Origin: Haloplanus sp. XH21
GTDB lineage: Archaea; Halobacteriota; Halobacteria; Halobacteriales; Haloferacaceae
Assembly (NCBI RefSeq): GCF_023276355.1
Contig: NZ_JALLPL010000001.1
Location: 806,001 to 870,000, forward strand
Direction: 5' to 3'
DNA: 64,000 bases
Below the pieces are notes generated by a model. The model saw only the letters and a program-made list of their open reading frames with translations, did not search any database and had not been told where the DNA came from. Positions 1 to 64,000 of this stretch are shown here, one piece after another (position 1 is the stretch's first letter; each line of letters opens with the position of its first letter). The translations under genes and the position numbers were made by a program.

Positions 1-906
1 CAGTTCGAGTTCCGCCGACAGTTCCTCGGCCCCCCGCCGCGACAACTGGTCCCGCAGCCGCCCGGCCACGTCGCGGGCCTCGACCAGCGACGATCCGGCG
101 ACGGCCCGAACCAGTGCGACGGCCCGATCCGAACGAGTGTGGCGCCACGACGCCTCGCGCGCCTCGTACGTGCGGATCGCCCGCAGGAAATCCACCTTCG
201 AGAACTCGGGCCAGTAGGGCGCACAGAAAAAGACCGCGGCCTCGTTGCCGTTGGCGTGCCACGGGAGGAAGTTGCTCGTGCGCTCGTCGCCGCCCGTACG
301 CACGATGAGGTCGACGTCGCGGACCGGGCGGGCGTAGAGACGGTCTTCGATCTCCGTGGCGTCGACTTCCGCGGGCGCGAGGCGACCGTCGGCGACGGCG
401 TTCAACGTGTCGCGGGCGGCGCCTAGGAGCTCCGCGCGGCCGCCGTACGCCACCGCGACGTTCAACCGGAAGCGGCCGTAGGATGCGGTGCGGCGCTCGG
501 CGTAGGCAACGGCCTCCCGAACCCGCTCGGGGAGGCGCTGTACCTCGCCGATCGCGTGGATGCACACCTCGTTCTCGTGGACCTGCTCCGAGTCGGCGAA
601 CTCCCGGAGTTTCGTCTCGATGAGGTCGAACAGGTGTTCGCGTTCCTCGCGCGGCCGCTCGAAGTTCTCGGTCGAGAAGGCGTACACGGTGAGTTCTTCG
701 ACGCCGAGGTCCTGACACCACCGCAACACCTGCTCGGTGGTCTGGGCGCCCTCGCGGTGACCGTCGGCGGCGTCCGCGCCGCGCTCTCTGGCATACCGCC
801 GGTTGCCGTCCTGGATGATGGCGACGTGGTCGGGGCCGTCGTCGATATCGCGTCGGAGCACGCGCTCGTAGGCGCGGTCGATCCAGCGACGGACCCGTGA
901 CTGCAT
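1..906 (-). CDS. uppS: Cis-prenyl diphosphate synthase UppS (3' end outside window)
   Basis: Cis-prenyltransferase that condenses isopentenyl diphosphate onto an allylic primer to make the long polyprenyl chain later phosphorylated as a glycan lipid carrier (dolichol-type in haloarchaea). The reading frame from the ATG at 906 stays open for 302 codons to the window edge. It shows the family signature DGNRR at residues 33-37 (Asp33 catalytic), then FSTENFERP, RLNVAVAYGGR and the C-terminal substrate-binding block VDLIVRTGGDERTSNFLPW. Family members are about 250-320 aa, so only the extreme C-terminus should be missing. It is transcribed divergently from cofH across a 101-bp gap. Product length and primer specificity cannot be read from sequence. 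Confidence 0.93.
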   Translation of the reverse strand, partial: MQSRVRRWIDRAYERVLRRDIDDGPDHVAIIQDGNRRYARERGADAADGHREGAQTTEQVLRWCQDLGVEELTVYAFSTENFERPREEREHLFDLIETKLREFADSEQVHENEVCIHAIGEVQRLPERVREAVAYAERRTASYGRFRLNVAVAYGGRAELLGAARDTLNAVADGRLAPAEVDATEIEDRLYARPVRDVDLIVRTGGDERTSNFLPWHANGNEAAVFFCAPYWPEFSKVDFLRAIRTYEAREASWRHTRSDRAVALVRAVAGSSLVEARDVAGRLRDQLSRRGAEELSAELEL

Positions 907-1007
907 GTTCGTGGTCTCGCTGCCGACCGGTATGGGTCTTTTGACACGCACCCCCTGAAACCGGCTGACGATAACCCCTATTAGTCTCGGGCGTCGATGA
1001 TACCGCG

Positions 1008-2381
1008 ATGACCGACCCGTCCGACGCCGCGGCCGCGGTCGAGGATTTCGACCATGTTCCCGAGACCGATCAGACGTTCGAGAACGCACTGGCCAAGGCC
1101 CGGGACGGCCGCCGCCTCACCATCGACGACGGCGTCGAACTCCTGACGACCGGCACCGACCGCGCGGGCATCGACCCCGTTCGGAAAGAGCGGGTGCTGG
1201 AGGCGGCAGACCAGCGACGGGCGGAGGTGGTCGGCGACGACGTGACGTTCGTCGCCAACCTCAACAACAACGTCACGACGGCGTGCGATACGGGCTGTCT
1301 GTTCTGCAATTTCAAGGACCGCGCGTCCGAGTTCGAGGTCGACGCGCCCGACGACCACGGTGGGTTCACCAAGACGCCCGCGGAGTCTCGCCGGGCCGTC
1401 GAGGACGCCGTCGAACGCGGCATCTCGGAGGTGTGCTCCGTCAGCGGCCTCCATCCCGCCTTTGCGCTGGACGACGACCACCGCAAACGCCTGGAGGCTC
1501 ATCCCGATCCCGAGCAGGTGAACTACCGATCGCCGGACGCCTACACCACCTCGCCGGGTACCTACGTCGACCAGATACGCGCCATGTCCGTCGACGGCGT
1601 CCACGTTCACTCCATCACGCCGGAGGAGGCCTACCACGCCCGCCGCGGCACGGACCGGTCCTACGAGTCGATCTATCGCCGCCTGCGCGCCGCCGGCCTC
1701 GACAGCGCACCCGGCACCGCGGCCGAAATCCTCGTCGACGAGGTGCGCGACGTGATCTGTCCCGCCAAAATCGACACCCAGGAGTGGCTCGCCGCGATGG
1801 AGGGCGCGATGGCCGCCGGCCTACCCGTCACCGCGACCATCATGTACGGCCACGTCGAGAACGAGAAACACCGCGTCATGCATCTGAAGCGGGTGCGCGA
1901 CCTCCAGGACCGCACCGGCGGCATCACCGAGTTCGTCCCGCTCTCCTTCATCCACCAGCAGACGCCGCTGTACGAACACGGCCTCGTCGACGGCGGGGCG
2001 ACCGACGCCGAGGACGAACTCATGATCGCCGTCTCGCGGCTCTTTCTCGACAACATCGAGAACATCCAGACCTCGTGGGTGAAGTTCGGCGACGAGAAGT
2101 CGCTGAAGACGCTCTCCTGTGGCGCCAACGACTTCATGGGAACGCTCCTCTCCGAGGAAATCACCAAGCGCGCGGGCGGCGACTACGGCGAGTTCCGCTC
2201 CATCGCCGACTACGTCGACATGGTGACCGCCATCGGCCGCCGGCCGGTCGAGCGGTCGACGGATTACGAACGCCGCCGGCCGGTCGACCCCGCGGCCGAC
2301 ACCCACGGTCCACGACTCGGCCCCCATGCGGACGGCACGCCACTCCTCGACGGCCGAGAGGTCGCACCCGCGGACGACTGA
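1008..2381 (+). CDS. cofH: FO synthase subunit 2, CofH
   Basis: Radical SAM enzyme that joins the tyrosine-derived p-hydroxybenzyl group to 5-amino-6-(D-ribitylamino)uracil, the first half of making FO, the deazaflavin core of coenzyme F420. The 457-aa protein has the radical SAM cysteines Cys93, Cys97 and Cys100 (CDTGCLFC), SAM-domain blocks such as VSGLHPAF and VHVHSITPEEA, and the CofH-like end with FVPLSFIHQQTPLYEHG and KTLSCGANDFMGTLLSEEITKRAG. Tail residues after about 410 are low complexity. The partner cofG and the later-acting cofC lie within 2.5 kb on the other strand. The start is the only ATG giving a full N-terminal helix. The call is secure from motifs plus context. Confidence 0.95.
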   Translation: MTDPSDAAAAVEDFDHVPETDQTFENALAKARDGRRLTIDDGVELLTTGTDRAGIDPVRKERVLEAADQRRAEVVGDDVTFVANLNNNVTTACDTGCLFCNFKDRASEFEVDAPDDHGGFTKTPAESRRAVEDAVERGISEVCSVSGLHPAFALDDDHRKRLEAHPDPEQVNYRSPDAYTTSPGTYVDQIRAMSVDGVHVHSITPEEAYHARRGTDRSYESIYRRLRAAGLDSAPGTAAEILVDEVRDVICPAKIDTQEWLAAMEGAMAAGLPVTATIMYGHVENEKHRVMHLKRVRDLQDRTGGITEFVPLSFIHQQTPLYEHGLVDGGATDAEDELMIAVSRLFLDNIENIQTSWVKFGDEKSLKTLSCGANDFMGTLLSEEITKRAGGDYGEFRSIADYVDMVTAIGRRPVERSTDYERRRPVDPAADTHGPRLGPHADGTPLLDGREVAPADD

Positions 2382-2382
2382 C

Positions 2383-2940
2383 ATGATGGCAACTACCCAC
2401 GCGGCCGTCGGCCTCGTGCTCGCGCTCCCGTTGCTCGTCCTCGCCCCTGATCTGGCCGCCGTCGGCGCACTCGCGTCGCTCGCGGGCGGCGTCTTCCCCG
2501 ACCTCGACCTCCTAGCCGGCCAGCACCGCAAGACGCTCCATTTCCCGGACTACTACTGGTTGGGCGCGGTGCCGGCGCTCGTGGCTGCGGCCGTCGCGCC
2601 CTCGGCGACGACGGTCGCCGTCGCGTGGTTCCTGCTCTCGGCGGCCGTTCACTCGGTGAGCGACGCCTTCGGTGCGGGGACGGAACCCCGACCCTGGGAG
2701 CGAACGTCCGCCGAGGCCGTCTACCTCCACTCCCGCCGTCGCTGGATCGCGCCCCGTTACTGGGTCCGGTACGACGGCGCACCCGAGGACTACCTGCTCA
2801 CCGTGCTCCTTCTGGCCCCGGGCCTGACGCACTTCGGCCCGACCGTCGGCCGCGTGACGCTCGTCTTGCTCACCGTCGGCGGCGCCTACACGCTCGTCCG
2901 GAAACGGTTGCCGGACCTCGAAGAGCGGCTACTGAAGTGA
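2383..2940 (+). CDS. YdjM/DUF457-type membrane-bound metal-dependent hydrolase
   Basis: A 185-aa membrane protein with about four hydrophobic segments. It carries the metal-ligand pattern of the YdjM/DUF457 family: an N-terminal histidine (TTHAAVG), FPDLD, HRKTLHFPDYYW and a later HSVSDAFGAG block. Family members are called metal-dependent hydrolases, but the substrate is unknown and no reaction is claimed. The ATG at 2383 follows the cofH stop by one base, so the gene is probably translated from the cofH mRNA; an earlier in-frame ATG at 2326 lies inside cofH and would add a non-hydrophobic tail. The 3' end overlaps the 3' end of cofG on the opposite strand by 12 bp. Confidence 0.8.
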   Translation: MMATTHAAVGLVLALPLLVLAPDLAAVGALASLAGGVFPDLDLLAGQHRKTLHFPDYYWLGAVPALVAAAVAPSATTVAVAWFLLSAAVHSVSDAFGAGTEPRPWERTSAEAVYLHSRRRWIAPRYWVRYDGAPEDYLLTVLLLAPGLTHFGPTVGRVTLVLLTVGGAYTLVRKRLPDLEERLLK

Positions 2941-4056
2941 TCGGTACCGCCGACCAGCCTCGTCGTCGGCGTTCAGGGCGTCCAGAATCGGCTCCCTGAG
3001 CCACGTGCCGGGGGCTGGATCGGTCCCGTCTCGCCGGTGTGTCGCGGGCAGATAGCGCTCGTGTGTCGGCAGGCGCTCGCGGAGCGGGACGCCCGCGTCG
3101 GCGGCCAACGCCTCCAGTTCGTCCAGCGCCGGCCACGCGTAGTCGGGATTGATGTAGTCGTCCGTGACGGGCGAGACGCCGCCCAGGTCGTCGACGCCGC
3201 AGTCCAGCAACTCCCGCGTCGGCGAGAGGTTCGGCGGCACCTGCACCGACACCTCGGGCGGGAGCGCCGCCCGCGCCATCGCCACCGTCTCCCGCATCGT
3301 CTCGACGCTCGGCCGGTCGAAGTCCGAGCGCTTGTTCGGCACGACGTTCTGAACGATCACCTCCTGGATGTGGTCGTACTGCTCGTGCAGTGCGCGGATG
3401 GCCAGCAGGCTCTCGGCGCGGTCGCGGCGCCCCTCGCCGATGCCGACGAGGAGGCCGGTGGTGAAGGGGACGCCCGCCTCGCCCGCGGCCTCGATGGTAC
3501 CCAGCCGCCGTTCGGGCGTCTTCTGGCGGCCGCCCGCGTGGGCGTCGACGTCCGCCGTCGTCTCCAGCATCACGCCCATGCTGGCGTTGACGCCGGCGAG
3601 GCGCTCGAGATCTCGGTAGCGCAGGTCGCCCGGGTTACTGTGGGGAAGCAGCCCCACGTCGAGCGCCATCTCGCAGACATCATAGAGGTAGTCGAGCATG
3701 TCGTCGTACCCCCACTCAGCGAGTTGGTCGTGGACGGCGGTGTAGCGGGCGTCGGGCGCGTCGCCGAAGGTAAAGAGCGCCTCGGTACAGCCCGCGTCGG
3801 CGCCGTATTCCAGCTGTTCGCGCACGTCCTCGGGCGACAGCAGCGTGGCCTCGCCGGGCACGTCGTAGAACGCGCAGTAGGTGCAGGTGTACCGGCAGGC
3901 CGTCGTCAGCGGGATGAAGACGTTGCGGGCGAACGCGAGTTCCGACGCGGGGTCGACATCATCCGGCGTGACCTCGAGCAGGTCGTCGACCGCGTCGGCC
4001 GCGACGAGCGTCGCCGGATCGACGCCGACGCCGTCGGCTTCGGGCGCCCGTGACAT
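2929..4056 (-). CDS. cofG: FO synthase subunit 1, CofG
   Basis: Radical SAM enzyme (7,8-didemethyl-8-hydroxy-5-deazariboflavin synthase) that cyclises the CofH product to FO. The 375-aa protein has the cysteine triad Cys54, Cys58, Cys61 (CRYTCTYC), followed by AFYDVPGEATLLSPEDV, HSNPGDL, GVMLETTADVD, TTGLLVGIGEGRRDRAESL and VPNKRSDF. The start at 4056 is chosen because upstream sequence is low complexity and overlaps cofC. It lies 34 bp downstream of cofC on the same strand, suggesting a cofC-cofG operon. Its 3' end overlaps the membrane hydrolase gene. cofG and cofH are separate genes here, as in other archaea, not the fused FbiC of actinobacteria. Confidence 0.95.
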   Translation of the reverse strand: MSRAPEADGVGVDPATLVAADAVDDLLEVTPDDVDPASELAFARNVFIPLTTACRYTCTYCAFYDVPGEATLLSPEDVREQLEYGADAGCTEALFTFGDAPDARYTAVHDQLAEWGYDDMLDYLYDVCEMALDVGLLPHSNPGDLRYRDLERLAGVNASMGVMLETTADVDAHAGGRQKTPERRLGTIEAAGEAGVPFTTGLLVGIGEGRRDRAESLLAIRALHEQYDHIQEVIVQNVVPNKRSDFDRPSVETMRETVAMARAALPPEVSVQVPPNLSPTRELLDCGVDDLGGVSPVTDDYINPDYAWPALDELEALAADAGVPLRERLPTHERYLPATHRRDGTDPAPGTWLREPILDALNADDEAGRRYRSLQ

Positions 4057-4090
4057 GGCCACCGCTCGTCTCCCGATGGGCAAAAAGGTG

Positions 4091-4738
4091 TCACTCCGTT
4101 CGGCGGACGCCGACCCGACCGCCGCTGGTATCGAGTTCGACGCCGGCATCCCGGAGCCACGACGCGGCCGCCCCCTCGCCGTGGAGCAGCACTTCGACCA
4201 GATCCGCGGGTTCGTCGACGTCCGTCGACAGGCGCATGGAGTCGACGACGCTCACCTCCGCATCGACCGCTCGGGCGGCCTGCCGGTGGTCGCGATAGGA
4301 GACGCCGTGGAAGTCGACCCGGAAGTCCGGCTGGGAGATCACGAGGGCGTTCGTCCCGCCGCCGCGTCCGGGAGCGATGGCGATGTCGGCGTCGTCGCCG
4401 GCGGCGACGAGACGCGCTACGGTGGCCGGCGTCACGAGCGCCAGGTCCGCGACGACGACGGCGACGGTGTCGACAGCCGCGTCGAGGCGGTCGTTTATCG
4501 CCGCCGAGAGCGAGCGGTCGTCGACGGTGCCCGCGATGTCCTCCCCCGCGAACCGGTCGTCGTCCGGAATCGATATGCGGGCCGTCGTGACGAGTTCTGG
4601 GTCGTGGCCGGCGCTCAGAAGGGCGGCGAGTACGTCACACAGCATCGCTCTCGCGAAGGCCGTCCGCTCCTCGGCGTCCAACAGGGGACCGAGTCGCGTC
4701 TTCGGTCGCGTCGCTTCGAACGGGACGAGAATCCGCAT
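4091..4738 (-). CDS. cofC: 2-phospho-L-lactate guanylyltransferase CofC
   Basis: Nucleotidyltransferase that activates a three-carbon phosphoacid (2-phospho-L-lactate in the classical scheme, phosphoenolpyruvate in a revised one) with GTP for attachment to FO. The 215-aa protein begins MRILVPFEATRPKTRLGPLL, the MobA/GT-A-like N-terminus with the KTRL nucleotide-binding block. It then has VVVADLALVTPATV, which holds the metal-binding Asp, and APGRGGGTNALVI, typical of CofC. Only six bases separate its start from the stop of the upstream membrane-anchored gene, so the cetZ-anchored protein-cofC-cofG set could be one transcript. Length matches archaeal CofC. Confidence 0.9.
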   Translation of the reverse strand: MRILVPFEATRPKTRLGPLLDAEERTAFARAMLCDVLAALLSAGHDPELVTTARISIPDDDRFAGEDIAGTVDDRSLSAAINDRLDAAVDTVAVVVADLALVTPATVARLVAAGDDADIAIAPGRGGGTNALVISQPDFRVDFHGVSYRDHRQAARAVDAEVSVVDSMRLSTDVDEPADLVEVLLHGEGAAASWLRDAGVELDTSGGRVGVRRTE

Positions 4739-4744
4739 GGACCC

Positions 4745-5545
4745 TTACCCGAGCGGGTCCTCGGGGCCTTGCTGGGAGCGCCACCAGAACACGCCGCCGC
4801 CGATGAGCGCGAGGATCAGGACGCCGACGCCGGCGTAGATGAGCGTCTGCTGGGTCTGTTCGGACTCCTGGGCCTGGTTCGCCTTCTCCGTCGCACGCTG
4901 AGCGAGGCTCGTGGCCACGTCGAAGCTCCCGTCGTTGTAGGCCGCGACGGCGTCCTCGTAGTCGGCCCGGGCGTTCGACGGGTTCGCGCCGCTCGCTTCG
5001 GCCTCGTCGATGGCGGCGCCCGCCGTGTCGATGGCCTCACGCGCCGACGCGCTCGTCTCGGTGTAGTGGTGGGCCTGCCACGTGTCGATGGTCGAACTGG
5101 CGCCGCCCTGTTGCCCCCGAGTCAGTTCCATCAGGAGGAACTGCTGTGCCGGGTCGTAGCTGTACGACTCGATTTCGGGGACGGTGCCGGTGATCCGCAC
5201 TTCGACTTCCGCCGTGTCGTCCGCGGCGGCGATGTCGACGTTGGAGAACGACTGTCCCGTCGGCTCGGCGAGGCCCACTTGCGAGCCGGTCTGGTCGTAG
5301 AACACCACCGTCCACGAGACGTTGGTCAGTTCGGTCGTTCCCGACAGCTGCCAGCGCTCGCTCTGGGGGTTCTGGTACAGCTCTTCGAGGGTGACCGTGG
5401 CCGATACTTGCGTGCCGACTTGTGCCTCTTCGGGGGCATCCTCGCCAGTAACCGACACTGCCGCCGCGGGAACGGTCGCGACGAGCAGGACGGCGACGAC
5501 GGCGAGGACGACCCTAGAAGAGCGATTCGAGTTCGTCCTCGTCAT
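4745..5545 (-). CDS. Conserved secreted, membrane-anchored protein next to CetZ
   Basis: No function recognised. The 266-aa product has an N-terminal signal-like hydrophobic stretch at about residues 12-30 (VVLAVVAVLLVATVPAAAV). A beta-rich extracellular region contains NVSWTVVFYDQTGSQVG, followed by an alanine-rich helical region (about 160-225, likely coiled coil) and a C-terminal transmembrane helix at about 234-255 before a short cytoplasmic tail. The start MTRTNSNRSSR at 5545 is used; it overlaps the cetZ 3' end by 32 bp in another frame, which implies translational coupling. Tight coupling to a tubulin-like gene makes an envelope partner of the cytoskeleton a reasonable guess, but this is inference only. 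Confidence 0.75.
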   Translation of the reverse strand: MTRTNSNRSSRVVLAVVAVLLVATVPAAAVSVTGEDAPEEAQVGTQVSATVTLEELYQNPQSERWQLSGTTELTNVSWTVVFYDQTGSQVGLAEPTGQSFSNVDIAAADDTAEVEVRITGTVPEIESYSYDPAQQFLLMELTRGQQGGASSTIDTWQAHHYTETSASAREAIDTAGAAIDEAEASGANPSNARADYEDAVAAYNDGSFDVATSLAQRATEKANQAQESEQTQQTLIYAGVGVLILALIGGGVFWWRSQQGPEDPLG

Positions 5546-6701
5546 CTTCAACCAGGTTCTGGAGGTTAGCTTCGCTCTCTTCGCGGATCTCGCTGATGTT
5601 GTCCTGTGCTTCGATGGCGACCTGCTGGAGTTCCTTGATGCGGGGGACGTTCGTGACGCCCGACAGCAGGATGGCCGAGGCGACGAAGTCGCTGTTGTTG
5701 ATGGGGTAGTCGCCACCGCGCACCTCCATGCTCCCGGTCTGCTCTTCGAGCCACTTCCGCCCGCGCTCGATGCCTTTTCGGTTGAGATACGCCGAGGGCC
5801 CGGCCATCACGAGGAGGGCTCGCTCCGTGCCGTCGATCTCACAGGGCAGGGTCAGGCGACCGAGCGCCGCCTTGCGCACGAGGCTCGTGATGCGGTTGGT
5901 CGTGTTGGCGGAGTCGAGTTGGTCCTCCACGGATTTCTCGTTGCCCGTGAGCTTCGAGAGCAACCCGCCCGACTGCTGTTTGCGCTCGACGCTCTCGCGG
6001 GCGTAGCCGACGGTCGAGACGCCGCCGCCCGAGAGCGTGTTGATGATCTCGGAACTGTCGACGACCGATTCGGCGACTTCTTGGCCCTCGCGGACCTCGC
6101 CGGCGCCGAACAGGATGCCGAACCGTTTGACGATTTCGTCGTTGATCTCGTCGTAACCGCTCTGGACCGACTCCCCGGTCTGTCGCCAGGCGTCGTTGTC
6201 GAACACGAGGAGGTTGTCCACCTCGTTGACGAGCGTCTGGAAGGAGCGAGCGGCGTTGAGGGTGTAGATCCCGCCCTCGTCACTTCCCGGAAGAATGCCG
6301 AGTCCGTAGACGGGTTCGGTGTAGATGCGCTTGAGATGTTTCGCCAGGACGGGCGAGCCACCGCTTCCCGTCCCGCCGCCGAGGCCGGCGACGACGAGGA
6401 AAGCGTCGACTTCGTGCACGGGAATGCCGTCGATGGCGCCCTGAATCTCGCCGATGTCCTCCTCGGCGATTTCCGCGCCGAGTTCGTTGTCCGCGCCGAC
6501 GCCGTGCCCTTTCACACGCGACTGTCCGATGAGCACGCGTTGGCTCTGTGGAATATGCTCCAGTCCCATCAGGTCGGCTTTGGCCGTGTTGACGGCGACG
6601 GCTGCGCGGACGATTTCGCTTCCCGTCCGCTGATCGTACTCGAGGAATTTGTCGACGATCTTGCCGCCGGCCTGCCCGAAACCGATCATGGCCAGTTTCA
6701 T
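5514..6701 (-). CDS. cetZ1: CetZ, tubulin/FtsZ-superfamily cytoskeletal GTPase
   Basis: Tubulin-superfamily protein of the archaeal CetZ group; members polymerise with GTP under the membrane and control cell shape and motility rather than division. The 395-aa sequence starts MKLAMIGFGQAGGKIVDKFL (nucleotide-binding T1 loop), has the tubulin signature GGGTGSG at 108-114, and NEVDNLLVFDNDAW and GGGVSTVGYA in the body. It lacks the FtsZ C-terminal conserved peptide and ends in an acidic tail (EDDEDELESLF). The N-terminus is the one I associate with CetZ1, so the paralogue number is likely but not proven. The downstream gene overlaps its 3' end; the promoter is upstream at about 6740-6755. Confidence 0.92.
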   Translation of the reverse strand: MKLAMIGFGQAGGKIVDKFLEYDQRTGSEIVRAAVAVNTAKADLMGLEHIPQSQRVLIGQSRVKGHGVGADNELGAEIAEEDIGEIQGAIDGIPVHEVDAFLVVAGLGGGTGSGGSPVLAKHLKRIYTEPVYGLGILPGSDEGGIYTLNAARSFQTLVNEVDNLLVFDNDAWRQTGESVQSGYDEINDEIVKRFGILFGAGEVREGQEVAESVVDSSEIINTLSGGGVSTVGYARESVERKQQSGGLLSKLTGNEKSVEDQLDSANTTNRITSLVRKAALGRLTLPCEIDGTERALLVMAGPSAYLNRKGIERGRKWLEEQTGSMEVRGGDYPINNSDFVASAILLSGVTNVPRIKELQQVAIEAQDNISEIREESEANLQNLVEDDEDELESLF

Positions 6702-6739
6702 TGTTTCAGACCCCTCTTCATTGGGATGAAACCAGGCGT

Positions 6740-6756
6740 AAAGCGACTATAAGCCT
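6740..6756 (-). promoter_or_regulatory. Probable cetZ promoter (TATA)
   Basis: On the minus strand the sequence GGCTTATAGTCG lies about 45 bases before the cetZ ATG, in an otherwise GC-rich gap. It fits an archaeal TATA element giving a start site near 6720 and a leader of roughly 20 bases. No operator-like palindrome is seen next to it. Confidence 0.45.
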
Positions 6757-6858
6757 TGTGGGCGATCTCTCGACTCCGCCGTTTTCGAGCTCGGAAATCA
6801 AGGGGCGGCGGCGGATATTTCGACCATCCGACGATGTCTGACAGGCGTCCGCCGCCCG

Positions 6859-7746
6859 TCAGCGGTCGCGGAGATACTCTCCGAGCGTCTGCAGCTCTGA
6901 CGCTGCGACATCGAACGCTTCGACGTCGTTGTGCTCGGTCGTGTTGTCGAACTGGAGGGAGCGGTACTGGTCTCCCCCCATCGGTGCACCGGGGATGGCA
7001 CCGAGTATTGTCAGGCCGACCTTCGCCAGCGCCATCGGGACGGGAACGACCCGAACCGGCCGGCCCTCGCTCCCGTGGACGAGACGGGCGACTTCGGCGA
7101 GCGTGAGCGTTTCTGGCCCACCGAGTTCGTAGATGCCGCCGTCGTACTCGTCGTCTTCCACGGTATCGGCGAGCATCGGTACCAGATCACCGATCCAGAT
7201 CGGCTGGAAGCGGGTCTTTCCGCCACCCGGCAGCGGCGTTAGATACGGCGGTGCGAGTTTTTTGGTGAACGGGACGAACTCGCCACCTTCGCCGAAGATG
7301 ACCGACGGCCGGACGATGACGTGGCGCAGCGACGACGACTTGACGATCTCCTCGGCCGCACCCTTCGCGCGGATGTACGCCGTCTCCCCGTCGGGATCGG
7401 CGCCCAGCGCGCTCATCTGGACGATCTTCTCGACGCCCGTCTCCTGGGCCGCCCGCACGACGTTCTCGGTGCCCTGTCGGTGGATGCGGTCGTGCATCTC
7501 GTCGCCCCCGGAGGGCTTGAACAGCGGCGAGAGCGCGACCAGGTTGACGACGATGTCCTGGCCCGCCATGGGTTCCAGCAGCGAGTCGTAGGCGGTTACG
7601 TCGCCCATCGTCTTCTCGACGCCGTCGGGCACGTCCTCGCTTCCTGGCGTCCGTGAGAGGGATGTCACCGAGTGGCCCCGGGATTGCAGCTCTCGGCAGA
7701 GATGTTGGCCGACGAACCCGCTCCCGCCGGTCACAAGAATGTCCAT
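6859..7746 (-). CDS. NDUFA9-like NAD(P)-binding SDR (atypical extended type)
   Basis: A 295-aa Rossmann-fold protein of the atypical SDR group related to the NDUFA9 subunit of complex I and to nucleoside-diphosphate-sugar epimerases. It opens with MDILVTGGSGFVGQHLCREL (glycine-rich dinucleotide loop), then VVNLVALSPLF and VEKIVQMSALGADPDG, and has VIVRPSVIFGEGGEF plus RFQPIWIGDLVPML, characteristic of the NDUFA9-like branch. The canonical YxxxK is replaced by a Tyr in AYIRAKGAAE. The start is set at 7746 because the 22 upstream in-frame residues are not Rossmann-like. It is divergent from tmk with 71 bp between. A role in quinone or lipid metabolism is possible; the substrate is unknown. Confidence 0.8.
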   Translation of the reverse strand: MDILVTGGSGFVGQHLCRELQSRGHSVTSLSRTPGSEDVPDGVEKTMGDVTAYDSLLEPMAGQDIVVNLVALSPLFKPSGGDEMHDRIHRQGTENVVRAAQETGVEKIVQMSALGADPDGETAYIRAKGAAEEIVKSSSLRHVIVRPSVIFGEGGEFVPFTKKLAPPYLTPLPGGGKTRFQPIWIGDLVPMLADTVEDDEYDGGIYELGGPETLTLAEVARLVHGSEGRPVRVVPVPMALAKVGLTILGAIPGAPMGGDQYRSLQFDNTTEHNDVEAFDVAASELQTLGEYLRDR

Positions 7747-7817
7747 AACTCGCACGTGTCGTCGAACCGACCTAAAAGTAACGCGGGGGTTAAACGCTGG
7801 CCGCCGTATCACCTCCT

Positions 7818-8405
7818 ATGCTCCTCACGCTCGAAGGCCTCGACGGCAGCGGGAAGACGACGGCCTGGCGGATGCTCCGTGACCGGCACCCGTCGGCGGT
7901 GTTCACCTGTGAACCCACCGATTCGTGGTACGGCGAAGCGGTCGGCCGCTCTATCGCGGACGACGACGCCGACCCGCTCGCGGAACTGTTTCTCTACACG
8001 GCCGACCACGCCGACCACCTCTCGCGCGTGATTCGACCGGCGCTCTCCGCGGGGTCGCTCGTCGTCTCCGACCGCTACACCGACTCCCGCATCGCCTACC
8101 AGGCGGCGACGCTCGCCGACACGCCTGTCGACGACCCCTTCGAGTACGTGCGCCGGATTCACGCCCCCTTCTCGCGACCGCCGGACGCGACGCTGTATTT
8201 CGATATCGACCCCGAAACGGCGGCCGAGCGAAGTGGCAAGACGAACAAGTTCGAACGGGTCGAACGGCTCCACGCGGTGCGCGAACAGTACGAGCGCCTC
8301 ATCGACGCTGACCCCGACCGCTTCGTCCGCATCGACGCTACCCGTTCTCGGGAAGCGGTTCTCGACGATGTGGCCGCCACCGTCGACCGGTTGGTCGACG
8401 ACTGA
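7818..8405 (+). CDS. tmk: Thymidylate kinase
   Basis: Phosphorylates dTMP to dTDP in dTTP synthesis. The 195-aa protein has the P-loop GLDGSGKTT at residues 7-15, [11 protein letters not shown] (the EPT/DR region after the P-loop), [14 protein letters not shown] (the DRY/S motif that binds dTMP) and a LID region with [13 protein letters not shown]. Its length is typical. It is transcribed away from the SDR gene, and the first palindromic repeat begins exactly at its stop codon. Confidence 0.93.
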
Positions 8406-8470
8406 TACGACTCATTGTCACGGTCTACCGGTGGTTCGCCAAGACGGTCCGGCGACTGGCAATAAACTCT
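8405..8470. repeat. Palindromic intergenic repeat, copy 1 (right arm shortened)
   Basis: Shortened member of a family of about 82-bp palindromes seen four times in the window. It keeps the left terminus (ATACGACTCATTG), the inner left arm TACCGGTGGTTCGCC and the loop AAGACGGTCC. About 15 bases of the inner right arm are missing, so GGCGA joins directly to the right terminus CAATAAACTCT. It starts at the last base of the tmk stop codon. Confidence 0.8.
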
Positions 8471-8480
8471 GACCCTCGCC

Positions 8481-8798
8481 CTACCCCGCCGTCTCCGGCA
8501 GGTCGTACTCCTCCGGCGACGGCAGATAGAGGACATCGATGGTCACGCCGAGCCCCATCGGGACGCCGACCATCAGCCCGAGGACGGCCCCGGCGTTCCC
8601 CAAGTCGACGCCGACGCCGAGGCTGAACGCCACGATCGTCGTCACGACGAGACCGACCGGCACCAGCAACGCGGTGTAGACGCCCGCGCCCCACCGGGTG
8701 TGGAGCTGGACGCGAAAGAAGCGGGTCATGACGGCCGCGAGGAGGGTGTTTCCCACGAGGACGGCGCCCATCAGGGCGAGATCCAGAAGCGTCGCCAT
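8481..8798 (-). CDS. Small haloarchaeal integral membrane protein
   Basis: Unrecognised 105-aa protein with three to four hydrophobic segments (LLDLALMGAVLVGNTLLAAV, GVYTALLVPVGLVVTTIVAF, GAVLGLMVGVPMGLGVTIDV) and a short acidic C-terminus ending PSPEEYDLPETAG. The start is ATG 8798 (MATLLDLAL); an ATG three codons upstream is also possible. It looks like a conserved haloarchaeal family protein from its composition. No catalytic motif is visible. Confidence 0.65.
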   Translation of the reverse strand: MATLLDLALMGAVLVGNTLLAAVMTRFFRVQLHTRWGAGVYTALLVPVGLVVTTIVAFSLGVGVDLGNAGAVLGLMVGVPMGLGVTIDVLYLPSPEEYDLPETAG

Positions 8799-8855
8799 AG
8801 CCGACAAAGGGGTTCGACCGGCTTTGCCCTGTCGTTTCTCATACTGCCGGCAGTG

Positions 8856-9338
8856 TTACTCACTCGCCTGTCGCGCCCGGTCGACCAGTTGGGCCGCCGG
8901 CCCGGTGTAGTCGTAGCCCGGGATCAGCCCCTGCACGTAGGTCCCCTCGACGTAGTTGATGATCGCCGCGGCGTCGTCGGCGCCCCGGCGTTCGTTGATG
9001 TCGGTGAACGCGACGTCGACAACGACTTCGTCGACCGCCAGTCGGACCGTCGGATCGAGGTCCTGGTCACCCCGGGTCACCCCGTCGATGTCTTCGAGTC
9101 GCAGTTCGAGCGTCTCGTGCCACCCCTCTTCGACGACTGCCGCGACATCCCCCTCGACGGCCGCCGAGAGCGCCGGGACCCGTATCTCGACCCCGAACTC
9201 GACGCGGCCGTCCGTCTCCGTCGCGGTCACCACGGCGTCGAACACCGTCGTCGTCGCCTCGAACCGCCCGTCGTCGATGCGTTCGAACGCGTCGTGATCG
9301 CGAAAAGCGCGCGCGACCCGTCCGGATGCCTCACTCAT
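8856..9338 (-). CDS. DUF5813-like haloarchaeal protein
   Basis: A soluble, acidic 160-aa protein with the pattern I associate with the haloarchaeal DUF5813 family: RVARAFRDHDAFERIDDGRF at the N-terminus, an alternating beta core (VFDAVVTATETDGRVEFGV), then INYVEGTYVQGLIPGYDYTG near the C-terminus. No catalytic residues stand out. The start is ATG 9338 (MSEASGR), preferred over an upstream ATG that adds nine unrelated residues. Function unknown. Confidence 0.65.
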   Translation of the reverse strand: MSEASGRVARAFRDHDAFERIDDGRFEATTTVFDAVVTATETDGRVEFGVEIRVPALSAAVEGDVAAVVEEGWHETLELRLEDIDGVTRGDQDLDPTVRLAVDEVVVDVAFTDINERRGADDAAAIINYVEGTYVQGLIPGYDYTGPAAQLVDRARQASE

Positions 9339-9591
9339 GTTCGTTATCAGGGCGTCGCCGCTCAAAAGCCTCTCGCGTCGCCCGCCAGTTTGGCTTCCCT
9401 ACCATCCTGCCGGCGACGGCACGTTTAAGTTTCTGCCGTCGCTTGCGTGTAGTGACGCTTCGTCTGGAGGGCCGAAGCGTCAGCGGGGACCAATTCAGGG
9501 CGGCAAGCGATCGTACGGGCTTTTTCCCGTCCGCTCGCTTTTCGCTTTTCGACGGAGTTCGTTGGGTAGTGGCTTCTCGGCTCGTTCAGGG

Positions 9592-9870
9592 TGCGAGGGG
9601 GGGGGTTCGAACTACGCGAACGGCTCACTTCGGTCGCCGTTCTCTCATTCGAATCCCACCGGCACACGACACGCTCCTCGTGTTCACTCGGAGCGGTAGT
9701 GCGAGGGAGGGGATTCGAACCACGGTCACTCTGCTCGCTGGCTCACGGTTTCTCCGTTCGCCACGCCGAGACGCTCACTCCGTTCGCGTCTCGCCTTCGC
9801 TGCGCGCGACCTCCCTGATTCGAATCCTCTGGACGCACTGCACGCTCCTCGTGTTCACTCGGAGCGGTAG
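9592..9870. repeat. tRNA-Leu 3'-end copies in hairpin units downstream of tRNA-Leu
   Basis: Between the DUF5813-like gene and tRNA-Leu there is no protein gene. The stretch holds two extra copies of the tRNA-Leu 3' end (acceptor plus T-arm): 9592-9612, with two mismatches and a run of nine G, and 9700-9721, identical over 22 bases. The 52-bp block 9670-9721 is repeated exactly at 9841-9892, where it runs into the true tRNA. Each copy is followed by an inner palindrome (for example GAACGG facing CCGTTC) and an inverted, degenerate T-arm copy. Apparent reading frames here are artefacts of these tRNA-derived sequences. From 9339 to 9591 I see nothing else recognisable. Confidence 0.8.
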
Positions 9871-9955
9871 TGCGAGGGAGGGGATTCGAACCCCCGAACT
9901 CCTTCGAGAGCGGGTCTTAAGCCCGCCGCCTTTGGCCTGGCTCGGCCACCCTCGC
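9871..9955 (-). tRNA. tRNA-Leu (anticodon TAA)
   Basis: Class II tRNA of 85 nt on the minus strand. The acceptor arms GCGAGGG and CCCTCGC pair fully, with discriminator A at 9871. The D-arm region GTGGCCGAGCCAGGCC is followed by the anticodon stem GGCGGGC...GCCCGC around loop TTAAG, giving anticodon TAA. A long variable arm (TCTCGAAGGAG) marks leucine, followed by T-loop TTCGAAT. No CCA is encoded and no intron is seen. Confidence 0.95.
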
Positions 9956-10071
9956 TCGGATGTCCGTTCCGCAGTCCCCCGCAAGTGGCTTTCGGTCCCG
10001 GCGGTGGAGTACTCGTAATAGGGAGTAGCGAAAGTCACGATAGCTTCGCGCCGGGACGGTCCGGTGCGACG

Positions 10072-10947
10072 CTATCGACAGTTACGACAATCCCTATAAG
10101 ACGCTTCGACGCGCCGGTCGAACGCGTCGGCGAGACGCTCCGTCACCGGTCCACCGCCAACCCTATCGTCGTCGACGGTCGCCACGGGCCGCACTTCCCA
10201 GGTTGTGTTCGTCAGAAACGCCTCGTCGGCCGTCCGAATCGACTCGACGCCGTAGGTGCCGGTTTCCACCGGAATCCCCATCTCGTCGGCCAGGTCGAGG
10301 ACGATCCGCCGGGTCACGCCCGGGAGTATCGGCTCCGAGAGCGCGGGGGTCCGGAGCGCGCCGCCGTCAACGAAAAAGACGTTACTGGTCGCGCCTTCCG
10401 CGACGGCGCCGTCCACCGACCGGACGAGCGCCTCGTCGGCGTCCGTCCCGCGCAACTCCAGTCGCGCGAGGATCCCGTCAAGGTAGTTGTGGGTCTTGCT
10501 GTCGGCGGGCATCGCCGCCTCGGGGATCCGCCGGGTGTCGACCGTTCGCACTGTCGCCGGGGCGTCCCAAACGTCTTCTCCCGTGACGCCACCCCGCGGC
10601 AGCGGCTTGACGATGACGATCACCGACGGCTCCACCGCGGGGTCGGGCGTGAGTTTCCCCGCCTGGACGCCGCGCGTGACCGAGACGCGGACGTAGGCGT
10701 CCGCGAGGTCGTTCGCGTCGAGGGTCGCCGTGATGCGGTCGTGAATATCGGCGGGGACAGCGCTGCCCATGCCCAGCGTATCGCAGGTGTTCACCAGTCG
10801 CTCGCGATGGGCGTCCCACTCGAAGACGGTGCCGCCGTAGGCCCGGAGCGTCTCGAAGGCGGCGTCGCCGTAGAGAAAGCCGCGGTCCTCGACGCTGACG
10901 GTCGCCTCGCTGGCCGGCACCAGGTCGCCGTTTACGTGGTACTGCAT
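10072..10947 (-). CDS. pabC: Aminodeoxychorismate lyase (class IV aminotransferase fold)
   Basis: PLP-dependent fold-type IV enzyme expected to release pyruvate from 4-amino-4-deoxychorismate to give p-aminobenzoate. The 291-aa protein has VSVEDRGFLYGDAAFETLRAY near the N-terminus, Lys151 in DSKTHNYL as the likely PLP lysine, EGATSNVFFVDGG and PILPGVTRR. Branched-chain aminotransferases share this fold, but the position as third gene after pabB and pabA supports the PABA role. Its start overlaps the pabA 3' end by 16 bp, so the genes are coupled. Confidence 0.85.
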   Translation of the reverse strand: MQYHVNGDLVPASEATVSVEDRGFLYGDAAFETLRAYGGTVFEWDAHRERLVNTCDTLGMGSAVPADIHDRITATLDANDLADAYVRVSVTRGVQAGKLTPDPAVEPSVIVIVKPLPRGGVTGEDVWDAPATVRTVDTRRIPEAAMPADSKTHNYLDGILARLELRGTDADEALVRSVDGAVAEGATSNVFFVDGGALRTPALSEPILPGVTRRIVLDLADEMGIPVETGTYGVESIRTADEAFLTNTTWEVRPVATVDDDRVGGGPVTERLADAFDRRVEASYRDCRNCR

Positions 10948-11513
10948 AGGTCAAGGAAGTTGCCGACGAGTTGCTTGCCGTCGTCGGTGAGAATGCTTTC
11001 GGGGTGGAATTGGACGCCAACGTGGGGCTTGCTGCGGTGTCGAACCCCCATCACGACGCCGGCCTCGTCGTCGGTCCACGCCGTCTCTTCGAGGATGTCC
11101 GGCACGTCCCGGCGGTCGACCGCCAGCGAGTGATACCGGCCGACCGCCATCCCGTCGGGGAGGTCGGCGAACACGCCCTGGCCGTCGTGGGTGATCGCCG
11201 ACTGCTTGCCGTGGACGACGGCGGGCGCGTGGCCCACCCGCGCCCCGTGGACGGCACAGAGCGCCTGGTGGCCGAGACAGACGCCGAGCGTGGGGTAGTC
11301 CACCTCCGCGAACACGGCCATCGACACGCCGGCGCTCTGTGGCGTTCCCGGTCCCGGCGAGACGACGATGCCGTCGGGATCGAGCGCCCGAATCCCGTCG
11401 ACGTCTATGGCGTCGTTTCGGCGGACGACCACCTCGTCCGCGATTTCGCCCACGTACTGAACGAGGTTGTAGGCGAAGGAGTCGTAGTTGTCGACGACGA
11501 GAATCCGCGTCAC
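10932..11513 (-). CDS. pabA: Aminodeoxychorismate/anthranilate synthase glutamine amidotransferase
   Basis: Class I glutamine amidotransferase that supplies ammonia to the chorismate-binding partner. The 193-aa protein has [19 protein letters not shown], the oxyanion segment [11 protein letters not shown], the nucleophile Cys79 in GVCLGHQAL, and the His/Glu pair in [15 protein letters not shown]. TrpG and PabA cannot be separated by sequence alone; the neighbouring lyase gene favours PabA. It overlaps pabB by 4 bp upstream and pabC by 16 bp downstream, consistent with a fixed complex made from one transcript. Confidence 0.88.
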
Positions 11514-12955
11514 GTCTCCACCTCCATCTCGGCGTCGTCGCCGAGGGCGGTGTCGACGGCGTTGATGAGCGCCTGCGCCTTCGCGAGCGTTTCGTCGTAC
11601 TCCGCGTCGGGCACCGAGTCGTGGACGACGCCGCCCCCGACCCGGAGGTGGTACTCGTCGCCGTGGCGGACCAGCGTGCGGATGATGATGTTGAGCGTCG
11701 CGCGGCCGTCGAAGCCGATGGCCGCCATGCTCCCCGTGTACGGTCCGCGACGCTGGTGTTCGACCTCGTCGATGATCTCCATCGTCCGCGGTTTGGGCGC
11801 GCCCGTGATCGTCCCGCCCGGAAACACCGCGCCGATGGCGTCGCCGAGGTCGTCCTCCTCGCGCAGGGTGCCGGACACCGCCGACACGAGGTGGAACACC
11901 TCGGAGTAGCGGTCGATGCGGCGGTATTTGTCGACGGTGACCGACCCGTACTCGCTCACTTTCCCCAGGTCGTTGCGCTCTAGATCGACGAGCATCGCGT
12001 GTTCGGCCCGCTCTTTCTCGTCGCTCCGGAGAGCGGCTTCGAGACGGCGGTCCTCCTCGGCGCCGTCGCCACGGGGACGGGTGCCGGCGATTGGTTCGGT
12101 CCAGAGGTGGTCGCCGTCGCGCTCCAGGAGGAGCTCCGGACTCGCGCTCACGAGGTCGACGCCCGGGAACTCCACCAGCCCGGAGTACGGCGCCGGGTTC
12201 ACCTCGCGGAGCGCGGCGAACGTCTCGACCGGGTGGACCGCGGCGGGCGCGGTCAGCCGGTGGGAGACGTTCGCCTGAAACGTGTCGCCATCGCGGATAT
12301 ACTTCTTCACGCGGCGCACCCGATCACCGTACGCCGCGCGATTACACGAACTCGTGAACGTCACGGGGCCGTCGACTCGCGGGGTGCCGACCGACGGATC
12401 GCCCGTCGTCGCCGCCTCGGCAAGGTCGAGCGCGCGCTCGCGCCCGCGTTCGTAGGCGGCGTCCGGGTCGGTTCCGAGTCGCGGCGTCGCCACGAGGCGC
12501 AGCGTCGACTCGCCCGCCTGCCAGGCCGCGAGACAGGTGTAGCGGGCGAGCTGGAGGCGTGGCAGCCCGCGGTCGTCGACGGTCGTCTCCGGCAGGGCCT
12601 CGATCTCCCGAACCGTGTCGTACGAGAGCCAGCCGAAGAAACCGCCGGGGTAGGGTATCTCGCAGCCACCGCGCACGAGCGACTCGTCGGCTACGAGGTC
12701 GGTGATGGTGTCGAGGACGCCGTCGCCGTCGCCGTCGACGGTGTAGACCTCGTCCGGATCGACGCCGAAGTAGCCCCACCCCGAGCGACCGCCGGACGTC
12801 TCGAAGAACAGCGACGGTGCGTCGCTACGGGCGCGCCGATAGGCGTCGAAGGGTGACGCCTCCAGTCGCACTTCGACCGGAATCCGCGCGGTGGGGGCGG
12901 CGCCCTCGGCGGTGGCCAGGAACGCTTCGCGCGAGGTTTCGACCGTTGGCGTCAC
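11510..12955 (-). CDS. pabB: Chorismate-binding component I (PabB-type by context)
   Basis: Chorismate-utilising enzyme, 481 aa, expected to aminate chorismate to aminodeoxychorismate. It has the family core: [92 protein letters not shown] and [10 protein letters not shown]. The motif is PIAGT, with Ala where classical PabB enzymes have the Lys of PIKGT; this is the TrpE state. The partner genes (PabA/TrpG type and an ADC-lyase type) argue for p-aminobenzoate synthesis, so the exact product should be treated as open. First gene of the operon. Confidence 0.8.
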
Positions 12956-13006
12956 GCCCCGTCCTCCCGTGGACCGGGTCGCTTCCCCGCCGGTGGCAAC
13001 GCCCCG

Positions 13007-13552
13007 TTAGCGGTCCACATCGACGGCCTTCAGCGTCGCGTCCTCCATCGGTTTGTCGTCCACGTCCGTCGGCACCGACCCGAGTTCCTCGACCACGTCC
13101 ATGCCCTCGGTGACCTCGCCGAAGACGGCGTGGCTGTCGTCGAGATGCGGCTGGGCGTCCAGCGTGATGAAAAACTGCGAGCCGTTCGTGTCGGGGCCGC
13201 GGTTGGCCATCGACAGGATGCCCGCCCCGTCGTGGCGCAGGTCGGGGTGGAACTCGTCGTCGAAGGTGTAGCCCGGGCCGCCGCGTCCGGTGCCCTCAGG
13301 GTCGCCGCCCTGTATCATGAAGTCGTGGATGATCCGGTGGAAGGGCAGATCGTTGTACAGCGGGTCGATGCGTTTCTCGCCGGTCTCCGGGTCCTCCCAT
13401 GCGCCCGTTCCGGGTTCGATGGGCACGTCGTACTCGTCGGCGCCTTCGGCCAGGCCGATGAAGTTCTCGACCGTCGTCGGTGCCCGGTCAGCGAACAGTT
13501 CGACCGTGATGTCGCCGTGTGTCGTCCGCAGTGTCGCAGTCGGATTGCTCAT
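13007..13552 (-). CDS. Cyclophilin-type peptidyl-prolyl cis-trans isomerase
   Basis: Folding catalyst that isomerises Xaa-Pro bonds, 181 aa, cytoplasmic (no signal). Cyclophilin blocks are clear: [45 protein letters not shown] (Arg of the active site in FHR, then the QGGD turn), [19 protein letters not shown] and [17 protein letters not shown]. An acidic insert (about residues 38-63) before FHR is common in haloarchaeal versions. It stands alone, 51 bp downstream of pabB. Confidence 0.93.
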
Positions 13553-13591
13553 ACCGTCACCTGGCGGTCCGACGGGATAACCTTGCTGTCC

Positions 13592-14605
13592 CTACTCGCT
13601 CGGCGTGGGGGTCGGGGTGGGCGTCGGCGTCGCGGTTGGCGTCGCCGTCGACCCCGAATCATCGCGCTCCGATTCCGGTGGGCCAGTCGTCGGCTCCGGG
13701 GGTCGGTGGTCGCCCTCGATCATGAACTCCACCAGGTAGGCGATGAACGCCTCGTTGTCGGCGACGTTGAAGCGGTCCCCGCGGAGGAACGTCGTGTCGC
13801 CGAGCAACAGGGCGTTGTTCTTGCGGACCGCGACCGGATACTCGCCGCTCACGTCGTCGCTGCCGGACTTGTGCGTGTTCGGCGCGCCCCGCAGGAGGAC
13901 GGTCCCGTCCCTGGCCGTGACCGCCGCCGCGGTGTACATCGCCGTCCGTTCGACGCCGTCGAGGTCACCCTGCCCGGTCGGGCGAGCGAGGACGTGTTTG
14001 AACGTCCCGTCCGCGTGCTCCTGGTTGTAGAGATACTGCGTGTCGACGCTCATGCCGTACCGGGAGGCGATGGTCGTCAACTGGCTCTGTTGGGTCTGGA
14101 CGGCCGTCCCGCCGAGGGTTGCTCTGACCGCGGTCCGATCCGGTTCGCCGACCATCACGAGGCGGCCGCCGTTCGCCGTGAACTCCCGCACGTCGTTGAT
14201 GTCGCCGGGGAGGTATTCGGTCCCCGGATCGATCACGAGGAAGGCGTCGACGTCTTCGAGGTGGGTCGCCAGGTCGCCCTGGGTGTAGAACTCGACGTGG
14301 TAGCCCTGCCGGACCAGCGCGTCGACGAGCGGTTCGATATCCGTTCGCTCGAACCGGTTGTTGTGGCCGCGGTCGATGAGGATCGTTCCGGTCGCGTCGG
14401 TGCCGGGGGCGGGACTCGGTTCGATGGCCCCCGTCGCGGCGATCGGATCCGGCGCCACGGACGCCGGATCGTACTCCGGAATGTCGGTGTTGCGGTCCGG
14501 TTCGTCGTCGTCGCCGAGCAACGTCGGAGCGACGCCCGCGCCGGCGACCACGACCACGACGGTCAGACAGAGGACGGCGATCCGCGCGGCCAGTTTACGC
14601 CGCAT
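13592..14605 (-). CDS. DUF4350-like membrane-anchored protein
   Basis: A 337-aa protein with an N-terminal signal-anchor (about residues 5-28, LAARIAVLCLTVVVVVAGAG). The outer domain resembles DUF4350/GldG-type domains: ILIDRGHNNRFERTDIEPLV, FLVIDPGTEYLPGDINDVRE and NGGRLVMVGEPDRTAV, the pattern of a glutamine-amidotransferase-like Rossmann domain without a catalytic Cys. The C-terminus is a Thr-Pro repeat, a likely glycosylated wall linker. ATG 14605 overlaps the sppA stop by 11 bp, so the two are coupled. I infer a shared envelope role with the SppA protease; function unproven. Confidence 0.7.
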   Translation of the reverse strand: MRRKLAARIAVLCLTVVVVVAGAGVAPTLLGDDDEPDRNTDIPEYDPASVAPDPIAATGAIEPSPAPGTDATGTILIDRGHNNRFERTDIEPLVDALVRQGYHVEFYTQGDLATHLEDVDAFLVIDPGTEYLPGDINDVREFTANGGRLVMVGEPDRTAVRATLGGTAVQTQQSQLTTIASRYGMSVDTQYLYNQEHADGTFKHVLARPTGQGDLDGVERTAMYTAAAVTARDGTVLLRGAPNTHKSGSDDVSGEYPVAVRKNNALLLGDTTFLRGDRFNVADNEAFIAYLVEFMIEGDHRPPEPTTGPPESERDDSGSTATPTATPTPTPTPTPSE

Positions 14606-15557
14606 GCGGTCCCCCCGTATCGGCGCCCGTTCCCGCGGCGGCCGGCTCACCGGCCGAGTCGTTCCGCGGCGCGTCGAGATACGACGCGGGCACCATCATA
14701 AACACCGGCTCCGTGGTGTTCTCGCCGTAGAGATACGTCGCGGAGACCATCTCCTTGTCCGGCGCGGTCGAGGCGATGTAGTTCGACCGGGAGAGGAAGC
14801 GCACGGTGCCGTCCGGGCGCATGACGCGCACGTCGTATCGGTCGAGGTCGGCCTCGGCGGCCGCTCGTTCGACGGCCGCCTGCCGCCCACCGATCGAGTC
14901 GACCATGCCGTTTCGGACCGCCTGGGTGCCGCTGTAGATACGGGCCTGCTCGACCTCGCTCCGCGAGAGGTCGAGGCGATCATCCCGCTGTTCGTACACG
15001 GCGTTGATGAAGGCGTTGCCCAGCGATTCGACGATGTAGTTGAACTCGCGTTCGTCGCCGCCGGTGAGCTTGTTCGGCCCCGTCGTCGCTACGAGCGCCG
15101 TCGGTTCGAGCTGTTGGGGCGTTGTCGCCAACACCCCGACGCTGCCGACGGTCGACGCCGGCTTGGCGTAGATGTGATCGCTCGGGGCGATCGTGTAGTA
15201 CGCGCCCGAGGCGGCCGACGCGTCGACGCTCGTCACGAGCGGCATCTCGGCGGCCGTCCGCCTGGTCTGGAGATACAGTTCCTCGCTGGCGGCGGCGCCA
15301 CCACCCCCGCTGTTCACGAGCAAGACGACCGCCTTCACGTCGGGATCGTTGCGCGCCTGCTGGAGCATCGACGAGACGCCGGCGGCGGTCCCCCCGTCGA
15401 TGGTTCCCGCGACGGGGACCACTGCAACGGTGCCGTCCGAGGACGTGGCGTTCCAGGCGACGGGCGCCAGCGCGAGGCCGACGACGACGCCGATGGCGAC
15501 GAACAGCACGTACGACCGGGCGATCCACGACAGGAGGGCTCGACTTCTGCTCGCCAT
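14595..15557 (-). CDS. sppA: Signal peptide peptidase SppA, S49 family
   Basis: Membrane-bound serine protease that degrades leftover signal peptides and possibly other membrane peptides. The 320-aa protein has a transmembrane anchor at about 15-32, VVLLVNSGGGGAAASEEL (substrate groove), the nucleophile Ser117 in DASAASGAYY and the general-base candidate Lys163 in GPNKLTGGDE, consistent with the Ser-Lys dyad of short archaeal SppA. The C-terminal tail has an Ala/Gly-rich disordered segment. The start is ATG 15557; eight upstream codons are not family-like. First gene of a two-gene unit with the DUF4350-like protein. Confidence 0.9.
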   Translation of the reverse strand: MASRSRALLSWIARSYVLFVAIGVVVGLALAPVAWNATSSDGTVAVVPVAGTIDGGTAAGVSSMLQQARNDPDVKAVVLLVNSGGGGAAASEELYLQTRRTAAEMPLVTSVDASAASGAYYTIAPSDHIYAKPASTVGSVGVLATTPQQLEPTALVATTGPNKLTGGDEREFNYIVESLGNAFINAVYEQRDDRLDLSRSEVEQARIYSGTQAVRNGMVDSIGGRQAAVERAAAEADLDRYDVRVMRPDGTVRFLSRSNYIASTAPDKEMVSATYLYGENTTEPVFMMVPASYLDAPRNDSAGEPAAAGTGADTGGPHAA

Positions 15558-15649
15558 GCCTTCCCCTTGGGACACCACCACAAAAAACGTCGGCTGCGGC
15601 GAGTCACTGGGCGGCGACCGTCGGTGTACCGGGACGCCCGTCTCGGTTC

Positions 15650-15731
15650 ATACGGATTATTGTGACTGTGTACCGGCGATTCGCCGGGACAGCCCAGCGA
15701 ATCACCGGGAATGACTTACAATAAACCGTCT
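15650..15731. repeat. Palindromic intergenic repeat, copy 2
   Basis: Full-length 82-bp member of the palindrome family. Left terminus ATACGGATTATTG faces right terminus CAATAAACCGTCT; the inner stem TACCGGCGATTCGCCGGG faces GCGAATCACCGGGA. It lies in the sppA upstream region, and its right edge abuts the stop codon of the cupin gene, whose stop triplet is 15731-15733. Confidence 0.85.
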
Positions 15732-16048
15732 CAGGGCGCGCCGGCGATCACGAACAGACACGACTCCTCGGCGTCGAGGCGCCGGGTCGCGCCCGGATCG
15801 ACCCGGAGCGCGTCCCCGGCCGACAGCGACACCGACTCGCCATCGACGGTGGCCGTCGCTTCGCCCTCGACCAGAACGTACACTTCCTCCTGTCCGTCGT
15901 CGGCGTGGTCGTGGGGTTTCCCGCTCCAGTCCGCGTCGCAGTCCAGCACCGAGACACCCAGGTTCGAGCAGTCGAGGGCGTCCCGCAGGAAATGCAGGCC
16001 GCCGCCGACCGACTCGACATCGTGGTAGTTGACGCGCGTGTGTGACAT
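15731..16048 (-). CDS. Small single-domain cupin
   Basis: A 105-aa cupin beta-barrel. It has GKPHDHADDGQEEVYVLVEG, the metal-binding cupin motif 1 with two His and one Glu, and the second motif region around LSAGDALRVDPGATRRL. Motif 2 lacks the usual metal His, having DPGATRR instead. Such proteins bind small molecules or metals; the ligand is unknown. It is divergent from the DUF3604 gene, and its stop coincides with the end of a palindromic repeat. Confidence 0.8.
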   Translation of the reverse strand: MSHTRVNYHDVESVGGGLHFLRDALDCSNLGVSVLDCDADWSGKPHDHADDGQEEVYVLVEGEATATVDGESVSLSAGDALRVDPGATRRLDAEESCLFVIAGAP

Positions 16049-16152
16049 ACGATGAATGGTTGGTGGGAAGCGACAAAAGTGCCCGGTGAGGCGGGTCGGC
16101 CATCGCCCCGCTTGCCCCGAGAGTTAACTGTGCGTGCCGAGCACGCTGAGAC

Positions 16153-17817
16153 ATGACGCCACGTCTCGGATCGGGGGCGACCTTCCTCGCCGAGAGTCGC
16201 AAGTCCGTGCGGACGTTTCTGGACAACGCGCCGTCGATCCGCCAGCTCCTGGAGAGCCGACACCGCGAGGTCGACGCCCTCCACGCGATCCTTCCCTCGA
16301 CGGTCCAGATCGGTGAGTCGGCGACGCTGACGGTGCAGGTCTGGGACGCCTACGAGCGCCTGGTCCGCGAGTTCGGGGGCACCGTCGAAGTGACGACGAC
16401 CGATCCCGAGGCCATCGTCCCCGACCGGCTTCGGTTCGGCGGCGACGACGACGGGTGGGTCCGTACCGGCGGGATCACCTTTCGGACGCCCGGCACGCAG
16501 TACGTGCGGGTCGAACACCCCGCGAGCGGCGTGACGGCGGTCAGCAACCCGGTCGATGTCACCGAGTCGCCACCCACGAAACGGCTCTACTGGGGCGACA
16601 TCCACCTCCACTCGCTGGACTCCGATGGCGTCGGTCGGCCGGCAGCCGGCTATCGGTTCGGCCGGGACGTGATGGCTCTGGACGTGGTCGCCTACACCGA
16701 TCACGACACGATGGGGTTTTTCATCCCGCCGTCGCTCCAGCGCCGGCGGATGCACGACCACGGCTTCGACGACGGGGTGGCGGCCGCCGACGCCGCGAAC
16801 GATCCCGGATCGTTCGTCACGCTCCCGGCCTACGAGTGGACACAACAGCCCAACCGCGGCGGCCACCTCAACGTTTACTTCGAGTCCGCGGACGACGTGG
16901 CCCTGTTCGATTCGATGGCCGCCGACAGCGACACCTACGAGACACTCTGGGCGCGTCTCGATCGGTGGCGCGCGGAGACCGGGCGCGACGCGCTGACGAT
17001 TCCCCACCACTCCGCCGAGGCGATGTATCCGTTCGACTTCTCGGCCACCGAGTCCGACGACGAACTCGCGCCGCTGGTCGAGGTGTACTCCCAGTGGGGG
17101 AGCAGCGAACGCCCCGCGACCGCGGGCAACGAGAAACCCATCGGCGGCATCGCCAGCGGCGAGGTCGGGGTCGAAGGCCACTACGTGCAGGACGCCTTCG
17201 CGCTCGGCAACCGCGTCGGGATGCTCGCCTCGTCGGATTACCACGGCCCGCTGCCGGGGCATTCGCTACTCCACGTTCCGCCGCACGTCCCCCGGCGAGC
17301 AATCCGCGACGGCCTCGGCTGGGGAACGATCTGGCGGCTGTGGGACGAACGCAGCTATCCGGGCGGTCTGGTGGCGTTGTACGCCGATGAACTCACCCGA
17401 GGGGCCGTCTTCGCCGCGCTGCGGAACCGCAGCGTGTACGGGACGACCCAACCGGCCCGCATCCACGTCGCGTTCAGCGTCGCGGGGACGCGTCTCCGCG
17501 ACGACGACTCGCGGGCCGCCGTCGACGACCCGGCGGCCGACCGCACCGTCGAGGTGTCCGTCGCCGGAACCGCACCGCTCCGAGACGTGGTGGTCGTCAA
17601 GAACAACCGCGAGTGGCGAACCATTGGAGGAACGACGGCGCTCGACGCCGACATCGAGGCGTACACCGCCGCTGCGACCTTTCGTGACGACGATCCCATC
17701 ACTGGACTCTCGTGGGACGCGGACCGCGGCACCGACGACGATGTCTACTACGTTCGCGTCCACCAAGCGGACGGCGGCACGGCGTGGGCCGGTCCGCTCT
17801 GGGTGGGCGCCGATTAG
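16153..17817 (+). CDS. DUF3604 / PHP-like metal-dependent protein
   Basis: A 554-aa cytoplasmic protein. After an N-terminal beta-rich region (about 45-135, Ig-like, VQIGESATLTVQVWDAYERL) it has a PHP-like metal site: YWGDIHLHSLDSDG with His151 and His153, VVAYTDHDTMGF, LPAYEWTQQPNRGGHLNVYF, TIPHHSAEA and ASSDYHGPLPG. This set is typical of DUF3604. PHP domains often hydrolyse phosphoesters, but no activity is established for DUF3604, so none is assigned. The C-terminal quarter is another beta region. The stop overlaps the convergent aIF2-beta gene by 4 bp. Confidence 0.8.
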   Translation: MTPRLGSGATFLAESRKSVRTFLDNAPSIRQLLESRHREVDALHAILPSTVQIGESATLTVQVWDAYERLVREFGGTVEVTTTDPEAIVPDRLRFGGDDDGWVRTGGITFRTPGTQYVRVEHPASGVTAVSNPVDVTESPPTKRLYWGDIHLHSLDSDGVGRPAAGYRFGRDVMALDVVAYTDHDTMGFFIPPSLQRRRMHDHGFDDGVAAADAANDPGSFVTLPAYEWTQQPNRGGHLNVYFESADDVALFDSMAADSDTYETLWARLDRWRAETGRDALTIPHHSAEAMYPFDFSATESDDELAPLVEVYSQWGSSERPATAGNEKPIGGIASGEVGVEGHYVQDAFALGNRVGMLASSDYHGPLPGHSLLHVPPHVPRRAIRDGLGWGTIWRLWDERSYPGGLVALYADELTRGAVFAALRNRSVYGTTQPARIHVAFSVAGTRLRDDDSRAAVDDPAADRTVEVSVAGTAPLRDVVVVKNNREWRTIGGTTALDADIEAYTAAATFRDDDPITGLSWDADRGTDDDVYYVRVHQADGGTAWAGPLWVGAD

Positions 17818-18221
17818 ATCTCGGGTACCGACGACAGCGCGCCGCAGGCGTCGCATTTCAGCACGGTCGCGCCGCGCTCTTCGACCAGTCGGGTGTCGGG
17901 GGAGTCGCACTCGGAACACGTCACGAACGAGTCGACGTACTCGTCGAGGGCGCTCTGGACGCGAGACTGCTTGAAGTCGCCCGTGAAGCGGGCGCGCCCG
18001 CGGTCGTCGATGCTCGCGCTGGTGCCGAGTTCGGTCTGCAGGAATTTGAAGAGATGGTGTTGGTCCCGGTTCAGGCGGTCGTGGGTCTCCTGGAAGTTCT
18101 CGTAGATAGTGACGTTCCCCTCGGAACGGACATCGACGTCGGGGACCTGAAACCGCTCGGCTGCGTCGCTGATCTCCGGCGTCTCGGTCAGCGCCCGCTC
18201 GAGACTATCTTCGTAATCCAT
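17814..18221 (-). CDS. Translation initiation factor aIF2, beta subunit
   Basis: Beta subunit of the heterotrimeric aIF2 that delivers initiator tRNA to the ribosome. The 135-aa protein has the conserved central alpha-beta domain (ETHDRLNRDQHHLFKFLQTELG, RFTGDFKQSRVQSALDEYV) and a C-terminal zinc ribbon with CSEC at about 102-105 and CDAC at about 124-127. This is the normal short archaeal form. A second copy with an extra C-terminal domain lies at 55805-56416. The stop overlaps the DUF3604 gene on the other strand by 4 bp. Confidence 0.92.
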   Translation of the reverse strand: MDYEDSLERALTETPEISDAAERFQVPDVDVRSEGNVTIYENFQETHDRLNRDQHHLFKFLQTELGTSASIDDRGRARFTGDFKQSRVQSALDEYVDSFVTCSECDSPDTRLVEERGATVLKCDACGALSSVPEI

Positions 18222-18502
18222 GTCCGTACCTGCGGCCCGCGGCGACTAAAACGTTTCATACCGTCGGCTGTAACTGTTTCACGACATTTCCCACCCCGAG
18301 TAGCGACGATCTTCCCCGGCGTCCAGCCGACAGTCACGGGAGCGTTCGGCGCGTCTCGACAGCTTGGTTGGCGTCCTCTTCAGGTGGGCCGACACTCGCT
18401 ATCGTGCTCCGATCACGTCTCGCAAAAACTGCCTGTGAACCGCTACCACGCCCGTAGACGCATGTTAACTGCACTCAAGATAATAATATAACCTTCCACT
18501 CG
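18222..18502. other. Gene-free gap with weak inverted repeat and UPF0058 promoter
   Basis: No gene seen in 281 bp. An inverted repeat GTCGGCTG (about 18263-18270) and CAGCCGAC (about 18324-18331) lies in a block that resembles, from memory, repeats between haloarchaeal genes; with one copy here this is unproven. At the right end, AGATAATAATATAACC (about 18478-18493) is a strong TATA region placed about 27 bases before the UPF0058 start, implying a nearly leaderless mRNA. Confidence 0.4.
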
Positions 18503-18517
18503 CTATGGATGGTTGTT

Positions 18518-18751
18518 ATGAAAAAGCAGGAGCTCATTCACCTGCACGGCCTCCTCGCGGAGGTAGAGAAACAGTGTTCTGCGTGGCATGACGAAGAGAT
18601 CGACCTGACCGAGTACGAGAAAAAGGGGGTACGACCGACCTCGATCCACAAATCGAAGACAGACCACAAGGCGGCTGTTTTTAAGCTGGCGAAAGGTATC
18701 ACGTCCTCCCTCGACACGACCGAGGAGCGCGTCGCTCCTCACGCCGACTGA
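18518..18751 (+). CDS. UPF0058 family protein
   Basis: A 77-aa protein of the archaeal UPF0058 family, recognised by its start MKKQELIHLHGLLAEVEKQC and the middle HKSKTDHKAAVFKLAKGI. It is predicted helical and has no membrane segment or catalytic motif. An upstream ATG at 18509 would add three residues; MKKQEL is the family's usual start. A clear AT-rich TATA region precedes it. Function unknown; small size and conservation suggest a regulatory or structural role, by inference only. Confidence 0.85.
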   Translation: MKKQELIHLHGLLAEVEKQCSAWHDEEIDLTEYEKKGVRPTSIHKSKTDHKAAVFKLAKGITSSLDTTEERVAPHAD

Positions 18752-18807
18752 ACGAACGTACGGTCCGTTCTCCTGCGACCGCTCGAATCGGGGAGCGGCG
18801 GCGCTGT

Positions 18808-19266
18808 TCACTCGTCGACTAGCTCTTCGAACTCGGGGATGAGCTCGTCGCCGTCTTCGTCTTCGTCGCCGTCTTCGTCGCCGTCTTCGTCACTGGTGTT
18901 CGATTCGCTGTCCTCGGCGTCGTCCGTCTCCTCCTCTATCGGGTCGACCGACAGGATAGACAGCGGCACGTTCTCCAGTCGCTGTCCGATTTCCTTGCGC
19001 GCGATGCGGGAGGCGTGTTCCTCCTGCTCGACGTTGAACACCTTCATTTCGAGTTCGAGCGCGACCAGCGCCTCGTCGGCGGCGATGAACGCCGGGGGGA
19101 GTTCCTCGCCCGACGGGGAGGTGCGGGACCCCATCTCGATCTCGACGTAGTTGAGGTCCGGATTCAGCATCTCCCCCGTCTTCGCGATGGCGATGCGAAT
19201 CGCCTCGTCGGGGGTCGCTACGTCGTACACCGGGACCGCTGCCTCGACGACGACTCGACAATCCAT
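18808..19266 (-). CDS. UPF0212 (DUF555) family protein with acidic repeat tail
   Basis: A 152-aa member of the archaeal UPF0212 family: MDCRVVVEAAVPVYDVATPD at the start, then AIRIAIAKTGEMLNPDLNYV and EHASRIARKEIGQRLENVPL. The C-terminal 40 residues are a low-complexity acidic tail of Asp-Glu-Gly repeats, encoded by a near-perfect hexamer repeat (about 18848-18890) that could vary in length by slippage. The start is ATG 19266; upstream in-frame codons are basic and unrelated. Function unknown. Confidence 0.85.
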   Translation of the reverse strand: MDCRVVVEAAVPVYDVATPDEAIRIAIAKTGEMLNPDLNYVEIEMGSRTSPSGEELPPAFIAADEALVALELEMKVFNVEQEEHASRIARKEIGQRLENVPLSILSVDPIEEETDDAEDSESNTSDEDGDEDGDEDEDGDELIPEFEELVDE

Positions 19267-19387
19267 ACCACACCATAATTGTATTCCCACCGTCATGAAT
19301 TTTCGCCTGCGGGGTCGACGCGGCGACGGTGCAGACACGTCCGGTCTGCAAACCGCCTCAACACGCCGCGAGAGCCCCGCTTTCGCC

Positions 19388-20302
19388 CTACTCGTCGCCG
19401 GCGCGAAGCATGTGAAAGAGATACGTCTGGGCGTAGCCGGCGATGTCGCCCCCGAGTCGCTCCCGAATCGCGCGTGACGTTTCCGCGTACGATCCCCGCT
19501 CGCAGTCGGGGTAGTGGTCCGCGATGGCCGAGCGGATCCAGGTGTCGAGCGGCACCGCCTCGAGGTAGTCGAGCGAGAACAGCAACACGCAGTCGGCCAC
19601 CTTGTCGCCGACGCCGACGAAGCGGGTGAGATACTCCCGCGCGTCCTCGTATGGCTTCCCCAGCGCCGCCTCCGGGGTCGCCTCGCCGTCGGCGATCATC
19701 GACGCCGTCCGCTGGACGTAGGGCGCGCGGTAGCCGAGTTTCAGGTCGCGCAACTCGGTTTCGGTCCGGGCGGCGAGTTGTTCCGGCGTCGGGAAGGCGT
19801 GGTACGTGCGCCCGTCGGCGGTGACGGTGTCGCCGTACTCGCGGGCGAGCGCTCGCTGCATCCCGTGGATGCGCGCCACCCGCATCTGCGCCGAGCAGAT
19901 GAAGGAGACAAGACAGGGGAAGGACGGGTCGCGCACGAGGCGCAGGCCCGGATACGCGTCGAACGCGCGGTCCAGGAGCGGGTCGTCGGGCGTCGCCGCT
20001 CGGATGGCGTCCAGGTCGTCGTCGAGTCGGAGGAGGTGTGTCAGGATCGGTACCGCGTCGGTGGTCGACTGCCACTCCAGTCGGTCGCCGGTCTGGCGCA
20101 CCCGGACCACGGCCCGGTCGTTGCCCACGCGGTCCAGCGACGGCACGACCGTCTCGTACCACGCGTCGCCACCGTGGACATCCAACCGCTCGTACATCTC
20201 GTCGTCCGGGCGATCCCAGAGGTAGCTCTGCCCGCTCTCGACGGTCGCCTGCAGGTCGAACGGGCCGTCGAGGTCGGACAGCGGGATGGCGCCGCGTTCC
20301 AT
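19388..20302 (-). CDS. ogg: 8-oxoguanine DNA glycosylase/AP lyase, Ogg1 family
   Basis: Base-excision repair enzyme that removes 8-oxoguanine. The 304-aa protein has an N-terminal beta domain (FDLQATVESGQSYLWDRPDD) like OGG1, the helical region FPCLVSFICSAQMRVARIHG, and the helix-hairpin-helix FVGVGDKVADCVLLFSLD, in which Lys of GDKVAD is the expected Schiff-base residue. PLDTW supplies the catalytic Asp. The length fits full-length Ogg1 rather than short archaeal Ogg2. The start is ATG 20302 (MERGAIPLSDL); it is divergent from thrS. Confidence 0.9.
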   Translation of the reverse strand: MERGAIPLSDLDGPFDLQATVESGQSYLWDRPDDEMYERLDVHGGDAWYETVVPSLDRVGNDRAVVRVRQTGDRLEWQSTTDAVPILTHLLRLDDDLDAIRAATPDDPLLDRAFDAYPGLRLVRDPSFPCLVSFICSAQMRVARIHGMQRALAREYGDTVTADGRTYHAFPTPEQLAARTETELRDLKLGYRAPYVQRTASMIADGEATPEAALGKPYEDAREYLTRFVGVGDKVADCVLLFSLDYLEAVPLDTWIRSAIADHYPDCERGSYAETSRAIRERLGGDIAGYAQTYLFHMLRAGDE

Positions 20303-20421
20303 GCTCCGGGGTGGGTGGTACGTCGCTTTCCGCGTTTCGCTTTCGGCGCCGAGTTGCGGGATGAATCGCCTCGCGCGGCCGCTCGAAAACACTTATTCCG
20401 TTCGTCCGATTTCCTCCGGGT

Positions 20422-22350
20422 ATGAGTGATATCGTAGTGACGCTCCCCGACGGATCGGAACTCACCGTCGAGGAGGGGTCGACGGTCGAGGACGTCGCCT
20501 TCGAAATCGGGCCAGGACTCGGCCGCGATACGGTGGCTGGCGTCGTCGACGGCGACCTCGTGGCCAAGGCCACCCCACTGCACGACGACATCGACCTCGT
20601 CATCGTCACCGAGGACAGCGACGAATATCTGCGCGTGTTGCGCCACTCGGCCGCCCACGTCTTCGCCCAGGCACTCCAGCGCCTCCACCCCGAGGCCGAA
20701 CTCGCCATCGGGCCGCCGACCGACGACGGCTTCTACTACGACGTGACGAACGTCGACCTCGACAGCGAGGACCTGGCCGAAATCGAGGCGGAAGCCGCGG
20801 AGATCATCGCCGCGGATCTCGATATCGAACGCATCGAACGCCCGCGCGAGGAGGTGAAAGAGCAGTATGCCGACAACCCCTACAAACAGGACATCCTGGA
20901 GACGGAAGCGGCGGGCGAGGATCCCGTTACCCTCTACCGACAGGGCGAGTTCGAGGACCTCTGTCAGGGCCCCCACGTCGATTCGACCGGTGAGATCGGC
21001 GCGTTCAAACTGCTGAACATCTCCTCGGCGTACTGGCGTGGCGAGGAGGACAACGACACGCTCACCCGCGTCTACGGAACGGCCTTCGCCGACGAAGAGG
21101 CGATGGAAGCCTATCTCGAACGCCGACGCGAGGCCGAGAAGCGCGACCACCGGAAACTCGGCCAGGAGCTCGACCTGTTCTCCATCGACGAGGTGACCGG
21201 GCCGGGTCTCCCCCTCTATCACCCCAACGGCAAGCGCGTGCTCGACGAACTCTCGGCCTTCGCGCGCGACATGAACCTCGATGCGGGCTACGACCCCGTC
21301 GAGACGCCACACCTCTTCCGGACGGAACTCTGGAAGAAGTCGGGCCACTACGAGAACTACGTCGACGACATGTTCCTCCTCGATGTCAACGACGAGGAGT
21401 ACGGCCTGAAGCCGATGAACTGCCCCGGCCACGCCACCATCTTCGACCAGAAATCCTGGAGCTATCGGGATCTTCCCGTCCGCTACTTCGAGGACGGCAA
21501 GGTGTATCGCAAGGAGCAGCGCGGCGAACTCTCCGGTCTCTCGCGAGTGTGGGCGTTCACCATCGACGACGGCCACATGTTCGTCCGTCCCGACCAGATC
21601 GAGGACGAAGTGACGCTCGTCATCGACAACATCTTCCGCGTGTTCGAGACGTTCGATCTCGACGCGGAAGTCGCGCTCGCGACCCGCCCGGAGAAGTCCG
21701 TCGGGAGCGACGAAATCTGGGAGCGCGCGCAGTCGCAGCTGCGCGCCGTCCTCGAATCGCAGGACATCGCATACGATGTCGAGGCGGGCGACGGCGCGTT
21801 CTACGGGCCGAAAGTCGACTTCGCGTTCGAGGACGCCCTCGGCCGCAAGTGGGACGGCCCGACGGTCCAACTCGACTTCAACATGCCCGAGCGGTTCGAT
21901 CTGACCTACACCGGTGAGGACAACGAGGACCACCGCCCGGTGATGATCCACCGCGCGCTCTACGGCAGTTACGAGCGATTCCTGATGGTGCTCATCGAGC
22001 ATTTCGACGGCAAGTTCCCGCTGTGGCTGGCGCCCGAACAGGTGCGCATCCTCCCCGTCAGCGACGATAACCTGGGATACGCCAAGCAACTCAAGAACCG
22101 CTATCTCGACGACTTCCGGGTCGACATCGAGGACCGCTCCTGGACCGTCGGCCGCAAGATCCAGCAGGCCCACACCGACCGCGTGCCGTACATGCTCATC
22201 GTCGGCGACGACGAGGAGACGGCCGGCACCGTCTCCGTCCGCGACCGGACGGAGCGAGAACGGAAGGATATCGACCCCGACTCGTTCGCCACCCACCTCC
22301 GCACGGAACGCGACGAGAAGCGCATCGAACCGGACTTCCTGTCGGAGTAG
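20422..22350 (+). CDS. thrS: Threonyl-tRNA synthetase (bacterial-type architecture)
   Basis: Charges tRNA-Thr. The 642-aa protein has an N-terminal TGS domain (1-65), a bacterial-type editing domain starting [16 protein letters not shown] with [15 protein letters not shown], and the class II core: [17 protein letters not shown] (motif 1-2 region with zinc Cys), [20 protein letters not shown] (motif 2) and [20 protein letters not shown] (motif 3). An anticodon-binding domain ([17 protein letters not shown]) follows. Many archaea carry a different, DTD-like editing domain; this one has the bacterial kind. It stands alone, with a palindromic repeat following the stop. Confidence 0.96.
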
Positions 22351-22370
22351 TCGCCCGGTCGGAAGGCATC

Positions 22371-22454
22371 TATCGTAGTCGTTGTAAGTCACCGCACCCC
22401 TGATCGCACGCAGTCTGGCGATCAGGTGTGCACACAGTTCCAAACGCTACTATA
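22371..22454. repeat. Second-type palindromic repeat between thrS and the reductase gene
   Basis: An 84-bp palindrome of the same design as the 82-bp family but different sequence. Outer arms TATCGTAGTCGTTGTAA and TTCCAAACGCTACTATA pair imperfectly. The inner stem CACCCCTGATCGC faces GCGATCAGGTGTG with one mismatch around the loop ACGCAGTCTG. It fills almost the whole gap between the thrS stop and the next ATG and could act as a transcript-end hairpin. Confidence 0.75.
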
Positions 22455-22477
22455 CGTCCCCGTGCCGAACAACCGCT

Positions 22478-23488
22478 ATGCCAGCGTCACACCGCGCGTG
22501 GTACTTCGTGGAACGCCCCGACGGCGAACCGACCCTCGACTGTTTCGACCTCCGTGAGACCGACCGGCCGACGCCGACGTTCGGCGAACTCCTCGTCCGC
22601 GTCGACTACCTCTCCGTCGATCCCTACATGCGTGGCCGGATGCGAGACTCGGCGTCGTACGCCGACCCATGGGGACTCGGTGACGTTTTGGAGGGCGGTG
22701 TCGTCGGCGAAGTCGTCGAGAGCGAAAGCCCGGAGTACGAGGCGGGCGACCTCGTGACCGGTCGCGGGACGTGGTCGGACTACGCCGTCGTCGACGCCGA
22801 CGATGTCGCGCCCGTCGATCCCGACGTGGCGGCACCCCCCGCGTATCTCGGCGTCCTCGGCATGCCCGGCCGGACCGCCTACTTCGGCCTGCTCGATGTC
22901 GCCGAACCGCGCCCCGGCGATACCGTCGCCGTCTCGGGGGGCGCCGGCGCCGTCGGCTCGACCGTGGGACAGATCGCGACACTGAACGGCTGTCACGTCG
23001 TCGGCTTCGCCGGCACCGACGAGAAAACCGAGTGGCTCACGGCGGACCTCGGCTTCGACGCGGCGGTCAACTACGCCACGACTGACGACTACCGCGCAGC
23101 GCTCGACGAGGTGGCTCCCGGCGGTGTCGACGTCTACTTCGACAACGTCGGCGGGCCGATCACCGACGCGGTGTTCGCGAAACTGAACCTGGACGCGCGG
23201 GTCGCCGTCTGCGGGCAGATCGCACATTACAACGACGAGGGCGTCCCGACCGGGCCCCGCAAACTCCCCCAGCTTATCGCCCCGCGGGCGAGGGTAGAGG
23301 GGCTGCTCGTCTCCGACTACGCGACGCGGTTCGGCCCTGCCCGCGAACAGCTCGAAACGTGGGTGGCGAACGGCGACATCGACCACCGAGAAACCGTTGT
23401 CGAGGGGCTGGAGAACGCTCCCGAGGCGTTCCTGGGGCTCTTCTCGGGCGACAACATCGGCAAACAGGTCGTGAAAGTCGGCGAGTAG
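22478..23488 (+). CDS. NADP-dependent oxidoreductase, zinc-free MDR (PTGR/CurA-like)
   Basis: A 336-aa medium-chain dehydrogenase/reductase of the zinc-independent leukotriene B4 dehydrogenase/prostaglandin reductase group, which reduces alpha,beta-unsaturated carbonyls with NADPH. Hallmarks are LSVDPYMRGRMRDSASYADP, VSGGAGAVGSTVGQIATLNG (nucleotide loop), VDVYFDNVGGPITDAVFAKL, RVAVCGQIAHYND and EGLENAPEAFLGLFSGDNIGK. No structural or catalytic zinc cysteines are present. It is convergent with the CNNM-type gene 15 bp away. Natural substrate unknown. Confidence 0.88.
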   Translation: MPASHRAWYFVERPDGEPTLDCFDLRETDRPTPTFGELLVRVDYLSVDPYMRGRMRDSASYADPWGLGDVLEGGVVGEVVESESPEYEAGDLVTGRGTWSDYAVVDADDVAPVDPDVAAPPAYLGVLGMPGRTAYFGLLDVAEPRPGDTVAVSGGAGAVGSTVGQIATLNGCHVVGFAGTDEKTEWLTADLGFDAAVNYATTDDYRAALDEVAPGGVDVYFDNVGGPITDAVFAKLNLDARVAVCGQIAHYNDEGVPTGPRKLPQLIAPRARVEGLLVSDYATRFGPAREQLETWVANGDIDHRETVVEGLENAPEAFLGLFSGDNIGKQVVKVGE

Positions 23489-23503
23489 CGCAGCCTGCCC
23501 GCC

Positions 23504-24841
23504 TCAGTTTTCGTCGTTGTCGCCGTCGCCGTCCGACGCCTGGATTCGCACCGTCGAAATCCGGGTCCCCTCGACGCCCGTCACTTCGACGTGGTAGCCC
23601 TCGATGTCGACGCTGTCCCCGGGTTCTGGCGCGCGGTCGAGGCGGCTGAGAACCAGGCCGCCGATGGTATCGACCGTCTCGTGCCCGAGGTCGGCGTCGA
23701 GCACGTCGTTGACCGCCGTGATCGCGACGCCACCGTCGATGTCGAATGCCCCGTCTGCACGCCGGCGAATCGCGGATTCGCGCTCGTCGATGTCGAACTC
23801 GTCGCGGAGGTCACCGACGACGGCCTCGACGACGTCTTCGACCGTCGCGATGCCCTCGAACGACCCCCACTCGTCGATGACCGCGGCCATCTGCTGGCGC
23901 TCCCCCTGGAACTGTAACAGGAGGTCGTTTATCGTCGTGGTCTCCGGGACGACGAGTATCTCGCGGGCGATGTCGGCGGCCGTCGCGGCGTCCGGAGCCC
24001 GGCCCTCGCTCGCGCGCAACACGTCCTTGACATCGATGAAGCCGACCACCTGGTTCGGGTCGTCGGCCTCGACGACCGGGTAGCGGGTGTGGCCCGACTC
24101 GAAGATGGTCTCCCGGATCGTGGGGAGCGCTGCGTCGGCGGACACGCTCACTACGTCCGGCCGCGGCACCATGACCCCCCGCACGGTGGTGTCGTCGAGT
24201 TCGAACACGCGTTCGATCATCGCCACCTCCTCGACGTCGATATCGCCCGCTTCGCCGGAACGCGCCAGCACCCGGCGGAGTTCCCGCTCACCCAGCGTCT
24301 CGTCCGATTCGGACGCCGGCGGCACTCCAAGCAGCTGCGTGAACGCGTTGGCCGTACCGTTGAAGACGACGATGCCGGGGTAAAACAGGTAGTAGAAGGC
24401 CTTCATCGGCGGGGCGAGATACAGCGAGAACCGCTCGGTCTGGGCGATGGCGAACGTCTTGGGCGCGAGTTCGCCGAAGACGACGTGGAGGAACGTGATG
24501 ACCGAGAACCCGACGGCGACGGCGGCGATGTGGACGAGCGTCGGCGGGAGAACTCCACCCAGCGCCGGTTCGAGCAGCGACGCGATGGCGGGTTCGCCCG
24601 CCCACCCGAGCCCCAGCGAGGCGAGCGTGATGCCGAGCTGGGTCACCGCGAGATAGTTGTCGAGATCGGTCATCACGTCCTGAAGACTCGTTGCGCCGGG
24701 GCGGTCCTCAGCGACGAGTTGCTCGACGGATGTCGCGCGGACCCGGACGAAAGCGAACTCCGCGGCGACGAAAAAGCCGTTCAACGCCACAAGAAACAGG
24801 GCGACGAGGAGTCGGGCCACCGACAGGCCGACATCTACCAT
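23504..24841 (-). CDS. CNNM/CorC-family ion transporter (DUF21, CBS pair, CorC_HlyC)
   Basis: A 445-aa membrane protein likely involved in magnesium or other cation export. The order is an N-terminal DUF21 domain with about four transmembrane helices (LLVALFLVALNGFFVAAEFA; PGATSLQDVMTDLDNYLAVT), a CBS pair (RGVMVPRPDVVSVSADAALP; VVGFIDVKDVLRASEG), then the C-terminal CorC_HlyC domain (FEGIATVEDVVEAVVGDLRD; GLVLSRLDRAPEPGDSV). Its length is typical. It ends in an acidic tail (DGDGDNDEN). Ion specificity cannot be read from the sequence. Confidence 0.88.
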   Translation of the reverse strand: MVDVGLSVARLLVALFLVALNGFFVAAEFAFVRVRATSVEQLVAEDRPGATSLQDVMTDLDNYLAVTQLGITLASLGLGWAGEPAIASLLEPALGGVLPPTLVHIAAVAVGFSVITFLHVVFGELAPKTFAIAQTERFSLYLAPPMKAFYYLFYPGIVVFNGTANAFTQLLGVPPASESDETLGERELRRVLARSGEAGDIDVEEVAMIERVFELDDTTVRGVMVPRPDVVSVSADAALPTIRETIFESGHTRYPVVEADDPNQVVGFIDVKDVLRASEGRAPDAATAADIAREILVVPETTTINDLLLQFQGERQQMAAVIDEWGSFEGIATVEDVVEAVVGDLRDEFDIDERESAIRRRADGAFDIDGGVAITAVNDVLDADLGHETVDTIGGLVLSRLDRAPEPGDSVDIEGYHVEVTGVEGTRISTVRIQASDGDGDNDEN

Positions 24842-24935
24842 CGGTGCGGGCGGCGACTGGGAGCAGTCGGACGGGACGAAGCCATACCCGTCTCTCCGTG
24901 CGAACTCACTAAAAGGGTGGTCTCAGTCGGGCGCG

Positions 24936-25139
24936 CTAGTCGAGCATCGCCCGGTTCTCGTCGTCGACGAGGTTGTACAGACGGCGATCGCCGTCGGGCA
25001 GAAACTGGAGTTGGGCGGCGTGAAGCGCGGCGTCCGCCGGATCGGTCGTGTCGTCGGCACGCCAGCGGCCGTCGGTCAGCGTCGGTTCGGTGCGGGTGGA
25101 TGCGGTGCGGTCGGTCGTGGACTGCGGTTGTGTGCTCAT
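24936..25139 (-). CDS. Small acidic hypothetical protein
   Basis: A possible 67-aa soluble protein: a Ser/Thr-rich head (MSTQPQSTTDRTASTRTEP) followed by ADDTTDPADAALHAAQLQFL and DGDRRLYNLVDDENRAMLD, which could form two helices. No family recognised. The start is ATG 25139; longer in-frame extensions are low complexity and reach into the AT-richer island. It sits between the CNNM gene and the tRNA-Lys-linked island. Confidence 0.45.
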   Translation of the reverse strand: MSTQPQSTTDRTASTRTEPTLTDGRWRADDTTDPADAALHAAQLQFLPDGDRRLYNLVDDENRAMLD

Positions 25140-25575
25140 TTGGGATGCGGACTGCGGGTCGGTCGAACGTCGATACCTGTCGGTGGAGAAAGGGTCACTT
25201 GCGTACAGGTACGACGTGCGGGAGCATCTACTCCTCCCGATGGGCGTATTGTTCATAAAAGTTCCTGTTTGTTGGCTGGGTGGTGGGGTTCGCCACACCG
25301 TGTTTATTTTCCATAGACTTCTTCTGTGCAAAAACACCTTTCAGGACACAGTCTCTCTCGAAGATGGGGCGCTACCACTGTACTCCCTGAAATAAGCCAG
25401 ATGTCCGAAGTTTGGTTCGAAATACGGTCCTTGAGCGAATTAGTCGGATCAACAAAGCCCTCCTGAATCGGATCCACCCTCTCGGCGACAGGAATCGTCA
25501 GTCGCCGGAATCGGTAGTGTGAGTCGACTGCCCTCCCACAAGAATTTTCTCCGGATCCCCGGAAATGATGCTTTG
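25140..25575. other. AT-richer gene-free stretch at the left side of the tRNA-Lys island
   Basis: This 436-bp stretch has visibly lower GC than its surroundings (for example TGTTTATTTTCCATAGAC near 25300) and many short open stretches but no convincing gene on either strand. I see no terminal inverted repeats of an insertion sequence and no recognisable integrase fragment. Together with the next gene and the tRNA-Lys 3'-end copies it looks like the worn remains of an inserted element. Confidence 0.5.
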
Positions 25576-26115
25576 ATGAAACGATCTTTCCTGGTTGGGG
25601 TAATCGGTCTGGGACTCACTACCACCAGTCTGCTCCTCTCCGAACTCCACTACTCGTACGGAACCTCCCTTCTGAAGTTCTTGCTCGGAGTCGGCATCAT
25701 CTACGTCACTCTTGGATTCGGTCTCACCCGCACACAGGGTGAATACGCGAGGGGCCTCTGGGCACTCTCGATACTTCTTTTATATCTTATTTCGACAGGG
25801 CTCGTCGCCGCCTCCCTCGATGCATCACTACTGGTCCTCGTCGCCGGAAACGTTGATTTCGCGCTCGGAACGGGGGCCGCCGGTGCTGGCATCATCGGTG
25901 GACACCGACGCCGATCGGAACGGTCGGTTCGCGATGTCGTCGGAACTGCGGTCGGACTCGTCGCCGTCTCTACAATCGTCACGCGACTGACGATCCCGTC
26001 TCTCACCTTCTTTCCCGTCCTCCAGGTGCTCTTTATCACCGGCATTCTCATCGCCGGTGGTCTCCCGTACTTGCTGATTGGAAGGGACTCGTCCAGTGGG
26101 TCTCAGCGGGGGTAA
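25576..26115 (+). CDS. Hypothetical multi-spanning membrane protein of the tRNA-Lys island
   Basis: Unrecognised 179-aa protein with about six hydrophobic segments (FLVGVIGLGLTTTSLLLSEL, LLKFLLGVGIIYVTLGFGLT, GLWALSILLLYLISTGLVAA, SLLVLVAGNVDFALGTG, GTAVGLVAVSTIVTRLTI, PVLQVLFITGILIAGGLPYL). ATG 25576 (MKRSFLVGV) is taken as the start; a GTG 19 codons upstream is possible. Codon third positions are less GC-biased than in neighbouring genes, and it lies directly downstream of the tRNA-Lys 3'-end copies, so it is probably foreign. No motif suggests a function. Confidence 0.6.
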   Translation: MKRSFLVGVIGLGLTTTSLLLSELHYSYGTSLLKFLLGVGIIYVTLGFGLTRTQGEYARGLWALSILLLYLISTGLVAASLDASLLVLVAGNVDFALGTGAAGAGIIGGHRRRSERSVRDVVGTAVGLVAVSTIVTRLTIPSLTFFPVLQVLFITGILIAGGLPYLLIGRDSSSGSQRG

Positions 26116-26398
26116 CCCACGCGAACGCCCCGGGCGGTTTCCTGCGAGCGACGGTGAGCGGTGACAAGGGGCCGGGAGGGAGTTGCACAACGCGAACGCC
26201 TCGCTCCCGCTCGGCGTTCTCTCGTTCAACACCCACCGCGGGTCGTTCGAAACCGTTCGCTGTCGCTCGCGGATTTCTTACGGGCCGGGAGGGAGTTGAA
26301 CCACGGTCGTTTCGCTCACTCCGTTCGCTTCACTCCCTGGTTCAACTCCTTCCTGCCGGTTCCCTCACCGCCTCGTTGTCACTCGGCGGTTCAGTGCA
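26116..26398. repeat. tRNA-Lys 3'-end copies in hairpin units downstream of tRNA-Lys
   Basis: No protein gene. Two extra copies of the tRNA-Lys 3' end are present: 26169-26188 (one mismatch over 20) and 26281-26302, identical over 22 bases to 26399-26420 at the true tRNA. Each copy is followed by an inner palindrome (CGAACGCC facing GGCGTTCTC; TCGTTTCGCTC then CGTTCGCTTC) and an inverted degenerate T-arm copy such as TGGTTCAACTCCTTCC at 26338-26353. The arrangement copies that at tRNA-Leu. Short reading frames here are not genes. Confidence 0.8.
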
Positions 26399-26472
26399 CG
26401 GGCCGGGAGGGAGTTGAACCCCCGACCGACGGATTAAGAGTCCGTCGCTCTACCTGACTGAGCTACCGGCCC
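26399..26472 (-). tRNA. tRNA-Lys (anticodon CTT)
   Basis: Class I tRNA of 74 nt on the minus strand including the discriminator. Acceptor GGGCCGG pairs with CCGGCCC. The D-arm GCTC...GAGC encloses AGTCAGGTA. The anticodon stem ACGGA/TCCGT holds loop CTCTTAA, giving anticodon CTT. The T-stem GGGGG/CCCTC holds TTCAACT. Discriminator G; no CCA encoded; no intron. A 9-bp perfect hairpin (26512-26534) lies in its upstream region. Confidence 0.95.
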
Positions 26473-26511
26473 AACGCATGAGTCGCTACCCGTGGCCGAC
26501 TAAAAGGCGTT

Positions 26512-26534
26512 TCCCTTCCGCCCGACGGAAGGGA
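26512..26534. other. Short perfect hairpin between tRNA-Lys and the DHH gene
   Basis: TCCCTTCCG and CGGAAGGGA pair over nine bases around the 5-base loop CCCGA. It sits in the divergent promoter region, just before the AT-rich GATTAAGTGAG element that is the likely TATA of the DHH phosphoesterase gene. It could be an operator or only chance in GC-rich DNA. Confidence 0.4.
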
Positions 26535-26570
26535 CGAGATTAAGTGAGACGCTGAGAGAGGACGGACAAC

Positions 26571-28028
26571 ATGAGTACCCCAGCCCCCGTCTCTTCGATG
26601 TCTTCGTACGCAATCCTTGGGTGTGGGAGCGTCGGTCACGCCGTCGCCGAGGAACTCGAGGAGGAGGGCAAGGACGTGCTGATCCTCGATCAGGACGAGA
26701 GCCGCGTTGAGGCGCTCCGCGACCAGGACCTCGACGCACGCCGGACGGACATCCGCGAACCCGAGGTGGCCGACCTGGTGGCCGATCGCGATGTCCTCCT
26801 GATCCTCGCGTCCGACGTGGAGGCGAACAAGGCCGCCGTCTCGACGATCCGCGAACGCGGCGGCGACCAGTATATCATCGTCCGCGCCTCCGACCCCGTT
26901 TCCGAGGACGAACTCACCGATGCCGGCGCCGACGTGGTCATCACCCCGTCGCAGGTGATCGCGGAGTCGGCACTGCGCGCCCTTGAGACGGGGGAACTGG
27001 AGTACAAGGCCCAGCAACTGGCCGAGATCCTCCGCTCCGGCGAGGGGAGTCTCGGCATCCTCACCCACGACAACCCCGACCCCGACTCCATCGCCAGCGC
27101 GGTGGCGCTCCAAGCCATCGCCGAATTCCACGGCGTCGAGGCCGATATCCTCTATCCCGGCGACATCGGCCACCAGGAGAACCGGGCGTTCGTGAACCTG
27201 CTCGGCATCGAACTGCTCTCGCTCGCCGACGAACAGTCGCTGGACGACTACGCGCTCGTCGCGCTGGTCGACCACATGAAGTCGGGCGATATGGGCATCG
27301 AGACGAGCGTCGACATCTTCATCGACCACTACGAACCGGATTCGGAGTTCGACGCCGAGTTCATGGATGTCCGCCCGAACGTCTCCTCGACGTCGACCAT
27401 CCTCACGAAATACATCCAGGAGTTCGACCTCTCGCCGAGCGAGGCGGTGGCGACGGCGCTGCTCTACGGCATCCGCGCCGAGACCCTCGATTTCAAACGC
27501 GACACGACGCCCGCGGATCTGACCGCGGCGGCGTATCTCTACCCCTTCGCCAACCACGACACCCTCGAACAGGTGGAGTCGCCGTCGATGTCGCCCGAGA
27601 CGCTCGATGTCCTCGCCGAAGCCATCCAGAACCGGCAGGTCCAGGGGAGCCACCTCGTCTCGAACGCGGGGTTCATCCGCGACCGTGACGCCCTCTCCCA
27701 AGCCGCCCAACATCTCCTCAACCTGGAGGGGATCACGACGACGGCCGTCTTCGGCATCGCCGACGACACCATCTATCTCGCCGCGCGGTCGAAGGACATC
27801 CGCATCAACATCGGCAACGTCTTGGATGACGCCTACGGCGGCATCGGCGATGCCGGTGGGCACTCAACCCAGGGCAGCGTCGAGATTCCGCTCGGCCTGT
27901 TTACGGGGATCGAGGCGAGCGAGGACAACCGCGACACCCTCCTCTCGCTGGCTGAAGAGGCCGTCCGCAAGAAACTGTTCGACGCGATGGGCGTCGAGAG
28001 CGCGTCAGAGTCGGGGAACGGCAGTTAG
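26571..28028 (+). CDS. TrkA-N / DHH phosphoesterase fusion
   Basis: A 485-aa protein with an N-terminal NAD-binding RCK-like domain (YAILGCGSVGHAVAEELEEE, about 12-130) fused to a DHH phosphoesterase (about 150-330) and a DHHA1 domain. The DHH metal motifs are HDNPDPDSIAS, LVDHMKSGDMG and FIDHYEPDSEF; GDAGGHSTQGSVEIP is the DHHA1 substrate motif. DHH-DHHA1 proteins cleave short oligonucleotides or cyclic dinucleotides; the nucleotide-binding head suggests redox or ligand control, an inference. ATG 26598 is an alternative start. It is convergent with the PRC-barrel gene, overlapping by 4 bp. Confidence 0.85.
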   Translation: MSTPAPVSSMSSYAILGCGSVGHAVAEELEEEGKDVLILDQDESRVEALRDQDLDARRTDIREPEVADLVADRDVLLILASDVEANKAAVSTIRERGGDQYIIVRASDPVSEDELTDAGADVVITPSQVIAESALRALETGELEYKAQQLAEILRSGEGSLGILTHDNPDPDSIASAVALQAIAEFHGVEADILYPGDIGHQENRAFVNLLGIELLSLADEQSLDDYALVALVDHMKSGDMGIETSVDIFIDHYEPDSEFDAEFMDVRPNVSSTSTILTKYIQEFDLSPSEAVATALLYGIRAETLDFKRDTTPADLTAAAYLYPFANHDTLEQVESPSMSPETLDVLAEAIQNRQVQGSHLVSNAGFIRDRDALSQAAQHLLNLEGITTTAVFGIADDTIYLAARSKDIRINIGNVLDDAYGGIGDAGGHSTQGSVEIPLGLFTGIEASEDNRDTLLSLAEEAVRKKLFDAMGVESASESGNGS

Positions 28029-28315
28029 GCGACGATCTCCTCGTCCTCGCCCTCGTCTTCGAGGCGTTCGACCACGTCGTTGATGAGGATCACGTCACCG
28101 ACGGCCCGGACCCAGCGGTAGGGGATCATCACGCCCTTGCCGGATTCGATACGGCTCGCGAACAGTTCCTGGCTGAGCTCGCCGAGCGCGAGTCCTGTGA
28201 CGGACTGCTGGCTCAGGTCGAGGCGGACGTCTTCGACCTCTCCGACGAAAACCCCGTTGTTCGAATACACCTCGCGCCCGACGAGCGTCGTGATCTCCTG
28301 TGGCGTGCCGTCCAT
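28025..28315 (-). CDS. PRC-barrel domain protein
   Basis: A 96-aa single-domain PRC-barrel protein: EITTLVGREVYSNNGVFVGE, VEDVRLDLSQQSVTGLAL, GVMIPYRWVRAVGDVILIND, ending in an acidic tail. PRC-barrels occur in RimM and in photosynthetic reaction-centre H subunits and usually mediate protein-RNA or protein-protein contact. In archaea, small stand-alone forms are common and some have been linked to cell division; this copy cannot be assigned from sequence. It overlaps the DHH gene stop by 4 bp. Confidence 0.85.
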   Translation of the reverse strand: MDGTPQEITTLVGREVYSNNGVFVGEVEDVRLDLSQQSVTGLALGELSQELFASRIESGKGVMIPYRWVRAVGDVILINDVVERLEDEGEDEEIVA

Positions 28316-28339
28316 ATGCCATCCTGTTCGTGATGGGTC

Positions 28340-30550
28340 TTAATTGTTCGCGGACTCCGCTGGCGAGATCAGTTCGACTGGGTGCGTCGACGGCCGGGAG
28401 AGCAGGGCGTCGAGTTGCTCCAGACACGACGTGCCGCTGGCGACGACGGTCCGGTCACGGGTTTCCGCGGTCGTGAACTGCTCCGCCAGGTCGTCGCCCA
28501 CGTCCATACTCAGTTCGTAGTAGGTGTCCTTGTAGCCGAACGATCCGGCCATGCCACAACACTCCACGTCCGAGGTGACGACGTCGTGGCTCAGGTCTTC
28601 GAGGACGGCGACGGTGTGGCCTTCGAGACCGAGCGTCCGCTGTTGGCAGTGGGCGTGGTAGGCGATCTCCCGTCCGTCGCCGCTGGGCAGGGCGTCGGCG
28701 TCGGCGCCGTTCTCCAGCAGGCCGTAGACGTACTCCATGATCTCGTAGCTGTGCTCCTGCAGGCGCTCGGCGGAGTCCTCGGCGAGGAACCGCTCGTACT
28801 CGCGGTCGAACATGGCGAGGTCGGAGGGTTCGATGACCACCACGTCCCGCCCGGCGTCGATGTGTTCGGCGAGGCTGCCGTACACGTCGTGGGCGTGGTC
28901 TTCGGCGGTGGCGATCATCCCCTGAGAGAGGGGGGCGCGACCGCTCGACCGGACCGCGGGGACGCGCACGTCGACGCCGAGGGCTTCCAGCGCCCGGACC
29001 GCCGCCTTCCCGCGTTCGACCTGGACGTGATTAGTGTAGACGTCGGGGTAGAGGACGGCTTCGCGGGTGGGATCCGAGACGGTCGAGGTGCGGTGTTCGA
29101 ACCACTCCACGAGTGTCTCGCGCTGGAACTCGGGGAGGTCACGGCGGGCGTCGACGCCGGCGACGCGTTCGAGCGCCCACCGCGCCGGCGCGGCGTCGGC
29201 AATCCAGTTCGAGACGGGCGCGGTCGCGCTTCCGAGTTTCGCTAGCGTCTCGAAGTTGCCGAACAGGCGTTTGCCGAGGTCGAGACCGCCCGGCTCCTCG
29301 TCGGGTGTGAGCCCCTCGACGAGGAAGTCCGCGCCCTCGGGTTCCTCGCCGCGGTTGATGCGGTCACGGACCACCGTGTTGATCCACGGGATGTCGATTT
29401 TCGTCGGACAGCCGTTGACACACCGGGAACAGCCGGTACAGAAGTCGTTGAACTCGGCGGCGGAGTCCAGCCCTTCGATTCCCGCCTCCCACCCCGTGCC
29501 GATACCGCCGGAGTAGGTTTCGCCGCCGAAGGCGTGGCCGCCGACGTGCTGGAAGTTGGCACACGAGTTCGAACACTGCCCACACCGGATGCAGTACAGC
29601 GTCTCCCGCAGTTGCTCGTCTTCGCGCATCGCCATCCGGCCGTTGTCGATAAGGACGAGGTGGAAGTCGCGGTCCGAATCGCGCTCGGACAGCGGCGTCT
29701 CGTCGTCGTCGAAGTCGAGCGTCGGCGAGTCGACCGGCGGCGTGAGCAGGGAGACGTAGGCCGTGAGGTCCTGGCCCGTCCCTGACCGCGCGAGCAGTTC
29801 CAGAAACGGCGAGAGGTCGTCCGTCGAGGGCACGATTTTTTCGACCCCTGCGACGGCGACGTGGGTGTCGGGCGTGACCGCACATTTCCGGGCGTTGCCC
29901 TCGCTGGTGACGAGCGCCATCGTCCCGGTGTCGGCGGCGATGAAGTTGGCGCCGGTCATCCCCACGTCGGCGTCGCGGATCAGTTCGCCGAGGCGTTCCC
30001 GCGCGAAACTGGTGAGTTCGTCCGCCGTCTCGAGCGGCGTCTCGGGATCGAACCGCTCGTTGAACAGGTCGGCGATGCTCCCCTCGGAGCGGTGGATGGC
30101 GGGCGCGATGAGGTGAGAGGGCGCCTCGTCGGCAATCTGGACCACCCACTCGCCGAGGTCCGTCTCCACCACGTCGACGCCGTTGGCTTCGAGCGCCTCG
30201 TTGACGTCGAGCTCCTCGGTGGTCATCGACTTGCTCTTGACCACGCGGTCGGCGTCGGCGTCGTCGGTCACCTCGCGGATGTACCGATTGGCGTCGGCGG
30301 CGTCGTCGGCGACGTACACCGTGCCGCCGTTCGCTTCGACCGATTCCCGCAACTCATCGATGAGTTCGGGCAGGCGGTCGATGGCGTCCTCTTTGATCTC
30401 TCGGACCTGGTCCCGGAGATCCTCGTAGTTCTCCAGGCCCGCCACGGCCGCCTGCCGGTTCCGGTTGAACTCCTTGGTGTTCTCTTCGATGGCGGGCCCC
30501 TCGGTCGCCATCAAGCGTCGGATCTCGGCCGCTTTGTCGCCCTTACTCAT
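28340..30550 (-). CDS. lutB: LutB-type lactate-oxidation iron-sulfur protein fused to a CCG module
   Basis: A 736-aa protein combining a LUD domain (about 60-320; GMTGANFIAADTGTMALVTS is the LutB signature), a twin 4Fe-4S domain with CIRCGQCSNSC and CTGCSRCVNGC, and a C-terminal CCG domain like LutA (YHAHCQQRTLG; ECCGMAGSFGYK). In bacteria LutA, LutB and LutC together oxidise L-lactate to pyruvate; here LutA-like and LutB-like parts are one chain. It overlaps lutC by 8 bp. The first half of the CCG module lacks the usual cysteines (SSGRAPLSQG instead). Electrons probably go to the quinone pool or ferredoxin. Confidence 0.88.
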   Translation of the reverse strand: MSKGDKAAEIRRLMATEGPAIEENTKEFNRNRQAAVAGLENYEDLRDQVREIKEDAIDRLPELIDELRESVEANGGTVYVADDAADANRYIREVTDDADADRVVKSKSMTTEELDVNEALEANGVDVVETDLGEWVVQIADEAPSHLIAPAIHRSEGSIADLFNERFDPETPLETADELTSFARERLGELIRDADVGMTGANFIAADTGTMALVTSEGNARKCAVTPDTHVAVAGVEKIVPSTDDLSPFLELLARSGTGQDLTAYVSLLTPPVDSPTLDFDDDETPLSERDSDRDFHLVLIDNGRMAMREDEQLRETLYCIRCGQCSNSCANFQHVGGHAFGGETYSGGIGTGWEAGIEGLDSAAEFNDFCTGCSRCVNGCPTKIDIPWINTVVRDRINRGEEPEGADFLVEGLTPDEEPGGLDLGKRLFGNFETLAKLGSATAPVSNWIADAAPARWALERVAGVDARRDLPEFQRETLVEWFEHRTSTVSDPTREAVLYPDVYTNHVQVERGKAAVRALEALGVDVRVPAVRSSGRAPLSQGMIATAEDHAHDVYGSLAEHIDAGRDVVVIEPSDLAMFDREYERFLAEDSAERLQEHSYEIMEYVYGLLENGADADALPSGDGREIAYHAHCQQRTLGLEGHTVAVLEDLSHDVVTSDVECCGMAGSFGYKDTYYELSMDVGDDLAEQFTTAETRDRTVVASGTSCLEQLDALLSRPSTHPVELISPAESANN

Positions 30551-31055
30551 CGAGCATCACCACGTGGACCGCTTCGGGGCCGTGCGCCCCGAGGACGAGT
30601 TCACCCATGTCGGCGGTGGCGCTCGGCCCGGTGGCGACGATGGCGCTCTCGCCGTGGTCGCGCGCCGCGTCGCCGAAGCGGTCCATCGCCTCGGGCAGGT
30701 CGGGGAGAACGTCGCTCGCGCGGACGACGGGCACGTGGAGTTCGGGGTAGAGACTGACGGGTTCCGCCCCATCGGCGGTGGAGGGCAGGAGGACGCTCCC
30801 GTAGTTCGCGACGCCGAAGGAGGCGGGGGTGACGCCGGTCGCGGCGCGTTCCAGGGCGGCAGGGGTCGGATCCACGGTGACGTTGTCGGGGTACGATACG
30901 TCGAAGGGAAGCGAGACGCCGACGGCCGGCTCGCGCACGAGTCCGTCGAGCGTCTCCGCGAAATCGTCCACCGTCACCCGGGTGCAGTCGACGCCGAGTT
31001 CGGCGAGGGAGTCCTCGAACGTCGACAGTGTCGGGTTCGTGTTCGTGGTGGCCAT
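30543..31055 (-). CDS. lutC: LutC-type LUD domain protein
   Basis: A 170-aa LUD-domain protein, third component of LutABC-type lactate oxidation. Recognisable parts are TVDDFAETLDGLVREPAVGV, VTPASFGVANYGSVLLPSTA and ESAIVATGPSATADMGELVL GAHGPEAVHVVML, the typical C-terminal LUD block that in family members binds substrate or nucleotide. Cytoplasmic, no metal site. It lies 162 bp downstream of lctP and overlaps lutB by 8 bp, so lctP-lutC-lutB is probably one operon. Confidence 0.87.
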   Translation of the reverse strand: MATTNTNPTLSTFEDSLAELGVDCTRVTVDDFAETLDGLVREPAVGVSLPFDVSYPDNVTVDPTPAALERAATGVTPASFGVANYGSVLLPSTADGAEPVSLYPELHVPVVRASDVLPDLPEAMDRFGDAARDHGESAIVATGPSATADMGELVLGAHGPEAVHVVMLDE

Positions 31056-31217
31056 GGACGGGCGTTGTTGCGCTGGGGCTTTGGTGCTTCGGTCCCGTGC
31101 TGTGCGCTAACGGTGCCCGCGATGGGTCAAAAAACGGTGATGGTGGGCCGCGATACGGACTGTTGGAAGTCAGTTCCGGCGGTCGTCGACCGCCGGGGCA
31201 CAGTCACAACAGCCGTC

Positions 31218-32951
31218 TCAGAACAGCCCGGGGAACAGGACGTAGCTGAACAGCATCGCGAGGACGCCGACGGCGATGGAGTAGTACAGTAGCGGGATGA
31301 GGTTGTACCGCATCACGCGACCCTCCGAGCCGACGAGCCCGACGGTCGCCACCGCGGCGACGATGTTGTGAACCGCGACCAGATTGCCGATGGCGCCGCC
31401 GACCGCCTGAGCGCCGACGATGATCTGTGTCGGGAGTCCGAGTTGCTGTGCGGCCTCGAACTGGAACCCGCCGAAGGTGATGTTCGAGACGGTGTTCGAT
31501 CCCGCCATCGCGGCGCCGAGTGCACCGATGAGCGCCGCGACGAAGGGGTAGGCCGGTCCCAGGAAACTGGCCGTCACCGTTGCGAGGACGACGATCATGC
31601 TGCCCGTTTCGGGGGCACCCGGATGCGCACCGGAGTTGATCATCACCTGCACCATCGCGATGACGAAGATCAGCGCGATGAACGGCGCGACGATCTTTTG
31701 GGCCGTCTCCGTCCAGGCGGCGGTAACCTCCTCGGCCGTCATGCCGAAGATCGGAATCGCGAGGACGGCACTGACGATGAGCCAGAACCCGGGGACGTTC
31801 ATCCACGCGATGCTGTTGCCGAGCGATGTCCCGAGGATGTCGCTCCAGGTGATGACGAACCACGAACTGTTGATGAACGACGAGACGGGCGCGACGGCGC
31901 GCGTGACGACGAGCAGGACGACGAGAAGCAGGTACGGCGACCACGCCTTCAGCAGGGACATCTCGGTCGCGCTCGCGGTCCCGCCGTCGGTGACGGCCTC
32001 GGTATCGGGGGCGCTCCCGTTCTGTCCGGGTTCGATCGTTCCGACCCAGTGGTCGGGCCACTCCTCGCGTGGCGGGAAGTCCCAGTGCGTATCGGGGAGC
32101 AGGTAACCGGCCCGGAGCACGCTGAGGACGATGGCGCCGCCGACCATCGAGCCGATGAGGCTGGGGAACTCGGCGGTGATGAACCAGGCCGACAGCCAGT
32201 ACGGGACGGCGAAGCTGATCCCCGCGAACAGACAGAGCGGGGCGACCTCCCAGGCCGGCTTCAGCGATCGGTCTTCGCCGCCGAAGAAGTAGACGACCAT
32301 CCCGACGGCGAACAGGGGCATCACGAAGCCGACCAGTGCGTGGTAGGTCGCGGCCCACGCCGCGACCTGGTTCGAGTATTCGGTGACGGTGAACCCGCCC
32401 GCCTGGATCACGTCGCCGAAGCCAGCGGCGGACAGCGGGTCGCGGATGCCGACGACGATGGGGGTGCCAACGGCGCCGTACGTGACGGCGATGATGTGAC
32501 CGATGATCGCTGCGATGACCGCCGCCAGCGCCGGGAAGCCGAGACCCAGCAACAGCGGTGCGACGACCGCGGCGGGCGTCCCGAACCCGGCAGCCCCCTC
32601 GATGAACGTCGCGAGGAAGAAGCCGATGAGAACGATCTGTACCCGGCGGTCGTCGCTGACCGCCGCGAACCCTCGGTTGATGCGGTCGAACGCCCCGGCT
32701 TCCATCAGCGTGTACAGGAGCAACAGCGCGCCGAAGACGATCCAGAGGATCTCGACGGCCGTCATCACGCCGACGATGGAGCCCGCGGCCAGCCACTCCG
32801 TGGGCATGTCCCAGGCCACGTAACCGACGACCAGCGCCGAGAGCCACGCAATCGGCATCGCTCGCGTCGCCGGCCAGAGGAGACCGACCAGCATCATGCC
32901 CGCGAGTAGCAGCGGCAGTGCCGCCAGAATCGTCTCTCCAGTAGTCACCAC
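31218..32951 (-). CDS. lctP: L-lactate permease, LctP family
   Basis: A 577-aa transporter with about 13 membrane segments that imports lactate, probably with cations. The LctP signatures FLATFIEGAAGFGTPAAVVA and GPAYPFVAALIGALGAAMAGSNTVSNITFG (read as two blocks) are present, as are LVAVHNIVAAVATVGLVG and GAHPGAPETGS. A long hydrophilic loop (about 300-345) is acidic. The start is GTG 32951; a TATA-like CTATACTG about 28 bases upstream on the minus strand suggests a leaderless mRNA. It is divergent from the D-lactate dehydrogenase gene. Confidence 0.93.
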   Translation of the reverse strand: MVTTGETILAALPLLLAGMMLVGLLWPATRAMPIAWLSALVVGYVAWDMPTEWLAAGSIVGVMTAVEILWIVFGALLLLYTLMEAGAFDRINRGFAAVSDDRRVQIVLIGFFLATFIEGAAGFGTPAAVVAPLLLGLGFPALAAVIAAIIGHIIAVTYGAVGTPIVVGIRDPLSAAGFGDVIQAGGFTVTEYSNQVAAWAATYHALVGFVMPLFAVGMVVYFFGGEDRSLKPAWEVAPLCLFAGISFAVPYWLSAWFITAEFPSLIGSMVGGAIVLSVLRAGYLLPDTHWDFPPREEWPDHWVGTIEPGQNGSAPDTEAVTDGGTASATEMSLLKAWSPYLLLVVLLVVTRAVAPVSSFINSSWFVITWSDILGTSLGNSIAWMNVPGFWLIVSAVLAIPIFGMTAEEVTAAWTETAQKIVAPFIALIFVIAMVQVMINSGAHPGAPETGSMIVVLATVTASFLGPAYPFVAALIGALGAAMAGSNTVSNITFGGFQFEAAQQLGLPTQIIVGAQAVGGAIGNLVAVHNIVAAVATVGLVGSEGRVMRYNLIPLLYYSIAVGVLAMLFSYVLFPGLF

Positions 32952-33241
32952 ACTCGATTCACCCGATTAGACCGCAGTATAGCCGATATGGCCAGCGTTC
33001 GCATAATACGTGCGGTGGGTGTTAGTCATTGGTTATAAATCAACTGGAATTATTTCCGTTATGTATTATATACATCCATATTATTTGAAATATTGTCTGT
33101 ATGTGTGATATATTTTTTATTTCTTTGTGACACTACGTGTCGTCGGACGCCCTGCCCGCTCTCCCGCCGCAGCGCATGGCGGGGCCGAGACCGACCTCGG
33201 AGTACCGGCATTTTATGCGACCATGGACCAACTGAGAGCCA
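32952..33241. promoter_or_regulatory. AT-rich divergent control region between lctP and dld
   Basis: This 290-bp gap is the most AT-rich part of the window. It has a probable TATA for lctP (CTATACTG, minus strand, about 32976-32984) and one for dld (CATTTTATG, about 33208-33216, 26 bases before the ATG at 33242, so leaderless). In the centre lies a perfect palindrome ATGTAT-TAT-ATACAT at 33061-33075, with other AT-rich half-sites such as TTATAAATC and TTGAAATATTG around it. The palindrome is a good candidate operator for a lactate-responsive regulator. Confidence 0.6.
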
Positions 33242-36200
33242 ATGGCAACGACTGGGGACTCCCTCGACGACCCCGCGTCGGAGGGCGATTACGACTATCG
33301 GAGCGACGATGTCGACCGGCCGGGGATGGTCGACGACCTCGAAACGCTGCTCGACGGCGACGTACGTTTCGACGACTACTCTCGACAGCTGTACGCGACC
33401 GACGCGAGCGCCTACGAAGTGACGCCAGTGGGCGTCGTCTTCCCGACGTCGACCGACGATGTCGTCGCGGCCGTCGAATACTGCGCCGACCGGGGGATTC
33501 CGGTTCTCCCGCGGGGTGGCGGCACCAGCCTCGCCGGGCAGACCGTCAACGAGGCCGTCGTCGTCGACTTCTCGCGGCATATGACCGACGTGCTCGCGGT
33601 CGACCCCGGCGAGGGACGCGCTCGCGCCCACCCCGGCGTGAACCTCGGCGATCTCAACGCCGAACTCGAGCCACACGACCTGAAGTTCGCCCCGGACCCC
33701 GCGTGGGGCGATAAGAGCGCACTCGGCGGCGCCATCGGCAACAACTCAACCGGATCACACTCCCTGAAATACGGGAAAACCGACGCCTACGTCGAGGAGG
33801 TCGAGGCCGTCCTCGCGGACGGAACCGTCACGACGTTCGGTGAGGTGAGCCTGGAGGCTCTGCGCGCGGGCGCCGACCCCGACGGCGACATCGAGTCCCG
33901 CATCTACGCCGAGGTGTGTCGTATCATCGACGAGGAGGCCGACGAGGTCGCGGAGCGCTACCCGGACATGAAACGCAACGTCTCGGGCTACAACCTCGAT
34001 ATGCTGATCGACGAGGCCGAGACGGGGTCGGTCAACCTCGCGCGCCTGCTCGCGGGCAGCGAGGGAACGCTCGCGCTCGTCACCGAAGCTACCGTCTCGC
34101 TCGAACCCGTCCCCGAGACGAAGGCGGTGGCCCTGCTCACCTACGACGACCTGCTCGACGCGATGGAAGACGTCGAGCCGATTCTGGAACACGATCCGGC
34201 CGCCGTCGAGGTGATGGACGACGTGTTGCTCGGCCTGGCGCGTGAAACCGCGGAGTTCGCCGATGTCGTCGGGATGCTCCCCGAGGGCACCGACTCCGTG
34301 TTGCTCGTGGAGTTTTACGCCGACAGCAACGCGGACGGGCAACAGAAGGTGGCCGACCTCATCGCCGACCGCGTTCCGGACGGTGATCCCGCAGTCGCCC
34401 CCGACGAGGGGGCCGCCGACTACACGGTCGACCCCCGCCGTGCGCGGAGCGCGATGGAGGCCCACGACGCGGAGACGCGCGCGAAGTTCTGGAAGATGCG
34501 CAAGTCCGGGCTCCCGATTCTGCTCGGGCGCACCACCGACGACAAACACCTCGCGTTCATCGAGGATACGGCCATTCCCGCGGCGAACCTGCCGGACTAC
34601 GTCGCCGACTTCCAGGAGCTGCTCGAGGACTTCGAAACGCGCACCACGTACTACGCCCACGCGGGGCCGGGCGTGCTCCACATCCGCCCGCTGGTCAACA
34701 CCAAGACCGTCGAGGGCATCGCCGAGATGGAGGCCATCGCCGACGCGGCGACCGACCTCGTCGTCAAATACAACGGCTCCGTGTCGGGCGAGCACGGCGA
34801 CGGTCACGCGCGCACGCAGTGGAACCGAAAACTGTACGGCGACCGCCTCTGGACGACGTTCCGCGACCTGAAGACGGCGTTCGACCCGGACTGGCTGTTG
34901 AACCCGGGCAACGTCTGTGGGTACGCGGACGACGAACCGATGCCCGACCGCACGCCGGAGCGGGCGGCCGCCTTCGACATGACCGAGAACCTGCGGTTCG
35001 GCGCCGACTACGAGTTCGACGCGGGGTTCGACCCCGCCCTCGACTGGGACAACGAGAACGGCTTCCAGGGGATGGTCGAACTCTGTCACGGCTGTGGTGG
35101 CTGTCGCGGCCCGCAGGACACCACCGGCGGGGTGATGTGCCCCACGTACCGCGCCAGCCAGGAGGAGATCACCAGCACGCGAGGGCGGGCGAACCTGCTC
35201 CGGCAGGCGATGAGCGGCGACCTGGACGACGAGGAGCAGTTCGACGTGGAGTTCATGCACGAGGTGCTCGACCTCTGTATCGGCTGTAAGGGGTGTTCGA
35301 AGGACTGCCCCAGCGAGGTCGACCTCGCGAAACTCAAAGCGGAGGTGACCCACGAACACCACCAGCGCCACGGCGCCTCGCTCCGTGATCGGCTCTTTGC
35401 CAACATCGACACTCTCAACGCCGTGGGGTCGGCGCTCGCGCCCCTCTCGAACCTGGCCAGCAAGGTGCCCGGCGCCCGAACCGTGATGGAGAAGACGCTG
35501 GGCATCGCCGCGGACCGCTCGCTCCCCACGTTCCACCGCGAGTCGCTCCTCGACTGGTTCGAGTCCCGTGGCGGCGCCCAGGTCCCCGTCACCGACGCCG
35601 ACCGGCGCGTCCTGCTCGTCCCCGACTCTCACACCAACTACAACGACCCCGACGTGGGGAAGGCAGCCGTCGAGGTGCTCGAAGCGGCGAACGTCCACGT
35701 CGACGTTCCCGAGGACGTGACCGGGAGCGGCCGACCGCCGTTCTCGAAGGGATTTATCGAGACAGCGCGTGACCGAGCACGGGAGAACGTCGCCGCCCTC
35801 GCGCCTCGCGTGCGAGAGGGCTGGGACGTGGTGGTCGTCGAACCCTCCGACGCGGTGATGATGCAGTCGGACTACCGCGACCTGCTCTCCGGTGACGACG
35901 TCGACGATGTTTCTTCCAACACGTACGGCGTCATGGAGTATCTCGACACGTTCCGTCTCGACGAGCGCCTCGCGGTCGACGCGCCGGCGACGTCGCTCAC
36001 GTACCACGGCCACTGTCACCAGAAGGCGACGAACAAGGACCACCACGCCGTCGGCGTGTTGCGCCGCGCGGGGTACGACGTCGACCCCCTCGACTCGGGG
36101 TGTTGTGGCATGGCTGGGTCCTTCGGCTACGAAGCCGAACACTACTCCATGAGTCAGGCCATCGGGAACATCCTCTTCGAGCAGGTCGACGCGAGTCCGG

Positions 36201-36307
36201 GCGACCAGGTCGTCGCCCCCGGCGCCTCCTGTCGGACCCAGCTCGGCGACGAGTTCGACGAGGAGCCACCGACGCCGATCGAGCAGGTCGCCGCCGCGCT
36301 CACGTAG
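33242..36307 (+). CDS. dld: FAD-linked D-lactate dehydrogenase fused to Fe-S/CCG domains
   Basis: A 1021-aa flavin-iron-sulfur enzyme predicted to oxidise D-lactate (or another 2-hydroxyacid). It has a PCMH-type FAD domain (about 55-290: VLPRGGGTSLAGQTVNEAVV; GGAIGNNSTGSHSLKYGKTD), an FAD-oxidase C-terminal domain (GEHGDGHARTQWN), a twin 4Fe-4S region (CHGCGGCRGP...MCP; CIGCKGCSKDCPSE), and a C-terminal CCG module (YHGHCHQKATN; GCCGMAGSFGYEAEHYSM). The CCG module closely resembles the one in the nearby LutB-type protein. It is divergent from lctP. Glycolate or other hydroxyacids remain possible substrates. Confidence 0.88.
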   Translation: MATTGDSLDDPASEGDYDYRSDDVDRPGMVDDLETLLDGDVRFDDYSRQLYATDASAYEVTPVGVVFPTSTDDVVAAVEYCADRGIPVLPRGGGTSLAGQTVNEAVVVDFSRHMTDVLAVDPGEGRARAHPGVNLGDLNAELEPHDLKFAPDPAWGDKSALGGAIGNNSTGSHSLKYGKTDAYVEEVEAVLADGTVTTFGEVSLEALRAGADPDGDIESRIYAEVCRIIDEEADEVAERYPDMKRNVSGYNLDMLIDEAETGSVNLARLLAGSEGTLALVTEATVSLEPVPETKAVALLTYDDLLDAMEDVEPILEHDPAAVEVMDDVLLGLARETAEFADVVGMLPEGTDSVLLVEFYADSNADGQQKVADLIADRVPDGDPAVAPDEGAADYTVDPRRARSAMEAHDAETRAKFWKMRKSGLPILLGRTTDDKHLAFIEDTAIPAANLPDYVADFQELLEDFETRTTYYAHAGPGVLHIRPLVNTKTVEGIAEMEAIADAATDLVVKYNGSVSGEHGDGHARTQWNRKLYGDRLWTTFRDLKTAFDPDWLLNPGNVCGYADDEPMPDRTPERAAAFDMTENLRFGADYEFDAGFDPALDWDNENGFQGMVELCHGCGGCRGPQDTTGGVMCPTYRASQEEITSTRGRANLLRQAMSGDLDDEEQFDVEFMHEVLDLCIGCKGCSKDCPSEVDLAKLKAEVTHEHHQRHGASLRDRLFANIDTLNAVGSALAPLSNLASKVPGARTVMEKTLGIAADRSLPTFHRESLLDWFESRGGAQVPVTDADRRVLLVPDSHTNYNDPDVGKAAVEVLEAANVHVDVPEDVTGSGRPPFSKGFIETARDRARENVAALAPRVREGWDVVVVEPSDAVMMQSDYRDLLSGDDVDDVSSNTYGVMEYLDTFRLDERLAVDAPATSLTYHGHCHQKATNKDHHAVGVLRRAGYDVDPLDSGCCGMAGSFGYEAEHYSMSQAIGNILFEQVDASPGDQVVAPGASCRTQLGDEFDEEPPTPIEQVAAALT

Positions 36308-37070
36308 GATCGAACGGCGTTCCCGCGGTCCACAGGCGGTCGACGTACGCGCGGGCCCATCGGGTCGCCGCGGGGTCGTCGTTGCCGACGAAGCCGAGCG
36401 GCGTGTCGTCGCGGTAGACCACCAGCCCCATCTCGGGGCCGTCGGGCGTCTCCGCGAGGACGAGCGTGATCGGGGCGGCGTGGTCGGTGCGCCGGACCCC
36501 GACGCGGCCGAGTGCGACCGACTCCCGGAGGTCGTCCGGCCGCGTCTCCGCGATCCGGTCGAGCACCCGGTCGGTCGTGACGAACGTCCCGGTCATCGCG
36601 TCCTCGACGATCCGGTCGTGATAGAGGCTGGCGTGTCGGTCGAGAAAGCGCGCGGAATAGGCCGAGACGTGGGTCGCCGTCTCGATTAGCGTGGTGACGC
36701 GATCGACGGGCTGATAGGGGGCGTGTGGCGTCGATTCGACGAGCGTCGCGCCGTCGAAGACGCCCGGTGCGATTTCGGTCTGCAGATCGACGCCCTCGAA
36801 CAGCGACGCCGCGTCGGCGATGGCGCCGATCCGCTCGACCCGCCGGTCGTGCTCGTCGAGCGCGAGCCGACCCAGCGGCGTCAGGCGATACCCGGCCGTC
36901 GTCGACGCCGCGAACCCCACGGTCGACAGTTCACGAAGCGAGCGGTCGAGGGTCGACCGCGAGACATCAACCGCCTCCAGCAGCGTCGCTTTCGGCTGCG
37001 GCTCCGGGTCGAGCGCGCGAAGCGTTGTCCGTCGCCGCTCGACGATAGCCGCGGGCGATCGGTCGGTCAT
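36300..37070 (-). CDS. Winged-helix regulator with FilR1-type (DUF1724) domain
   Basis: A 256-aa transcription regulator. It has an N-terminal winged helix (about 5-85; ATLLEAVDVSRSTLDRSLREL is the recognition-helix region, GYRLTPLGRLALDEHDRRV the wing) and a C-terminal FilR1/DUF1724-type sensor with ATHVSAYSARFLDRHASLYH and APITLVLAETPDGPEMGLVV. The start is ATG 37070; twelve more upstream residues look non-domain. It is convergent with dld (8-bp overlap), so it may control the lactate genes, but proximity is the only evidence. A strong TATA (minus strand ATGATATATAAGGATA, about 37122-37137) lies upstream. Confidence 0.82.
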   Translation of the reverse strand: MTDRSPAAIVERRRTTLRALDPEPQPKATLLEAVDVSRSTLDRSLRELSTVGFAASTTAGYRLTPLGRLALDEHDRRVERIGAIADAASLFEGVDLQTEIAPGVFDGATLVESTPHAPYQPVDRVTTLIETATHVSAYSARFLDRHASLYHDRIVEDAMTGTFVTTDRVLDRIAETRPDDLRESVALGRVGVRRTDHAAPITLVLAETPDGPEMGLVVYRDDTPLGFVGNDDPAATRWARAYVDRLWTAGTPFDPT

Positions 37071-37258
37071 CGCCCCCCGACCGATCCGCGGCTGACCGAT
37101 CGCCATTTAGCACTTTCGGCGATATCCTTATATATCATCTATCAGCGCGTGACGCATTTCGCGGCAGATAACATGAATATGGCGGTGGGTAATGCTGTGA
37201 GTGCCGGGGTGCCTCTGACACACGGGGTCGTGGCGGGTCGTTCGACCTGCTTCCCGGT

Positions 37259-37300
37259 GCCCGGCGGCGAGCGAGTTTGCCCGGACTCGCTCGCTGCCGG
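37259..37300. terminator. Strong hairpin downstream of the DUF123 gene
   Basis: CCCGGCGGCGAGCGAG and CTCGCTCGCTGCCGGG pair over 16 bases with one mismatch around a 10-base loop. It lies 27 bp past the stop of the minus-strand DUF123 gene and before the promoter of the regulator gene, so a transcript-end or RNA-stability hairpin is the simplest reading. No T-tract follows. A small in-frame stretch at 37173-37313 on the plus strand crosses it and is not considered a gene. Confidence 0.5.
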
Positions 37301-37326
37301 GTGTCCCCGGTGACCGAACGCGCCAG

Positions 37327-37758
37327 TTACTTCTCCGCCGCTCGGTGTGCTGCGCTGACGGTATTGGTCAGCGTCTCGGCATCCTTCCCGGCCGCGAGGT
37401 GTGAGCGACAGTTACAGTCCGACGCACCGAAGCCGGGAATCGGTCCCGTGGGGAGGCGGTCCGCGACCGCACATTCGGCGTCGGTCCCGGACGTGGTGAC
37501 GACGATGTGCAGGTCGGTCGCCGGATGCCCGGCGAGATAGTCGATATGCCAGTGGCGAACGTCGTGGTCGCCCGCCGCGACCCGCCGGTGGCGATCGACG
37601 CGGCTGAACCCGCCGCTCCCGAGCGCGCTTCCCGTGTAGGCGTACGCCCCGGCCGGCACGCGGTGGTCGCCGAGCGCGCCGACCTCGACATCCGCCGCTC
37701 GCGACAGTTCGAGGACGAGCGTGTACGTCCCCCCAGTGTGTTGCCCGTCGTCGGCCAT
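37327..37758 (-). CDS. DUF123 (GIY-YIG-like) protein
   Basis: A 143-aa protein of the DUF123/COG1833 family, related to GIY-YIG nucleases and found as the Uri-type domain in archaeal endonucleases. Visible blocks are GTYTLVLELSRAADVEVGAL, VPAGAYAYTGSALGSGGFSR (the YTG-G element), VRHWHIDYLAGHPATDLHIV and GASDCNCRSHL. The Tyr-Gly and His-Trp-His-Ile-Asp-Tyr residues match the family. A nuclease activity is possible but not established for stand-alone forms. It is divergent from the MrfA-like helicase gene, 74 bp apart. Confidence 0.82.
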   Translation of the reverse strand: MADDGQHTGGTYTLVLELSRAADVEVGALGDHRVPAGAYAYTGSALGSGGFSRVDRHRRVAAGDHDVRHWHIDYLAGHPATDLHIVVTTSGTDAECAVADRLPTGPIPGFGASDCNCRSHLAAGKDAETLTNTVSAAHRAAEK

Positions 37759-37832
37759 ACGGAGTCGGGGGACCGCCCCTGCAAAACGCTACCGACCGCA
37801 ACCGGTATGGTCGCGCCGACCCGAGCGGGGTC

Positions 37833-40136
37833 GTGGACGACGCCGTCGACCGACTCCGGGCACGCGCCGACGGGGAACTCGCGGACTACCGTCGCCGTCC
37901 CGGCCGCGACCCGACGTACGCCGACTGTGACCTCGAACCCCGGCTGGAAAGCGCGCTCGCCGACCGCGGCATCGACCGCCTCTATCGCCACCAGGCCGCG
38001 GCCATCGAGGCCGTCCGCGACGGCCGCGATGTCGTGCTCGCGACGCCCACGGCCAGCGGCAAGAGCCTGGCCTACACCGTTCCGGCGGTCGAACGCGCGA
38101 TGGACCACGGCGGACGCACGCTGTATCTCGGCCCGCAGAACGCCCTCATCGCGGACCAGGCCGACACCCTCGACGGCCTCGCCCGCGACCTCGGATTCGG
38201 TAGTCGCGTCTCGGTCGACACCTACACGGGCCGCCTCTCGAAGACCGAAAAGCGCGACGTGCGCGACCGCCGGCCGACGGTTCTGCTGTCGAATCCCGAT
38301 ATGCTTCACTACGGGCTCTTGCCCCACGGTCACCGCCTCTGGGAGTGGCTGTTCGCCTCCCTGGATCTCGTCGTCATCGACGAAATACACGACTACCGCG
38401 GGGTGTTCGGGAGCCACGTCGCTCTCGTCCTCCGCCGTCTCGCGCGCCTCTGTGAGCGGTTCGACAGCGACCCCCAGTTCGTCTGCTGCTCGGCCACCAT
38501 CGGCAACCCGGTCGACCACGCCGCTCGGCTGACCGGCCGCCCCGAATCCGGGTTCGCGCTCGTCGACGAGGCGACGAGCGGTCGCGGGCCGCGCCACTGG
38601 GTGTTGTGGAACCCGCCGGAGTACGAGGGGGATCGTGGCTCGGGTCGCCGGCGATCGAGCCACGTCGAGACGAAACGCCTGTTCGCCGACCTCGTGTCGG
38701 ACGGCCACCAGACCCTGGTGTTCACGCGGGCGCGCCAAACCGCCGAGCGCTACGCGACCGAGAGCGCCGACGCCCTGCGCGACCGGGGCGCGAGCGACCT
38801 CGCGAGACGGATCGAGGCCTACCAGGCCTCACTGCGCGACGACCGCCGGCGCGACATCGAAGACGGTCTCCACGACGGCGACGTGGCCGGCGTCTGGAGC
38901 ACCAGCGCGCTCGAACTCGGCGTCGACGTGGGCGGTCTCGACGCCGTCCTCCTCGACGGCTACCCCGGGACCCGGATGGCGACGTTTCAGCGCGCCGGCC
39001 GGGCGGGCCGTGGCGACGACGCCGCGCTCATCGGCCTCGTCGCCGGCGAGGACCAACTCGACCAGTATCTGGTCGCGAACCCCGACGACCTCTTCGCGGG
39101 CGACCCCGAGCGCGCGATGGTTGACCCCGCGAACGACCACCTGCTCCCGGATCACGTCGCGGCGGCGGCCGCCGAGAACTGGCTGTCGGCCGACGACGAC
39201 GCCCACTTCGGCGAGACCTTCGACGATGTGATGGCCGACCTCGTCGATGCCGGCCGCCTGGAGCGCCGCGAGACCGAGGACGGCCCGCGGTGGACCCACG
39301 CGGGCGACCGGAGCCCCCAGCACGAGACGAATCTCCGCCGGATCGACGACCGCGACGTGGACCTGCTGGCCGACGGCGACGTCATCGCCACGCTCGGCCT
39401 CGGCGACGCCCTCCGTGACGCCCACCCCGGCGCCATCTACCACCACCAGGGCCAGTCCTACGAGGTGGCCGACCTGGATCTGGACCGCGACGTGGCGACC
39501 CTGCAGTCCACCTGGGCGGACTACTACACGCGCGTCCTGACGGAGAAATCCATCGCGGTGGACCGGGACCGGGCGTCGACCGCCCTGTCGGCCCGACCGG
39601 ACGTGGCCGTCACCCTCGCCGATGTCACCGTTACCGAACGGGTGACGGGCTACGAACGCCGCGACGCGGGGCGGGGCGAGACGCTGGGCGAGGAGGCGCT
39701 CGACCTGCCCGAGACGACGCTGTCCACGACGGCGCTGTATTTCACGGTCCCCACGGATCTGGAGGGGGAGATGCGTGCCATCGGCGACTTTAATGGTGGA
39801 ATCCACGCCGCGGAACACGGTCTCATCTCGCTGTTCCCGCTCGAACTCCTCTGTGACCGGGCGGACGTGGGTGGGCTTTCGACGCCACACCACCCCCACA
39901 CCGGCGCGAGTACGGTTTTCGTCTACGACGGCCACCCCGGCGGCGTCGGTCTCGTCCGCGCCGGCTACGAGCGCATCGAACCGCTCCTGGAGCGCACGGC
40001 GCGGATGCTCCGCGCCTGTGACTGTGCCGACGGCTGTCCGGCCTGCGTCCAGTCGCCCCACTGCGGGAACGCGAACGACCCCCTCGCACCCGACCCCGCC
40101 GCATATCTCCTGGACGCGTTGAGCGGTCGGGGCTGA
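37833..40136 (+). CDS. MrfA/YprA-like DEAD/H helicase with DUF1998 zinc domain
   Basis: A 767-aa superfamily 2 helicase. It has the Q-motif-like YRHQAAAIEAVRDGRDVVLA, Walker A ATPTASGKS, LSNPDMLHYG, DEIH in VVIDEIHDYRGVFGSH, CCSATIGNP (motif III), VFTRARQTAERYA (IV), STSALELGVDVGGLDAV (V) and TFQRAGRAGRGDDAAL (VI). The C-terminal DUF1998 domain ends in the four-Cys site CDCADGCPACVQSPHCGN. Family member MrfA of Bacillus repairs mitomycin-type DNA damage, so a repair role is likely. The start is GTG 37833; no in-frame ATG nearby gives a better N-terminus. Confidence 0.9.
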   Translation: MDDAVDRLRARADGELADYRRRPGRDPTYADCDLEPRLESALADRGIDRLYRHQAAAIEAVRDGRDVVLATPTASGKSLAYTVPAVERAMDHGGRTLYLGPQNALIADQADTLDGLARDLGFGSRVSVDTYTGRLSKTEKRDVRDRRPTVLLSNPDMLHYGLLPHGHRLWEWLFASLDLVVIDEIHDYRGVFGSHVALVLRRLARLCERFDSDPQFVCCSATIGNPVDHAARLTGRPESGFALVDEATSGRGPRHWVLWNPPEYEGDRGSGRRRSSHVETKRLFADLVSDGHQTLVFTRARQTAERYATESADALRDRGASDLARRIEAYQASLRDDRRRDIEDGLHDGDVAGVWSTSALELGVDVGGLDAVLLDGYPGTRMATFQRAGRAGRGDDAALIGLVAGEDQLDQYLVANPDDLFAGDPERAMVDPANDHLLPDHVAAAAAENWLSADDDAHFGETFDDVMADLVDAGRLERRETEDGPRWTHAGDRSPQHETNLRRIDDRDVDLLADGDVIATLGLGDALRDAHPGAIYHHQGQSYEVADLDLDRDVATLQSTWADYYTRVLTEKSIAVDRDRASTALSARPDVAVTLADVTVTERVTGYERRDAGRGETLGEEALDLPETTLSTTALYFTVPTDLEGEMRAIGDFNGGIHAAEHGLISLFPLELLCDRADVGGLSTPHHPHTGASTVFVYDGHPGGVGLVRAGYERIEPLLERTARMLRACDCADGCPACVQSPHCGNANDPLAPDPAAYLLDALSGRG

Positions 40137-40217
40137 GACGGAGTATCGTCACTGTCTCCCGGTGGGTCGCCAAGACGGTCCCGCGAACCACCGGTACTGA
40201 CTGCCGATAAACCGTAT
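40137..40217. repeat. Palindromic intergenic repeat, copy 3
   Basis: An 81-bp palindrome directly after the helicase stop. The left end GACGGAGTATCGTCACTG has drifted, the inner stem CCGGTGGGTCGCC faces GCGAACCACCGG, the loop AAGACGGTCC is the same as in copy 1, and the right end is CGATAAACCGTAT. It separates the helicase gene from the iron-linked glycosyltransferase gene. Confidence 0.82.
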
Positions 40218-40246
40218 GAGGCGGATCGCCGAAGAACGACAGGTAC

Positions 40247-40262
40247 TTTAGGCCGCCCTAAA
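40247..40262. promoter_or_regulatory. 16-bp palindromic operator, likely iron-responsive (DtxR-type)
   Basis: TTTAGGCCGCCCTAAA is a near-perfect palindrome (TTTAGG facing CCTAAA) overlapping the only TATA-like sequence (TACTTTAGG) and ending 11 bases before the ATG of the RGP-like gene. The reverse complement of this exact sequence occurs at the Fe(III) transporter promoter at 41700-41715. DtxR-family iron repressors bind related TTAGG...CCTAA palindromes, so iron repression is inferred. Confidence 0.7.
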
Positions 40263-40273
40263 GATTGGCGGGC

Positions 40274-41437
40274 ATGAGTGCAGATGTCTGCGTAATCATC
40301 CCGACGATCAGGGAGTACGAATGCGTGCGGTCGTACGTCGCGAACGCCGAGAAGCACGGGTTCGATACGGACCGACTGGAGTTCGTCCTGGTGACCGAGG
40401 ATCACTGTCCGACCGACGACATGCAAGCCATGCTCGACGACCTGGGCGTCGAGGGCGAGGTGTTCGATGGGAGTCGTCGCGAGGAGTGGATGGAAGCCAA
40501 CGATGTCGGCGACTACACCCACCTGATTCCGGCGCGGAGCCACGCCCAGACGAGTTTCGGCCTCCTGTACCTCTGGGCCCACGACCACCCCTACGCCGTC
40601 TTCATCGACGACGACACCCTCCCCCACGAGGACGTGGACTTCTTCGGCACGCACATGCGGAATCTGACCGAGGAGCGCACCGTCGAATCCGTGCGGTCGG
40701 ACGAGAACTGGGTGAACGTGCTCTATCACGCCGCCGACGAACACGGTCTCTACCCCCGCGGCTACCCCTACTCGGCGATGGACGAGACGGTCGAAACGGG
40801 CGAGACCACGGTCGACGACGTGGTCGCCTCCCAGGGCCTGTGGACGAACGTTCCCGACCTGGACGCGGTGCGCATCCTGATGGACGGCGACCTGCAGGGA
40901 CAGGCCGAGACGCGCCTGACCGCCGCCGACTTCGGCCCCGACTTCGTGGCCGAATCCGGCCAGTATCTCACCGTCTGCTCCATGAACCTCGCCTTCCGCC
41001 GGGAGGTCGTCCCCGCGTTCTACCAGCTACCGATGGACGACAACGAGTGGTCGGTCGGTCGCTTCGACGACATCTGGAGCGGCGTCTTCCTCAAACGCGC
41101 GGCCGATCTGCTCGACAAGCAGATCGTTACGGGCGACCCGCTCTGTGAGCACAACAAGGCGCCTCGGTCGACGTTCGACGACCTCCACAACGAGGTGGCG
41201 GGGCTGGAGCTCAACGAACACCTGTGGGAACTCATCGACGACGCGGCGCCGTCGGTCGGCGAGGACGAGGACCCGTACGCCGTCATCTTCGAGTCGATGG
41301 CCGACCGACTCGTGGACGCCGAGGCCGACTACCGCAACGGCGACTTCCTCGCTCACGTCGGTACGTACATGCACGACTGGCTCGACTGTCTCGACGAACT
41401 CCAGACCGCCCAGCGGTCGGTCCCCGCCGACGACTGA
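40274..41437 (+). CDS. RGP/UDP-arabinopyranose mutase-like glycosyltransferase (GT75-like)
   Basis: A 387-aa soluble protein resembling plant reversibly glycosylated polypeptides/UDP-arabinopyranose mutases. It has an N-terminal GT-A-like strand VCVIIPTIREYECVRSYV, the acidic metal site VFIDDDTLPHED, SQGLWTNVPDLDAVRILMDG (matching the plant GLW-N-PDYDA block), VCSMNLAFRREVVPAFY and VGRFDDIWSGVFLKRAAD (matching MNLAF and GRYDDMWAG), then a histidine-containing CEHNKAPRSTF. Haloarchaeal members are often labelled alpha-1,4-glucan-protein synthase. ATG 40274 is the start because the shared palindrome lies just before it. Its likely iron control is unexplained; UDP-sugar mutase or self-glycosylation is inferred. 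Confidence 0.75.
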   Translation: MSADVCVIIPTIREYECVRSYVANAEKHGFDTDRLEFVLVTEDHCPTDDMQAMLDDLGVEGEVFDGSRREEWMEANDVGDYTHLIPARSHAQTSFGLLYLWAHDHPYAVFIDDDTLPHEDVDFFGTHMRNLTEERTVESVRSDENWVNVLYHAADEHGLYPRGYPYSAMDETVETGETTVDDVVASQGLWTNVPDLDAVRILMDGDLQGQAETRLTAADFGPDFVAESGQYLTVCSMNLAFRREVVPAFYQLPMDDNEWSVGRFDDIWSGVFLKRAADLLDKQIVTGDPLCEHNKAPRSTFDDLHNEVAGLELNEHLWELIDDAAPSVGEDEDPYAVIFESMADRLVDAEADYRNGDFLAHVGTYMHDWLDCLDELQTAQRSVPADD

Positions 41438-41443
41438 ACGATT

Positions 41444-41527
41444 TATACGGGTTCTTGTCCCTGTCTTCCGGTGGATCGCCACGACGGATCGGCGACCTAC
41501 CGGTACTGACTTCCAATAAACCGTATT
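41444..41527. repeat. Palindromic intergenic repeat, copy 4
   Basis: An 84-bp member of the palindrome family just after the RGP-like gene. Left end TATACGGGTTCTTGTCC faces right end CCAATAAACCGTATTA; inner stem TTCCGGTGGATCGCC faces GGCGACCTACCGGTA; the loop is ACGACGGATC. Copies 3 and 4 thus flank the RGP-like gene on both sides in the same orientation. Confidence 0.83.
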
Positions 41528-41535
41528 AGAGCACC

Positions 41536-41660
41536 CACCCACCGCGAACGAACGGAGTGAGCGGCCAAGAGCCGACCAACGGGAGGCTCGCAGGCTTTTG
41601 GTCGAGCTTTTGTCAGGGAGCGAGCGACCGCGGCAAAAGGGCGGTCTGCGGTGCGAATCT
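41536..41660. repeat. Imperfect repeat block (TTTTGG...AGCTTTTG type)
   Basis: A block between palindrome copy 4 and the transporter promoter contains GAACGGAGTGAGCGGCC, CGACCAACGGGAGGC, GGCTTTTGGTCGAGCTTTTG, AGCGAGCGACCG and GGCAAAAGGGCGG. Parts of it recur in the insert after ilvD (53063-53160), including a TTTTGG...AGCTTTTG core and a closing AAAAGG. I recall similar blocks in haloarchaeal intergenic DNA but cannot verify this here. No gene is seen in the stretch. Confidence 0.5.
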
Positions 41661-41690
41661 ACCGTGACCCCCGCTAACCGAACCGGCAAG

Positions 41691-41715
41691 TATAAGTGTT
41701 TTAGGGCGGCCTAAA
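41691..41715 (+). promoter_or_regulatory. Fe(III) transporter promoter with 16-bp operator
   Basis: TATA element TATAAGT at 41691-41697 lies about 27 bases before the ATG at 41722, so transcription likely starts at or next to the start codon. The palindrome TTTAGGGCGGCCTAAA at 41700-41715 sits between TATA and the start. A bound repressor would block initiation. It is the exact reverse complement of the site before the RGP-like gene. Confidence 0.75.
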
Positions 41716-41721
41716 TCACGT

Positions 41722-42867
41722 ATGGACGAGACTCGAAGCTCCCGCCGGCGCATTCTGCGGGTTGGAGGCGCTGCTGGACTGGCATCGATCGCGGGCTGTA
41801 ACGGGATCCTCGGCGGTGGCGGCACCGACGACTCGGGTGGCGATACCGTCGGACAGATCGGCTCCGGTCGGTCGCCGTTCGGCGATCGCGACATCTCGGG
41901 CGGCACGTCGATGTCCGAGATGCCGGATCTGAGCGGCGAGTTGACGCTCTATTCGGGTCGAGGCGAACCGCTGGTTGGGCGCCTCGTCAGCTTCATCGAG
42001 GAACTCTACCCCGATTTGACCATCCGACCGCGGTACAACTCGGCGTCGGAACTGGTGAACCAGATAGCGACGGAAGGCGAGGGCAGTCCGGCCGATGTCT
42101 TCTTCTCGGTCAACGCCGGCTCGCTCGGCGCGCTCAAGGACCGCGGACGGACGACCGAACTCCCGACCGAGGTCCTCGATATGGTGCCCGATCAGTTCCA
42201 CGACCCCGACGGCACCTGGATCGGCACGTCCGGGCGCGCGCGAACGATCCCCTACAACACGAACGCGCTCTCGGAGTCGGACATCCCCGACGACATCTTC
42301 GCGTTCCCCGAGACCGAGGCGTTCCGGGACGCCATCGGCTGTGCCCCCTCGTACAGTTCGTTCCAGGCGTTCATCACCGCGATGCGTGTCCTCAACGGCG
42401 AGGAGGAGACCCGCCAGTGGCTGAACGAGATGCAGGAACTCGGTCTGCAGCACAACTACGCCGACGAGTTCCTGGTCAGTCAGGCGGTCGCCAACGGCGA
42501 GCTCCGCGCTGGCTTCGCCAACCACTACTACATCCAGCGCGTCCTCGCTGGCCGCCCCGACGCCCCCATCGCCACCGCATTCACCGAGGGCGACGCGGGC
42601 GCCATCTTCAACGTCGCCGGCGCGGCCGCGCTCGATACGGCCGAGGACCCCGACCTCGCGGCCGACTTCGTGCGCCACCTGCTGTCGGCCGAGGCCCAGG
42701 ACTACTTCGCGCGGGAGACCTTCGAGTACCCGCTGGTGCCGGGCGTCGATCCGATCGGCCGTCTCCCCAGTATCGATGAATTGAACCCGCCCGAAGGATT
42801 AGACCTCACTCAGTTGTCCGACCTGGAGGGGACGGTGACCCTCCTTCGCGATGTCGGAATGCTCTGA
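41722..42867 (+). CDS. Fe(III) ABC transporter substrate-binding lipoprotein (Fbp/SfuA-like)
   Basis: Binding protein that captures ferric iron outside the cell. The 381-aa precursor has a twin-arginine signal (SSRRRILRVGG) and a lipobox ending ASIAGC with Cys26 as the lipid anchor, then a Gly/Asp-rich linker. The family 1 binding fold follows: GELTLYSGRGEPLVGRLVSF, QIATEGEGSPADVFFSVNAG, SGRARTIPYNT and AGFANHYYIQRVL, the latter holding the tandem tyrosines (NHYY) that bind Fe(III) in FbpA proteins. First gene of a three-gene unit, with the operator at its promoter. Confidence 0.9.
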   Translation: MDETRSSRRRILRVGGAAGLASIAGCNGILGGGGTDDSGGDTVGQIGSGRSPFGDRDISGGTSMSEMPDLSGELTLYSGRGEPLVGRLVSFIEELYPDLTIRPRYNSASELVNQIATEGEGSPADVFFSVNAGSLGALKDRGRTTELPTEVLDMVPDQFHDPDGTWIGTSGRARTIPYNTNALSESDIPDDIFAFPETEAFRDAIGCAPSYSSFQAFITAMRVLNGEEETRQWLNEMQELGLQHNYADEFLVSQAVANGELRAGFANHYYIQRVLAGRPDAPIATAFTEGDAGAIFNVAGAAALDTAEDPDLAADFVRHLLSAEAQDYFARETFEYPLVPGVDPIGRLPSIDELNPPEGLDLTQLSDLEGTVTLLRDVGML

Positions 42868-42877
42868 GACACACCCC

Positions 42878-44479
42878 ATGGCTGCCGACCACCACACCAG
42901 CAACGACGCTCACGAGGACCTCCCCTTACCGACGACGATAGCCAGCGGCGCTATCGCCGCGGCGGTCCTCCTGCCGCTGGTGTGGCTGGTCCGAACCGCG
43001 CTCGACGTGGGGTTGGCGGAGGCGATCGCCATCTCCACGCGGCCTGCGACCCTCCAGGTGTTCGTCAACAGCGCCGCCCTCGTCGTCACGGTCACCGTCG
43101 CGTCGGTACTCATCGGCGTGCCGCTCGCGTATCTGACGGTGCGGACGGACCTCCCCTTCCGCCGGGCGTTCACCGTCGCCGTCTCCCTCCCGCTCGTCAT
43201 CCCGAGCTACGTCGGCGCCTTCGCCTTCGTCTCGGCGTTCGGCCCACAGGGTGCCTTCCAGCGACTGCTCGCTCCCCTGGGCGTCGAGCGACTTCCCGAG
43301 ATATACGGCTTCCCCGGCGCCGCGCTGGTCGTGACGCTCTACACCTACCCCTACGTGTTCATCACGACCCGCGCGGCGCTGAAGTCGCTCGATACGACGC
43401 TCATCGACGCCGCGCGGACGCTCGAACACTCCCGGTGGGAGGCGTTCCGCCGCGTTACGATCCCCCAGATTCGGCCGGCCGTCACCGCCGGCGCTCTTCT
43501 GGTCGCGCTGTACACCCTCTCCGATTTCGGGACGCCCGCGATCATGCAGTTCGACGCCTTCACGCGGGTCATCTACGTCGAGTTCACGAGTTTCGGCCGT
43601 GACGTGGCGTCCCTGCTCTCCCTGCAACTCGTCGCCGTCACCCTGCTTATCCTCGGCCTGGAGTCGCGCGTCCGGGGCAACGAACCGCTGTACGCCGGGC
43701 GCCAGGGCGGGCGGACGAGCGGCACCGTCTCCCTCGGCCGGTGGAAGTACGTCGCCTGCGCGGCCTGTCTGGCCATCGCGGGACTCGCCTTGCTCGTGCC
43801 CCTCGGCATCCTGCTGACGTGGCTGACGCGGATCAACACCGATGTCGGGAGCGCGCTCGCGTTCCAGCCCGCGTACGCGCTCAACTCCATCGGCGTCTCG
43901 GCGGCGGCCGCGCTCGTCGCCACCGTCGTCGGCCTGCCCGTCGCCTATCTCGCCGCGGGCTATCGCTCCCGCCTGGCCGACGCCTTCGAGCGCGCGACCT
44001 ACGTCGGCTACGCCGTTCCTGGCGTCGTCCTCGGCCTCGCGCTCGTCTATCTCGGCACGTCGTACGCCCAACCCATCTACCAGACCCTCTACCTGCTCGT
44101 GGCCGCGTACGTCATTCGGTTTCTGCCCCAGGCCGTCGGTTCGATGCGAGCGTCCTTTCTCCGGGTCAACCCCGCGCTTCCCGAGGCGGCGCGGACGCTC
44201 GGCCGCACCTCCTTCGGTGCCTTTCGCGCGGTGACGCTCCCGCTCATCGCGCCCGGCCTGCTCGGCGGCGCGGCGCTGGTCTTTCTCACCACCATGAAGG
44301 AACTGCCGGCGACGCTGCTGCTCCGCCCGTCCGGGTTCAAGACGCTCGTGACCCACATCTGGACGGCGACCGAATCCGGCTACTACGGCCACGCCGCGGT
44401 GCCGGCGCTCATTCTCCTTTTCGTCTCCGGGCTCTCGATGCTGGTGATCCTCACTCAGGAGGGATACGATGTCCAATAA
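42878..44479 (+). CDS. Fe(III) ABC transporter permease (FbpB-like, duplicated)
   Basis: A 533-aa permease with about 12 membrane helices, made of two homologous halves as in FbpB/SfuB. Each half has an EAA loop: DAARTLEHSRWEAFRRVTIP (about 185-205) and EAARTLGRTSFGAFRAVTLP (about 440-460), which contact the ATPase. ATG 42878 lies 10 bp after the binding-protein stop; an ATG at 42851 within the previous gene is possible. It overlaps the ATPase gene by 11 bp. Confidence 0.93.
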   Translation: MAADHHTSNDAHEDLPLPTTIASGAIAAAVLLPLVWLVRTALDVGLAEAIAISTRPATLQVFVNSAALVVTVTVASVLIGVPLAYLTVRTDLPFRRAFTVAVSLPLVIPSYVGAFAFVSAFGPQGAFQRLLAPLGVERLPEIYGFPGAALVVTLYTYPYVFITTRAALKSLDTTLIDAARTLEHSRWEAFRRVTIPQIRPAVTAGALLVALYTLSDFGTPAIMQFDAFTRVIYVEFTSFGRDVASLLSLQLVAVTLLILGLESRVRGNEPLYAGRQGGRTSGTVSLGRWKYVACAACLAIAGLALLVPLGILLTWLTRINTDVGSALAFQPAYALNSIGVSAAAALVATVVGLPVAYLAAGYRSRLADAFERATYVGYAVPGVVLGLALVYLGTSYAQPIYQTLYLLVAAYVIRFLPQAVGSMRASFLRVNPALPEAARTLGRTSFGAFRAVTLPLIAPGLLGGAALVFLTTMKELPATLLLRPSGFKTLVTHIWTATESGYYGHAAVPALILLFVSGLSMLVILTQEGYDVQ

Positions 44480-45620
44480 GACGATGCACGCAACCGACGA
44501 ACGGATGGATGGCTCGACGGAACCGACGGCGGACGACACGCCCGTCCTCGAACTCGACGAGGTGGACAAGGACTACGGCCCCGAACGCGTCATCGAAGGC
44601 CTCTCGCTGTCGGTCCACGAGGGAGAGATCCTCACCCTGCTCGGCCCCTCTGGCTGCGGGAAGACGACCACCCTCCGGCTGATCGCCGGCCTGGAACAAC
44701 CCGACGCCGGGCGGGTCGCGCTCAACGGTAACCCGGTGTCGAACGCGGACCGCTTCGTCGCTCCCGAGGACCGCGGTGTCGGCGTCGTCTTCCAGGAGTT
44801 CGCGCTCTTTCCGCACCTGACCGCCGCCGAGAACGTCGGCTTCGGCCTGGAGGACTGGGATGCCGACGCCCGCGAGGAACGCATCGACGACCTGCTGGAC
44901 CTCGTCGGTCTGGAGACACAGGGTGATTCTTACCCGGACGAACTCTCCGGCGGGCAACAGCAGCGGGTGGCGCTCGCCCGGTCGCTCGCGCCCGAACCCG
45001 ACGTGCTCCTCCTCGACGAACCCTTCTCGAATCTCGATGTCGACCTCCGGGTGCAGATGCGCGAGGAGGTCCGCCGCATCCTCAAGGAGACGGGCGTCAC
45101 CGCCGTCTCCGTCACCCACGACCAGGAGGAGGCGCTGTCGATCAGCGACCGGGTGGCCGTCATGAACGACGGCCGGATCGAACAGGTCGGCGACCCCGAA
45201 CAGGTGTTCCAGCAGCCCGAATCCCGCTTCGTCGCCGGCTTCCTCGGCCACGCCAGCTTCCTCCCCGGCTACGTCCACGGTGGCGAGGTGACGACCGGTC
45301 TCGGCCCCATCCCGCGCGACCAGATCAACGGCCTCGCGGGCACCTACGACCGGACGCGCATCGACGTACTGGTCCGCCCGGACGACATCCGCGCCGTCCC
45401 CGTCGAGGGCGAGGCCGACGGTCGGATCGTCGCCCGTCGCTACCTCGGCCCGACCATCCTCTACGAGGTCCGGCTGGACGACGACACCACCGTCCAGTGT
45501 ATGCACAACCACGACGAGTCTATCCCGCTCGACACCCGCGTCCGCATCGAACTCGATGCCGACCACGAACTCGCGTGGTTCCCGGGTGATCAGCGGCCCG
45601 AAGACGGAGACGCCGAATAA
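44469..45620 (+). CDS. Fe(III) ABC transporter ATPase (FbpC-like)
   Basis: The 383-aa ATPase powering the permease. Walker A GPSGCGKTT, Q-loop VFQEFALFPHLTA, signature LSGGQQQRVALARSLA, Walker B VLLLDEPFSNLD and switch His in VSVTHDQEEAL are all intact. The C-terminal third is a TOBE-type domain (RIDVLVRPDDIRAVPVEGEA; ARRYLGPTILYEVRLDDDTT). It ends four bases before the GTG of the next, apparently unrelated membrane gene, so that gene could be co-transcribed. Confidence 0.93.
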   Translation: MSNKTMHATDERMDGSTEPTADDTPVLELDEVDKDYGPERVIEGLSLSVHEGEILTLLGPSGCGKTTTLRLIAGLEQPDAGRVALNGNPVSNADRFVAPEDRGVGVVFQEFALFPHLTAAENVGFGLEDWDADAREERIDDLLDLVGLETQGDSYPDELSGGQQQRVALARSLAPEPDVLLLDEPFSNLDVDLRVQMREEVRRILKETGVTAVSVTHDQEEALSISDRVAVMNDGRIEQVGDPEQVFQQPESRFVAGFLGHASFLPGYVHGGEVTTGLGPIPRDQINGLAGTYDRTRIDVLVRPDDIRAVPVEGEADGRIVARRYLGPTILYEVRLDDDTTVQCMHNHDESIPLDTRVRIELDADHELAWFPGDQRPEDGDAE

Positions 45621-45623
45621 TCC

Positions 45624-47684
45624 GTGCCGCGCCGCCGTGACCAACTGCTGGCCGCCGCACTCGTCGCCCTCGCCGGCGCCGTCGTCTACTGGTTCGCGGT
45701 CGACCTCTTTCCGTACCACTCCGTCAACGACGACGAAGGCGTCTACCTCATGCAGGCGGCCATGCTGCTCGAAGGCGACCTGTTTCTCTACCCCGGCGCG
45801 CTCGGTGACCTGGTGCGGCCGTGGTTTTTCGTCAGCGACACGACCGGCGGGACGCTCCGCTACTACTCGAAATACTCCCCCGTCGCGGCGGGCGTCTTCG
45901 CTGTCGGCAAACTGCTCGGCGACGCGAACCTCTCGCTCGGCCTCGTCGCCGCCGGCAACGCCGCACTCGTCTACGGCCTGACGACCGCTGCCTTCGACCG
46001 CCGGACCGGTCGGCTGTCGGTCGTCGCGCTCGTCGCCACCCCGCTGTTCCTGTTCACTTCCGCCGTCTTCCTCTCGTACGCCCCGGCGACGCTCCTGAAT
46101 CTCGCCTTCGCGCTGGCGTACGTTCGGACGATGCGTCAGGACTCGCCGCGCTGGGGCCTCGTCGCCGGCACGGCTATCGGCCTCGCCTTCTTCGCTCGCT
46201 CGTACACCGCCGTCCTGTTCGCCACGCCGTTCATCGCCCACGCCATCGGGTCCCTCTGGTGGACGTGGGGCGACGACCGGTTCCGCCCGACGCTCGTTCG
46301 CCTGCTGGCCGTCGCCGCCGCCGGCCTCGCCGGCGTCGCCATCACCCTCGGCTACAACGCGATCGTGACCGGTGATCCCCTGCTTTTCCCGTACAAGGCC
46401 TTCGGGCCGGAGGACGGCATCGGCTTCGGTCATCACGAACTGCTGGGCTACGACCGGATATACTCGCCGGCGCTCGCCGCCGAGACGACCGTCCGACTGC
46501 TCGACATCCTGACGACGGAGTGGACGGTCGCCGGCCCCGTCGGCACGCTGCTCGCCCTGATCGGCCTCTCGGAACTGCCGACCGACCGTGACGCCATCGC
46601 CGATCCCTCTCTCTCCCCTCCGGCGCTTCGGGTCGTCGTCGCCGGCCTCGCTCCCGCCGTCGTCCTCGGCAACGCCTACTTCTGGGGAACGCTCAACGGC
46701 CTCAACAACGGCCTGATCGGTCTGCTCGGGCCGTACTACCACTTCGACCTGCTCCTCCCCCTCTCCGCGTTCGCCGCCGCCGGGGTGTTCGTCGTCTGGC
46801 GACGCGCCCGGGCCGCGACCGCGGGCCTCGACTCCCGGTACCGTCGGGTCGCCCTCGCCGCGGTACTGGTCGTCGGTCTCGGCGTCGGCGGCGTCGCTGG
46901 CGTCGACGCCGTCAGCGACCCCTACGACGAGAACCGACTGCGCACCGCGAACCTCGCCGACACCTACGCGCCCTTCGAGGGGCAGTCGTTCACGAACGCC
47001 GTCGTGTTCGTCCCCGAACCCTACGGCGATTGGATCCAGCACCCCTTCCAGTACCTGCGGAACGACCCCGGCCTCGACGGCGATGTCGTCTACGTCCGCA
47101 ACGAGGGCGATGTCGAGCGGTTCGAGACCATCGACGCGACCGGTGACCGCCGACCCTACCGCTTCACCTACCGGGGCGAGTGGGAGGGAGCGGTGACAGG
47201 CGTCGACCCGGCGCTGGTACCTCTGTCGGTCGAGCGCGGTGACCGCGTGACGGCGACGACGACGCTCGGCGTGCCCGCGCGGGCGACCCACGCACGGGCG
47301 ACGGTCGTCACCGAAGCCGGCACCGCCCGATACGACATCGGCCGCGTCGACGGTCCCGTGACCGTCGACTGGACCATCGGCGGCGACAGCGTCGGTGCGA
47401 CCACCCTCTCCAACGAGAGCGCGCCGCTTCCGTCGGGCGTGAGCGAGGTGACGCTCCGCGTCACGTTCGTCGAACCGCAGGGGACGACCGTCACCTACCG
47501 ACAGACGGCGAGCGTCGAACGGACCGGCGACAGCGTCCGGGTCATCTGGCCGCCGGAGACGCGGGTCTGTTCGCTCACGACCGACTGCGGGTCCGAGGGG
47601 ACGTACGTCGGCCCCGACGGCGACTACGTCTCGGGCGTGTCGGTGGAGACGTCGGCGACGGCGCGCAACGACAGCGCGGCGTGA
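45624..47684 (+). CDS. GT-C-like multi-spanning membrane protein with outer beta domain
   Basis: A 686-aa membrane protein. The first about 430 residues form about ten helices with an early outer loop FPYHSVNDDEGVYLMQAAML; an Asp-Asp-Glu at this position is typical of GT-C/GT39-type glycosyltransferases that use lipid-linked sugars. The last 250 residues are an outside domain rich in beta strands (GEWEGAVTGVDPALVPLSVE; VSEVTLRVTFVEPQGTTVTY). Haloarchaea have related proteins of unknown activity. The start is GTG 45624, four bases after the ATPase stop, so it may belong to the iron operon; a link to iron is not evident from the protein. Confidence 0.65.
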   Translation: MPRRRDQLLAAALVALAGAVVYWFAVDLFPYHSVNDDEGVYLMQAAMLLEGDLFLYPGALGDLVRPWFFVSDTTGGTLRYYSKYSPVAAGVFAVGKLLGDANLSLGLVAAGNAALVYGLTTAAFDRRTGRLSVVALVATPLFLFTSAVFLSYAPATLLNLAFALAYVRTMRQDSPRWGLVAGTAIGLAFFARSYTAVLFATPFIAHAIGSLWWTWGDDRFRPTLVRLLAVAAAGLAGVAITLGYNAIVTGDPLLFPYKAFGPEDGIGFGHHELLGYDRIYSPALAAETTVRLLDILTTEWTVAGPVGTLLALIGLSELPTDRDAIADPSLSPPALRVVVAGLAPAVVLGNAYFWGTLNGLNNGLIGLLGPYYHFDLLLPLSAFAAAGVFVVWRRARAATAGLDSRYRRVALAAVLVVGLGVGGVAGVDAVSDPYDENRLRTANLADTYAPFEGQSFTNAVVFVPEPYGDWIQHPFQYLRNDPGLDGDVVYVRNEGDVERFETIDATGDRRPYRFTYRGEWEGAVTGVDPALVPLSVERGDRVTATTTLGVPARATHARATVVTEAGTARYDIGRVDGPVTVDWTIGGDSVGATTLSNESAPLPSGVSEVTLRVTFVEPQGTTVTYRQTASVERTGDSVRVIWPPETRVCSLTTDCGSEGTYVGPDGDYVSGVSVETSATARNDSAA

Positions 47685-47688
47685 CCGC

Positions 47689-48582
47689 TCACAGACGGGT
47701 CAGTCGCGTCGTGAAAAAGGAGTCGGCGGCGTCTTCGAGCGCTGGCCTGGGATCGCCACTGGCGTCGACCGGTGCGGTGGCGACGGCCTCGCGGTCCATG
47801 TCGTCGAGGACGGTCCGCTCGCCGAGCAAGACGAGGCGGTCGGGGTCGCGCCGGTCGAGCACCGTCCGGCAGTCGTCGAGATGGGCCGCGACCTGTTCCT
47901 CGCGCCGGCGCTCGAACCGCGACTGCGAGAATCCGCCCTTGGAGTGGCTTCCCTTGACGTCGGTCTCGACCGTCTCTACATGCTGTAAGTCGCCGTCCTC
48001 GTAGACGCCGACGGCAAAGAGGTCCGAGCGCACCAGCGCGACGGTGAGACCGTCGGTCGGCCGAAACCACGCGTCGTCGAGGCGAAAGCCGTCGTCCCAC
48101 TCCGCGAAGGGGTCGGGCGCGAGCGGCGGGTCGAGGGCGACGCTCACGAGGCGTGCGTCGTCGACACAGACCAGACACGGCGCGGTGCGGTCGACGAGCG
48201 GTGCCCGGTCCCCGAGGGCGTCGTCGACGGCGCCGGGGCGTTCGTCCGCGACCATCGCGGTCAGGGCGCCCTCGGGGCCGGTGTCGAGACTCCGCAAGCG
48301 GTCGAGTACCTCGACCAGTCGGTCACCGCGGAGCGCCGTCGTCTCGCGCGGGGTGAGCGCCTGTGCGCTCTCGGCGTCGGCGTCGCCGTCGAGGCGGCCT
48401 TCCAGGTCGGCGATGCGGTCTTCGAGACGATTGACGCGCTCTTCGGCTTCCTGTCGGGCGGTCGCGGCGTCGGCCCGGCGCTCGCTCTCGGCCTCGAGTT
48501 GGCGTTCCAGATGCCGCTTCTCCTCTTCGAGTTCCTCGATACGCGCCTTCAGAGAGGCCCGCCCGAGCAACCTATCGAGCAT
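47689..48582 (-). CDS. Vms1/Ankzf1 (VLRF1) family peptidyl-tRNA hydrolase-like protein
   Basis: A 297-aa relative of the release-factor-like VLRF1 domain of eukaryotic Vms1/ANKZF1, which cuts peptidyl-tRNA on stalled large ribosomal subunits. An N-terminal coiled coil (about 10-65, ARIEELEEEKRHLERQLEAE) precedes the core with the signature DVKGSHSKGGFSQSRFERRR near residues 208-228. GGFSQ is the VLRF1 counterpart of the GGQ loop in eRF1. TRAPCLVC-type blocks and LVLLGERTVLDDMDREAVAT complete the domain. No ankyrin or zinc-finger parts are present. It is convergent with the membrane gene 4 bp away. Confidence 0.85.
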   Translation of the reverse strand: MLDRLLGRASLKARIEELEEEKRHLERQLEAESERRADAATARQEAEERVNRLEDRIADLEGRLDGDADAESAQALTPRETTALRGDRLVEVLDRLRSLDTGPEGALTAMVADERPGAVDDALGDRAPLVDRTAPCLVCVDDARLVSVALDPPLAPDPFAEWDDGFRLDDAWFRPTDGLTVALVRSDLFAVGVYEDGDLQHVETVETDVKGSHSKGGFSQSRFERRREEQVAAHLDDCRTVLDRRDPDRLVLLGERTVLDDMDREAVATAPVDASGDPRPALEDAADSFFTTRLTRL

Positions 48583-48685
48583 GGTAGAGCGCGCGGGCGC
48601 CGGGGCCTTCTAGCCTGTGGCTTTCGTACACTGCTGACTCCCGAGACGGTCACGCGGAGGTTCTCGAAACGGGGCCGCCGACGGA

Positions 48686-49042
48686 TCAGATGGCTCGACC
48701 GGCGACGGCGCCGGGGTCGTAGCCCGCATACCGGAGGAGTTCGGCCGCGCGGGCGGGTTTGGCGAGGAACACCTCACAGCGGTCGGGGAGGGTCGTCTCC
48801 GTCACGTCCGGTGGTAGTCCCAGCGACCCGGAGGGGATGCCCTCCTCGCCGAGCACCGGGAAGTGGCGCCCGTCGAGTTTCATCACGAGGGGGGCGTCGA
48901 GGCGTTCGACGCCCTCGCCCGTGGCATAGAGGCGCTCGTTCATCCGTTCGTGGTCCGTCGGGTGCATGACGGCGTGGTCGCCGTCGTGGGGTTCGACGTA
49001 CAACCGCCCGAGGTAGTAGCCAGCGGAGAACTCTTCGAACAT
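48686..49042 (-). CDS. DUF5802-like haloarchaeal protein
   Basis: A 118-aa soluble protein with a beginning (MFEEFSAGYYLGRLYVEPHD) that I associate with the haloarchaeal DUF5802 family. It continues HAVMHPTDHERMNERLYAT, APLVMKLDGRHFPVLGEEG and EVFLAKPARAAELLRYAGYD. No catalytic motif is evident. ATG 49042 is the start; eight upstream residues are unlike the family. Upstream sequence ACGGTATAAGTCTTG is a likely TATA. Function unknown. Confidence 0.72.
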   Translation of the reverse strand: MFEEFSAGYYLGRLYVEPHDGDHAVMHPTDHERMNERLYATGEGVERLDAPLVMKLDGRHFPVLGEEGIPSGSLGLPPDVTETTLPDRCEVFLAKPARAAELLRYAGYDPGAVAGRAI

Positions 49043-49118
49043 ACTGTTCGTCACACGGTACCACACGACACGGTATAAGTCTTGTCGGCAGCACTTATGC
49101 CGAACCGCTTTCAGCCCG

Positions 49119-49352
49119 TCACTGGTCGCGACCGAGCGTCATCGACCAGACGGCGATGATGCCGAGGAGGACGGCCGGCAGCATGGGCAAGACGAGCATG
49201 AGCGTTCGGTAGTGCGCCCCGATCGCGCCGCCGGGCCGGAGATACACCAGCCCCGGAACGACGAGGACGGCGAGGATGACGGCGGCGACCAGCACCCAGC
49301 CCTGGCGGCCCAGTCCGTCGGCGTCGTCCGCCGCCGGCCCGTCAGAACTCAC
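49119..49352 (-). CDS. Small two-helix membrane protein
   Basis: A 77-aa protein with two membrane helices (WVLVAAVILAVLVVPGLVYL and LMLVLPMLPAVLLGIIAVWS) and a short acidic N-terminus. No family recognised; DUF-type small haloarchaeal membrane proteins of this shape are common. Its start overlaps the 3' end of the alcohol-dehydrogenase-type gene by 11 bp on the same strand, implying translational coupling, which is the best evidence that it is real. Confidence 0.6.
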   Translation of the reverse strand: MSSDGPAADDADGLGRQGWVLVAAVILAVLVVPGLVYLRPGGAIGAHYRTLMLVLPMLPAVLLGIIAVWSMTLGRDQ

Positions 49353-50382
49353 TGTCCGGAACGACGACGACTTTGCCGAACCCCTCCCGGTTCTCGAGGC
49401 GTTCGTGTGCGCGCGCCGCCTCGCTCATCGGGAGGACCTCCCGAATCCGCGGCTGGAACGTGCCGTCCCAGACGCGTTCGAGGGCGTCGTCGACCTGGCC
49501 GAGCGTCGCCATCGTCGAGCCGACGACTTCGAGCTGGTCCCAGAAGATGCGGTTGATGTCCGTCTCCGGGTGGCTCCCGGTCGTGGCTCCGCAGGTGACG
49601 AGCCGGCCGCCCTTGGCGAGGCTTCGCAGGGAGTCCTGCCACGTCTCCGCGCCGACGTGGTCGACGACGACGTCGACGCCGCGGCCGTCGGTCAGCGCGC
49701 GAACCTCGTCGGCGAAGTCAGTCGTTTCGTAGTTGATGGTGTGTTCGGCGCCCACCTCGGCCGCAAACGACAGTTTCTCCGCCGTGCTCGCCGTGGCGAA
49801 CACCTCCGCACCGAGGTGGTCGGCCACCTGCACGGCGGCGTGGCCGACGCCGCCCGACGCGCCCAGGACGAGCACCGACTCGTTCGGACAGAGGTCGGCC
49901 CGGTCGACGAGCATCCGCCACGCGGTGCCGAAGACGAGCGACGCCGACCCGGCGACGGTCCAGTCGACCCCCTCGGGCACCGGTACGAGGTTCTCCTCGG
50001 GGACGGCGATTTCCTCGGCGTGGACGCCGCGGACGTGCTCGCCGATGATGTGGTAGGTGGCACACATCGACGGGTCGCCGTGGCGGCAGAACTCGCACTC
50101 CCCACAGGCGACGCCCGCAGTGACGGCGACGCGGTCCCCGGGTTCGAAGCGGGTCACGTCCGCGCCCACCTCGCGGACGACGCCCGCGGCGTCGCTGCCG
50201 GGGACGTGTGGCAGGTCTAGGTCGAGTCCCGGGAGTCCGCGGCGGGTCCAGATGTCGAGGTGGTTCAGCGCCCCCGCCTTCACGTCGACTCGCACGTCGT
50301 CGCGGCCGACCTCGGGCGCGGGGAAGTCGCCGTATTCGAGCACCTCGGGACCGCCGTGTTCCGCGAACTGGACCGCTTGCAT
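49342..50382 (-). CDS. Zinc-type alcohol dehydrogenase/quinone reductase (MDR)
   Basis: A 346-aa medium-chain dehydrogenase. It has the GroES-like start (MQAVQFAEHGGPEVLEYGDF), GRDDVRVDVKAGALNHLDIW, the structural-zinc cysteines GVACGECEFCRHGDPSMC, the Rossmann loop VLVLGASGGVGHAAVQVADH and GVDVVVDHVGAETWQDSLRS. The catalytic-zinc Cys is replaced by the NHLDIWTR type seen in the quinone-reductase branch. The substrate is probably an aldehyde, alcohol or enone. ATG 50382 is the start. It is coupled to the small membrane protein gene downstream. Confidence 0.88.
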   Translation of the reverse strand: MQAVQFAEHGGPEVLEYGDFPAPEVGRDDVRVDVKAGALNHLDIWTRRGLPGLDLDLPHVPGSDAAGVVREVGADVTRFEPGDRVAVTAGVACGECEFCRHGDPSMCATYHIIGEHVRGVHAEEIAVPEENLVPVPEGVDWTVAGSASLVFGTAWRMLVDRADLCPNESVLVLGASGGVGHAAVQVADHLGAEVFATASTAEKLSFAAEVGAEHTINYETTDFADEVRALTDGRGVDVVVDHVGAETWQDSLRSLAKGGRLVTCGATTGSHPETDINRIFWDQLEVVGSTMATLGQVDDALERVWDGTFQPRIREVLPMSEAARAHERLENREGFGKVVVVPDSEF

Positions 50383-50434
50383 GGGCGGGCAATCCCCGGC
50401 GACGGACAAAACGCTGTGGTTCCCGCCCTTGAGA

Positions 50435-50584
50435 TCACCGTCCCGTCGTGTTCGTGCTCCCGCAGTCGGGGCATCTGGTCAGCGTCCCGTGAGAGGGGTG
50501 GGCGGCCGTCTCCCACTCGTCGCTCCCGGTCGGTGCCTCGAAGCCACAGTTGCGACACGCCACTCGGGTCGTGGTTTGACGCAT
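50435..50584 (-). CDS. Small zinc-ribbon protein
   Basis: A 49-aa protein with two CxxC knuckles, CRNCGFEAP and CPDCGSTN, about 27 residues apart: a rubredoxin-like or zinc-ribbon fold. Haloarchaea have many such tiny zinc-finger proteins, some affecting motility or biofilm, but this one cannot be assigned. ATG 50584 (MRQTTTRVAC) is used; ATGs up to 14 codons upstream exist. Confidence 0.7.
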   Translation of the reverse strand: MRQTTTRVACRNCGFEAPTGSDEWETAAHPSHGTLTRCPDCGSTNTTGR

Positions 50585-50693
50585 GGACTCGTCACCCATA
50601 CAGTGCGGTACGAGAGCATCCCGCATAGATGTTTCTCGTGGCGTGGTCCCGCCGGACCGCGACGTTTAGTGGACGGCGGCCGAATCGGATCGC

Positions 50694-51245
50694 ATGACCG
50701 AGACGCCCGACCACGACGAAGAGCACGACGACCACGGACACGACCACCATCACCACCACGACGTCGAGACGGTCGGCGCCGCGGTGGTGACCGTCTCCTC
50801 CTCGCGGACGCTCGACGACGACCCGGCGGGCGACGCCATCGCCGCCGCGTTCGAGGCGGCGGGCCACGAACTCGTGGTGCGGGAACTCGCCGGCGACGAC
50901 TACGACCACGTCCAGTCGACGCTCCGGACGCTCGCCAGGCGCGACGACGTTGATGCCGTCGTGAGCACGGGCGGGACGGGCGTGACGCCCGATGACGTCA
51001 CCGTCGAGGCGGCCCGGCCGCTGTTCGAGAAGACGCTGCCCGGCTTCGGCGAACTCTTCCGCCGTCTCTCCTACGACGACATCGGCGTCCGGGTGGTGGG
51101 GACGCGGGCCGTCGCGGGTATCGTCGCCGGGACGCCCGTGTTCTGTCTACCGGGGAGCGAGAACGCGGCGACGCTCGGCGCCGAAGAGGTGGTCGTTCCC
51201 GCCGTGGGGCATCTGTCGGGGCTGGCGACGCGAGACGAAGGGTGA
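50694..51245 (+). CDS. moaB: Molybdopterin adenylyltransferase-type protein MoaB/Mog with His-rich head
   Basis: A 183-aa MoaB/Mog-family protein of molybdenum (tungsten) cofactor synthesis, adenylylating molybdopterin. The core has VGAAVVTVSSSRTLDDDPAG, VDAVVSTGGTGVTPDDVTVE (the GGTG nucleotide/molybdopterin motif), PGFGELFRRLSYDDIG and VFCLPGSENAATLG. Residues 7-22 are an unusual His/Asp/Glu run (11 of 24 N-terminal residues are His) that could bind metal. It would support the tungsten enzyme (AOR) encoded further on. Upstream GC-rich sequence shows no clear TATA. Confidence 0.88.
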   Translation: MTETPDHDEEHDDHGHDHHHHHDVETVGAAVVTVSSSRTLDDDPAGDAIAAAFEAAGHELVVRELAGDDYDHVQSTLRTLARRDDVDAVVSTGGTGVTPDDVTVEAARPLFEKTLPGFGELFRRLSYDDIGVRVVGTRAVAGIVAGTPVFCLPGSENAATLGAEEVVVPAVGHLSGLATRDEG

Positions 51246-51313
51246 TCGCGGGCGTTCCCACTCACGGGGCGTCGTCGTCAGGGTTTAAGCCTCCGGCCGA
51301 GTAGAGGCAGTAC

Positions 51314-53053
51314 ATGAGTCAGCAGGAACCCGAGGCGAAAGACCCGTACGCGGGGGAGAAAGACCCAGAGCTCCGGAGCGCCGAAGTGACCGAGGGGCGG
51401 GACCGCGCCCCCCACCGATCGATGTTCCGCGCGATGGGATTCGACGACGCCGACCTCTCGTCGCCGATGGTCGGCGTCGCCAACCCGGCCGCCGACGTTA
51501 CGCCGTGTAACGTCCATCTCGACGACGTGGCCACCGAGGCCATCGACGGCATCGACGAGTCGGGCGGGATGCCCATCGAGTTCGGTACCATCACCATCTC
51601 GGACGCCATCTCGATGGGGACCGAGGGGATGAAATCCTCGCTCATCTCTCGGGAGGTCATCGCCGACTCCGTCGAACTCGTCGCCTTCGGCGAACGGATG
51701 GACGCCCTCGTCACCGTCGGCGGGTGTGACAAAAACATGCCCGGGATGATGATGGCCGCCATCCGCACCGACCTGCCCTCCGTCTTCCTCTATGGCGGGT
51801 CGATCATGCCCGGCGAGCACGAGGGCCGCGAGGTCACCATCCAGAACGTCTTCGAGGGCGTCGGCGCCGTCGCCGATGGCGAGATGTCCGACGACGAACT
51901 CGACACCCTGGAGCGGAACGCCTGCCCCGGAGCTGGCTCCTGCGGCGGGATGTTCACCGCCAACACGATGGCTTCCATCAGCGAGGCCATCGGATTCGCG
52001 CCGCTCGGCTCCGCCTCGCCGCCCGCCGAAGACGAGGCTCGCTACGAGGTCGCCCGCGAGACCGGCGAACTCGTCGTCGACGTGATCGAGGACCGCCGCA
52101 AGCCCTCCGATTTCCTCTCGAAGGAGTCCTTCGAGAACGCCATCGCGCTCCAGGTGGCTGTCGGCGGATCGACCAACGCCGTCCTCCACCTGCTGGCGAT
52201 GGCCGCCGAGGCCGGCATCGAACTCGACATCGAGGACTTCAACCGCATCAGCGAGCGGACGCCGAAGATCGCGAATCTCCAGCCCGGCGGCGAGCGCGTC
52301 ATGAACGACCTCCACGAGGTCGGCGGCGTGCCCGTCGTCCTGCGCGAACTGCTCGACGCCGGCCTGCTCCACGGCGACGCGCTCACGGTGACGGGCGAGA
52401 CGATGGCGGAGGCCATCGAGCGCTACGACCCGCCCGCTATCGCCGACCTCGACGCCGACTTCCTGCACACCGTCGCCGATCCGATCCACGAACGCGGCGC
52501 CATCCGCATCCTCACCGGCAATCTCGCGCCCGAGGGCGCGGTCATCAAGATCACGGGCGAGGACCACCTCCACCACGAGGGCCCGGTGCGGGTCTTCGAG
52601 AACGAGGCGGACGCCATGGAGTACGTCCAAGAGGGGAACGTCGAGTCCGGCGACGTGATCTGCATCCGGAACGAGGGCCCCCGCGGCGGCCCCGGCATGC
52701 GCGAGATGCTCGGCGTCACGAGCGCCGTCGCCGGCCAGGGCCACGCCGAGGACGTGGCGCTCTTTACCGACGGTCGGTTCTCGGGTGCGACCCGCGGCTT
52801 CTCCATCGGCCACGTCGCCCCCGAGGCACACGTCGGCGGCCCCATCGCGGCGCTGGAGGACGGCGACGTGATCACCATCGACATCGACGACCACGAACTC
52901 TCGGTCGACCTCGCCGACGACGAGATGGCGGCGCGTCTCGATGGCTACGATCCCGAACCGAGTTACACGTCCGGCGTGCTGGCGAAATACGGTGCGATGT
53001 TCGACTCCGCCGCCAACGGCGCGGTGACGAACCCCGGTGCGAAGCAGGACTGA
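51314..53053 (+). CDS. ilvD: Dihydroxy-acid dehydratase
   Basis: Fe-S dehydratase converting dihydroxy-acids to the 2-oxo acid precursors of valine, isoleucine and pantothenate. The 579-aa protein has [40 protein letters not shown] and [20 protein letters not shown] (cluster cysteines), [52 protein letters not shown] and [20 protein letters not shown]. Length is normal. The last 12 codons plus the stop lie in a 45-bp sequence that is repeated 98 bp further on. No other branched-chain gene is adjacent. Confidence 0.96.
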
Positions 53054-53205
53054 TCGGGACTGTTGGCGAGCGGAGCGAGCCAACAGGTCGTTTTGGCCCA
53101 GCTTTTGCGACGAGTGGTCGCGACCAACGGGAGCGATCCGAGGACGTAAAAGGTGGAACTGGCGCGGTGACGAACCCCGGTGCGAAGCAGGACTGATCGG
53201 GACTG
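53018..53205. repeat. 45-bp direct repeat of the ilvD end flanking a 98-bp insert
   Basis: Positions 53018-53062 (end of ilvD, its stop and 9 bases beyond) are repeated exactly at 53161-53205. Between the copies is a 98-bp insert (53063-53160) that shares parts with the repeat block at 41536-41660, including AGCGGAGCGAGCC, a TTTTGG...AGCTTTTG core and GTAAAAGG. The second copy has no upstream ilvD frame and is non-coding. This looks like insertion with an unusually long target duplication, or a slipped recombination. Confidence 0.8.
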
Positions 53206-53253
53206 GAACGGTGACGATCCCGGCACGAACTCCGAGCAACGCCCGGGGTTCGA

Positions 53254-53263
53254 TTTTTTTTTT
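53254..53263 (+). terminator. T-tract, possible ilvD terminator
   Basis: A run of ten T on the plus strand follows GGGGTTCGA, about 200 bases past the ilvD stop. Archaeal transcription ends at T-tracts, so this is the likely end for ilvD. Its last bases touch the stop codon of the convergent prenyltransferase gene. Confidence 0.6.
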
Positions 53264-54423
53264 CACGACGACTCGTCGTTTAGCAGTTCGTGGACGCCGA
53301 CGACCATCGCCGGCACGACGAGAATGAACAGGTGTTCCTCGACGGGGATGCCGAGCAGATCGACGCCGGTGCGCATCGGGATGGCGAAGACGCCGACGGT
53401 CAGGGTGTACCAGTCCCACACGTAGGCGACGGGGTAGAGGACGGCGACCGTTCGGGCGGCCGCCCGGACCGCGCCGGCGCGAACGACGAGCGCGAGCGCG
53501 ACGGCGCCCCACACCACCTCCGTCGCGAGGTAGGTGTAGGGGCCGAGGGCGGTGACGTCGGGAACGGAGACTCCGGCGAGGGGCCGGAGCCACACTGCGA
53601 GCACCAAGACAGCGAAAAAGAGGTAGGAGGCCCGGACCAGGAGTTTCGTCGCCAGGGCGGCGTCGGCCCGACGGGCGACGAGCGCGACGGTAACGAAGGG
53701 GACGACGGCGAGCGCCGAGCTCCGGGGGACGACACCAGTGAGAGAGAGCGCGAGGACGGCGGTCATCCCGGCGCCCATGAGGGCTGTGGCGAGACGGCGC
53801 GCCCCGTCACGGCCGACGACGACGGCGACGGTCCGCTTGCCGATGGATCGGTCGTAGGCGTAGTCGGTCGCGTCGTCGACCACCTTGATGCCCGCGAGGA
53901 CCGTCACGAAGATGGCGGCGAACGCGAGGGCGGTCGTCGACAGCGTCCGGGTCTGGACGTAGTAGCCGCCGAGGAGTGCGAACCCGATGCCGACGGGGTA
54001 GCCGAGCGTCGCGCCCACGGGATGGGTGTCGAGTCGCGGCGCGTGGAGGATGGCTACGATCCACCCCGGGAGCGAGAGCAGGGCGGCGACGGGGTCGACG
54101 AGGATCGCGAGGCCGACCACGCCGACGAAAACCCACGCGGTCGATCCGGCGAGCGCGAGGTGACAGCCCCGTCGCGTCAGGGGGTGGTCGTCGTCCTCGC
54201 CGCGGTGATGGAAGTCGACGAGCCCGTCCACGACGTGGGCGGTGTAGAGCGCCCAGAAGACGACGAGGAGATGCAACAGCGTCAACCGTGGGGCGGTGAA
54301 CCCGCCGAGGACGGCCCCGAATCCGGAGGCCGCGAGCGGAGGTGCCATGAAGACGGGATGCACCTGCGAGGCGACGGCGGCGAGCGTCGCGCGCGGGCCG
54401 GTCCCGTGGCGAGCGAGAGTCAT
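53263..54423 (-). CDS. UbiA prenyltransferase fused to a lycopene-cyclase-type domain
   Basis: A 386-aa membrane protein. The N-terminal about 275 residues are a UbiA-type prenyltransferase: first Asp-rich site ALYTAHVVDGLVDFHHRGED and second VVDDATDYAYDRSIGKRTVA. The last about 95 residues match the lycopene-cyclase (CrtYc/d) domain: YLATEVVWGAVALALVVRAG, AYVWDWYTLTVGVFAIP and GIPVEEHLFILVVPAMVVGV (the PxEE signature). Bacterial C50-carotenoid pathways join these activities, and in some actinobacteria a cyclase half is fused to the lycopene elongase. A carotenoid role is therefore likely but the product is unknown. ATG 54423 is the start; no other carotenoid gene is near. Confidence 0.72.
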   Translation of the reverse strand: MTLARHGTGPRATLAAVASQVHPVFMAPPLAASGFGAVLGGFTAPRLTLLHLLVVFWALYTAHVVDGLVDFHHRGEDDDHPLTRRGCHLALAGSTAWVFVGVVGLAILVDPVAALLSLPGWIVAILHAPRLDTHPVGATLGYPVGIGFALLGGYYVQTRTLSTTALAFAAIFVTVLAGIKVVDDATDYAYDRSIGKRTVAVVVGRDGARRLATALMGAGMTAVLALSLTGVVPRSSALAVVPFVTVALVARRADAALATKLLVRASYLFFAVLVLAVWLRPLAGVSVPDVTALGPYTYLATEVVWGAVALALVVRAGAVRAAARTVAVLYPVAYVWDWYTLTVGVFAIPMRTGVDLLGIPVEEHLFILVVPAMVVGVHELLNDESS

Positions 54424-54508
54424 GAGTGACACTGTGTCCCACGCCGACATATACTGTCGGCCCGTCCGGACCGACACCTTATCGGCCGACCGGGCGTATC
54501 GGGGCGAC

Positions 54509-55726
54509 ATGCCCTCGCCACGCGACCGAGACGGACCACTCGATGGCCTCCGCGTTATCGACTGTTCGAGCATGATCGCCGGTGGGTTCGCCACGACGCA
54601 GTTGGCCGACTTCGGGGCCGATGTCGTCAACGTCGAACATCCGAAGCAGGTGGACCCGCTCCGCGAGTGGCCGCCCTTCGACGAGGGAACCTCGCTCTGG
54701 TGGAAGTCCATCGGGCGCAACAAGCGGTGTGTCACGCTGGATCTGAGCACCGCCGAGGGGAGCGCGCTCCTCCTCGATCTGGTCGCCGACGCCGACATTC
54801 TCTTCGAGAACTTTCGCCCCGGCACCTTCGAGAAGTGGGGGCTCGGCCCGGAACGACTGTGGGAGGAGAACCCGGGACTCATCATGGTCCGACAGTCGGG
54901 ACACGGGCAGACGGGGCCACGCGCGGAAAAGCCGGGCTTCGGCACCGTCGCCGAGGGCATCTCGAACTGGGCGAACGTCAACGGCTTCGCCGACCGCAAG
55001 CCGCTCTTGCCGCCCATCAGTCTCGCCGACCTCACCGCCGCGCAGTTCGCGGTGCAGGCGGCGATGTTCGCCGTCTTCGAACGCGACATCGGCCGCGGCG
55101 GCAGCGGCGAGGGGCAAGTCATCGACGTGAGCCTCTACGAACCGCTCTTTCGGCTCTTCCTCTCGGAAGTCGAGGCCTACGACCGCCTGGGCGAGACCCG
55201 CGAGCGGATGGGAAACCACCACCCCAACGCGGCGCCGCGGAACGTCTACGAGACGACCGACGGCCACATGACGCTCTCGGCCTCCGCGCAGTCGATCTTC
55301 GAGAACCTGGCCGAGGCCATCGACCGCCCCGACTTGCTCGACGACCCGCGCTTCGCCGACAACGAGAGTCGGGTCGACCACGCCGACGAACTCGACGACA
55401 TCATCGAGGCGTGGACCCGCGAGCGCACCACCGACGAGGCCATCGCGGCGATGGAGGACGCGGACGCCGTGGTCGGCCCCGTCTACGACATGGCCGACAT
55501 CTTCGAGGACGAACAGTACGACGCACGGAACGACATCGTCGAGGTAGACGACCCGGAACTCGGGTCGCTGAAGACGCCGGCGCCGGTGCCCCGGTTCAGT
55601 CGCACGCCGGGTACCGTCGAGCACGCCGGCCCCCGGCACGGACAGCACAACGAGGCGGTGTTCGTGGACGAACTCGGCCTCGACGAGGCCGAATACGACC
55701 GCCTCCGCGAGGAAGGGATCATCTAA
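54509..55726 (+). CDS. Family III CoA-transferase (CaiB/BaiF type)
   Basis: A 405-aa CoA-transferase that moves CoA between carboxylic acids. It has PLDGLRVIDCSSMIAGGFAT, QLADFGADVVNVEHPKQVDP, GRNKRCVTLDLSTAEGSALL, FENFRPGTFEKWGLGPERLW, VRQSGHGQTGPRAEKPGFGT, the later VIDVSLYEPLFRLFLSE and VGPVYDMADIFEDEQYDARN. The catalytic Asp of the family is expected in the DVSLYE segment region or equivalent (SLADLTA). Substrates differ widely (mesaconate, carnitine, oxalate), so no specific acid is named. ATG 54509 is chosen; upstream in-frame sequence is not family-like. Confidence 0.85.
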   Translation: MPSPRDRDGPLDGLRVIDCSSMIAGGFATTQLADFGADVVNVEHPKQVDPLREWPPFDEGTSLWWKSIGRNKRCVTLDLSTAEGSALLLDLVADADILFENFRPGTFEKWGLGPERLWEENPGLIMVRQSGHGQTGPRAEKPGFGTVAEGISNWANVNGFADRKPLLPPISLADLTAAQFAVQAAMFAVFERDIGRGGSGEGQVIDVSLYEPLFRLFLSEVEAYDRLGETRERMGNHHPNAAPRNVYETTDGHMTLSASAQSIFENLAEAIDRPDLLDDPRFADNESRVDHADELDDIIEAWTRERTTDEAIAAMEDADAVVGPVYDMADIFEDEQYDARNDIVEVDDPELGSLKTPAPVPRFSRTPGTVEHAGPRHGQHNEAVFVDELGLDEAEYDRLREEGII

Positions 55727-55804
55727 TTCCCGCTGTCGAGGGCGCTCGCGTCGTGCCACTGCACCTCACGGAACGGATTTAGGACGGAAGCCCCTCATTT
55801 CCGT

Positions 55805-56416
55805 ATGAACTACGACGCTGCGCTCGACCGGGCCTACGACACGTTACCGGAGCGAACCCGCGAAGCGGGCGACCGCCTGCAGGTCCCCGACCCCGCCGGC
55901 GAGACGGACGGCGCCTTCACCCGCCTGACGAACCTCGGCGACATCGCCGACGCGCTCTCCCGGGACGCCGAACACCTCCACCGGTCGATCCAGCGCGAAC
56001 TCGGGACCAACGGCCAGTTCGACGGCGAGCGCGCCCGCTACAACGGCTCGTTCACCGTCGACGAGTTCGACGCCGCCATCGACGCCTACGTGACCGAATA
56101 CGTGACGTGTACCGAATGTGGCCTGCCCGACACCAACCTCGTCCGTGAGGACGGCGTCGACATGCTTCGGTGTACGGCCTGTGGGGCGTTCCGCCCGGTC
56201 GCCAAGCGGCCGAAACAGACGTCCGACGCCGCGCAGCCGACCCTCGAGGAGGGCCAGACCTACCAGTTCCAGATCACGGGCACCGGCCGCAAGGGCGACG
56301 GCGTCGCCGAGCGTGGCAAGTACACCATCTTCGTCCCCGGCGCTCAGGAGGGCCAGGTCGTCGAGGCGTACATCGAGAACATCAGCGGGACGCTCGCGTT
56401 CGCGCAGCTGTCCTAG
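55805..56416 (+). CDS. aIF2-beta paralogue fused to a TRAM domain
   Basis: A 203-aa protein: residues 1-135 align with the aIF2-beta at 17814-18221 (AEHLHRSIQRELGTNGQFDG, YVTEYVTCTECGLPDTNL, MLRCTACGAFRPV with the CxxC pair zinc ribbon). Residues about 145-203 are a TRAM domain (YQFQITGTGRKGDGVAERGK; YTIFVPGAQEGQVVEAYI), an RNA-binding fold. The central domain is divergent from the short form. It may be an RNA-delivery or alternative initiation factor. ATG 55805 has no clear Shine-Dalgarno; the sequence GGATTTAGG upstream is a weak promoter. Confidence 0.88.
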   Translation: MNYDAALDRAYDTLPERTREAGDRLQVPDPAGETDGAFTRLTNLGDIADALSRDAEHLHRSIQRELGTNGQFDGERARYNGSFTVDEFDAAIDAYVTEYVTCTECGLPDTNLVREDGVDMLRCTACGAFRPVAKRPKQTSDAAQPTLEEGQTYQFQITGTGRKGDGVAERGKYTIFVPGAQEGQVVEAYIENISGTLAFAQLS

Positions 56417-56473
56417 GCTCGCACCCTAACCCGAAAGCGAAAACGATAGCCCACCCCCGTCCGTCCTCGACCC

Positions 56474-57193
56474 ATGCGACTGGCACGCATCTGTACGCCG
56501 AACGGACCGCTCACCGGCGAGTACGACGACGGCGTGGTGTACGCCGATGACGACGCGTACGTCGTCGGCGAGGACGCGGCGCTGATGGCGCCCTGTGATC
56601 CGGCGGCCATCTTCTGTACCGGCCGCAACTTCGGCGCCAAAATCGAACAGATGGGCGAGGGCGACCGACCCGACCGCCCCGACTGGTTCATCAAACCTCC
56701 GCACGCGCTCCACGCCCCGGAGCAGCCGATCGAGTATCCGGACTGGGTGTCCGCCTTCACGTACGCGGGTGAACTCGCGGCCGTCGTCGACGAGCGGTGT
56801 CACGACCTCTCGGTCGACGAGGTGGACGACGCGCTGCGGGGGTATACGATCCTGAACGACCTCGACGCCTACGACCAGGACCGCCGCACGGCACGGAAGG
56901 CGTTCGACGGGAGCGCCCCGTTGGGCCCGTGGATCGAGACCGACGTCGACCTCGACGGGATGGCGATGGAGACGGTCATCTCGGGCGAGCAGCGACAGTC
57001 GGCGACGACCGACGAGATGATCTTCTCGCCGCCCGAAATCGTCTCCTTCCTCTCGGAGCGCTACACCTTCCGCCCCGGCGACGTGATCTCGTTCGGCAGC
57101 CCCGCCAATCCCGGCCTGCTCGAACCGGGCGATACGATCGAGATCACCTACGAGGACGTCGGCACGCTCCGAAATACGATCGTGTCGGAGTAA
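56474..57193 (+). CDS. Fumarylacetoacetate hydrolase (FAH) family protein
   Basis: A 239-aa FAH-fold enzyme. Members hydrolyse or decarboxylate acylpyruvates, oxaloacetate or ring-cleavage products using a metal. It has IFCTGRNFGAKIEQMGEG (family start of the core), WFIKPPHALHAPEQPIEYP, YAGELAAVVDERCHDLSVDE, YTILNDLDAYDQDR and VISFGSPANPGLLEPGDTIE. The usual E-x-E metal pair appears as GELAAVVDE and the Asp in NDLDAYD. Substrate unknown. The gene follows aIF2-beta-TRAM and precedes the ABM gene in the same direction. Confidence 0.82.
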   Translation: MRLARICTPNGPLTGEYDDGVVYADDDAYVVGEDAALMAPCDPAAIFCTGRNFGAKIEQMGEGDRPDRPDWFIKPPHALHAPEQPIEYPDWVSAFTYAGELAAVVDERCHDLSVDEVDDALRGYTILNDLDAYDQDRRTARKAFDGSAPLGPWIETDVDLDGMAMETVISGEQRQSATTDEMIFSPPEIVSFLSERYTFRPGDVISFGSPANPGLLEPGDTIEITYEDVGTLRNTIVSE

Positions 57194-57248
57194 GCGGGCG
57201 TCCCGCCGCCCGCGACACGCCTTTGGTGGTCCCCGACAACACTGACTC

Positions 57249-57557
57249 ATGTTCGTCGTTGCGAACCGCATACCCGTCGCCGAGGGCCGAGGCGAGGAGT
57301 TCGAGGACCGATTCCGCGAGCGGGCGGGCCTGGTCGAGGACCGCGAGGGCTTCGTCCGTCTGGAGGTGTTGCGCCCGGTCGACGCGGACCGATACGTCGT
57401 CCTCACCCACTGGGAGTCCGAGGACGACTTCGAGGCGTGGACCGACAGCGAGGCGTTCCGAACGGCCCACAGCGAGTCGACGCCCGAGGGGCTGGTCCAG
57501 GGCCATCCGGACATCGAGAAACACCGCGTCGTCACGTCGGCGGAGCCGGAGCACTGA
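57249..57557 (+). CDS. ABM-domain protein (monooxygenase or heme-degrading type)
   Basis: A 102-aa antibiotic-biosynthesis-monooxygenase fold protein: MFVVANRIPVAEGRGEEFED, GFVRLEVLRPVDADRYVVLT, HWESEDDFEAWTDSEAFRTA and HPDIEKHRVVTS. This dimeric ferredoxin-like fold includes IsdG-type heme oxygenases and quinol monooxygenases. The HxxW-like HWESEDDF element and the His at the C-terminus resemble IsdG-like members, but heme binding cannot be claimed from this. It may share a transcript with the FAH and UspA genes. Confidence 0.8.
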   Translation: MFVVANRIPVAEGRGEEFEDRFRERAGLVEDREGFVRLEVLRPVDADRYVVLTHWESEDDFEAWTDSEAFRTAHSESTPEGLVQGHPDIEKHRVVTSAEPEH

Positions 57558-57605
57558 CGAGAACCGAAAAGCGTGAGGGTGTCGGGGGAGAACCGACGGC
57601 CAACG

Positions 57606-58037
57606 ATGTACGAGGACATCCTGCTCCCGACCGACGGTAGCGAGTCGATGGATGCGGTGATCGATCACGCGGCCGACATCGCCCGCCGCCGCGACGCGAC
57701 GGTCCACGTCGTCTACGTCATCGACGACCGCTCCTTCCTGACGCTCCAAGAGGGGATGCAGGCGAGCGTCCTCGACGAACTCCGGGAGGAGGGGGAGACG
57801 GCCACCACGGCGATTGCGAGCCGTCTCGAAAGCGAAGGCGTCGCCGTCCACACGGCGATCCGAAAGGGGAACCCGGCGGACGAGATTCTGGACTACGCCG
57901 AGGAGTCGGCTATCGACCTCGTCGTGATGGGCACCCACGGCGCCGACCACCAGCGCAACATGCTCGGCAGCGTCTCGCAGAAGGTCGTGACGATGGCCGA
58001 CGTGCCGGTGCTGACCGTCAACATCGCCGAGGAGTGA
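57606..58037 (+). CDS. Universal stress protein UspA family
   Basis: A 143-aa cytoplasmic UspA-fold protein. It starts MYEDILLPTDGSESMDAVID, has ATVHVVYVIDDRSFLTLQEG and ends with the ATP-binding signature GTHGADHQRNMLGSVSQKV (G-x2-G-x9-GS) and VPVLTVNIAEE, so it is the nucleotide-binding subtype. ATG 57606 is used; eleven earlier in-frame codons do not fit the family. It is convergent with msrB, whose stop abuts at 58038. Confidence 0.92.
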   Translation: MYEDILLPTDGSESMDAVIDHAADIARRRDATVHVVYVIDDRSFLTLQEGMQASVLDELREEGETATTAIASRLESEGVAVHTAIRKGNPADEILDYAEESAIDLVVMGTHGADHQRNMLGSVSQKVVTMADVPVLTVNIAEE

Positions 58038-58439
58038 TCACTCGGGGTCGAACTCCAGGGCAGCGGAGTTGATGCAGTAGCGTTCGCCGGTCGGATCGGG
58101 GCCGTCTTCGAAGACGTGGCCGAGGTGGCCGCCACACCGGGCACACGACACTTCGGTGCGGGTCATGCCGTGGCGGGTGTCCGTCTCGAATTCGACGGCC
58201 TCCTCGATGGCGTCGTAGAAACTCGGCCACCCGGTGCCGGAGCCGAACTTGGTGTCGGTGTCGAACAGCGCGGCGCCACACCCCGCGCAGGTGAAGACGC
58301 CGTCCTCGGACACGTCGAGATAGTCGCCGCTGAACTTCGGTTCGGTGCCGCGTTCGCGCAGGACGTGATACTCGTCCTCCGAGAGTCGGTCGCGCCACTC
58401 GTCCTCGGAGAGGTCGGCGAGGGTTCGGTCGTCGCTCAT
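58038..58439 (-). CDS. msrB: Peptide methionine-(R)-sulfoxide reductase MsrB
   Basis: Repairs oxidised methionine. The 133-aa protein has zinc CxxC pairs (CAGCGAALF and CARCGGHLGHVF), FGSGTGWPSFYDAIE, and the catalytic Cys in GERYCINSAALEF. The N-terminus (LSEDEWRDRLSEDEYHVLRE) is the standard helical start. Length and all active-site residues are normal. Convergent with UspA. Confidence 0.95.
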   Translation of the reverse strand: MSDDRTLADLSEDEWRDRLSEDEYHVLRERGTEPKFSGDYLDVSEDGVFTCAGCGAALFDTDTKFGSGTGWPSFYDAIEEAVEFETDTRHGMTRTEVSCARCGGHLGHVFEDGPDPTGERYCINSAALEFDPE

Positions 58440-58508
58440 AGCTAGTGATACGACACCCAGACGGATAGCCTCGGCGTTGCTCGTGCTGCCGACTGTACGC
58501 CGACCGGA

Positions 58509-59186
58509 TCAGGCCGAATCGGTCGTCGGCACGCCGTCGATGGCGGTCAGTTCGTCCAGCCCGTCGAGTTCGTAGGTCGGGTCGACCGATAGCTCGTACG
58601 AGCGGCGGTGCGGGCGGCGGACGAAGGCGGCGTCGAGGCCGGCGTTCCGGGCGGCCAACACGTCGGACTCGCTGTCGCCGACGAACAGCGCGGAGTCGGC
58701 ATCGAGGTCACGGAGCGCCCGGTGGAGGTAGTGGGGGTCGGGCTTTTTCCGTTCGAGGCTGCGGATCGTCGGTTCGCGCCCGTAGGTGGTCTCGAAGAGG
58801 TCGCCCGTCGCGAAAAAGTCGTGCATGAACTCGACGGTCGACTGCTGGTTCGAACTGACGATGCCGCGCGGCGCGTCGACGGTGCGGACGGTGTCGAAGT
58901 CGTCGTAGAGGACGGCCCGCCCGGCCCGGAGTTCCGCGCGCTGGGCGTGCGAGGAGTGGTAGTCGCGGGCGCGCCAGAAGCGTTCGGGGTCGAGGTCGTA
59001 GGTCGCACACACCTCCGAGAGGAGGTCGGGCGTGACGCCGACCGCGAGGCGTTCGACGTCGCCGTCGGCGGGATCGGACACACCGAGCGCGTCGAAGGCC
59101 TCCCACGTCGCCCGCTGGAGGACCGCCCGTTCGATGGGTTCGACGAGCACTCCGTCGTTGTCGAACAGGACCGCCTCGTAGCTCAT
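58509..59186 (-). CDS. HAD-superfamily hydrolase (phosphatase-type)
   Basis: A 225-aa HAD hydrolase, subfamily I with an alpha-helical cap. Motif I is VLFDNDGVLVEP, motif II is in GIVSSNQQSTVE, motif III Lys is in KKPDPHYLHRALRDL and motif IV is LFVGDSESDVLAARNAGLDA. The first Asp and the phosphate-binding residues are intact, so it should be an active phosphatase. The substrate cannot be read from the sequence; phosphoglycolate or sugar phosphates are usual. The gene is divergent from the lipoprotein gene. Confidence 0.88.
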   Translation of the reverse strand: MSYEAVLFDNDGVLVEPIERAVLQRATWEAFDALGVSDPADGDVERLAVGVTPDLLSEVCATYDLDPERFWRARDYHSSHAQRAELRAGRAVLYDDFDTVRTVDAPRGIVSSNQQSTVEFMHDFFATGDLFETTYGREPTIRSLERKKPDPHYLHRALRDLDADSALFVGDSESDVLAARNAGLDAAFVRRPHRRSYELSVDPTYELDGLDELTAIDGVPTTDSA

Positions 59187-59260
59187 ACCCGAGCGTTCGT
59201 GTCGGAGCGCAAAAGCGTTTCACCGGGGCTTTAATTCGATTGCCTGCGACGTTCGGGTCG

Positions 59261-59827
59261 ATGGAGGAGGAGCGCGTCGGACGGCGATCGATCCTCGGCG
59301 CCGGGACGGCGCTGCTGGCGTCACTGGCCGGATGCGGGGGGCTGTTCATCGACCCCGAACCGACGGACACGCCGGGCGGCCGGACGCCGACGCCCGAACC
59401 GACGCCGACGCCAACGCCGGCGCCGACGGTCGAACCGACGACGACGCCGACCGCGACGCCCGAACCGTTACCGAGCGATCTCATCGACGTGCGCAGCCGC
59501 CGGCTGTCGATCCAGCGAAGCCAACTCGAGACGTTCGCGCTCGTCGACTACCGGTTCGACGTCGAGAACACCGGCAGACGGGTTATCGACGCCATCGAGT
59601 TCCGGGTGTCGCTCCGGTACGAACACGAGGACATCTCCCGCAGCGTCGGCTCGGCGTACCCTCGATTTCGGTTCGACACCGACGACGAGGACGACGGACT
59701 CCGACGCGGCGAGACCGAAACCGTCCGCGGAAACCTCCGGTTCGAACGGGATGGGCGCGCCCAGGAGTCGACCGACACCGACCGGTTCTCGATCGAACTG
59801 ACGGTGCGGCGGATCGTGTCCCGGTGA
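59261..59827 (+). CDS. Tat-exported lipoprotein with Thr-Pro linker
   Basis: A 188-aa secreted protein. A twin-arginine signal (GRRSILGAGTALLA) ends in lipobox SLAGC with Cys25, followed by a Thr-Pro-Glu-rich linker to about residue 75. A single domain follows (DVRSRRLSIQRSQLETFALV; DYRFDVENTGRRVIDAIEFR; FEL-like RFSIELTVRRIV) that looks like a beta-sandwich of the FxLYD type. No ligand-binding motif is evident. ATG 59261 is used. A promoter is not obvious. Direct repeats lie just past its stop. Confidence 0.75.
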   Translation: MEEERVGRRSILGAGTALLASLAGCGGLFIDPEPTDTPGGRTPTPEPTPTPTPAPTVEPTTTPTATPEPLPSDLIDVRSRRLSIQRSQLETFALVDYRFDVENTGRRVIDAIEFRVSLRYEHEDISRSVGSAYPRFRFDTDDEDDGLRRGETETVRGNLRFERDGRAQESTDTDRFSIELTVRRIVSR

Positions 59828-59833
59828 GCGGGG

Positions 59834-59927
59834 CCGACCCCCGAACCTTTGTGGACTGCTCCCGCGAACGCGACGACCACGTCGCCGGCCACGCCGACCG
59901 ACCCCCGAACCTTTGTGGACTGCTCCC
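59834..59927. repeat. 30-bp direct repeat in the AOR upstream region
   Basis: Positions 59834-59863 are repeated exactly at 59898-59927 (both contain GAACCTTTGTGGACTGCTCC), with starts 64 bp apart. The second copy ends 13 bases before the AOR start codon and probably holds its promoter (CCTTTGTG as weak TATA). The first copy may be a decoy or duplicated promoter. Confidence 0.8.
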
Positions 59928-59940
59928 CTTCCTGCGAGCG

Positions 59941-61629
59941 ATGCGACACGCTCGCGGACCCTTGCTCACGATCGATGTCGGCACACGCGAGTGGCGGACC
60001 GAACGAATCGACGACGTGCTCGACACCTACGTCGGCGGGCGCGGCGTCGGAACGCGCCTGGCCTACGAGCGGATCCCGTTCGACGCCGACCCGTTCGGCC
60101 CCGAGAACCGCCTGTGTTTCACGGCGGGGCCGCTCCAGACGGCGACGACGAGTTTCGCCGGCCGGCTCTCCTGTACCGGTCTATCGCCACTGACCAACGG
60201 CCTCCTGTCGTCGAACGCGGGCGGGTTTCTCGCGGGTAACTTCGTCGGCGCGGGCTATCCCGCCGTCGAGCTCGTCGGCGAGAGCGACGACCTGCTGGCG
60301 GTGCATGTCCGCGAGGATGGCGTCGCGTTCGAACCCGTGCCCGACCTGACCGGGGCCGAGGTGTCGACGGTGACAGCGTGGGCGCGGGACGACCACGACC
60401 TCTCGGCGGAACACGTCGCTTGCGTCGGCCCGGCGGGGGAGAACCGGGTGCGCTTCGCCGCGATCATGACGACCGAGCACCGCGCGTTCGCGCGCGGCGG
60501 CCTCGGGGCCGCCCTCGGCGCGAAGGGCGTGAAGGCGGTGACGTGGGACGGCGACGCCGATCCTGGGCCGGACTTGGACGCGGCGGCCGAGACGGTGGCG
60601 AGTGCAGTCCACCGCGAAGCCGCCGAAAGCGACCACGTGATGAAAGACCAGGGAACGGCGAGTCTCACGTCCTTCGCGAGCGAGGTCGGCGCGCTGCCGA
60701 CGCGGTACTTCTCGGAGCGCTCCTTCGAAGGAGCCGACGCCATCGGCGGCGAACAGGTCGCCGCGAAGAAGGAGGGACGGGGTACCTGTGCACGGTGTGC
60801 GTTCGCCTGCAAGTTGCCCACGTCGGACGAGGAGACAGGTATCGAGACGGAGGGCCCGGAGTTCGAGACCATCATGGCGTTCGGCAGCAACGCGGGCGTC
60901 GACGACCTGCCAGCCGTCATGCACGCCAACGACCGGTGTGACGAACTCGGCCTCGACACCATCTCGTGTGGCGACGTGGTGTCGGCGTATCTCGCCGCCG
61001 AGGACGCCTTCGGTGACGCCGAACTCGTCCACGACCTGCTGGAGAAAATCGCCCGTCGCGAGGGCGTGGGCGACCGACTGGCCGAGGGGATCCACCGCTG
61101 TCACGACGCCCTCGGCGTGGCGGACTGGACGATGAAGGGCATGGAGTTCGCCGCCCACGACGGCCGCGCGCTGGCGGGGCAGGCGCTCGCCTTCGCCACG
61201 TCGAACCGGGGGGCCGACCACCTCTACGGCAGTCTCTACGTCTACGAATACCCGCTCGTCGACCGGGAGGACGCGTTGCCGGCCGACGAACTCGACGGCA
61301 AGGCGGCCAAACTGGTCGAATCCGAAAACCACAACGCGGCGATGGATGCAGCCATCGCCTGTCGGTTCTCGCGGGGCACGCTCACCGACGAGCGGTTACG
61401 GACACTTCTCGACGCGGACCCGGGCGACCTGCAGGCGCTGGGTGCCCGCATCGTTGATTTAGAGCGGGGGTTCAACAACCGGCGCGGCCGTGACCGACGC
61501 GATGACGACGCCCTTCCGTACGCGCTCGACGGGCTAGACGCGGCGCTCGATACGTACTACGGCCGGCGGGGCTGGACGACTGAGGGCGTCGTCCCCGAGA
61601 AACGGCGTGAGCGACTGCTCGGCGAGTGA
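59941..61629 (+). CDS. Aldehyde:ferredoxin oxidoreductase (tungsten enzyme)
   Basis: A 562-aa AOR-family enzyme that oxidises aldehydes to acids with ferredoxin, using tungsten-bis(molybdopterin) and a 4Fe-4S cluster. The start MRHARGPLLTIDVGTREWRT and DTYVGGRGVGTRLAYERIPF are family N-termini. FTAGPLQTATTSFAGRLSCT, IMTTEHRAFARGGLGAALGA and KGVKAVTWDGDA form domain 1. Cys of CARCAFACKL with the later DTISCGD are the cluster ligands (CxxCxxxC...C). FATSNRGADHLYGSL is the late pterin/substrate block. It is slightly short but complete. Aldehyde unknown. Confidence 0.92.
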   Translation: MRHARGPLLTIDVGTREWRTERIDDVLDTYVGGRGVGTRLAYERIPFDADPFGPENRLCFTAGPLQTATTSFAGRLSCTGLSPLTNGLLSSNAGGFLAGNFVGAGYPAVELVGESDDLLAVHVREDGVAFEPVPDLTGAEVSTVTAWARDDHDLSAEHVACVGPAGENRVRFAAIMTTEHRAFARGGLGAALGAKGVKAVTWDGDADPGPDLDAAAETVASAVHREAAESDHVMKDQGTASLTSFASEVGALPTRYFSERSFEGADAIGGEQVAAKKEGRGTCARCAFACKLPTSDEETGIETEGPEFETIMAFGSNAGVDDLPAVMHANDRCDELGLDTISCGDVVSAYLAAEDAFGDAELVHDLLEKIARREGVGDRLAEGIHRCHDALGVADWTMKGMEFAAHDGRALAGQALAFATSNRGADHLYGSLYVYEYPLVDREDALPADELDGKAAKLVESENHNAAMDAAIACRFSRGTLTDERLRTLLDADPGDLQALGARIVDLERGFNNRRGRDRRDDDALPYALDGLDAALDTYYGRRGWTTEGVVPEKRRERLLGE

Positions 61630-61630
61630 G

Positions 61631-61996
61631 TTACGACTGCTTCCAGTCGGGGGCGGAACGAGGCGGCGACAGGACACCGATGCCGACCGCGGGTTCGTCG
61701 CCGCGGTTCTCGGCCCCGTGTCGCTCGTCGCTGGTGAAGAGGTACGAGTCGCCGGGTCGGAGCGTGACCTCCCCGTCGTCGGTGATCGCCGTTAGCGTCC
61801 CCTTGATCATGTAACCGATCTGTTCGTTGTCGTGCCGGTGGACGGGCAGGGTCGATCCGGGCTCGACTCGCCAGCGCTTCATCGACGCTCGTTCGCCCGC
61901 TGCGAGGTCAGCGAGATACACGCCGCTCGCGACCTCCTCGCCGTCAGCCGCTTCGTCGTTGATCCGCCTCATTCGATCTGTCCCCACATCCGGCAT
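61631..61996 (-). CDS. Cupin-domain protein next to AOR
   Basis: A 121-aa cupin: LADLAAGERASMKRWRVEPG, STLPVHRHDNEQIGYMIKG (motif 1 with His-x-His...Glu metal ligands) and LRPGDSYLFTSDERHGAENR (motif 2 with His). All metal ligands are intact. It is convergent with AOR, stop to stop, and divergent from the binding-protein genes. ATG 61996 is listed; ATG 61972 (MRRINDEAAD) would also fit, depending on which of two TATA-like elements (62010-62018 or 62030-62037, minus strand) is used. Ligand unknown. Confidence 0.82.
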   Translation of the reverse strand: MPDVGTDRMRRINDEAADGEEVASGVYLADLAAGERASMKRWRVEPGSTLPVHRHDNEQIGYMIKGTLTAITDDGEVTLRPGDSYLFTSDERHGAENRGDEPAVGIGVLSPPRSAPDWKQS

Positions 61997-62009
61997 ACGA
62001 AGGGTTACT

Positions 62010-62040
62010 AATAAATGTTCCCGAGAAACTTTTATACTTA
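62010..62040. promoter_or_regulatory. Divergent promoter between cupin and binding-protein genes
   Basis: TTTATACTTA at 62031-62040 lies about 27 bases before the ATG at 62061, giving a leaderless transcript for the plus-strand operon. The same element read on the minus strand (AAGTATAAAAG), or TTTATTAGTA at 62009-62018, could serve the cupin gene. The stretch is distinctly AT-rich between GC-rich genes. Confidence 0.6.
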
Positions 62041-62060
62041 TACAGTCGAACGGTGCGGGT

Positions 62061-62957
62061 ATGTCAGGCGACGACACGATACGGGTGTTCCACCTGCCGT
62101 TCTCGTTCATGCTACCGCAACGGGTCGCGGCCGACCGTGGCTACTTCGCCGACGAGGGACTGGACGTGGACCTGATCGAACGGGACCGCACCTGCGTGAC
62201 GAACAAGTACATTCCGGCGGAGGAGACGCTGACCGGCGACAACGACGTGGACCTCTACCCCATCTGCAAGTGGGAGAGCCTCAAGCGCACGTGGGAGTTC
62301 GACGACGGCCGCATCGTCGCCAAGGGCACGTTCGCGGACCAACCGTACGCGGTGTTCGTCCGCCCCGACGCGGACATCGAGGACCCCGCGGATCTGGCGA
62401 ACACGCCCGTCGGCGTCAACCGGCGGACGGGGCAGGAGTACACCGCCATCCGCGCGCTCGAAGCGCACATGGACGAGGACGAGGTGGTCATCGAGGGTCA
62501 CGGGATGCCGACGGACCGCCTGCGCGCACTCCGCGACGGCGACGTCGACGCCGTCACCCTGCTCGACCCGCATATCACCCTCGCCGAACACCTCGGCTTC
62601 GAGAAGGTCCTCGAGTTCGAGAACCACATGGGCGTCGTCGGCGCCGAGGGGCTCGAGGGCGAAACGCTCGATGCGTTCATGCGGGCGTACCGCCGCGCGG
62701 TCGAGGCCATCAACGCCGACCCCGAGGCCTACCGCGACCAGTATCTCGACATGCTCTGGAAGGACGCCGAGGTGGCGCCCGACCTCTTCGATGATATCGA
62801 TACGGACGCCATCCGTGACGCCATCGAGGTACCGGAGTACGCGGTGCCGGATCTCGCGGACCGCGATGACCTCGACCATCACCTTTCGTGGATGAAACAG
62901 CGGCAGTTGATCGACGACGACGCCGACATCGACGCCATCGTCTCCCCGGTACGGTGA
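62061..62957 (+). CDS. NMT1/THI5-like substrate-binding-fold protein without signal peptide (1)
   Basis: A 298-aa protein of the SsuA/NMT1/THI5-type binding-protein fold: DTIRVFHLPFSFMLPQRVAA, ADRGYFADEGLDVDLIERDR, PYAVFVRPDADIEDPADLAN, TPVGVNRRTGQEYTAIRALE and GDVDAVTLLDPHITLAEHLG. Unlike normal exported binding proteins it starts directly with the first beta strand and has neither Sec, Tat nor lipobox sequence, so it should be cytoplasmic. The THI5 catalytic CCCFC motif is absent. It overlaps the next gene by 4 bp (GTGA). Binding of a small organic anion or aromatic compound is possible; function not known. Confidence 0.78.
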   Translation: MSGDDTIRVFHLPFSFMLPQRVAADRGYFADEGLDVDLIERDRTCVTNKYIPAEETLTGDNDVDLYPICKWESLKRTWEFDDGRIVAKGTFADQPYAVFVRPDADIEDPADLANTPVGVNRRTGQEYTAIRALEAHMDEDEVVIEGHGMPTDRLRALRDGDVDAVTLLDPHITLAEHLGFEKVLEFENHMGVVGAEGLEGETLDAFMRAYRRAVEAINADPEAYRDQYLDMLWKDAEVAPDLFDDIDTDAIRDAIEVPEYAVPDLADRDDLDHHLSWMKQRQLIDDDADIDAIVSPVR

Positions 62958-63946
62958 GCCAGCGCCACCTCGACGCCCAGCGGGCGGCGTTCGACGCGGT
63001 CCACGACGACCCGGACGACCGGCCGGTGATGCGCGCCCGCTTCGAACACAACGGCAGCCCCCGATATCTGCTGTACGCGATCAAGCGGTCCGGTTACGAC
63101 CACGCCCACGGCTTCCACCTCGACGTGGCCCTCGTCTCCGACGAACTCGAAAGCGGGATGGAGACCATCCGACACCGCCTGGCGGACGGCGACACCGACC
63201 TCGTGGACACCGACTACATCTCCGTCGCCCGCGAGCGCGCCGCGGGCGCCGACATCGTCGCCGTCCACCCCTACGGGCGGACCGTCGGCGGTCTCGTCGC
63301 GCCGGAGGACTCGGCTATCGACGGATTGGCGGACCTCTCTGGCCACCGCATCGGGGTCGTGCGCCGTCTCGACAAGAACTGGATTCTGACGCGGGCGGCC
63401 TGCCGCGAGTTCCACGACTTCGACCCCGACGAGACGGCGACGCTCGTCGAGGCCGAGTCGCGGGCGGGGCTTACCCAACTCCTCCGCGACGGCGATGTCG
63501 ACGCCGCACTCCAGTTCTGGCCCATCGTCCCCGAAATCGTCGACACTGGCCCTTACGAGGAGGTGCTGCCCGTCTCGGATCTGGTGCAGCGTCTTTCCGG
63601 AACAGCGAACAAACTCCCCATCGCCACCTTCCTCACCGGCGAGACGTACCTGGAGGAGAACGCGGCGACGGTGCGGGCGTTCACCCGCGCCGCTCGCGAC
63701 GCCGCCGACCGCCTCACCGAGGACGACGACATCTGGACGACCATCGGCGAGCGACTGATGACGACCGACGACCCCGCCGTCGTGCGCGCGGTGCGTGACG
63801 GGTGGCGGGAGATGGTGGTGCGGGACTGGGACGAAGAGAGCGTCGAGGGAATGCATCGCCTGTTCGCTCACCTGACCGCCGTCGCCGGAAGCGAGGCCCT
63901 CGGCGTCGAGGAGATTCCGGCGGGCACGCTTCAGCCAGAGCCATGA
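62954..63946 (+). CDS. NMT1/THI5-like substrate-binding-fold protein without signal peptide (2)
   Basis: A 330-aa protein distantly related to the preceding one and of the same fold: RHLDAQRAAFDAVHDDPDDR, YLLYAIKRSGYDHAHGFHLD, GLVAPEDSAIDGLADLSGHR, IGVVRRLDKNWILTRAACRE and GDVDAALQFWPIVPEIVDT. Again there is no signal or lipobox. GTG 62954 gives the GTGA overlap with the gene before; the 22 extra upstream codons are in another gene. It also overlaps the next gene by ATGA. It differs from its partner in the aromatic residues lining the cleft (FW, YDHAH), so the pair may bind different ligands. Confidence 0.76.
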   Translation: MSQRHLDAQRAAFDAVHDDPDDRPVMRARFEHNGSPRYLLYAIKRSGYDHAHGFHLDVALVSDELESGMETIRHRLADGDTDLVDTDYISVARERAAGADIVAVHPYGRTVGGLVAPEDSAIDGLADLSGHRIGVVRRLDKNWILTRAACREFHDFDPDETATLVEAESRAGLTQLLRDGDVDAALQFWPIVPEIVDTGPYEEVLPVSDLVQRLSGTANKLPIATFLTGETYLEENAATVRAFTRAARDAADRLTEDDDIWTTIGERLMTTDDPAVVRAVRDGWREMVVRDWDEESVEGMHRLFAHLTAVAGSEALGVEEIPAGTLQPEP

Positions 63947-64000
63947 GCGCCCTTTCCCGTCTCGCTGTCCGGCGATCACGACACCGAGATGACCGGTCTC
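63943..64000 (+). CDS. Start of a coupled downstream gene (cut by window edge)
   Basis: ATG 63943 overlaps the stop of the second binding-protein-like gene by 4 bp (ATGA). The 19 visible codons read MSALSRLAVRRSRHRDDRS, basic and not diagnostic. If the locus is an ABC-type system a permease or ATPase would be expected here, but the visible part does not show it. Confidence 0.5.
   Translation, partial: MSALSRLAVRRSRHRDDRS

Follow-up and report, generated by a model that had tools for sequence, protein, structure and literature searches.

A class-wide DtxR-type, probably iron-responsive operator of haloarchaea precedes ferric-uptake and predicted glycan-assembly genes

Actinobacterial DtxR/IdeR operators are represented by TTAGGTTAGSCTAACCTAA and by the single-dimer site TTAGGNNNNCCTAA, a sequence of 14 bp put forward as the redefined DtxR/IdeR target (PMC8464063). 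In haloarchaea, the corresponding DtxR-family iron regulon is that of FerR/Idr, with Idr1 and Idr2 in Halobacterium, and for Hfx. volcanii a ferR regulon signal at the fhu operons is stated in PMC11349517, which cites Leyn and Rodionov 2015. Among the GT75 NDP-pyranose mutases, which include MtdL and the plant RGP/UAM proteins, the residues for Mn2+ and catalysis have been assigned in MtdL to Asp109-111, Arg159, Ser228, Arg257, Asp260 and His287 (PMC9937993). The locus described here, from Haloplanus sp. XH21, places a gene of this enzyme family next to a ferric transporter operon, each behind a DtxR-type palindrome. Its features in the window (the whole stretch of DNA analysed, 64 kb) are the following.

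40244-40251: TATA-like TACTTTAG of the RGP promoter, overlapped by operator 1
40247-40262, no strand: operator 1, TTTAGGCCGCCCTAAA, 5' edge at -27 from the RGP ATG (40274)
40274-41437, + strand: RGP-like protein of family GT75, predicted NDP-pyranose mutase, 387 aa (Pfam PF03214)
41690-41696, + strand: TATA-like box GTATAAG of the fbp operon, from the sequence
41700-41715, no strand: operator 2, TTTAGGGCGGCCTAAA, 5' edge at -22 from the fbpA ATG (41722), directly 3' of the TATA box
41722-42867, + strand: FbpA-type ferric-binding lipoprotein, 381 aa, with twin Tyr Y269-Y270 (SBP_bac_6)
42851-44479, + strand: FbpB-type ABC permease (BPD_transp_1, two stretches)
44469-45620, + strand: FbpC-type ABC ATPase with TOBE domain (ABC_tran and TOBE_2)
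45624-47684, + strand: GT-C membrane glycosyltransferase (PMT_2 / DUF7846 in Pfam), starting 4 bp after fbpC

Two copies of TTTAGGN4CCTAAA lie in the window, against 0.04 expected from shuffled sequence, and a search of the window allowing two mismatches yielded none beyond operators 1 and 2. The original prediction had described them as exact reverse complements of each other at two adjacent promoters, the first over the TATA-like box and the second between TATA and start, and the sequence bears out both the positions and the placement. It had also taken the 16-base identity to be far beyond chance. This identity is not itself selected: the N4 spacers of the RGP and fbpA sites are equal or reverse-complementary in none of 68 orthologous pairs; the exact match was thus rejected as meaningful. 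Selection acts on the 12 half-site bases only, the full 16-base identity being partly luck. Among orthologous promoters these 12 bases are nearly invariant, and the N4 varies freely with a lean to C..G. A known RNA element at the operator site was rejected as well, as the region has no match in Rfam.

A genome-wide search, as the original prediction had proposed, recovered 13 perfect TTTAGG-N4-CCTAAA sites in the 2.94-Mb genome (3 contigs) and none for the reversed control. The motif is present in 19 of 20 relatives, with 3–20 copies each. Outside the window, where genes at the motif sites were called with an ORF and composition script, the targets of iron type are three siderophore-type binding proteins (Peripla_BP_2), one of which heads an operon with FecCD (permease) and FecE (ATPase) components; together with the FbpA-type ferric-binding protein of the window, they give the enrichment at iron genes that had been anticipated. 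The siderophore/Fhu-type operons of this genome thus carry the motif, as expected for the haloarchaeal FerR/Idr regulon. A dolichyl-phosphate hexose transferase of family GT2 (NF041391, above cut-off) also lies behind the motif elsewhere in the genome. The other targets are a CARDB surface protein, a thioredoxin-reductase-like flavoprotein, a gluconate dehydrogenase subunit and a small DUF7331-like protein; the last two, along with a PAS kinase and a DUF5059 lipoprotein, are regulon members without an obvious iron role.

The haloarchaeal sites share with the actinobacterial operators the TTAGG/CCTAA half-site and the N4 spacing, and the initial reading of a DtxR-type TTAGG...CCTAA site agrees with the match of the motif to TTAGGNNNNCCTAA, the 14-bp target sequence that PMC8464063 proposes for DtxR/IdeR proteins. 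The same regulator family is encoded in this genome. Unlike the actinobacterial operators, the haloarchaeal site lacks the 19-bp double-dimer form, carries one extra T/A on each side, leans to C..G in its N4 and can occur in pairs spaced 36–37 bp around the TATA box. As an inverted repeat TTAGG-N4-CCTAA placed at the promoters of iron-uptake genes, it is a real, class-wide DtxR-type iron operator of a known kind. With the FerR/Idr regulon, as far as it is set out in the parts of PMC11349517 considered, it shares the DtxR-type signal before siderophore transporter operons and the link to iron. That the RGP and fbp units both answer to iron is well supported at the level of sequence comparison.

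The Fe(III) transporter that the original prediction placed beside the second site finds support in the binding protein of the fbp operon. Its best solved relative is the ferric iron ABC transporter iron-binding protein 7w3w (208 bits), and Y269 and Y270, the counterparts of the paired iron-binding tyrosines of FbpA, are 100% conserved in 78 orthologues. Its predicted identity as an FbpA-type ferric-binding protein is well supported. The substrates suggested by NCBIfam names (aminoethylphosphonate, thiamine) all scored below cut-off and are superseded by the ferric-binding structures. The unit shares with FbpABC ferric ABC transporters the FbpA-like protein with invariant twin Tyr, the permease and the TOBE ATPase, but in about half of the haloarchaeal loci the GT-C gene stands directly after fbpA in place of fbpB/fbpC. 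In the window, the GT-C gene is the probable end of the operon behind operator 2.

In 10 of 11 promoters, the 5' edge of the site lies at -19 to -27 from the ATG, and the site as a rule follows a TATA-like box immediately. Only the dolichyl-phosphate hexose transferase gene departs from this, with its site at -47. Four promoters carry a second site 36–37 bp upstream, with the TATA box between the two and the distal site at -55 to -57. Haloarchaeal genes are mostly leaderless, and the site therefore lies where binding would block initiation. We consider it highly probable that ferric uptake and a module for glycan assembly are under the joint control of an iron repressor of DtxR type, the palindromes being its predicted operators. 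When iron is plentiful, a metal-loaded regulator dimer would sit on TTTAGG-N4-CCTAAA, over or just 3' of the TATA box, and prevent initiation by the basal factors or RNA polymerase. Iron shortage would release the regulator and allow expression of the GT75 gene, the fbpABC-GT-C operon and the siderophore-type transporters, such that low iron would switch on ferric uptake and the glycan-assembly pathway together. The GT2 site at -47 and the distal sites of the pairs, upstream of the TATA box, would also suit a low-iron activator in place of a high-iron repressor, and Schmid and colleagues reportedly described interlocking positive and negative DtxR loops in Halobacterium. Such an activator is nevertheless unlikely, since all the other promoters have the site over the TATA box or between it and the start, where binding normally blocks initiation.

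One perfect operator pair, 36 bp apart, precedes only a 41-codon ORF (L024:4997-5048). Similar pairs in the congeners L139, L148, L154 and L162 precede a lipoprotein gene (DUF5059 in L162), and the pair in L024 is possibly an orphan left by gene loss.

The predicted binder clearly belongs to the DtxR class, with several paralogues as candidates. Three DtxR-family genes (PF01325/PF02742) are present in the genome, at C1:2006696, C1:2182218 and C1:1824964, and comprise a SirR-type gene with a FeoA domain, a suf-linked Cys-rich paralogue and a small gene in an iron operon. The case for the ubiquitous SirR-type regulator as the obvious binder is weakened by its own promoter: several SirR-type promoters carry the palindrome TTAGACNNGTCTAA or a close version, not TTTAGG..CCTAAA, so this candidate may not be the binder. 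The recognition-helix position equivalent to IdeR Gln43 is Ser in the SirR type and Glu in the other paralogues, which was taken as a lead only and rejected as proof of the binder, since Glu is also found in SloR. The small DtxR-like gene, which lies behind the motif in genomes G000 and G016, is third in the operon of one motif-preceded binding protein, which makes feedback of the regulon on a regulator probable. An operator code is suggested in which TTTAGG..CCTAAA marks the iron regulon and TTAGAC..GTCTAA the SirR-type regulator's own promoter. The palindrome near TTAGACNNGTCTAA, present in most of the SirR-type promoters compared (L132, L218-L229), resembles the iron operator in its outer letters and differs from it in the inner bases. 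At other places in the genomes, the TTAGACNNGTCTAA-type pattern shows no enrichment.

The nature of the signal bears on the same candidates. The DtxR family includes Mn sensors, with MntR, ScaR and SloR among the solved relatives, and GT75 enzymes use Mn2+. The paralogue beside the suf genes (L133:1243-1677), found in 10 of 10 genomes checked, has a Cys-rich C-terminus (CPDC..C) in place of FeoA and might sense an iron-sulphur cluster. These points would fit the operator of a DtxR-family protein that senses Mn, Zn or an iron-sulphur signal and not Fe(II) itself. We regard this as quite improbable, however, given that the regulated transporters are of ferric and siderophore types (FbpA, FecCD, Peripla_BP_2) and that none of the genes behind the 13 sites in this genome was seen to belong to a Mn or Zn transporter family.

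The product of the first gene behind the operators matches PF03214 with 65.1 bits (cut-off 23.8), and the profile of haloarchaeal RGP proteins matches MtdL (7xpr/7yua, 102 bits) and a UDP-arabinopyranose mutase (8cid). Residues D112-D114, R162, S236, R263, D266 and H293 align with the MtdL residues for Mn2+ and catalysis and are invariant in 18 orthologues. The protein thus shares with the GT75 mutases the DDD motif and the auto-glycosylated Arg, and the equivalents of Ser228, Arg257, Asp260 and His287 are all kept (PMC9937993). As the catalytic residues of MtdL are retained in full, an NDP-pyranose mutase that makes an NDP-furanose sugar is the likely activity. In contrast to MtdL and plant RGP/UAM, the haloarchaeal genes belong to an iron regulon and adjoin the gene of a ferric-binding protein, and in the phylum sample the archaeal group is confined to Halobacteria: of 97 good-quality Halobacteriales genomes, 73 have RGP, and the other groups of the sample have none. 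The closest RGP orthologues are those of Haloplanus (85%).

The operator precedes RGP in 78 of 80 haloarchaeal orthologues, when no more than one mismatch is allowed and the 130 bp before the gene are considered. Species of Halorubrum, Natrinema and Haloarcula are over-represented, so the 80 loci do not count as independent events. Halocatena and YIM A00010, the only exceptions, have degenerate versions of the motif at the equivalent place. A second sample gave 29 of 30 genomes, and 850 kb of sequence around RGP orthologues contained 231 matches to the motif and none to its reverse. The conserved order is [op]-UPF0104-[op]-RGP-[op]-FbpA(BC)-GT-C, together with a convergent, operator-preceded dolichyl-phosphate hexose transferase. 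The FbpA gene follows RGP in 78/80 loci and the GT-C gene is in the same neighbourhood in 76/80; a UPF0104 gene stands before RGP in 38/80, and a convergent GT2 gene lies within reach in 31/80. In this genome, the only UPF0104 homologue near the cluster type has no operator and is a longer fusion of AglD-like form. The operator before fbpA is kept in 69 of 78 orthologous loci. In a few loci the fbpA site is lost and the RGP site kept, and in these RGP and fbpA are therefore probably co-transcribed from the RGP site. The adjacency of fbpA to RGP in 78/80 loci might suggest that the RGP-proximal site acts solely on the fbp operon or on some other neighbour, with control of RGP incidental, but this is very improbable, as each gene of the cluster, GT2 and UPF0104 included, usually has its own operator and the RGP site can outlast the fbpA site.

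The GT2 gene has an operator of its own in five congeners and in one genome of another genus (G014). Among Haloplanus relatives, DUF7331-like genes too have their own operators; the protein is of 55 aa (CESCPGRTVFIESGNTDGWIASD, L028:5063-5230 and relatives), and its operator is perfect in several congeners.

By this conservation, the core of the iron regulon of haloarchaea includes four genes of glycan assembly, adjacent to one for a ferric-binding protein. From the conserved operators before UPF0104, RGP/GT75, FbpA/GT-C and the dolichyl-phosphate hexose transferase, joint induction at low iron is therefore predicted. Indirect experimental support comes from iron-starved Hfx. volcanii, whose most strongly induced proteins include HVO_1859 (11.6-fold), a UPF0104 protein and possible orthologue of the one in the cluster, and a GalE-type epimerase (PMC11349517). 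The parts of that paper considered mention none of RGP/GT75, GT-C, the dolichyl-phosphate hexose transferase and UPF0104 as members of the FerR/Idr regulon. The place of GT75, GT-C, GT2 and UPF0104 in the iron regulon is the unexpected part of these results and is not described in the literature examined, the tables of Leyn and Rodionov 2015 lying outside the comparison.

The association suggests that cells may couple iron supply to the building of surface sugars, and it gives a testable function to the archaeal GT75 enzyme, so far only a name. A further prediction is that the surface sugars of haloarchaea vary with iron supply; since ferric iron is poorly soluble, iron-dependent surface sugars would matter ecologically. 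A more specific scheme, which we offer tentatively and hold to be less probable than its opposite, is a class-wide, iron-gated glycosylation, in which starvation would lead GT75 to make an NDP-furanose, the dolichyl-phosphate hexose transferase and UPF0104 would load and move a lipid-linked sugar, and the PMT-like GT-C enzyme would attach it to surface proteins. Under this scheme, the glycan steps would be expressed with FbpA because the modified surface aids ferric capture or shields the exposed transporters.

A near-perfect palindromic repeat of about 84 bp (T-N-ATACGG...CCGTAT-N-A) lies beside the operators in two copies (40138-40220 and 41447-41529). There are at least 40 copies in this genome and 2–42 in 8 of 9 congeners searched, and none in five genomes of other families. 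Among 22 copies, 6 of 24 stem pairs are changed on both sides; all lie between genes, and the edge of the repeat is in many cases made up by the stop codon of the gene upstream. The region has no match in Rfam, and the repeat is a candidate MITE/REP-like element or two-way terminator. It was rejected as part of the switch, being a genus-restricted dispersed repeat absent from other operator-bearing families. A second dispersed repeat, of the GAACGAACGGAGTGAGC... type, occupies 41537-41650, between the palindromic repeat and the fbpA promoter, and has at least four further copies in the genome.
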